Shown here one piece after another: positions 1-33,012 of a stretch of DNA of 33,012 nt. A program made the position numbers and the translations under genes. Source of the stretch: an uncultured Clostridia bacterium (GTDB lineage: Bacteria > Bacillota > Clostridia > Oscillospirales > Acutalibacteraceae). Numbering within the stretch: the stretch's first letter is position 1; each line of letters starts with the position of its first letter. The notes below the pieces were generated by a model. The model did not search any database. It was not told the DNA's origin and was given only the letters and a program-made list of their open reading frames with translations. The DNA is taken from positions 1 through 33,012 of the forward strand of contig CAMWPJ010000010.1 of assembly GCA_947176035.1 (NCBI GenBank), written 5' to 3'.

Positions 1-2
1 AT

Positions 3-158
3 TCTATTATGAATGTGATATATGAAACAGAAGAATGCTATTTTTTCTTTTTAGGTACAGAGGTAAAAATATTGCCAAAAAGGGCAATTCCGCAGGAAAA
101 TAAAGAATACGTTGAAAAAATAATAAGAAATAATAAAAACTATATGTTTGTGAAATAG
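3..158 (+). CDS. C-terminal end of a YcxB-like protein (truncated by window edge)
   Basis: Open frame from the left edge: SIMNVIYETEECYFFFLGTEVKILPKRAIPQENKEYVEKIIRNNKNYMFVK*. The 'xxLPKRA(F/I)' ending resembles YcxB-like C-terminal domains. Confidence 0.5.
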   Translation, partial: SIMNVIYETEECYFFFLGTEVKILPKRAIPQENKEYVEKIIRNNKNYMFVK

Positions 159-215
159 ATAAACAAAATAAAAACAGTGTTTTATAGATGAATCCTTTGA
201 AAACGGAGGAAAAAA

Positions 216-2720
216 ATGGATAACAATGAAATTCGTTATGACAATCAAAAAATCGTTGATGTAGAAATCAGTGATGAAATCAGAAAGGCATTCCTTGACT
301 ATTCAATGAGTGTTATTGTAAGTCGTGCACTGCCGGATGTACGTGATGGCCTAAAGCCTGTTCACAGAAGAATCCTTTATGCAATGTATGATAATAGTCT
401 TTATCCGACGAATCCGTACCGTAAGTGTGCAACAACTGTCGGTGAAGTGCTTGGTCATTATCATCCGCATGGTGATGCTTCTGTTTATGATGCTATGGTA
501 AGACTTGCACAGACATTTTCAATGAGACATATTCTTGTTGATGGTCACGGTAATTTTGGTTCTATAGATGGTGACCCGCCTGCAGCTTATCGTTATACTG
601 AGTCACGTCTTAGCAAAACAGCAATGAAAATGCTCGAGGATATCAAAAAGGACACTGTTGATTTTGCTCCGAACTTTGATGATACAACAAGTGAGCCAAC
701 AGTTCTTCCAGCACGTTTTCCTAATCTTCTTGTAAATGGCTCATCAGGTATTGCTGTAGGTATGGCAACAAATATTCCCCCGCACAATATGAAAGAAGTT
801 GTAGAGGGTATGTGCTGCCTTATTGATAATCCTGATGCTCAGCTTGAGGATTTAATGGAGCATATCAAGGGTCCTGACTTCCCTACAGGCGGTATCATTA
901 TGGGTGCTAAGGGAATCAGAGAGGCTTATGCTACAGGACGAGGCAAAATTTATGTAAGAGCCAAGGCTGAAATTGTTGAAACACGCGGTGACCGCTTTAA
1001 GATTGTTGTAAGCGAAATTCCATATGGAGTTAATAAGGCGAGACTTATTACAAGAATTGCTGATTTGGTTAAAGAAAAGCGCCTTGAGGGTGTTGCCGAT
1101 GTGCAGGATTATTCCGACAGACGCGGTATGCACATTGAGGTTACTGTAAAGAGAGACGCAAACGCACAGGTTGTGCTCAATAATCTTTACAAAATGACTG
1201 ATATGCAGGTTACCTTCGGTGCAATTATGCTTGCACTTGATGATGGTGTTCCTAAGGTATTGAGCCTTAAAGAAATTCTTGAAAAATATATCACCTTCCA
1301 GAAACAGATTATTACAAGAAGAACACAGTTTGATCTGAAAAAAGCTCAGGATAGGGCTCATATTTTAGAGGGACTTGCAAAGGCTATTGATATTGTTGAT
1401 GAGGTTATTGCAACAATCCGTGCCTGCAAGGGCGGTCAGTCTGAAGCAAAGCAGGCTATTATGGAAAAATTCGGATTTGATGATCCGCAGGCAAGCGCTA
1501 TCGTTGCTTATCGGCTTGGTCAGCTGGCAGGTCTTGAAATCGAAAAGATTTTGAACGAGTTAGAAGAGCTGCACGAAAAAATTAAGGATTTTCTTGACAT
1601 ACTTGCACACGAGGAAAGAATTGCAGAAATCATCAAAACCGAGGCAAGAGAAATTTGTGATAAATTCGGTGACGAAAGAAGAACAGAAATTTCAGGCTAC
1701 AGCGGCGATGTTGATGATGAAGACTTAATTCCTGTTGAGGATTGTATACTTACCCTTACTGAAAAGGGATATATGAAACGTCAGACAGTTGATACCTACA
1801 AGGCACAGAACCGTGGAGGCAGAGGTATATCCGGTATGAGCAGACGTGAAGAGGATGTTGCAAAAACTATGTTTGCATGCTCAACTCATGATTTTATTCT
1901 TATCTTTACAAACAAGGGTAAGGTATTCAAGCTTAAGGGCTATGAAATTCCTGAGGCTTCACGTACTAGCAAGGGTATGAATGTTGTTAACATTCTTCCG
2001 CTTGAAAATGGTGAGCAGGTAAGCGCAATGGTTAAGGTGCCTAAAGAGGAGGACAGAACCTTCCTTTGTATGGTAACACGTAATGGTATTATAAAGAGAA
2101 CTGTGCTTGACCAGTATGACCATATCAGAAAATCAGGTATTATTGCGATTAATCTTGATGATGGTGATGAGCTCAGCTGGGTTGATATTACCGATGGTGA
2201 AAGAAAGCTTGTTGTTGCAACACACAATGGTATGAGCATCTGCTTTGAGGAAAAGGATGCAAGACTTATCGGCAGAACAGCAAGAGGTGTTAAGGCAATT
2301 CAGCTTGATGAGGATGACTATGTTGTAGGCTTTGCTGTTGCACGAGATGGTTATTCACTGCTTACAGTATCCGAAACAGGCTATGGCAGAAAGAGCGAGT
2401 TCAGCGATTACCGTGTTCAGTCAAGAGCGGGTAAGGGACTTATCAACTATCGTACAGCTCAGTATGGCAAGGTTGCAATGATTGCACCTGTAAGTGATGA
2501 AAATGATGTAATCATGATTTCCTCTGACGGAATAATTATTCGTACTCCTGCCGATCAGATTTCTACATTCCAAAGACCGTCAAAGGGTGTTAAGGTAATG
2601 AAGATTAATGACGGCGAGAGAATTGCAACTCTTTCTATAGTAGATAAATTTGAAGAGGAAGAGGAGCAGACAGAAGATGCTCAGGCAGAAGTGACTGAAA
2701 GTGATGACAGTCAGGAATAA
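216..2720 (+). CDS. gyrA: DNA gyrase subunit A
   Basis: Full-length 834 aa; '[26 protein letters not shown]', '[18 protein letters not shown]' and GyrA C-terminal beta-pinwheel repeats. Confidence 0.98.
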
Positions 2721-2856
2721 TTACTTGATATGAAGTGGTATTTCAAAAAAAGTTTTTGATTGGCAATCATTGTTATTTACAATTTGTTTATAGTATTTAC
2801 GTACTTTTTGTTGTATAATGTCAAAATCAAAGACCTTTCAAAGAGGAGTGAAATCA

Positions 2857-4500
2857 TTGGAGAGAGAATCATATAGTATAGATGATATCCTTTCTGAGGT
2901 GAAAAAACGCAGGGAAGAGCAAGAAAATACGTTAAAAGAACAAAAACCTGCTGAAGATAATAAAAAGGTGCAGGAGAAAAAAGTGCCTGCACCCGAAAAT
3001 AAAAAAACAGGTGAACAAAAAAAATCATCTGAAAAAGCACAGAATAAGTCTGCACAGAAACCACCTGTAAAAAAGGCAGAGTCACCAAAGGCAAAAGAAA
3101 AGGTATCTGCAAAAAAGCAGCCAACAGGTGCACAGAAGCAAAAGCCAAAGGTAAAGCCTGAGCAGAAAACTCAAAACAATGAGCCGAAGGAAGATTTTAA
3201 AATCGCTCCTAAACAGAATGAGAAGCCTAAAAAATCTGCTCCGAAAGAGGACAAGGCAGAGAATAACGGAATGATTGACATTTTAAAAATTGCCGATACA
3301 CCGTTAGAGGAGCTGTTACCTCAGGAACCGGAACAGGAAAAGTTTTTTAAAACAAAAAAGGGTAAAATTGTTAAGGCAGTTATTATAATTCTTGTTTTGC
3401 TTATCGTTGCTGCAGGTGCATTTGCTGTTTATTTTGTAAACAATATGCTCAATAACCTTGCAGATGATGAGGATGATGACGTATCATACCAGGCTGTAGA
3501 ATATTATAACGGAATGGACTTTTTGCAAGAGGACTTCCCGATGATTGAGGAGCAGTCTGCTTATGATGTTTACAGTTATAAGGAATATCTTAAATATTGG
3601 TATCAGAACGGTGACCCTGTAAGATCATCCCACGTGCTTAATGTTCTGCTTATAGGTGAGGATACGGTTGAGGAAGAAATCCTTGATACATCAAGAGCAG
3701 ATTCTGCAATCATTGCAAGCGTAAATGTTGATACGGGAACAATTCACCTTACCTCTGTTTTGCGTGACCTTTTTGTTTACTACGAGGATGCTAGCGGCGA
3801 GGGTCATTACGGCAAAATCAACGAGTCTGCAATGTATGGTATGAGTAACTATATTAATACGCTTGAAAGATATTATAAAATTTCAATCGATAACTATGCC
3901 GTAGTTAACTTTGCAAGCTTCCCTAAAATTATTGATGCTCTTGGCGGCGTTGATATCAACATCACAACAAGAGAGATTAACGAGATTAATAACAATCCAT
4001 ATGTTTACGGTGATGCAGGTCTTGTAACGATTGAGAAAACCTTTGAGGGAACAGAGGGTGTTATGAGACTTGACGGTCTTCAGGCACTTGCATATTGCAG
4101 AATCAGACATATAGATTCCGATAATGTAAGAGCTGACAGACAAAAGGCTGTTCTCAACGAGCTGTTCAATAAAGCGAAAACAGCAGGAACACTGGATACG
4201 GTTAAGCTTGTTAACCAGCTTTCACAGTATACAAAAACAGGCTATACTAAAAAAGAGCTGGTCTCTATCGGCAATACTGCACTGCGTGACGGCTGGCTCA
4301 GCTTTGAGATTCAGTCGAGCAATGTGCCTGCACTTGAAAACAGCAAGGGCGGAGAAACATTCCCTGTATACAGAGCTTGGATCTGGCTTGCAGATATTCC
4401 AAAGGATGCGTATGAGCTTCAGCAGAAGATTTACGGCAAGTCAAATATTCAGCTTTCCGAAAACAGACCTGACTATATTTCAATGGGAAGCAGATATTAA
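2857..4500 (+). CDS. LytR-CpsA-Psr (LCP) family protein with a long Lys/Glu/Pro/Gln-rich cytoplasmic N-terminus
   Basis: TM segment 'IVKAVIIILVLLIVAAGAFAVYFV', then LCP motifs 'VLLIGEDT...DTSRADSAIIASVN' and 'ALAYCRIRHIDSDNVRADRQKAVL'. TTG at 2857 preceded by AGAGGAG is preferred over the ORF-track ATG at 2818, which sits on a TATAAT. Confidence 0.9.
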   Translation: MERESYSIDDILSEVKKRREEQENTLKEQKPAEDNKKVQEKKVPAPENKKTGEQKKSSEKAQNKSAQKPPVKKAESPKAKEKVSAKKQPTGAQKQKPKVKPEQKTQNNEPKEDFKIAPKQNEKPKKSAPKEDKAENNGMIDILKIADTPLEELLPQEPEQEKFFKTKKGKIVKAVIIILVLLIVAAGAFAVYFVNNMLNNLADDEDDDVSYQAVEYYNGMDFLQEDFPMIEEQSAYDVYSYKEYLKYWYQNGDPVRSSHVLNVLLIGEDTVEEEILDTSRADSAIIASVNVDTGTIHLTSVLRDLFVYYEDASGEGHYGKINESAMYGMSNYINTLERYYKISIDNYAVVNFASFPKIIDALGGVDINITTREINEINNNPYVYGDAGLVTIEKTFEGTEGVMRLDGLQALAYCRIRHIDSDNVRADRQKAVLNELFNKAKTAGTLDTVKLVNQLSQYTKTGYTKKELVSIGNTALRDGWLSFEIQSSNVPALENSKGGETFPVYRAWIWLADIPKDAYELQQKIYGKSNIQLSENRPDYISMGSRY

Positions 4501-4512
4501 TATTAAATAAGT

Positions 4513-4551
4513 AAAACACCGAATGGTTTAATTCCATTCGGTGTTTTGTTT
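4513..4551 (+). terminator. Rho-independent terminator after the LCP gene
   Basis: 14-bp perfect arms AAAACACCGAATGG (4513-4526) / CCATTCGGTGTTTT (4534-4547). Confidence 0.85.
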
Positions 4552-4566
4552 AGCGACAATCGGAGT

Positions 4567-4782
4567 TTATTGTTTTCCTGTAATTATGTAATTCAAATCA
4601 CAATGGATATGACTGCATATATTGTCTATGGTTGTAAGTTTAGGCTTTGTAATTCCCCTTTCAATCTGGCTGATATATCCTACACTCACATCTAAAAGCT
4701 CAGCCAATTCCTGCTGTGTTATATTTACCTTTTTTCGTGATTTCTGAATTCTTTTACCTATTAATTTATAATCTATACTCAT
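4567..4782 (-). CDS. Small XRE-family HTH regulator
   Basis: MSIDYKLIGKRIQKSRKKVNITQQELAELLDVSVGYISQIERGITKPKLTTIDNIC; start chosen after a GGAG-type SD. Confidence 0.9.
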   Translation of the reverse strand: MSIDYKLIGKRIQKSRKKVNITQQELAELLDVSVGYISQIERGITKPKLTTIDNICSHIHCDLNYIITGKQ

Positions 4783-4938
4783 ATTTACTCCTGAAAAATA
4801 TAGCAATAAAAAGTTGAGGTTTATAGTACCTACTTATTTTTTATATATTATAATAGATAAAAAATATAAAATTAGAAATTACAACAACTTGTTGTATTAT
4901 TAATTTCATATATAGAAAGAAATTTACACATCATTGAG

Positions 4939-4987
4939 CTACATTGTAAAAAGCACCTTCATTTAGAAGGTGCTTTTTACAATGTAG
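4939..4987. terminator. Long perfect inverted repeat, probable bidirectional terminator
   Basis: 22-bp perfect arms CTACATTGTAAAAAGCACCTTC / GAAGGTGCTTTTTACAATGTAG, 5-nt loop. Confidence 0.7.
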
Positions 4988-4989
4988 GT

Positions 4990-6114
4990 TTAATTCGTTA
5001 CTTTATTATTAATTGTCTTTTCAAAAAATGCAAGAGCCTCATCAATTGCCGTTACGCCGGCGGTATCAAACGGATAAAGCACGCTGAAAACGTGCACCTG
5101 TTTTTTGCCGTCAACCTTGCCGTAATCTACAAGCTCGGTTTGTACACCCTTGCTTTCAAGCAGTTCGGCAGCCTTGAGTGTCTGGCTGTGCGCGAGTGTA
5201 TCACCGCTGCTGGTTATAAGATAGGTAGGCGGGAGCTGAACATAATCAATAATCTGGTCAAGGTTCATATATTCATAGGTTGCTTTGTCTTTGTAATCTC
5301 TGCCCCAAAGAATTTTTGTATACATACTGAAGGCACTGCCATCGTTCATATAGGATACAGGGGAAGTAAGAAGAAGTGCACTCGGCTGTAAGTCGCCGTC
5401 AACAACATCAAAAACCTCTCTGAGCTTTTCACTCTGCAAAAGTGCGGCAGAATAAACGGCAAGCTGACCGCCTGCGGAGTCACCTGTCAGCAAAATATTT
5501 TCTGTATCACAAGGGTAATCCTGCATATTTTCGCTTATCCATTTGAGTGCATAAGCACAGTCCTGCAGCTGTTCGTTGACAGTAACATCGGGTACAAGGC
5601 GATAGTTGATGTTGAAAACAACATATCCTCTGCTTGCAAGTGCAAGGCAGTAGTATTTGTTAAGCTCCTTATTGCCATACATCCAGCCGCCGCCGTGAAT
5701 ATCAATAATCACAGGTAATTTCTCAGTTGTACCTTCGGGATAGTATACATCAAGCTGATGATAGATATTGCCGTCATCAATATAAGCAAGGTCGGTAACC
5801 TCGTGAATATTATCGGGTGGTGTCTGCGCGGCGTGCTTTTTCATATCACCGTCAGAGCAGAATTTCCACACCATCTGCATAACCTTTATAATTGGGTTAG
5901 CCTTAAGATTACTTTCCTCCTGCTGATAGTTAATGCTGTCGGATACAATGAGTCCGCCGACAGCAACCGCCTTTTCATTATCGGCAGAGGTTGGTGTGAT
6001 GACAATATGAATGAAGATAACTGCTGCAAGTGCGATTACCGCAATAACTGCAGCAATGCTTAAAAGAATTGTTCGCGGCTTTGATTTTTTAGTCTTTTCC
6101 GTTGTTTTCGGCAT
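4990..6114 (-). CDS. Membrane-anchored alpha/beta hydrolase (esterase/lipase-like)
   Basis: N-terminal TM; 'IDIHGGGWMYGNKELNKYY' oxyanion-hole motif; 'LLTGDSAGGQLA' nucleophile elbow. Confidence 0.88.
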   Translation of the reverse strand: MPKTTEKTKKSKPRTILLSIAAVIAVIALAAVIFIHIVITPTSADNEKAVAVGGLIVSDSINYQQEESNLKANPIIKVMQMVWKFCSDGDMKKHAAQTPPDNIHEVTDLAYIDDGNIYHQLDVYYPEGTTEKLPVIIDIHGGGWMYGNKELNKYYCLALASRGYVVFNINYRLVPDVTVNEQLQDCAYALKWISENMQDYPCDTENILLTGDSAGGQLAVYSAALLQSEKLREVFDVVDGDLQPSALLLTSPVSYMNDGSAFSMYTKILWGRDYKDKATYEYMNLDQIIDYVQLPPTYLITSSGDTLAHSQTLKAAELLESKGVQTELVDYGKVDGKKQVHVFSVLYPFDTAGVTAIDEALAFFEKTINNKVTN

Positions 6115-6239
6115 AATATATTCTCCTTAATATTTTTTATGTAATTATGAAATAATACGTGTTTAGAGGGTAAGAAACTGCCCTGAATTTTGTAGTTTTT
6201 ATCCCGTATGCGGTTGGGATTGATTTATTGCACTCTAAC

Positions 6240-6875
6240 TTACTGTTTATTTAACTCTTCCAACGACGTTGGCGATGTATCAATAACCTCTAATTTTTTA
6301 GCCTGCATCCAGAGTGATGGTGTAATTCTCAGCTTATAACCATATCCTGCATCCATTTGCCAATGCGCCATTGGTGCTTCGGGCAGGCCATAGCAGGATA
6401 GAATTGTCATGAGCACACCTGCGTGACCGACGATTGCAAAGTTATTTGTGCCTGTTTTAATGCAGCCATCAACAACCTTTTCGAAAGCGGCACAGATACG
6501 CTGTGCAAACTGAGCATTGCTTTCACCGAACGGAGTTGATGCATAAGCATCACCATGCAGCCATTTTTTAAAATCTTCGTTATCTTTTAAATCCTCAGCT
6601 GTAAGTCCCTCAAACTCACCGAAATTGTATTCGATAAAATCATCAATTACCAGAATATTATTTTCCGGGAACATAATTTTAGCAGAATCCTTGCATCTTT
6701 TAAGCGGTGATGAAAAAACGGCATCTACATTTGGATAATGCTGATGTGCCTTGATAGATTTCAGCGAGGATATACTATCTGTAGTAAGCGGCAAATCTGT
6801 ATGCCCAATATACTGTGCGTTTAAGTTACCTTTGGTGATTCCATGTCTGAAAAGATAAAGAGTATACGTTTTCAT
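6240..6875 (-). CDS. Histidine phosphatase (phosphoglycerate mutase-like) family protein
   Basis: 'LYLFRHGITKGN' RHG motif, 'FSSPLKRCKDSAKIMFP', and 'IVGHAGVLM' second His motif. Confidence 0.9.
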   Translation of the reverse strand: MKTYTLYLFRHGITKGNLNAQYIGHTDLPLTTDSISSLKSIKAHQHYPNVDAVFSSPLKRCKDSAKIMFPENNILVIDDFIEYNFGEFEGLTAEDLKDNEDFKKWLHGDAYASTPFGESNAQFAQRICAAFEKVVDGCIKTGTNNFAIVGHAGVLMTILSCYGLPEAPMAHWQMDAGYGYKLRITPSLWMQAKKLEVIDTSPTSLEELNKQ

Positions 6876-6934
6876 TGAAAAAAGCTCCTTTTAAAGCGAT
6901 ATATTACAAATATTTAACAAAACAAAAATTTTAC

Positions 6935-6963
6935 TTTACAAACAGTAATACGGCGGATATAAT
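6935..6963 (+). promoter_or_regulatory. Sigma-A-type promoter of the downstream XRE gene
   Basis: TTTACA (6935-6940), 17 bp, TATAAT (6958-6963). Confidence 0.75.
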
Positions 6964-6989
6964 ACTATTTGTAATATGGAGGAATTTTA

Positions 6990-7682
6990 ATGGATAGTAT
7001 GATAGAGGAAACACGAGCAGTACTTCACGAAAAAATAGATAAAAAGTTTGATAAGCTGATTGCAAAGCAGGAAAAGGTTGAAAAGCTTTCAAAATTTGCC
7101 GAGATACTTTCACAGCTCAGAAAAGAACGTGGTATAAGTCAGAAGAAGGCGGCTAATGATTTGGGGATAAGTCAGGCACTTCTCAGTCATTACGAAAAAG
7201 GTATCAGAGAATGCGGTCTTGATTTTGTAATCAAGTGCAGTGAATACTACGGAGTTACTACTGATTATCTTTTGGGTGTGAGCAGCAACAGAACGGGTGT
7301 TGATATGTCTTTTATGACAGATGTTGATGCTTCACAGGAGGTGTCAGCAATTCAGTCTCTTGCACAGGCATCAACAATGATGCTAAAGATGATTGCGAAC
7401 ACAAAAGATGTTAATATGAGTAAATGTATTTATGATTACTATATGCTTTGTCTTTATCGCGGCTCTTTAACAATGGCAAAGGCAGGAATTTTGCCTAAGG
7501 AAATGTTCAAAATTGATTTTACACTCGGCAGAGAGCTTGTATCGGCTGCAATTGCAATTGAGGATGCACGCTTTGCTTTTATTGAGGATAAGTCAAGAAC
7601 AGGATCAGACCTTGGTGAAAGGACTGCAATCCATTCAATTATTGAAAGAGCCGAAGAGCATATTATGAACAGTCTTATTTAA
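6990..7682 (+). CDS. XRE-family HTH regulator with coiled-coil-like N-terminal extension and uncharacterised C-terminal domain
   Basis: 'LRKERGISQKKAANDLGISQALLSHYEKGIRECGLDFVIKCSEYYGVTTDYLLG'. Confidence 0.9.
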   Translation: MDSMIEETRAVLHEKIDKKFDKLIAKQEKVEKLSKFAEILSQLRKERGISQKKAANDLGISQALLSHYEKGIRECGLDFVIKCSEYYGVTTDYLLGVSSNRTGVDMSFMTDVDASQEVSAIQSLAQASTMMLKMIANTKDVNMSKCIYDYYMLCLYRGSLTMAKAGILPKEMFKIDFTLGRELVSAAIAIEDARFAFIEDKSRTGSDLGERTAIHSIIERAEEHIMNSLI

Positions 7683-8386
7683 AATAAGGCAAACTGATTT
7701 TGTTCGGATTTAATATATTCAATGATTATCGCTGTGGAGATTTCCGCAGCGATTTTTTTGAAAGTAGGATAATCGAGTTGAGAATTCTCGTCTCCCCCGT
7801 CGCTGATTGAACGTATAACAGCAAAAGGAATATTGTTTGCAGCACAGGTATGACCGATTGCGCCGCCCTCCATTTCACCGCAGAGTGCATCAAACTCATT
7901 AACCAGCTTTTGCTTAAGTGAGCTGTCAGCAATAAATGTGTCACCGCTGGTAATTGTGCCGCGGTGGATTTTTTCGCCGCAAGTTATTGCTGTGCGTGCA
8001 AGCTTTTCGGAAAGCGCTTCATCTGCCTTTATTTTAATAGTATTCAGTCCGTTTATAAATCCAAGCGGTTCGCCGAGTGCACTTATGTCGATATCATATT
8101 CACACACATCGGTTGCTATAACAACATTTTTAATAACAACCTCTTTTGAAAGTGAGCAGCCGACACCAATGTTGATAATTTTATCTATATCAAAATTATC
8201 AATCATTGCCTGGGTGCAGATTGCTGCATTAACCTTGCCGGGTGAGCATTGTGCTGCACAGACCATAACCTCTTCAAGAAAGCCGCAGACAAATTCGATA
8301 CCTGCAATTTTAGTGATGGTTTTATGTGTGATTTTTTCTTTTATTGAGCTTACCTCAACATCCATTGCACCGATAATTCCCAGCAT
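7679..8386 (-). CDS. mtnN: 5'-methylthioadenosine/S-adenosylhomocysteine nucleosidase
   Basis: 'MLGIIGAMDVEVSSIKEKI'; 'CGEMEGGAIGHTCAANNIPFAVIRSISDGGDE'. Confidence 0.93.
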   Translation of the reverse strand: MLGIIGAMDVEVSSIKEKITHKTITKIAGIEFVCGFLEEVMVCAAQCSPGKVNAAICTQAMIDNFDIDKIINIGVGCSLSKEVVIKNVVIATDVCEYDIDISALGEPLGFINGLNTIKIKADEALSEKLARTAITCGEKIHRGTITSGDTFIADSSLKQKLVNEFDALCGEMEGGAIGHTCAANNIPFAVIRSISDGGDENSQLDYPTFKKIAAEISTAIIIEYIKSEQNQFALF

Positions 8387-8505
8387 AGTTATCCCTCACG
8401 TTATAAAAATAAAAAAACTCTTGTTGACGGGAGATCAGTTTTCCCCAACATATAGTGTAATTATAATATATATTGTTAATAAATACAAGAATAATAAATT
8501 TTTTG

Positions 8506-8535
8506 TTGACAAGTATTGTTACTTTAATATATAAT
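8506..8535 (+). promoter_or_regulatory. Promoter of the rpmH operon
   Basis: TTGACA (8506-8511), 18 bp, TATAAT (8530-8535). Confidence 0.75.
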
Positions 8536-8653
8536 ATCAAACGATAATGTGGAGTTGTATCCTCATTGATAAAATCAATTGCCTGCACTATACCCGTGCA
8601 GAGTTTATAAAAGATTAAGACAAGTTTAGTCTTTTGAATGGAGTGAAAAAGAA

Positions 8654-8788
8654 ATGAAGAGAACTTTCCAGCCTAAGAAGAGACATGCTCAGAAGGAGCA
8701 CGGTTTCAGAAAAAGAATGTCAACAAGAAATGGTAGAAAGGTACTTGCTCGCCGTCGTGCAAAGGGCAGAAAGAAGCTTTCTTACTAA
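8654..8788 (+). CDS. rpmH: 50S ribosomal protein L34 (absent from the ORF track because it is short)
   Basis: 44 aa: [44 protein letters not shown]. Confidence 0.98.
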
Positions 8789-8809
8789 TTACCGATTGGG
8801 AGTGATTAG

Positions 8810-9142
8810 GTGAAAAGCATAACCTTAAAGGAAAACAAGGATTTTCGCCGCCTCTACTACAGGGGCAAGAGTGACGCGGCACCCTGCCTTGTTACCTATG
8901 TAATGAAAAGCAGACTCGGCAAAACAAGGGTAGGCATTACAAGCGGTAAAAAAATAGGCAATGCAGTTAAACGCAATAGAGCGAGACGGTTAATCCGTGC
9001 CGCTTTTACTGAGTATGAGGACAGGCTCAACGGTGATTATGACATCGTTTTTGTCGCTCGTACAAAAACTGCACAGGTAAAAATGCAGGAAGTGCAAAGG
9101 CAGATGGAGGACCAGCTGAAAAAGCTGGGTGTGCTGAATTGA
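8810..9142 (+). CDS. rnpA: Ribonuclease P protein component
   Basis: GTG start; '[34 protein letters not shown]'; located after rpmH. Confidence 0.96.
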
Positions 9143-9387
9143 AAAAGCTAATTAAAAAGGTAATGATATTCTTTATAAAGACATATCAGCTGACAATCAG
9201 CCCAAGATTTTCAAATGGCAGCTGCCGATTTACTCCGACCTGCTCACAGTATGCTATAGAAGCTATTGAAATTCATGGAATTTTCAAGGGCGCGCTTTTG
9301 GCAATATGGCGAATTTTAAGGTGTAACCCTTTTTGTAAGGGTGGCTGGGACCCTGTTCCCCCCAAGAAAAGTAAAGAGGATAACTAA
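9139..9387 (+). CDS. yidD: Membrane protein insertion efficiency factor
   Basis: '[59 protein letters not shown]'; TTG start overlapping rnpA. Confidence 0.97.
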
Positions 9388-10442
9388 TGAATAGTATTTT
9401 ACTTTTTGCAAACAACGCTTCGGGTGCTGTGTCAAACGGCATACCGTTTTTTAAGTGGCTGTATTGGATTTTCGGTTATTGTATGAGACTTCTTATGGAG
9501 GTACTTGATAACAAGTATTTTCTTGCGATTGTTATATTTACAATTGCAACCCGTCTTTTGCTTTTACCGCTTAATATCAGACAGCAGAAAACAATGGCTA
9601 AAACCACAAGATTGCAGCCTAAAATCCAGAAAATTCAGAAGAAATATAATGTTCAGGGCGTAACAGATGCAAGAGAGCGTCAGAAAATGCAGCAAAAGCA
9701 GCAGATGGAGATTCAGGATCTTTATTCAAGAGAGGGTCATAACCCTATGCAGATGGGCTGCGGACCAATGCTTTTCCAGATGGTATTTCTTATGGGTATT
9801 ATCGGTATTATCTATTACCCGCTGCCTTATGTTTTGGGACTCAGTAATTTTAATGACAATGCACAGGCAATCAGTGATGTGATTATGCCTATTTATCAAA
9901 ATCTTATTGGAGATCCGGATGCTAAGGTAATGTATTTCCAGCTTAATATTCTGGAGAATTTTGATGCGTACAGGGAAACACTTATGACAAGCTTCCCTGA
10001 TATCTTTACTGCTGAAAAGTGTGATATGATATCTGTATATCGTGACAGCATGAATCTGTTTGGTCTTGATATGACAGCAGTACCGCATCTAAAGGGTAAC
10101 ACGCAGGGAATGATTATTTTAATTCCTATCCTGTGTCTTGTAACATCACTTGGTTCAAGCGTTGTGTCAATGATAATTCAAAAGAAAAACAATCCTGCAG
10201 CACAGCAGCAGGCACAGCAAATGATGCTGATGATGCTGATGATGCCTTTCTTCTCATTTTATATTTCATTTAAGGTAACAGCAGCAGTAGGTTTTTACTG
10301 GATTATTTCTAACCTTGTTGCAATTTTGCAGCAGATATTCATTTTCAAGCAGTATCCGCCGAGAAAAACACAGGCAAGACTAATGATTGATAACACAATC
10401 GAGCGCCGTTCTCGCGAGGAGAATGTTAAGAAAATTAAATAA
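9387..10442 (+). CDS. yidC: YidC/Oxa1 membrane protein insertase
   Basis: 'FTIATRLLLLPLNIRQQKTMAKTTRLQPKIQKIQKKY'; position after yidD. Confidence 0.96.
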   Translation: MNSILLFANNASGAVSNGIPFFKWLYWIFGYCMRLLMEVLDNKYFLAIVIFTIATRLLLLPLNIRQQKTMAKTTRLQPKIQKIQKKYNVQGVTDARERQKMQQKQQMEIQDLYSREGHNPMQMGCGPMLFQMVFLMGIIGIIYYPLPYVLGLSNFNDNAQAISDVIMPIYQNLIGDPDAKVMYFQLNILENFDAYRETLMTSFPDIFTAEKCDMISVYRDSMNLFGLDMTAVPHLKGNTQGMIILIPILCLVTSLGSSVVSMIIQKKNNPAAQQQAQQMMLMMLMMPFFSFYISFKVTAAVGFYWIISNLVAILQQIFIFKQYPPRKTQARLMIDNTIERRSREENVKKIK

Positions 10443-10457
10443 TTATCGGAGGATTAT

Positions 10458-11396
10458 ATGATAAAGGAATTTATCGGTACCGGTAAAACTATCGACGAGG
10501 CAACCCTTGCGGCAAAGACAGGTCTTAACGCACCTATGACAGCTGATGTTAAGATTGAGGTTGTTGCAATGCCGAAGAAAAAAGTTCTTGGCTTATTCGG
10601 TGGCAGTGATGCACAGGTTAAAGCAAGCTATGACGACGGCAAAAAAGAGAAAAAGCAGCCAAAGCCAAAAAAGAGCAAGCCTGTTCAGGAGCGTAAGCCA
10701 GTTCAGGAAAAAAAGCCTGCTCAGCCAAAGCCTGTTGCCCCTAAAAAGGCTCCGCAGCCAGAAAAACAGGAGCAGGAAATTGAGAAAATCAGCGATAGTG
10801 ATATCGATTTAGATTATGTATGCACATACCTTAAAACTATGATTGACAGCTTTAAGGTTGAGGATGCAAAAATTACAGCAAAGCTTGTTGACGGTGTGGT
10901 TGAGGTTAATGTTGATTGCGATGATTACGGTATTATTATCGGTCGCCGTGGTGAAACACTTGATGCACTTCAGTATTTAACAAGTCTTGCAATTAAGAAG
11001 TCAACGGATAAATATGTAAGAGTTACATTAAATGTCGGTGACTACCGTGCAAAGAGAGAACAGACTCTCAAAGCACTTGCAGTTAAGAATGCAAACTATG
11101 CAATCAGAACAGGCAGAAGATATACCTTTGAGCCGATGAACCCATATGAAAGAAGAATTATTCATACAGCTGTTCAGGAGGTTGAGGGTGCAACATCTCG
11201 TTCTGTAGGCAATGGTATGGACAGAAAGGTTATTATCGAGCCGGAAGGCGGAGTAAGATATTCAAATAACCGCGGTGGCAGAAGAAATAATAGCCGCTCA
11301 GGCTATACTCCTGCAAAGCCGGATCCAAACCGTGAAAAAGTAGTTGACCGTGCAGATATTCCGAAATTCGGAAAAATTGAGGTTAACAAAGACTAA
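10458..11396 (+). CDS. jag: RNA-binding protein KhpB/Jag (SpoIIIJ-associated)
   Basis: Jag-N, then Lys/Pro/Gln linker, KH 'DDYGIIIGRRGETLDALQYLTSLAI', and R3H 'MNPYERRIIHTAVQEVEGATSRSVG'. Confidence 0.95.
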   Translation: MIKEFIGTGKTIDEATLAAKTGLNAPMTADVKIEVVAMPKKKVLGLFGGSDAQVKASYDDGKKEKKQPKPKKSKPVQERKPVQEKKPAQPKPVAPKKAPQPEKQEQEIEKISDSDIDLDYVCTYLKTMIDSFKVEDAKITAKLVDGVVEVNVDCDDYGIIIGRRGETLDALQYLTSLAIKKSTDKYVRVTLNVGDYRAKREQTLKALAVKNANYAIRTGRRYTFEPMNPYERRIIHTAVQEVEGATSRSVGNGMDRKVIIEPEGGVRYSNNRGGRRNNSRSGYTPAKPDPNREKVVDRADIPKFGKIEVNKD

Positions 11397-11420
11397 TAAA
11401 AGGGTGACAGAACCCTATTA

Positions 11421-11450
11421 AGGTGGGCACTCGTGTCCACCTTTTTGTTT
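11421..11450 (+). terminator. Terminator between jag and mnmE
   Basis: AGGTGGGCAC-tc-GTGTCCACCT stem with one G-T wobble, followed by TTTTGTTT. Confidence 0.75.
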
Positions 11451-11482
11451 GTTACAGTTATTATTAATAGGAGGGGTATAAT

Positions 11483-12847
11483 TTGGCAAAGACTATTGCA
11501 GCGGTTGCAACCGGCAACAGCGCTTCGGGAATAGGAGTAATCCGCATAAGCGGTGATGATGCAATTGAAATTGCACAAAAGGTTTTCAAAGCACTTGATG
11601 GTACTCCCCTTTCAGCACTAAAGGGCTACACTGCAAAATTCGGAAATGTTTATGCTGATGGCGAAAGCTTTGATAATGCAGTTGCCCTTGTGTTCAGAAA
11701 TCCTAAGAGCTATACCGGAGAGGACGTTGTGGAGCTTTCTGTTCACGGCGGAATTTTTATTGTTGAAAAAACTCTGGAGGCAGTGTTTGCTGCAGGTGCA
11801 GTTCCTGCACAGGCGGGTGAATTTACAAAAAGAGCTTTTTTGAATGGAAAAATGGACCTGGCACAGGCAGAGGGTGTTGCCGCACTTATTTCTGCTCAGG
11901 GTCAGGAGGCGGCAAAGGCATCCTTCAATTTACTGCAGGGTTCTTTGAGCAATAAAATTTCACAGTTGCTTGACAAAATGATTGAATGCAGTGCATCAAT
12001 GGCTGCATGGGTTGATTATCCTGATGAGGAAATACCTGAGCTTGAAGAGGATGTGCTCAAGCAAGTACTTACAGAATCAAAATCGGCACTTTATGATTTG
12101 ATAAAAAATTACGAAAACGGAATTGTTATGACGCAGGGTGTTGATACTGCAATTGTCGGCAGACCGAATGCCGGAAAATCCACGCTTATGAATATGCTGT
12201 CGGGTGTTGAAAAAAGTATCGTTACTCACATTGAAGGAACTACCCGTGATATTGTTGAAAATTCCGTTCGTCTTGGAAATATGGTTTTGCATCTTTCCGA
12301 TACTGCCGGTATCAGAGAGAGTGAGGATGTTGTTGAATCAATCGGCATAAAGAAAGCTCTTGAAAAGATAGATAGCGCATCACTGATACTTGCAGTTTTT
12401 GACAGTTCTGTACCGCTTAATTCTGATGACAAAATGCTGATTGACAGCTGTAAAAATAAGCCATGTGTGGCTGTTGTTAATAAAACTGATCTTGAATCAA
12501 AAATTGATTTGGCGATTATTCGGTCAAATTTTGACAAAGTGGTTTATATTTCTGCTAAAAATAATGAGGGTACTGCTGAGCTTGAAAAGGCAGTTAAAGA
12601 AATTCTTGGTGTTCAGGGCTTTGATTCCTCACAGCCCATTTTAGCAAATAAAAGACAAAAGCTTTGCGTATCAAATGCCTATAACCATATAAGCCAGGCA
12701 CTTGATGGTGCAGAAATAGGCATTACCTATGACGCAATTAATGTTATGATTGACAGTGCAGTTGATGAGCTGCTGTCACTTACAGGTAAAAAAGCAACGC
12801 AGGAAGTTGTTAATAATATATTTAGTCGTTTTTGTGTCGGCAAATAA
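11483..12847 (+). CDS. mnmE: tRNA uridine-5-carboxymethylaminomethyl(34) synthesis GTPase MnmE
   Basis: 'IAAVATGNSASGIGVIRISG', 'GRPNAGKSTLMN', 'GTTRDIVE', C-terminal 'IFSRFCVGK'. Confidence 0.97.
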   Translation: MAKTIAAVATGNSASGIGVIRISGDDAIEIAQKVFKALDGTPLSALKGYTAKFGNVYADGESFDNAVALVFRNPKSYTGEDVVELSVHGGIFIVEKTLEAVFAAGAVPAQAGEFTKRAFLNGKMDLAQAEGVAALISAQGQEAAKASFNLLQGSLSNKISQLLDKMIECSASMAAWVDYPDEEIPELEEDVLKQVLTESKSALYDLIKNYENGIVMTQGVDTAIVGRPNAGKSTLMNMLSGVEKSIVTHIEGTTRDIVENSVRLGNMVLHLSDTAGIRESEDVVESIGIKKALEKIDSASLILAVFDSSVPLNSDDKMLIDSCKNKPCVAVVNKTDLESKIDLAIIRSNFDKVVYISAKNNEGTAELEKAVKEILGVQGFDSSQPILANKRQKLCVSNAYNHISQALDGAEIGITYDAINVMIDSAVDELLSLTGKKATQEVVNNIFSRFCVGK

Positions 12848-12883
12848 TTTAGCTAATAGATTTTTAATAAACGGAGCAGGTTT

Positions 12884-14749
12884 ATGGAATATTTTTCAGG
12901 AGAATATGATGTAATAGTAATCGGTGCCGGGCATGCAGGAATTGAGGCATGCCTTGCGTCTGCGCGCCTTGGCTGCAGCACAGCAGTATTTACAATTAAC
13001 CTTGATTGGGTTGGCAATATGCCTTGTAATCCGTCAATCGGCGGAACGTCAAAGGGTCATCTTGTGCGTGAGATTGATGCTCTTGGCGGCGAAATGGGCA
13101 AGGCGGCTGATAAATATTCGCTTCAATCCCGTATGCTCAACTTAGGCAAAGGGCCTGCTGTTCATTCACTCAGAGCGCAGATTGACAGACGTGAATACTC
13201 TGCAGGGATGAAGCATACACTTGAGCTGCAGAAAAATCTTGAAATCAGGCAGGGTGAAATCGTAGATATCAAAAAGCTGGATAATGGAATGTGGCAGGTG
13301 AAAACAAGACTTGAGGCATTGTTTACAGCTAAGGCGGTTATTATTGCAACAGGAACTTTTTTGGGCGGAAGAGTATATATTGGTGACATATCATATGAAA
13401 GCGGACCTGACGGAATGTTCCCTGCTGTTGATTTGGCAGCGGCTCTTAAAAATTTGAACATTCCGCTCAGGAGATTCAAGACAGGTACTCCGCCAAGAAT
13501 CAACAGACAGTCAATTGATTTCTCTAATCTTGAAGTTCAGGGTGGTGATGAGGAGACTGTTCCCTTCAGCTTTGATACTGAGAGAGCACCTAAGAACAAG
13601 GTATGCTGTCATATTACTTATACAAATGATGCTACAAAGCAAATTATTCTTGACAATCTGCACAGAAGTCCCATGTATTCAGGCAAAATCGAGGGTAAGG
13701 GACCTCGTTATTGCCCAAGCTTTGAGGATAAAATAGTAAGATTTTCTGACAAACAAAGGCATCAGTTGTTTATTGAACCCTGCGGACTTGAAACTGAGGA
13801 GATGTATTTGCAGGGCTTGTCCTCATCTCTTCCGGAGGATGTTCAGCTTCAATTCATTCATACTATTCCCGGACTTGAGAATGCGCAGGTTATGCGTACA
13901 GCGTATGCGATTGAATATGATTGTGTTGATCCTACAGCACTTAAGGCTACACTTGAATTTAATGATATTGAGGGACTTTATGGTGCGGGTCAGTTCAATG
14001 GTTCAAGCGGATATGAGGAAGCTGCTGCGCAGGGACTGGTTGCAGGTATAAATGCAGCTCTTAAAATCAAAGGAGAGGAGCCATTGATTTTAGACCGGGG
14101 TGGATCGTATATCGGAACACTTATTGATGATCTTGTTACAAAGGGCTGTACAGACCCATACAGAATGATGACAAGCCGAAGTGAATATCGCTTAGTTCTT
14201 AGACAAGATAACGCAGATGTTCGATTAACTCCGTTAGGTTACAAAATAGGCTTGATTTCACGCGCAAGATATGATAAATTTTTATTAAAGGAAGAAAATG
14301 TTAAGGCAGAGTTTAAAAGAATTAGTGAAAAATCACTTCCTTTGACAGAAACCTTGCAGAAGCTCCTTGTTGACTGTGGCACTACTCCGCTGGAGCGTGG
14401 ATGCAAAATGCTTGAGTTAATCAAGCGGCCGCAGGTCACATATAAAGTACTCACTCCTGTTGATGATGACAGACCAGATCTGCCCAAGGAGGTTTTTGAG
14501 CAAGTTGAAATTGCTGTTAAGTATGAGGGGTATATAGCCAGGCAGGAACAGCAAATCAAGGAAATGCGCAGAATAGAGTGCAAAAAAATACCCGAGGATA
14601 TAGATTATAGTTCATTAAAAGGTTTAAGACTTGAGGCAGTTGAAAAACTGTCAAAAATCCGACCTGAAAATTTAGGGCAGGCAAGCAGAATAAGTGGTGT
14701 TAACCCTGCAGATGTTGCTGCACTGAATATAATATTGGAGTCATTATGA
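12884..14749 (+). CDS. mnmG: tRNA uridine-5-carboxymethylaminomethyl(34) synthesis enzyme MnmG
   Basis: '[23 protein letters not shown]', '[27 protein letters not shown]', '[22 protein letters not shown]'. Confidence 0.98.
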
Positions 14750-15456
14750 TAAATTCTGATTTACTTAAAACAGGAGTAAATGAAATTGGGGCAGAACTCG
14801 ATTCCTACGCAATAGATAGATTTGATTCATATGCTGAGCGACTTGTTCGCTGGAATGAGCATGTTAATCTGACCGCTATAACTGATCCGGATGAGATTGT
14901 TATAAAGCATTTTGTTGACAGCCTTTATCCGCTGAGATATGTGCAGATGAAGGCAGGACAGAAGCTTATTGATATCGGAACCGGGGCAGGCTTCCCGGCA
15001 TTGCCGCTTTTGATTGTTAATCCGGGACTGGAAGTTAATTTTGTTGATAGTGTAGGCAAAAAGCTTGGATTTGTTAAAGATGTATTGCGCAATTCGGGCT
15101 TATTTGCAGTTACAACACACCGCCGTGCTGAAGAAATTAGTAAGAATGATGAATATCGCGAACAGTATGACTATGCAACAGCACGAGCTGTTGCACCGCT
15201 CAATATTTTGTGTGAATATGGACTGCCTTTTGTTAAGGTTGGTGGATTATTTATTGCGCTCAAAGGTTCAAGCGGAGAAGAAGAATTGAACAATGCACGC
15301 AATGCAATTAAGATACTTGGCGGTGAGCTTGCTAAGTTTGATGAGTACACTTTGCCAAATGGTGATAAAAGAAGTATTGTGATAATTAGAAAGATATCGC
15401 AGACTCCGACAAAATATCCGAGAAAGTCTAAAAAAATAGACAGCAAGCCACTCTAA
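14746..15456 (+). CDS. rsmG: 16S rRNA (guanine(527)-N(7))-methyltransferase RsmG
   Basis: '[27 protein letters not shown]', '[17 protein letters not shown]'. Confidence 0.96.
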
Positions 15457-15479
15457 AGTTACATATATATGTCGAAGAC

Positions 15480-15512
15480 AAAGGATTTCCCACGATGGGA
15501 AATCCTTTATTT
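15480..15512 (+). terminator. Terminator after rsmG
   Basis: 12-bp perfect arms AAAGGATTTCCC / GGGAAATCCTTT, followed by ATTTC. Confidence 0.8.
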
Positions 15513-15555
15513 CATATAAACAATGTGGTATAGTTATATCAAGGAGATGAGGCGG

Positions 15556-16374
15556 TTGGATCAAATAATTCAAATACCTACCGAAAAATTATTACCAAAC
15601 CCCTATCAGCCAAGAAAGCAGTTTAAAAGTGAGGACATGCTATCTCTTTCAGAGTCGATAAAAGAAAACGGAGTCTTGCAGCCCCTCTTATGCAGACAAA
15701 TCAATAACAGTGATTATTATGAGGTCGTTGCAGGTGAAAGACGACTGCGAGCTTCAATCCTTGCTAATATGCAGACTGTTCCTTGTGTAATAATCGATTG
15801 TGACTATGAGTCAAGTGCTGTATTCTCTATATTGGAGAATATACAGAGAAGTGATCTTGACTTCTTTGAAGAAGCACAGGCAATCAGTCAGCTTATTAAT
15901 CATTTTGGTATGACGCAGGAACAAATAGGGAAAAAACTCGGAAAAAGTCAGTCCTCGCTGTCGAATAAGTTGAGACTGCTCAAATTACCTGTCGATGTAA
16001 GATACTTTATAGAGCATGAAGGGCTTACCGAAAGACATGCACGTGCATTGCTGAGACTTGACAGCGAAAAGGATATGTGGACAACCCTTAAGCTGATAAA
16101 GGAAAAACATCTGAACGTTGAGCAGACAGAAGCTTACATAGATACAATAACAGACAAAAAGATAAAACCACGCAGAAATGTAGTTAAAATCTTTAAGGAT
16201 GTAAGAATTTTTGTTAACACAGTCAATAGAGCTATCCAAACAATGAAGGATGCTGGCATTGATGCAGAATCGGACAAGACCGAAACAGAAGAATATATAG
16301 AATTTCGAGTAAGAATACCAAAGGATGCACAAAATGCTGCACAGAACACGCACAAGTGTACTAACCCTGCTTAA
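15556..16374 (+). CDS. noc: Nucleoid occlusion protein, ParB-family CTPase
   Basis: 'IPTEKLLPNPYQPRKQF', 'VVAGERRLRAS', 'LGKSQSSLSNKLRLLKL', 'LTERHARALLRL', C-terminal 'EEYIEFRVRIPKD'. TTG 15556 lies 9 nt after AAGGAG; the alternative ATG 15547 directly abuts the SD. Confidence 0.88.
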   Translation: MDQIIQIPTEKLLPNPYQPRKQFKSEDMLSLSESIKENGVLQPLLCRQINNSDYYEVVAGERRLRASILANMQTVPCVIIDCDYESSAVFSILENIQRSDLDFFEEAQAISQLINHFGMTQEQIGKKLGKSQSSLSNKLRLLKLPVDVRYFIEHEGLTERHARALLRLDSEKDMWTTLKLIKEKHLNVEQTEAYIDTITDKKIKPRRNVVKIFKDVRIFVNTVNRAIQTMKDAGIDAESDKTETEEYIEFRVRIPKDAQNAAQNTHKCTNPA

Positions 16375-16392
16375 AACGGGAAACCGTTTTAA
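16371..16392 (+). other. Perfect hairpin with GAAA tetraloop overlapping the noc stop codon
   Basis: TTAAAACGG-GAAA-CCGTTTTAA, 9-bp perfect stem. Confidence 0.7.
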
Positions 16393-16417
16393 CATATTCT
16401 CCTCTTTTCATCACGTG

Positions 16418-16445
16418 GAAAAAACGGGCGTAAGCTCGTTTTTTC
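16418..16445. terminator. Probable bidirectional terminator downstream of noc
   Basis: GAAAAAACGGGC-gtaa-GCTCGTTTTTTC, one G-T wobble. Confidence 0.75.
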
Positions 16446-16489
16446 TGCGTTTATAGGGATAAACTATATCGTAATATTATTTCTACTTG

Positions 16490-16505
16490 TGTTTCACGTG
16501 AAATA
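16490..16505. promoter_or_regulatory. parS: parS site 1
   Basis: TGTTTCACGTGAAATA, 15/16 match to TGTTTCACGTGAAACA. Confidence 0.88.
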
Positions 16506-16695
16506 TAACTACTATATATAGAATTTCATATAAACTATGTTTGTATCAGAATCGTATCGGCTGCTGACATAGTTTATTTTTATATTTGATTAGAGCAATA
16601 GATGAAAAATAATATGTTTATGATAAAAAAAGAATTACTATAGTTTATAATTAAGATTAATCCGTTACCTACGCAAAAAATGCTGTAAAACTAAA

Positions 16696-16711
16696 TGTTC
16701 CACGTGAAACA
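16696..16711. promoter_or_regulatory. parS: parS site 2
   Basis: TGTTCCACGTGAAACA, 15/16 match to parS consensus. Confidence 0.9.
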
Positions 16712-16767
16712 TCTATATATGGTATACAGTTTATTATCTGTATACAAAAGTGAAAAAATTTTCCCAA

Positions 16768-16783
16768 TGTTCCACGTGAAACA
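16768..16783. promoter_or_regulatory. parS: parS site 3
   Basis: TGTTCCACGTGAAACA, identical to site 2. Confidence 0.9.
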
Positions 16784-16867
16784 TCTTGCTCTATGCATTT
16801 ATATGTTGTATAATAATCTGGTATCAGGACCGGCATATCCCCTGCCCTGAATAATGGAGGTGCTGTT

Positions 16868-17629
16868 ATGGGTAAAACCATATCAATATTCAATCAAAAA
16901 GGCGGCGTAGGTAAAACTACAACATGCATTAATTTTGCAGCAGCCTTAGGAATTAAAGGAAAAAAGACATTGCTTATCGATATTGACCCTCAGGGTAATA
17001 CAACAAGTGGTGTTGGCATTGATAAATCTGATATTGAGGTATCATCATATGATGTGCTTATCAATGATGTGCCTGTTAAAGACGCAATACAGCAGACGAG
17101 GTTCAAAAATCTGTATGTGCTTCCTGCTAATATGAATCTTGCAGGTGCAGAGCTTGAGCTTGCAGAAAATGAAAGTCGCTTTAAGGTGCTGAAAAAAGCT
17201 TTGGCAGCAGTGGTTATGGATTATGACTATATAATCATAGATTGTCCGCCAAGCTTAGGGCTGCTCAGCCTAAATTCTTTGACAGCGTCAGATACTTTGA
17301 TTGTACCGCTGCAATGCGAATACTATGCTTTGGAAGGCTTAAGTCAGCTTATAAGCACAGTTCGTACTGTAAAACAGAATTATAATGAGCATTTAGAGCT
17401 TGAAGGTGTTGTTTTTACAATGTATGACAGCAGATTAAAGCTTAATCAGCAGGTTATGGACGAGGTTGACAAGTTCTTCCCTAACAAAACATATAAATCG
17501 CGTATTCCACGCAGTGTAAAGTTAGCGGAAGCGCCAAGCTACGGTGAGCCTGTACTATATTATGAAAAATATTCAAAGGCAAGCTTCGCATATAAGAAGT
17601 TTGCAGATGAATTCTTAAAAAAACAATAA
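16868..17629 (+). CDS. parA: Chromosome partitioning ATPase ParA/Soj
   Basis: 'ISIFNQKGGVGKTTTCINFAAAL' deviant Walker A; 'IDIDPQGNTTSGVG'; 'IIIDCPPSLGLLSLNSL'. Confidence 0.97.
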   Translation: MGKTISIFNQKGGVGKTTTCINFAAALGIKGKKTLLIDIDPQGNTTSGVGIDKSDIEVSSYDVLINDVPVKDAIQQTRFKNLYVLPANMNLAGAELELAENESRFKVLKKALAAVVMDYDYIIIDCPPSLGLLSLNSLTASDTLIVPLQCEYYALEGLSQLISTVRTVKQNYNEHLELEGVVFTMYDSRLKLNQQVMDEVDKFFPNKTYKSRIPRSVKLAEAPSYGEPVLYYEKYSKASFAYKKFADEFLKKQ

Positions 17630-17639
17630 GAGGTGAAGT

Positions 17640-18488
17640 ATGGCTAAAAAGCAATCAGGATTGGGTAAGGGTTTAAATGCTCTTATGCTTGAAAACTCTG
17701 TTGATGATATGACAGCAACAAATACCCTCTCCATCAATGAAATAACACGCAATGAAGATCAGCCGCGAAAAACCTTTGATGAAGGTGCTTTACAGGAGCT
17801 TGCGGATAGTATTACCCAGCATGGTGTACTTCAGCCACTGCTTGTAAGACCACTTCCGGAAGGTGGTTATCAGCTTGTTGCAGGTGAACGGCGCTGGAGA
17901 GCCTCCAGAATAGCAGGTCTTAAGGAAGTTCCTGTTGTTATTAGAGAGCTTTCTGATGTTGAGACTATGGAAATCGCTATTATTGAGAATTTGCAGCGCG
18001 AGGATCTCAACCCTATTGAAGAGGCAGAAGGTCTGCAGGCACTTATTGATCGTTGTGGATTTACACAAGAGGATGTTGCTGTTTCAGTTGGAAAATCAAG
18101 ACCGGCAATTGCGAATGCACTAAGACTTCTCAAATTACCGCAAGAGGTGCGCGATATGACCAGAAAGGGCGAAATTTCAGCAGGTCACGCACGAGCACTG
18201 CTTGCCTTTGATAATGAAGCAATGATTTGCGAAGCGGCACAAAATATAATCAAAAACAGTTTAACAGTAAGAGATGTTGAGCGTCTTGCTAAAATGACAG
18301 AGAAAACTGTTAAAACCCGTTCAAGCTCAAAAAGGCGTGATTCCTTTTATGATGAGGTTGAGCTGTCACTTACTGAAGTTCTCGGCAGAAGAGTAAAGGT
18401 TTATAACGGCAGAGGTAAGGGAACACTTGAGATAGAGTTCTATTCTGCTGATGATTTAAAGGAAATTGCTAATAAGTTAGGAGACTAA
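17640..18488 (+). CDS. parB: Chromosome partitioning protein ParB/Spo0J
   Basis: 'SGLGKGLNALM' ParA-interacting N-terminus; 'VAGERRWRASRIAGL'; 'VGKSRPAIANALRLLKLP'; 'ISAGHARALLAF'. Confidence 0.97.
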   Translation: MAKKQSGLGKGLNALMLENSVDDMTATNTLSINEITRNEDQPRKTFDEGALQELADSITQHGVLQPLLVRPLPEGGYQLVAGERRWRASRIAGLKEVPVVIRELSDVETMEIAIIENLQREDLNPIEEAEGLQALIDRCGFTQEDVAVSVGKSRPAIANALRLLKLPQEVRDMTRKGEISAGHARALLAFDNEAMICEAAQNIIKNSLTVRDVERLAKMTEKTVKTRSSSKRRDSFYDEVELSLTEVLGRRVKVYNGRGKGTLEIEFYSADDLKEIANKLGD

Positions 18489-18492
18489 AAAA

Positions 18493-19779
18493 ATGCTTGA
18501 TATTAAATATGTAAGAGAAAACCCTGAAATTGTAAAGGAAAATATCAAAAAAAAGTTTCAGGATAAGAAATTACCTCTTGTTGATGAGGTTATAGAGCTT
18601 GATGAGGAGCGCAGAGCCGTTATGTCAAGGGCAGATGAGCTGCGTGCAAACCGAAATAAGCTTTCTAAAGAAATTGGTATACTCATGTCACAGGGCAAAA
18701 AGGAAGAGGGTATGGCAATCCGTGAGCAGGTAAACGCTCAGGCTAAGGAGCTCGAGGAGCTTGCTGTCAGAGAGAAGGAGCTCAACGAAAAGGTTACATC
18801 CATTATGATGTCTATTCCGAATATTATTGATGAGTCAGTGCCAATCGGTAAGGATGACAGCGAAAATGTTGAGGTGCAGAAATACGGTGAGCCGCTTGTT
18901 CCTGATTTTGAGGTTCCATACCATACTGATATTATGGAGCGCTTTGATGGTATAGACCTCGAGGCTGCCGGCAGAGTTGCAGGCAATGGCTTTTACTATC
19001 TTATGGGTGATATCGCACGTCTTCACAGTGCGGTTATCAGCTATGCAAGAGATTTTATGATTGACCGCGGCTTCACTTATGTTGTTCCTCCTTTTATGAT
19101 TAGGTCAAATGTTGTTACAGGTGTTATGAGCTTTGAGGAAATGGATGCTATGATGTATAAAATAGAGGGTGAGGACCTTTATCTTATCGGTACATCCGAG
19201 CACTCAATGATAGGTAAATTTATTGATACCATTACTCCTGAGGCAGAGCTGCCAAAGACGCTTACCTCATATTCTCCTTGCTTCAGAAAAGAGAAAGGCG
19301 CTCACGGAATTGAGGAGCGCGGTGTATATCGTATTCATCAGTTTGAAAAGCAGGAAATGGTTGTTGTCTGCAAGCCTGAGGAATCAAAGATGTGGTTTGA
19401 TAAGCTGTGGCAGAATACTGTTGACCTGTTCTGCAGCCTTGATATTCCTGTAAGAACGCTTGAGTGCTGCTCAGGTGACCTTGCAGATTTAAAGGTTAAG
19501 TCTGTTGACGTTGAGGCATGGTCACCGAGACAGAAGAAGTATTTTGAGGTTGGTTCCTGCTCAAATCTTACAGACGCACAGGCAAGACGCTTAAAAATCA
19601 GAGTTAAGGGCGAAAACGGCAATTATCTTGCGCATACTCTCAACAATACTGTTGTTGCTCCGCCAAGAATGCTTATCGCGTTCCTTGAAAATAATCTGCA
19701 GGCAGACGGAAGTGTGCTCATTCCTGAGGCACTTCGTATGTACATGGGCGGAAAAGATAGGATTGTTCCTAAGAAATAA
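18493..19779 (+). CDS. serS: Serine--tRNA ligase
   Basis: 'MLDIKYVRENPEIVKENIKKK', 'TSYSPCFRKEKGAHG...GVYRIHQFEKQEMVV', C-terminal class II motif 3. Confidence 0.98.
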   Translation: MLDIKYVRENPEIVKENIKKKFQDKKLPLVDEVIELDEERRAVMSRADELRANRNKLSKEIGILMSQGKKEEGMAIREQVNAQAKELEELAVREKELNEKVTSIMMSIPNIIDESVPIGKDDSENVEVQKYGEPLVPDFEVPYHTDIMERFDGIDLEAAGRVAGNGFYYLMGDIARLHSAVISYARDFMIDRGFTYVVPPFMIRSNVVTGVMSFEEMDAMMYKIEGEDLYLIGTSEHSMIGKFIDTITPEAELPKTLTSYSPCFRKEKGAHGIEERGVYRIHQFEKQEMVVVCKPEESKMWFDKLWQNTVDLFCSLDIPVRTLECCSGDLADLKVKSVDVEAWSPRQKKYFEVGSCSNLTDAQARRLKIRVKGENGNYLAHTLNNTVVAPPRMLIAFLENNLQADGSVLIPEALRMYMGGKDRIVPKK

Positions 19780-20495
19780 TGCAGGTTGCTTTAATAATTA
19801 TTGGCGTTGTGGTGTTTTTATGCTTTTTTGCTGCCGTGTTTGATGGTGTGCTGAATTTCGGGAATGTATTCGGAATGGCACTTGGCGCAGTCTATATTGC
19901 ATTGGGTTTATTGATTAACAGATTTGATTCAACTAATCAAAGGCTTATCGGGATAAGTGCAGTTTGTCTGTTGCTTTTGATTGTTTTGAAAATGTACGAA
20001 ATTTACAGGGCAGGAAAAAACACGGCTGACAGTGAAGCTGTTGTGATTGTTCTCGGCTGTAGAGTTAAGGGTGACAAACCGAGTCTTTCCCTTGAAAAAA
20101 GAACGGATGCAGCATATAGATTTCTGCTAAACAATCCGGTGGCTGTTGCAATACTCAGCGGCGGACAGGGTAAGGATGAAAAATTATCCGAAGCGCTTTG
20201 CATGCAAAAACTCCTTTATGATAGAGGAATTCTGAAAGATAGACTGATTATAGAGGATAAATCAACCACGACGGATGAAAATATAAGATTTTCTCTTGAG
20301 ATTATAGAGCGGCTTGGTATGAAAAAAGAGGTGGCAATAGCAACCTCTGAATATCATCAAAAGCGTGCTGCGGCAATATGCAAAAGATATGGTATAAAAT
20401 CGAGTGCTGTTTCATCAAAAACTAAAATGACTCTCTTGCCTACGTTCCTTTTAAGGGAGATGTTTGGGGAAATAAAGGAAAAATTGCTGCAATAA
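19779..20495 (+). CDS. YdcF/SanA/ElyC-like (DUF218) membrane protein
   Basis: N-terminal TM segments then 'AVVIVLGCRVKGDKPSLSLEKRTDAAYRFL...AILSGGQG...DKSTTTDENIRFS'. Confidence 0.88.
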   Translation: MQVALIIIGVVVFLCFFAAVFDGVLNFGNVFGMALGAVYIALGLLINRFDSTNQRLIGISAVCLLLLIVLKMYEIYRAGKNTADSEAVVIVLGCRVKGDKPSLSLEKRTDAAYRFLLNNPVAVAILSGGQGKDEKLSEALCMQKLLYDRGILKDRLIIEDKSTTTDENIRFSLEIIERLGMKKEVAIATSEYHQKRAAAICKRYGIKSSAVSSKTKMTLLPTFLLREMFGEIKEKLLQ

Positions 20496-20503
20496 ATAGT
20501 AAT

Positions 20504-20539
20504 AAAAAAATAATGGGCAAATCTGCCCATTATTTTTTT
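20504..20539. terminator. Bidirectional terminator between convergent genes
   Basis: 16-bp perfect arms AAAAAAATAATGGGCA / TGCCCATTATTTTTTT. Confidence 0.9.
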
Positions 20540-22017
20540 GCAATTTTTTCAATTTTCTTATCATCAAAAATATTTGTAAGTCCCTGCCACGTCAGTTGAC
20601 GGCGTTCAAACCATAAAATACTGAGCTTTGCTCTCAACATATTTGGATTTGCCATATTAGTTTTTGCATAACCGATGTTATTTTTATCAAGATAGCTGTA
20701 ATAAAAATTAAGTTTCTGCGAAAAGCTTTCCCAGCTGCAATCACCATTCCAGCCATTTTCACTTATACAGCCTGTTCGCGGAAAGCTCATTAAATCAGCT
20801 TTTTTCATATTTGGTACATATTCAGTCCATAGTGCGGCCTCAATGCCAAGTGCATTACCTGCAAATATCTTGTGATTTGCACTATCCTTAAGACTTATAT
20901 ATCCGTAAGGCAAATCAATATAGCAGGCACTTGTGGATGTATCAATAAATGGTCTGTCACCGGTTTCCATTTCACCGCATTTTGTAAAGCCGAGATCTGT
21001 ATCTATTGCTTTATCATTATCAAGCTCCCAGCTCCACATAAACACCTGCTTGCCATGTGCCTTACAGTAATTTTTCACCTGATTCATAAACCAAAACTGC
21101 AAATTATCACTGTCGCTAATCCCCAGTTCCCTTTGTTTAGCCTGACAGTGAGGGCACAAATTCCAGCGATGCTTTGGAACCTCATCACCGCCAATATGGT
21201 AATATTCATCCGGGAACATTTCAAAAAATTCATCCAGCACATCATAAACAAATTTCATTGTGCTGTCTTTGCCGACACAAAGTACATCGTGCTTGACCCC
21301 CCAATGATCGGCAACAGGCAGTGCACGGGGAAAACAGGTAAGCTCATTATATGCCGCAATTGCAGCACGTGAGTGTCCCGGAATATCAAATTCAGGCATT
21401 ACTTTAATACAAAAATCGTGAGCATAATCAACGATTTCTTTTATATCCTGTTTTGTATAAAAGCCGCCATGGGGCTTATTGTTAAAATTTGTTTTTCTGC
21501 GCTGTGAACCAATTTCAGTTAAAAGTGGATATTTGCTGATTTCAACACGCCATCCCTGATCCTCTGTCAGATGAATGTGAAAAACATTTAGTTTATGGAT
21601 GAGCATTCTGTTAATTATTTTTTTTACATCACTGACAGAATAAAAGTATCTGCCCACGTCCAGCATAAATCCACGCACCTTATGTGCGGGTTTATCGGAA
21701 ATCTCTACAATAGGCAGAGCATAATTACTTTGAAAAATTATCTGTTTGAGTGTCTGCAGGGCGTAAAGCTGACCTGCGGCTGAGCTTGCCTTAATCAATA
21801 TTTGTTCGCCTGTTTTGAGGAAGTATTCCTCTTCCTCAAGAGATACATCACACTCAAAAATTACATTTTTATCGCCTGATGGCAATGAACAATAAGATAA
21901 AAAATCTTCCTGTGCTCTTTTACTTAACAGATTATCTCCAAGAGCAATCTGAGTAAGCTTTACCTTTTTGTTACTGATATAGTTGATTTTTTGCGGCTGC
22001 GGAATTAAATTCATCAT
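20530..22017 (-). CDS. GH20 beta-N-acetylhexosaminidase
   Basis: 'KVRGFMLDVGRYFYSVSDVKKIINRMLIHKLNVFHIHLTEDQGWRVEI', catalytic 'YYHIGGDEVPKHRW'. Start at ATGATG after a GGGAG SD. Confidence 0.92.
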   Translation of the reverse strand: MMNLIPQPQKINYISNKKVKLTQIALGDNLLSKRAQEDFLSYCSLPSGDKNVIFECDVSLEEEEYFLKTGEQILIKASSAAGQLYALQTLKQIIFQSNYALPIVEISDKPAHKVRGFMLDVGRYFYSVSDVKKIINRMLIHKLNVFHIHLTEDQGWRVEISKYPLLTEIGSQRRKTNFNNKPHGGFYTKQDIKEIVDYAHDFCIKVMPEFDIPGHSRAAIAAYNELTCFPRALPVADHWGVKHDVLCVGKDSTMKFVYDVLDEFFEMFPDEYYHIGGDEVPKHRWNLCPHCQAKQRELGISDSDNLQFWFMNQVKNYCKAHGKQVFMWSWELDNDKAIDTDLGFTKCGEMETGDRPFIDTSTSACYIDLPYGYISLKDSANHKIFAGNALGIEAALWTEYVPNMKKADLMSFPRTGCISENGWNGDCSWESFSQKLNFYYSYLDKNNIGYAKTNMANPNMLRAKLSILWFERRQLTWQGLTNIFDDKKIEKIAKK

Positions 22018-22073
22018 AAACACTCCCTTTTGTCTATAATTTAACATAAACAAGTAAAACAAGCAACAAATAC

Positions 22074-22102
22074 TTGAATGATTAAGCAAATTATGTTATA
22101 AT
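22074..22102 (+). promoter_or_regulatory. Promoter of the lipoprotein gene
   Basis: TTGAAT (22074-22079), 17 bp, TATAAT (22097-22102). Confidence 0.65.
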
Positions 22103-22129
22103 TTTTTCACATTGAAAGGAGACATTATT

Positions 22130-22786
22130 ATGAAAACAATCAAATCATTAAGCGCAGTACTCATTTGTGTCTGCCTTATCGCAGCTATGTTTGTTGGCTG
22201 CTCACCAAAAGTATCACTTGAAGGTAAGTGGGAAACAACAATTGATCTTTCAAAGGAAGCTAACGAAGGTCTTGATATGTCACAGGATGAAGACGGCGAA
22301 TATTTCGGTGTATTCAACGAGTCACTTACAGTTAATGTATACTACACCTTTGACAGTGATAACAACTATACTGTTTCTGTAAATGAGGAGCAGTTCAGAC
22401 CTGCATTTGATGCTTATATGGAAAAATATGTTGATTATGTGCTTGAAGGAACATATAAGACCGGTGAGGCTGAAGGTCTTTCAAGAGAAGATTTTGATGA
22501 TTTCTATATGGAATCAGAGGGCAAAACACTCCGTGAGGCACTTGTTGATGAGCTTAAGCTCGACAATTTGTATGCAAGCCTTATAAAGGACTATAATGAA
22601 AATACAACTCAGCAGACAATTGTTGATAAAGATAGATTCTATATTACTGATAATCAAGGCAACAAGATTAACTACGAATCATTCACCTTAGAAGGTGACA
22701 AACTTACAATTAATGGTTTGTTTGATATGAATGATAATCCTGTTGAGGATGAGCTTTATCCTTTAACTTTCACAAAGGTTGCTTAA
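22130..22786 (+). CDS. Predicted lipoprotein of unknown function
   Basis: Signal peptide with lipobox: MKTIKSLSAVLICVCLIAAMFVGC; SD AAAGGAGA. Confidence 0.8.
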   Translation: MKTIKSLSAVLICVCLIAAMFVGCSPKVSLEGKWETTIDLSKEANEGLDMSQDEDGEYFGVFNESLTVNVYYTFDSDNNYTVSVNEEQFRPAFDAYMEKYVDYVLEGTYKTGEAEGLSREDFDDFYMESEGKTLREALVDELKLDNLYASLIKDYNENTTQQTIVDKDRFYITDNQGNKINYESFTLEGDKLTINGLFDMNDNPVEDELYPLTFTKVA

Positions 22787-22804
22787 TTAAATAATTACAA
22801 TTTG

Positions 22805-22837
22805 TACCGTCCGATGTAATTTGGGCGGTATTTTTTA
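22805..22837 (+). terminator. Rho-independent terminator
   Basis: TACCGTCC...GGGCGGTA (one wobble) then TTTTTT. Confidence 0.75.
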
Positions 22838-22860
22838 TTGTTTATATTCACAAAATCATA

Positions 22861-22889
22861 TTGAAATAATAATAAGACTATGCTACTAT
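22861..22889 (+). promoter_or_regulatory. Promoter of the GH36-like gene
   Basis: TTGAAA (22861-22866), 17 bp, TACTAT (22884-22889). Confidence 0.55.
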
Positions 22890-22920
22890 CAAAATATAGA
22901 ATATAAATGGGGTAAATAAT

Positions 22921-24564
22921 ATGGATTATAAATTTAATTTTATATATAAGATAAATGGTGTGCTGAAATCATCAAGCGAGCTTGACAATGCAGATTTTAT
23001 CGTTATGCCTGAATACGCAGATGAACTTATTAAGCTTACTGTTATACCCAAAAGCGAAATTGAGTTTGTAAAGTTTGAAATGGCAATGCCGTTTAAATTC
23101 AACAGCTCTCAGCGTATTTTTACAAACGGCTTTCAGAGCTGGACTGTGTCCAAAGAATATTCACCAAACGGTGCAATGGATGAATTCAATCCACGTAAAT
23201 TCGGTATTGAAAAGAGCAAATTCAATACACTCGGTATGTGGGGCGCAGGTGATTTAACCTTTCATAAATATCCCGAAAAGCCGGGTGTTTTCTACGGCTA
23301 CAGCTATGCTTATATAAGAAAAAATAGTGAAGTATTTCTGATTGGTTCACTCAGCGAAAGAGCGGGCTACACTATAATTACCCTTGATTCCGCTGCTGAC
23401 TGCATAAAAATTGAAAAGGAGCTTGAAGGTGTAACCTTTAAAGAAGCGAAATGCCTGCTTTCACTTGCTACGCTCAAAGGCGAATACAATGCAGTGTTTG
23501 ATAAATATTTTGAAATGATGGGCATTTCTAAACCTCGTGTGCAGAGGTCATGCGGCTACACAACATGGTATAATTACTACACAAGTGTTACTGAAAAAAT
23601 TGTTAATCGTGATTTAGACGCTATTGCAAAGCTTGATACAAAGATTGATATTTTTCAGATTGATGACGGTTTTGAACGTACTGTAGGTGATTGGCTTGAG
23701 CCTGATAAAAAGAAATTTCCAAGCGGTATGAAGGTGGTTGCCGACAGTATTCATAAACATAATATGCTGGCAGGATTATGGCTTGCTCCATTTGCAGTTA
23801 CACCGAAATCTCATATCTATAAACAGCATAAGGATTGGCTTGTGCATGACAAAAAGGGCAAAATACATTATGCTTCTCATAATTGGGGCGGCTTTTATGC
23901 ACTTGACATTTATAATGATGAGGTAAGAGCTTATATCAGAAAGGTATTTGATACGGTACTCAATGAATGGGGCTATGATATGGTTAAGCTTGATTTCCTC
24001 TATGCCTGCTCGATTATCCCGATTCACGGCAAGAGCAGAGGCGAAATTATGTGTGAGGCTATGGACTTTTTGCGAGAATGCTGCGGTGATAAAATTATTC
24101 TCGGCTGCGGTGTACCGCTTGCACCTGCCTTCGGTAAGGTTGATTTTTGCCGTATCGGTGCTGATGTAGGGCTTGGCTGGGAAAATAATGCGTTTTCACG
24201 TGAGGATGTCTCAACCCAGCATACGCTGATGAACACAATTTTCCGCAGACATCTTGATGGCAGAGCCTTTTTGAATGACCCTGATGTTTTTCTTCTGCGT
24301 GATAATAATATTCAGATGCCGCTTAATAAAAGAAAAATTGTTGCCAAGGTTAACAGCCTTTGCGGCAATCTGCTGTTTGTGTCTGACGATGTTTCAACCT
24401 ATACTGACGAGCAAAGAAAAATATTTATTGACACTGTTACATCGCCAAAAGCAGTAATTAACAGTGCTGAATTTGTTAAGGATAAAATTCTTAAAATTGA
24501 TTACACTATCGACGACAAAAATGATACACTCTCATTTAACCTTTCAAACGGTGAACTTGTATAG
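22921..24564 (+). CDS. GH36-like alpha-galactosidase
   Basis: 'IDIFQIDDGFERTVGDWLEPDKKKFPSGMKVVADSIHKHNMLAGLWLAPF', 'YDMVKLDFLYACS', 'CRIGADVGLGW'. Confidence 0.85.
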   Translation: MDYKFNFIYKINGVLKSSSELDNADFIVMPEYADELIKLTVIPKSEIEFVKFEMAMPFKFNSSQRIFTNGFQSWTVSKEYSPNGAMDEFNPRKFGIEKSKFNTLGMWGAGDLTFHKYPEKPGVFYGYSYAYIRKNSEVFLIGSLSERAGYTIITLDSAADCIKIEKELEGVTFKEAKCLLSLATLKGEYNAVFDKYFEMMGISKPRVQRSCGYTTWYNYYTSVTEKIVNRDLDAIAKLDTKIDIFQIDDGFERTVGDWLEPDKKKFPSGMKVVADSIHKHNMLAGLWLAPFAVTPKSHIYKQHKDWLVHDKKGKIHYASHNWGGFYALDIYNDEVRAYIRKVFDTVLNEWGYDMVKLDFLYACSIIPIHGKSRGEIMCEAMDFLRECCGDKIILGCGVPLAPAFGKVDFCRIGADVGLGWENNAFSREDVSTQHTLMNTIFRRHLDGRAFLNDPDVFLLRDNNIQMPLNKRKIVAKVNSLCGNLLFVSDDVSTYTDEQRKIFIDTVTSPKAVINSAEFVKDKILKIDYTIDDKNDTLSFNLSNGELV

Positions 24565-24568
24565 TCGG

Positions 24569-24597
24569 TTGAAAACTTATAAAACCTATGATATAAT
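24569..24597 (+). promoter_or_regulatory. Promoter of the Rrf2-family regulator
   Basis: TTGAAA (24569-24574), 17 bp, TATAAT (24592-24597). Confidence 0.7.
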
Positions 24598-24651
24598 TAG
24601 GTATTGAAAAAAGTAATTCATCCAATAGATTTTATAAGGAGTGGAAATATG

Positions 24652-25086
24652 AAGATTTCTACAAAGGGACGTTATGCGCTCAGATTGATGCTTGATTTGG
24701 CACAGAATCAGTCTGATGGTTTTGTTGCCCTTAAGGATATAGCTGAGAGACAAGGAATCTCAAAAAAATATCTTGAACAGATTGTACCGCTTTTGAACAA
24801 ATCGGGTGTGCTCAAAACAACCCGTGGTTATCAAGGCGGATATATGCTTGCAAAAAAGCCTGCTGACTATACAGTAGGTGATATTCTTCGTATTACCGAG
24901 GGCAGTCTTGCCCCTGTTGCCTGTCTTGATGATGCGGTAAATATGTGCGATAAGGCTGACAGCTGTATGACATTACCTGTATGGAAAGGGCTTGACAAGG
25001 TAATCAGCGAATATCTTGATTCAATAACCCTGCAGTCCATAATTGACGATTATCGTGCTGCGGCTATTGATGAATACTATATATAA
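24652..25086 (+). CDS. Rrf2-family regulator, IscR/CymR-like, with Cys cluster
   Basis: 'MKISTKGRYALRLMLDLAQNQSDGFVALKDIAERQGISKKYLEQIVPLL'; Cys cluster 'ACLDDAVNMCDKADSCMTLPVWKGL' suggests an Fe-S ligand set. Confidence 0.9.
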   Translation, partial: KISTKGRYALRLMLDLAQNQSDGFVALKDIAERQGISKKYLEQIVPLLNKSGVLKTTRGYQGGYMLAKKPADYTVGDILRITEGSLAPVACLDDAVNMCDKADSCMTLPVWKGLDKVISEYLDSITLQSIIDDYRAAAIDEYYI

Positions 25087-25103
25087 AATGTTAAGGAAAA
25101 ATT

Positions 25104-25814
25104 ATGCCGAATCAATTTTCAAGAACACAGCTGCTTATCGGCAGTGATGCCGTAAGTAAGCTCAAAAACAGCAGGGTTGCAGTATTTGGTATCGGCGGAG
25201 TCGGAAGCTATACGGTTGAAGCGCTTGCAAGAAGCGGAGTGGGAACACTTGATTTAATCGATAATGACACTGTTGCACTTACAAATATCAACAGACAGCT
25301 TATTGCTCTGCACAGCACTATCGGAATGTATAAAGTGGATGCTGCAGAAAAACGATTGCTCGATATTAATCCTGATGTGAAAATAAATACCTATAAAACC
25401 TTTTATACTCCCGAAAGCTCGTGTGATTTTGATTTTTCGCAATATGATTATATTGTTGACGCGATTGATACAGTATCAGGAAAAATCGAACTTGTAGTGC
25501 AGTCGTATAAAGCGGGTGTACCGATTATAAGTTCAATGGGAGCAGGCAACAAGCTTGATGCTGCTGCATTTGAGGTTGCAGATATTTATAAAACCTCTGT
25601 ATGTCCGCTTGCAAAGGTAATGCGGCGTGAACTGAAAAAAAGAGGAGTAAAAAAGCTTAAGGTTGTATACTCAAAAGAAGAGCCGCGCAGACCTGTTGGA
25701 AAAAGTGATGAGGACTCAGGCACACGCAGGCAGATACCTGCAAGCATCGCTTTTGTTCCATCAGTGGTTGGGCTGATCATTGCAGGTGAGGTTATAAAGG
25801 ATTTAACTGATTAA
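25104..25814 (+). CDS. tcdA: tRNA threonylcarbamoyladenosine dehydratase-like ThiF/MoeB-family protein
   Basis: 'RVAVFGIGGVGSYTVEALARSGVGTLDLIDNDTVALTNINRQLIAL'; 'YSKEEPRRP'. Confidence 0.85.
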   Translation: MPNQFSRTQLLIGSDAVSKLKNSRVAVFGIGGVGSYTVEALARSGVGTLDLIDNDTVALTNINRQLIALHSTIGMYKVDAAEKRLLDINPDVKINTYKTFYTPESSCDFDFSQYDYIVDAIDTVSGKIELVVQSYKAGVPIISSMGAGNKLDAAAFEVADIYKTSVCPLAKVMRRELKKRGVKKLKVVYSKEEPRRPVGKSDEDSGTRRQIPASIAFVPSVVGLIIAGEVIKDLTD

Positions 25815-25864
25815 AATAATATCGTCAGCTTTTAATGTTATTAATTCCAATTAAGGAGATTTCA

Positions 25865-26299
25865 ATGAAAAGAATTTTAACCTACGGAACGTTTGACCTC
25901 TTACATTATGGTCATATCAGGCTCTTAAAAAGAGCAAAAGCAATGGGTGATTATCTGGTTGTTGCACTTTCTACAGATGAATTTAATGCAGGCAAGGGCA
26001 AAAAGGCATACCATACCTATGAAACACGAAAAAAAATGCTTGAAGCGATAAGATATGTTGACCTCGTTATTCCTGAATCCTGCTGGGAACAGAAAATTGA
26101 TGATGTCAAGGAATATCACATTGATACTGTGGTAATGGGCGGCGATTGGGCAGGCAGTGATAAGTTTGATTATCTTAAGGATTATTGTGAGCTTGTATTC
26201 CTCGACAGAACTCCCGGCGTTTCAACCTCTATGATTAAAGAGGACCTTGGACTTAAAGAGGCTATTAACGGTGTTGATCAGCTTCCGGATGAAAAGTAA
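25865..26299 (+). CDS. tagD: Glycerol-3-phosphate cytidylyltransferase-like nucleotidyltransferase
   Basis: 'MKRILTYGTFDLLHYGHIRLLKRAKAMGDYLVVALSTDEFN', 'RTPGVSTSMIK'. Confidence 0.88.
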   Translation: MKRILTYGTFDLLHYGHIRLLKRAKAMGDYLVVALSTDEFNAGKGKKAYHTYETRKKMLEAIRYVDLVIPESCWEQKIDDVKEYHIDTVVMGGDWAGSDKFDYLKDYCELVFLDRTPGVSTSMIKEDLGLKEAINGVDQLPDEK

Positions 26300-26310
26300 A
26301 AATAAAGAAT

Positions 26311-26347
26311 AAAAATCACAGTCATATATACGGACTGTGGTTTTTGT
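26311..26347 (+). terminator. Rho-independent terminator
   Basis: AAATCACAGTC...GACTGTGGTTT (one wobble) then TTG. Confidence 0.8.
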
Positions 26348-26365
26348 TTTGTTATATAATTTATA

Positions 26366-26394
26366 TTGACAATTTATCTGCAAAATTATAAAAT
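26366..26394 (+). promoter_or_regulatory. Promoter of the GH27 gene
   Basis: TTGACA (26366-26371), 17 bp, TAAAAT (26389-26394). Confidence 0.6.
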
Positions 26395-26429
26395 CAATTT
26401 AGATATTAGCATATAAGGACGGAAATACT

Positions 26430-27737
26430 ATGCACAGAAAATTTGCAAAGAATGCACCGCTTGGCTGGAACAGCTGGGATTGTTTTGGTGCAGGAGTTAC
26501 GGAAAAACAGCTAAGAGAAAATGCTGACTATATGGCCGAATATCTAAAAGAATACGGCTGGGAATATATTGTATGCGACATTCAGTGGTATGAACCAAAA
26601 GCAAAGGATAATGACTATTTTAATTTTACACCTGTCTGTCTTGATGAATATGGCAGAGTAATACCTGCTGAAAATCGCTTTCCAAGTGCAGCTGGCGGTA
26701 AGGGATTTAAGAAAATTGCCGACTATTGTCACAGTCTCGGCCTGAAATTTGGTATACACATTATGAGAGGTATCCCCCGTCAGGCTGTTCACGCAGATAT
26801 GCCCATTAAAGACAGTAAATTTACCGCACGTGAAGTGGCACACCATTTTTCGGTATGCTCATGGAATACCGATATGTATGGTATGAAAAACTGTGAGGGT
26901 GCACAGGATTACTACAATTCAATTATAAAAATGTATGCCGATTGGGGTGTTGATTTTATTAAGTGTGATGATATCTGTGTTACAGAATTCCGTCAATGGG
27001 ATAATCCGTATTCTGCCGATTATGAAATTGAAATGATAAGAAAAGCAATAGATAATTGCGGAAGAGAGATTGTACTTTCACTTTCACCCGGTCCTGCTCA
27101 TATTGAAAATGCTGACCATCTTGCAAAAAATGCAAATATGTGGCGAATGACGGGTGACTTTTGGGATCAATGGAGCAAGCTTTATGATATGTTTGACCGT
27201 TGTTATCTGTGGCAGGATAAGGTTAAACCGGGTAATTATCCTGATTGTGATATGCTTCCTCTGGGCAGACTTTCAAAAAACGGAACCTGTCACGGACCAC
27301 AGGACAGAATGACACAGTTTACCAAGCCTGAGCAGCTTACAATGATGAGCCTTTGGGGAATTTTCAAAAGTCCGCTGATGATGGGCGGTCATATGCCTGA
27401 TAATGATAAATGGACGTTGTCACTGCTAACAAATGATGAGTATATGAAAATGCATCGAACAGCCTATGGCGCACATCAGCATTTGAGAAATGAGGAGAAT
27501 GGCCAGGGAGATATAATCTGGGTTGCAAACGGTAAGGGATGTAAATACGTTGCTCTTTTCAACACAAGGGATAAGGAATATGCTGTAAAACTTGACCTTA
27601 CTGAAATACTTATGCCGGATGAAAAATACAATATCTATGATATTTGGAATAAAGAAAAACTCGGTGAATTCAAAAACTGCTTCAATGCTGTTATTCCCCC
27701 TCACGGTGCAGGACTTTATAAAGTGACAGTCAAATAA
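26430..27737 (+). CDS. GH27-like alpha-galactosidase, no signal peptide
   Basis: 'APLGWNSWDCFGAGVTEKQLRENADYMAEYLKEYGWEYIVCDIQWYEP', 'WGVDFIKCDDI', 'WRMTGDFWDQW'. Confidence 0.88.
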   Translation: MHRKFAKNAPLGWNSWDCFGAGVTEKQLRENADYMAEYLKEYGWEYIVCDIQWYEPKAKDNDYFNFTPVCLDEYGRVIPAENRFPSAAGGKGFKKIADYCHSLGLKFGIHIMRGIPRQAVHADMPIKDSKFTAREVAHHFSVCSWNTDMYGMKNCEGAQDYYNSIIKMYADWGVDFIKCDDICVTEFRQWDNPYSADYEIEMIRKAIDNCGREIVLSLSPGPAHIENADHLAKNANMWRMTGDFWDQWSKLYDMFDRCYLWQDKVKPGNYPDCDMLPLGRLSKNGTCHGPQDRMTQFTKPEQLTMMSLWGIFKSPLMMGGHMPDNDKWTLSLLTNDEYMKMHRTAYGAHQHLRNEENGQGDIIWVANGKGCKYVALFNTRDKEYAVKLDLTEILMPDEKYNIYDIWNKEKLGEFKNCFNAVIPPHGAGLYKVTVK

Positions 27738-27750
27738 TGAGGTGAATTTT

Positions 27751-28518
27751 ATGAAATTAAAACCCTTCAGCATTAATAGTCATGGCAATGCATTAAGAGG
27801 TATAATTTTAAAACCGGATAGCGTCATATTACCCTGTAAAACCGTTATTGTAAGCCACGGCTTTTCAAGCAATATGATGATAACCTTAGGCTACGCAAAA
27901 ACATTTGTACAGGCTGGGTACATTGCTGTTTTGTACGATTTTTGTATGTCCGGCAGCGGAATCAGCGGTGGTAAAAGTACAGGTATGAGTGTAATTACAG
28001 AAAAAGAAAACCTTCTTGATGTAATAGATTACATAAAAAATCTGGATTTCGTTGATGAAAATAAGTTATCGCTTGCAGGCTGCAGTCAGGGTGGTTTGGT
28101 ATCAGCTCTTGCCGCAGCACAGTGCGAGGAGGAAATAGAAGGACTATTTCTTTATTATCCTGCACTTTGTATACCTGATGATGCGAGAAGAGGACATATG
28201 ATTTCAGCTAAATTTGACCCTGATAAAATACCGGATACCTTTTATGCAATCACAATTAAGCTGAGTCGAAAATATGCTGAGGATGTAAAAAATCTTGATT
28301 CATATAAGGAAATATGTACCTTCAAAAAACCTGTACTTATTGTTCACGGAATGGAAGACAGTTTAGTAAGTATTGAATATTCAAGAAAAGCAGCAAAGGA
28401 ATATCCCGATTGTACACTGACAGAGGTACATGGGGACCATGGTTTTATAAGAAAAGGCTTTAGTGCCGGCAGACGAGCAACACTTGATTACCTAAAAAAT
28501 CTTAATACCCGTTTATAA
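27751..28518 (+). CDS. Alpha/beta hydrolase
   Basis: 'TVIVSHGFSSNMM', nucleophile elbow 'LAGCSQGGLVSALAA', 'PVLIVHGMEDSLVSIEYS', 'GDHGF'. Confidence 0.88.
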   Translation: MKLKPFSINSHGNALRGIILKPDSVILPCKTVIVSHGFSSNMMITLGYAKTFVQAGYIAVLYDFCMSGSGISGGKSTGMSVITEKENLLDVIDYIKNLDFVDENKLSLAGCSQGGLVSALAAAQCEEEIEGLFLYYPALCIPDDARRGHMISAKFDPDKIPDTFYAITIKLSRKYAEDVKNLDSYKEICTFKKPVLIVHGMEDSLVSIEYSRKAAKEYPDCTLTEVHGDHGFIRKGFSAGRRATLDYLKNLNTRL

Positions 28519-28614
28519 TTTATAAATGACATTAAATAAAGTGTTTTTCATTATACTTCAATCCGGTTCACTATTTATTAGCGTAGACAGTCTGTCGAAA
28601 TATAGAATTTTTTA

Positions 28615-28652
28615 ATACCACTCTTATTTACTTTAATAAATAAGAGTGGTAT
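28615..28652. repeat. 16-bp perfect inverted repeat upstream of the MATE gene
   Basis: ATACCACTCTTATTTA (28615-28630) ctttaa TAAATAAGAGTGGTAT (28637-28652). Confidence 0.9.
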
Positions 28653-28669
28653 AATCTTTTGAAAAGAGG

Positions 28670-30007
28670 GTGACAAAAACGGCTAAGGATTTAACAAGCG
28701 GCAAGCCGAGCACAGTGTTGTGGAATTTTTCGCTGCCGTTATTGGGAAGTATAATTTTTCAGCAGCTTTATAATATTGCAGACAGCTTTGTTGCAGGTAA
28801 ATTTATCGGCGATAATGCACTGGCCGCTGTTGGAAATGGTTATGAGGTTACACTAATTTACCTTGCTTTTGCATTTGGGTGCAATATCGGATGCAGTGTT
28901 GTACTTTCACAGCTTTTTGGTGCAAAAAGGTATAAGGATTTAAAAACCGCAGTAAACACAAACTTTATCGCAAGCGGTGTGCTTTGTATTCTATTAATGG
29001 CCGTCGGCTTTATATTTATGAAACCGCTTTTGCATGCAATCAATACCCCTGCCGATATTATGGATGATACAATGCTGTATTTGAATATCTACACAGGCGG
29101 TCTGCTGTTTTTATTCTACTATAACATATCAACAGGTATATTTTCGGCACTCGGCGATTCAAAAACACCGTTCGTTTTTCTTGCGTTATCATCAACTGCA
29201 AATATAGGTGCAGATATACTTTTTGTAACAACCTTTGATATGGGCATTGCAGGTGTTGCATGGGCAACCTTTATATGTCAGGGTGTATCGTGCATTTTGT
29301 CCGTAATTGTTGTTTTCGCAAAGCTGAGGAAAATTAAATGTGAAAAGCCTGATTTGTTTTCAGTGCCGTTATTTAAAAAAATTGCACGAATTGCCATACC
29401 AAGTATTTTGCAGCAGGGCTTTGTATCGGTCGGCAACATAATTATTCAAAGTATTGTCAACAGCTTTGGCACATCTGTTATTGCAGGCTATGCCGCAGCT
29501 GTTAAGGTTAACAATTTTGCCATAACCTGCTTTAACACACTCGGCAATGCAATGTCAAACTACTGCGCACAAAATATGGGTGCAGGTAAAAAGGACAGGA
29601 TTAAACAGGGTTTTAAGTCAGGAATAATTATGTGCTCATCATTTGCACTGATATTTTCAGCTGTATTTCTGCTGCTGAGAAAACAGCTGATAGGTTTATT
29701 TATGAATTCAGGCACAACCGATGCACTGACAGTCGGCGTTACATTTTTACTGATTGTGTCACCATTTTTCATCGTTATTGCGGCTAAATTGACAGCTGAT
29801 GGATTACTGCGCGGAGCAGGTGCAATGAAATATTTTATGATAACCACCTTTACCGATTTAGTGCTTAGGGTAAGTCTTGCTTTTATTTTGTCAAAATTTT
29901 TTGATTCGACAGGAATTTGGCTTGCGTGGCCTATCGGATGGACAATTGCGTCGGTTCTGTCTCTTACATTTTACGGCAAAGGTGTTTGGAAAAAATATCG
30001 TATATAA
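28670..30007 (+). CDS. MATE family efflux transporter
   Basis: GTG start after AGAGG. 'FSLPLLGSIIFQQLYNIADSFVAGKFIGDNALAAVGNGYEV'; about 12 hydrophobic segments. Confidence 0.94.
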   Translation: MTKTAKDLTSGKPSTVLWNFSLPLLGSIIFQQLYNIADSFVAGKFIGDNALAAVGNGYEVTLIYLAFAFGCNIGCSVVLSQLFGAKRYKDLKTAVNTNFIASGVLCILLMAVGFIFMKPLLHAINTPADIMDDTMLYLNIYTGGLLFLFYYNISTGIFSALGDSKTPFVFLALSSTANIGADILFVTTFDMGIAGVAWATFICQGVSCILSVIVVFAKLRKIKCEKPDLFSVPLFKKIARIAIPSILQQGFVSVGNIIIQSIVNSFGTSVIAGYAAAVKVNNFAITCFNTLGNAMSNYCAQNMGAGKKDRIKQGFKSGIIMCSSFALIFSAVFLLLRKQLIGLFMNSGTTDALTVGVTFLLIVSPFFIVIAAKLTADGLLRGAGAMKYFMITTFTDLVLRVSLAFILSKFFDSTGIWLAWPIGWTIASVLSLTFYGKGVWKKYRI

Positions 30008-30032
30008 ACAATAATTATTAAGGGGAGAAATT

Positions 30033-30572
30033 ATGAACAAGGATGTTGAAAAGATTTTAGTTACCGAAGATGAGCTTGTGCAAATTTCCAAAAAGCTCGG
30101 TGAGCAGATTACAAAGGATTATAAGGGCAAAAAATTACTTATAGTAGGTGTGCTGAAAGGCTCAATCTATTTCTTAACTGACCTTTCAAGGCACATTGAT
30201 TTACCTTGCAATATTGACTTTATCCAGGCATCAAGCTATGGTGCAAATACCGTGTCAAGCGGAGAAATTAAAATTATAAAGGACATATGCGATGACCTTT
30301 CCGGTTTTGATGTGTTGCTTGTCGAGGATATACTTGATACAGGAAAAACCTTAAAGCATATTCATGATATGCTTTCAAAGCGAAATCCGGAGTCAATTGC
30401 GATTGTAACTTTGCTTGACAAGCCGGCAAGACGTGAGGCAGACATTTATGCCGATTATGTCGGAGTTGATGTGCCTAACGAATTTGTTGTTGGTTATGGT
30501 CTTGACTATGACCAGTTTTACAGAAATCTGCCTTATATAGGTGTGTTAAAACAAGAAGTTTATACCAAATAG
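30033..30572 (+). CDS. hpt: Hypoxanthine phosphoribosyltransferase
   Basis: 'LLIVGVLKGSIYFLTDLSRHI', PRPP-binding 'VLLVEDILDTGKTLKHI', 'VGYGLDYDQFYRNLPYIGVLK'. Confidence 0.95.
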   Translation: MNKDVEKILVTEDELVQISKKLGEQITKDYKGKKLLIVGVLKGSIYFLTDLSRHIDLPCNIDFIQASSYGANTVSSGEIKIIKDICDDLSGFDVLLVEDILDTGKTLKHIHDMLSKRNPESIAIVTLLDKPARREADIYADYVGVDVPNEFVVGYGLDYDQFYRNLPYIGVLKQEVYTK

Positions 30573-30600
30573 TTGACATATCTGTATTTGGTGATATACT
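30573..30600 (+). promoter_or_regulatory. Promoter driving the cobalamin riboswitch transcript
   Basis: TTGACA (30573-30578), 16 bp, TATACT (30595-30600), starting at the hpt stop codon. Confidence 0.7.
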
Positions 30601-30624
30601 AGCTACATAATAATTAAATATTCA

Positions 30625-30798
30625 GCGGTTTTCAAAGTCTGACAACAGCTTTGAAATGAAAAGGGAATCAGGTGAGAATCCTGGGCAACCGCCATTACCG
30701 TATTTGACGAAGTGAATACAAATGCCATTGGGAGACTGAGAAGGCGTATTCATATGTATACAAATTTATACTATATCATAAGTCGGGAGACCTGCCGC
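30625..30798 (+). ncRNA. Cobalamin riboswitch aptamer
   Basis: 'AAAAGGGAATCAGGTGAGAATCCTGGGCAACCGCCATTACCG', B12-box-like 'GCCATTGGGAGACTGAGAAGGC', 'AGTCGGGAGACCTGCCG', P1 GCGG/CCGC, P2 TTTCAAAG/CTTTGAAA. Confidence 0.95.
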
Positions 30799-30889
30799 GG
30801 TGAGCGAAGTTTAAAGCTCACATTAATAAATTCAGCTTTTGGGCAAGTGGGAAAGCAAAGGGATTTAAAATACCTTGTATAATTGCGTG

Positions 30890-30920
30890 CACCCCTGTCT
30901 GAAAGACGGGGGTGTTTTTT
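30890..30920 (+). terminator. Riboswitch expression-platform hairpin (terminator-like, contains SD-like sequence)
   Basis: CACCCCTGTCT (30890-30900) gaa AGACGGGGGTG (30904-30914) then TTTTTT directly before ATG 30921. Confidence 0.85.
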
Positions 30921-31655
30921 ATGAAAAAATTATCTGCAATAGTTTTATCTGCTATAATATGCGTAGCACTTTTTGGCTGCAGTGCCGATAAAGCGCAATT
31001 TAACGAAAATGAGACAGCACAGGCAACTGTTACGGCAATAAGCACAACACAAAGCGAAAGTACAATAGATGCAGTATCTGAAAATAAAACAACCGACAGG
31101 CAATCAACCTCTGCACCCAATAATCGAAATACAAGCACTTCATCTCCAAAAGAAAATAATGAAGACAATGCTTCGAATACAGATGAGAAAACTACCATCG
31201 CAAACAACAACACAACTGCAAATAATCTATCAAACAAACCTGCATCTTCCAAGCCAACCACAACAGCAAGGCAGACAACTACATCATCAACAATAACCTG
31301 TTCAGTAACGATTGAGTGCACAAGCGTGCTTGATAATATGGATGAACTGAAAGCCGGACACGAGGATTATGTTCCGTCAGATGGATACATAATAAGCAAT
31401 TATTCCGTAACTCTGCCTAATGACAGTACAGCATATGACGCAGTTAAGGCAGCATGTGAAAATCGTGGTGTTACAATGAATGTTGTGAGCAGCAGCTATG
31501 GAAAATACATCGCGGGCTTTAATAACATTGACGAAAAGGACTGTGGCAATCAAAGCGGATGGCTCTATTTTGTCAATGGTAAATCGCCGTCAAAAAGCTG
31601 TAATAAATATACACTTTCAAATGGTGACAACGTTGTATTTTCATACACGTGTTAA
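30921..31655 (+). CDS. Lipoprotein with Thr/Ser/Asn-rich linker and C-terminal DUF4430/transcobalamin-beta-like domain
   Basis: Lipobox 'SAIICVALFGCSAD'; low-complexity linker; C-terminal 'STAYDAVKAACENRGVTMNVVSSSYGKYIAGFNNIDEKDCGNQSGWLYFVNGKSPSKSCNKYTLSNGDNVVFSYTC' resembles DUF4430 proteins. Confidence 0.85.
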   Translation: MKKLSAIVLSAIICVALFGCSADKAQFNENETAQATVTAISTTQSESTIDAVSENKTTDRQSTSAPNNRNTSTSSPKENNEDNASNTDEKTTIANNNTTANNLSNKPASSKPTTTARQTTTSSTITCSVTIECTSVLDNMDELKAGHEDYVPSDGYIISNYSVTLPNDSTAYDAVKAACENRGVTMNVVSSSYGKYIAGFNNIDEKDCGNQSGWLYFVNGKSPSKSCNKYTLSNGDNVVFSYTC

Positions 31656-31678
31656 TAAATTTTTAAGGAGGATAAAAT

Positions 31679-32854
31679 ATGAAAAAGATTTTATCAGTTT
31701 TACTTGCAATGTGTGTAATGCTTATGACAAGCATCACTGCATTTGCAGCTCAGACACCAAGCACTGACAAAGTGCAAAAACAAATTGAGGGTGCTGTTGC
31801 ATACCTTACCGCCGATGCCGAGAGTTATGGCGTTGATCAGGCATTGGATTTCAGCTTTTTAGCTGATTCAGGTGCAGATGTATCAAAATTTGCTGACGGC
31901 TTTATTGCTGATGTAAAAGCAAATCTTGATGCCAACAACGGCAGAATTGTTGCAGCCTATGGCGAAAGTCTTGCAACCTACGGTTCAGTAATCACAGCTC
32001 TTATTGCCCTTGGCGAGGACACAACAGATTTTTACGGTTATAATATCGAGGAATCATTTATGGCAATGGACCCTACAGTTGTGCCGGTGACACCAAATTA
32101 TTATTATAACATTATTAATGGTGCATTTTTATGTGATAACAGTGATGAATTTATCGAGGCGATTTGCGATACATACATCAGCGAGTTCTACACAATGGGC
32201 GAGGGCGCAAATTTCTATGGCTATGGCTGTGATAACACTGCGTATTTCATTGCTGCAATTTCACTCGGTCATTTCCAGCTTGGCAAGTATTCAGATGTGC
32301 TGAATGATGCAATGACAGTTCTTAATAGCTATGCAGTTGAAGGCGGTTACTGCTATAATCCTGAATACGGTACACAACCGAACGCAGATTCAACAGCACT
32401 TGCACTCTGGGCAAACAGTTCATATTACGGTGATGATGCCGATATCAGCAATCCAGAAACCCTTACCCCGCATTTTGAAAAGCTGAATTCAATTTATGCA
32501 GATCTCTGCGGCTTTGAGGGCAAAACAACAGGTGTATTTACATATGATGATGAAGATAATATGTATGCAACAAAGGATGCACTGATTGCACTTTCATCAT
32601 ATTATTTTGATGTATGGGCACAGGAAGAAATCAATAAGCCTGATGATAAAGAAGACGAGACAAAGCCAGTTGCTCCTTCACAGCAGGTAACTGAAAATCA
32701 GACCGCATCCACAACTGAAAAGAAAACAACCGAAAAAGCAAACACGTCTAAAAAATCACCTGCAACAGGTGCGGACACAGCAATCATCTGCACTTCAGCC
32801 GCTCTTCTTGCAGCTGCAGGCGTAATAACAGTTCTCAAAAAGAAAGAGAAATAA
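31679..32854 (+). CDS. Secreted prenyltransferase/squalene-cyclase-repeat-like (alpha/alpha toroid) protein with SPATG sortase-like anchor
   Basis: Signal peptide 'MKKILSVLLAMCVMLMTSITAFAAQ'; helical repeats including 'QPNADSTALALWANSSY' and 'MYATKDALIALSSYYF'; Thr/Lys-rich stalk; 'KKSPATGADTAIICTSAALLAAAGVITVLKKKEK'. Confidence 0.8.
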   Translation: MKKILSVLLAMCVMLMTSITAFAAQTPSTDKVQKQIEGAVAYLTADAESYGVDQALDFSFLADSGADVSKFADGFIADVKANLDANNGRIVAAYGESLATYGSVITALIALGEDTTDFYGYNIEESFMAMDPTVVPVTPNYYYNIINGAFLCDNSDEFIEAICDTYISEFYTMGEGANFYGYGCDNTAYFIAAISLGHFQLGKYSDVLNDAMTVLNSYAVEGGYCYNPEYGTQPNADSTALALWANSSYYGDDADISNPETLTPHFEKLNSIYADLCGFEGKTTGVFTYDDEDNMYATKDALIALSSYYFDVWAQEEINKPDDKEDETKPVAPSQQVTENQTASTTEKKTTEKANTSKKSPATGADTAIICTSAALLAAAGVITVLKKKEK

Positions 32855-32860
32855 TAAAAA

Positions 32861-32891
32861 ACTCCCGTATTGTGTAAAACGATACGGGAGT
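32861..32891 (-). terminator. Intrinsic terminator, better formed on the minus strand
   Basis: ACTCCCGTAT...ATACGGGAGT, 10-bp perfect arms; the T-tract lies on the minus-strand side (AAAAA before the left arm on +). Confidence 0.65.
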
Positions 32892-33012
32892 ACTTATATT
32901 ACTTTACATATTTGATTATGTGTTTAATAGAATAATTAAGTGAAAAACATATGCCGGCAAAAATATCATAGTCAATGTGTTTAACATTATGGGTAGTTAT
33001 TGTTCTCTAAAC

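Follow-up and report, generated by a model that had tools for sequence, protein, structure and literature searches.

A cobalamin-riboswitch operon of Clostridia encoding a predicted two-protein corrinoid-capture unit

Surface capture of scarce B12 by Gram-positive gut bacteria is poorly known, and a 2020 review concluded that at least some of these bacteria probably use variations of the known B12 machinery (PMC6977713). The locus considered here lies in a 33,012-nucleotide stretch of DNA (the window) from an uncultured Clostridia bacterium of the Acutalibacteraceae, in which a cobalamin riboswitch is followed by genes for a lipoprotein and for a secreted helical protein. In animal intrinsic factor and transcobalamin, an alpha and a beta domain close around B12. 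This raises the question of whether the two bacterial proteins are separate halves of a comparable device, as had been proposed from the letters of the DNA (the sequence-only reading). The computational analysis described here confirms that observation as a whole and partly supports its interpretation.

The riboswitch and the two proteins

An hpt-like phosphoribosyltransferase gene (positions 30033–30572) is directly 5′ of the riboswitch, as it also is in the related loci L017 and L018. In one other lineage, a gene for a secreted alpha/beta-hydrolase with a dockerin-like end takes the position directly 5′ of the riboswitch (L019:2855–4540 and its equivalents in L020–L022).

A promoter-like site, TTGACA-16-TATACT with an extended −10 (30573–30600, + strand), starts right behind the hpt stop codon and is proposed solely from its consensus match, at 11 of 12 positions. 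The aptamer (30609–30813, +) begins 36 bases 3′ of hpt and matches the RF00174 covariance model with 85.7 bits against a gathering cut-off of 31.5 (E 5.2e-20). It is followed by a putative expression platform (30889–30920, +), an intrinsic terminator hairpin with a 12-pair stem; the stem and T-run (30889–30915) abut the start codon of the lipoprotein gene, and the 3′ arm contains the G-run that is the only Shine-Dalgarno-like sequence of this gene. The terminator thus appears placed to stop the downstream gene. The leader is arranged like a transcriptional OFF switch and would respond to B12. RF00174 is also found 5′ of the pair in L017–L023 and L025, with a comparable stem and T-run downstream. 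The second gene has the Shine-Dalgarno sequence AAGGAGG (31665–31671, +) 7 nt before its ATG, and a terminator-like hairpin with a 13-pair stem and a weak T tail (32861–32891, +) closes the two-gene unit. The clear aptamer, the Shine-Dalgarno sequence and the 23-nt gap before the second gene are all as the sequence-only reading had described them.

The reading frame of the lipoprotein was listed as 30912–31655, starting from a GTG at 30912, but the ATG at 30921 is the preferred and likely start, which gives a gene at 30921–31655 (+) and a 244-aa product. A putative lipobox (...VALFGC), read as ALFGC after a hydrophobic helix, is followed by a T/N/S-rich tether of about 100 residues that leads from the lipobox cysteine to the C-terminal DUF4430 domain (31422–31649, +). 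This transcobalamin-type beta-grasp domain is identified by PF14478, by its structural model, by fold matches and by conservation. PF14478 matches residues 171–246 of the 247-aa frame (E 1.2e-15; 58.1 bits against a gathering score of 23.8), and the conserved pattern is Y..E.D.G..SGW.Y.VNG...GD....Y.

Single-sequence searches of the PDB with either window protein gave nothing useful, and profile searches were therefore needed. The DUF4430 profile reaches transcobalamin-2 by sequence weakly (E 0.048 and 0.035), and stronger evidence for a relation to the carriers comes from comparing folds. The domain model, built from seven sequences (pLDDT 78), has the predicted order E E H E E E E, with strands 63–68 and 71–77 forming a hairpin after the helix at 48–59, i.e. 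a beta-grasp with a beta-hairpin inserted past the helix. An extra hairpin in this position is given as the mark of the transcobalamin-like SLBB clade by Burroughs et al. (PMC1796856). Foldseek comparison of the model with the PDB returned 19 chains at E ≤1e-3 (best E 4e-6), and all are either B12 carriers (haptocorrin, transcobalamin and intrinsic factor) or the Ruminococcus gnavus structure 3u7z; among them is 5np4, in which the transcobalamin beta domain stands alone, with cyanocobalamin. The modelling therefore supports a structural equivalence of DUF4430 with the beta domain of the B12 carriers. Both the presence of a lipoprotein with a C-terminal DUF4430 and the relation of this family to the carrier beta domain, which had been suggested before any search was made, are borne out, as is the structural comparison then proposed, in which the carriers are the best solved matches.

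The second gene (31679–32854, +) encodes a 391-aa secreted protein with a signal peptide, an alpha/alpha toroid at aa 25–322 (31751–32644, +), an S/T/K-rich stalk and a tail. The AlphaFold2 model of the toroid (pLDDT 92.2, pTM 0.91) is nearly all helical, with 12 helices of at least 4 residues, and the prediction of an alpha/alpha toroid is upheld. The sortase-like tail (32756–32851, +) consists of SPATG, a hydrophobic stretch and KKKEK. It is present as had been noted, and SPATG is retained in L017 and L023, but the motif is non-canonical and the curated models match weakly, below their cut-offs (Gram_pos_anchor 13 against 20 bits, NPXTG 17 against 23.5 bits).

The fold matches of the toroid in the PDB are alpha/alpha toroids generally (lyases, glycosidases, terpene cyclases and the complement TED), with transcobalamin at rank 49 (TM 0.45); structurally, the model thus resembles transcobalamin no more than it does other toroids. 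The prenyltransferase-like repeats pointed out earlier, QPNADSTALAL and MYATKDALIAL, are present. The second protein by itself matches no prenyltransferase family, and the relation emerges only through the family: a 40-member toroid profile shows clear homology to toroids of the squalene-hopene-cyclase type (best E 1.6e-16), and Prenyltrans or SQHop families are matched by 27–28 of the 40 members. Cobalamin_bind (PF01122) is matched by one of the 40 homologues, weakly (E 0.052), and not by the window toroid. By its profile the toroid belongs with the squalene-cyclase/prenyltransferase toroids. The sequence-only reading had taken the pair as intrinsic-factor/transcobalamin-like, and for the toroid a specific relation to that of transcobalamin is not supported. 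Specific homology to the toroid of the animal carriers was considered and dropped because the toroid profile has no sequence match to transcobalamin. From the fold and profile matches, the beta half is strictly carrier-like and the toroid half is so in fold only.

The pair in related genomes

Toroid homologues were gathered without use of DUF4430 and their neighbourhoods were then read, which gave 41 toroid loci, all outside the species of the window. A separate DUF4430 gene adjoins the toroid gene on the same strand in 36 of these, a share that is not an unbiased rate for the split form, since loci were selected by score or standalone shape (half of the 32 class loci came from top scores and half were mostly short standalone toroids). 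Fused toroid and DUF4430 chains are found at 10 loci, and DUF4430 is either adjacent or fused at 38.

B12 riboswitches were mapped in 37 of the surveyed genomes, 20 of which have exactly one riboswitch and a toroid match. In 13 of the 20, the sole riboswitch precedes the toroid on the same strand by at most 6 kb, where a simple model that ignores kinship gives about 0.04 expected by chance; in the other seven it is unlinked to the toroid, in some cases on short contigs. The pairing and the riboswitch linkage together substantiate the earlier claim of a split pair under one riboswitch.

Linkage to energy-coupling factor (ECF) genes played no part in choosing the loci. An EcfT gene is nonetheless in the same operon, co-directional, at 22 of the 41 loci, mostly with fused ATPases, and with an S component where the stretch extends far enough. 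The typical gene order is toroid, DUF4430, EcfT, EcfAA and S component. No corrinoid transporter gene is present within the window, as was stated at the outset; the transporter partner then envisaged is found in these relatives.

Natural fusions under the riboswitch occur in L072, L077 and probably L024. The last has a 729-aa protein (L024:4109–6298) that joins a divergent DUF4430-like domain, a toroid and fn3; the fusion is called only probable because its N-terminal domain has no match to PF14478 and the hhalign probability is 86 percent. Toroids examined at class level often carry SLH wall domains, and the DUF4430 partners in relatives start with a signal-like hydrophobic segment. A wall half and a membrane half therefore seem to recur with different anchors, in keeping with the earlier notion that one half is membrane-tethered and the other wall-directed.

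Other arrangements were also seen. L079:1537–6942 has a reordered operon in which the riboswitch is followed by EcfT and EcfAA and then by the toroid and DUF4430 genes. The genomes of L089 and L090 have 12–15 B12 riboswitches and no strong one beside the toroid operon; at these loci an S component, two DUF4430 genes and the toroid gene are in a different order.

Probable B12 need and candidate importers of the host

The host, a gut-type Gram-positive bacterium, has a genome of 2.16 Mb (96.6 percent complete) that encodes MetH, MetF and an activation-domain protein on contig C67; neither MetE nor CbiD was found in it. The presence of MetH in the absence of MetE and CbiD indicates that the host probably needs exogenous corrinoid, i.e. 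that it is probably a B12-auxotrophic Clostridia species.

There are two B12 riboswitches in the genome, and each precedes a DUF4430 surface protein, in the first case that of the window pair. The second (L003:3284–3422, contig C76) precedes a small ORF and a gene for a 1225-aa GLUG/aBig (Ig-like)/DUF4430 protein that ends in a C-terminal membrane anchor. A gene of site-specific serine-recombinase-like type lies about 145 bases before the start of this riboswitch (region L003:1664–7526).

A candidate importer is encoded on contig C69, where an ECF cassette consists of EcfT, fused ATPases and an S component. Its closest resemblance is to the cassettes linked to the operon in relatives. In a tree, the C69 EcfT groups, on a starred branch, with the operon EcfTs and apart from the two other host EcfTs. 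The cassette has no riboswitch and lies on a different contig from the window pair, so that a role with the pair is an extrapolation. Its S component scores above the cut-off for PF07155 and below it for PF12822 and folate-family models; these searches matched general S-component families and no B12-specific one. A BtuFCD route was also considered and is judged unlikely, as the sole FecCD permease (BtuC-like) of the host adjoins a NEAT-domain (heme) protein. The cluster concerned (contig C7, L099:2678–8001) encodes an 863-aa NEAT-domain surface protein, a periplasmic-binding-like protein, the FecCD permease and an ATPase, and is of heme type.

A predicted clamp, its rivals and its precedents

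Relatives often encode the pair beside a membrane importer, and the pair is thus probably a B12-capture device. We consider it likely that the riboswitch controls a two-gene, clamp-like unit that is predicted to bind corrinoid and to feed a dedicated ECF importer. At low cellular B12, the riboswitch would permit read-through, and the cell would make the membrane-tethered DUF4430 lipoprotein and the wall-directed toroid protein. The toroid and the beta domain would probably close around the corrinoid in the manner of the domains of the animal carriers. The long flexible tether of the lipoprotein might allow the beta domain to extend to the wall and to carry the ligand to the membrane importer, which is most likely an ECF cassette; the host encodes one elsewhere in its genome (C69), and many relatives have one adjoining the pair. 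The broader proposition, that a two-body clamp is widespread in Clostridia, with its chains anchored in different layers and a predicted hand-over of corrinoid to a dedicated ECF importer, has in our judgement an even chance of being right. It should be pointed out that several findings count against a capture unit, i.e. the low rank of transcobalamin among the toroid matches, the single Cobalamin_bind match in the family, the lack of a transporter gene adjacent to the window pair, a C69 cassette with a general S component and no riboswitch, and the seven genomes with an unlinked riboswitch.

The main rival is that the DUF4430 lipoprotein alone would bind corrinoid; the toroid would then be a wall protein in its own right, perhaps for glycan binding or as a presenting scaffold, outside the B12 site. 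This is in keeping with 5np4, in which a transcobalamin beta domain was solved by itself with cyanocobalamin, and with the toroid model, whose likeness to polysaccharide lyases and glycosidases is as good as that to any B12 carrier. However, the two domains are adjacent or fused at nearly all of the toroid loci, and the fused chains under the same riboswitch in L072 and L077 argue for joint action; we regard binding by the lipoprotein alone as rather improbable.

A smaller chance still is given to a pair that binds something else (a different cofactor, for instance, or a protein from host or diet), with B12 as the expression signal only. Of 376 class genomes, 160 encode DUF4430, which is often part of large multidomain surface proteins and may therefore serve several ligands; the C69 S component, too, matched no B12-specific family. 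Yet the ECF genes and the B12 riboswitch in one operon suggest that the cargo is what the riboswitch binds, or a close analogue of it; even cobinamide or another cobamide would be a corrinoid. That the proteins are an adhesin or surface-decoration pair with a chance domain resemblance and no role in uptake seems very improbable: such proteins often carry wall-anchor tails and SLH domains, but co-directional ECF transporter genes at 22 loci and recurrent riboswitch control speak against it.

The capture unit favoured here has several precedents. Intrinsic factor, transcobalamin and haptocorrin likewise combine an alpha/alpha toroid with a hairpin-bearing beta-grasp, and it is their beta domains that the DUF4430 model matches best. 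The window, in contrast, has two polypeptides encoded 23 nt apart, with the lipid-anchored beta half first in the operon, and a toroid that sorts with squalene-cyclase toroids. As PF01122 is not detected and the domains are not on a single chain, the pair is not placed in the intrinsic factor family, but it may work like intrinsic factor.

Burroughs et al. (2007; PMC1796856) described bacterial transcobalamin-like SLBB domains, of the same clade as the window DUF4430, and their fusions with toroids, and predicted that these bind B12. That paper concerns fused or solo domains, and its text does not mention riboswitches; its passages on these proteins describe no separate adjacent genes or ECF linkage. 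The idea that bacterial toroid and DUF4430/SLBB proteins bind B12 was thus already in print for fused proteins. The split form, riboswitch control across genera and an ECF-linked operon were not found in the open-licence papers searched, an absence that is weak evidence, and the split form with its riboswitch and ECF linkage looks new.

BtuG and BtuH of Bacteroides capture B12 at the cell surface on behalf of an importer (PMC6143338; PMC8941943). They belong to a Gram-negative outer membrane, whereas the window pair would act at a Gram-positive wall with ECF-type importers, and the window proteins have no match to DUF4465 or propeller families. ECF-CbrT of Lactobacillus is an example of ECF-type B12 import in a Gram-positive bacterium, in which CbrT is the substrate-binding S component that works with a shared ECF module (PMC5997447); the relatives described here differ in having a dedicated EcfT and fused ATPases beside predicted extracellular capture proteins. 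The bacterial structure that matches the DUF4430 model, 3u7z (RUMGNA_00854 of R. gnavus), was solved as a putative metal-binding protein.

Riboswitch-controlled, carrier-like halves that are linked by operon to ECF genes in many genera offer a concrete and testable answer to how B12 might be captured at the Gram-positive surface. If true, an ECF transporter would have extracellular capture proteins, and there would be an additional bacterial competitor for B12. If the proteins do act as a clamp, they would be a bacterial counterpart of intrinsic factor and transcobalamin, and the animal carriers might descend from fused versions. This bears on the published proposal of a Gram-positive bacterial origin for the B12 carriers of animals (PMC1796856).

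Elsewhere in the window (15523–18488), two ParB-like genes flank a ParA gene, as judged from translations only. This run also has homologues of mnmE, mnmG, rsmG and serS, which suggests an origin-proximal region.
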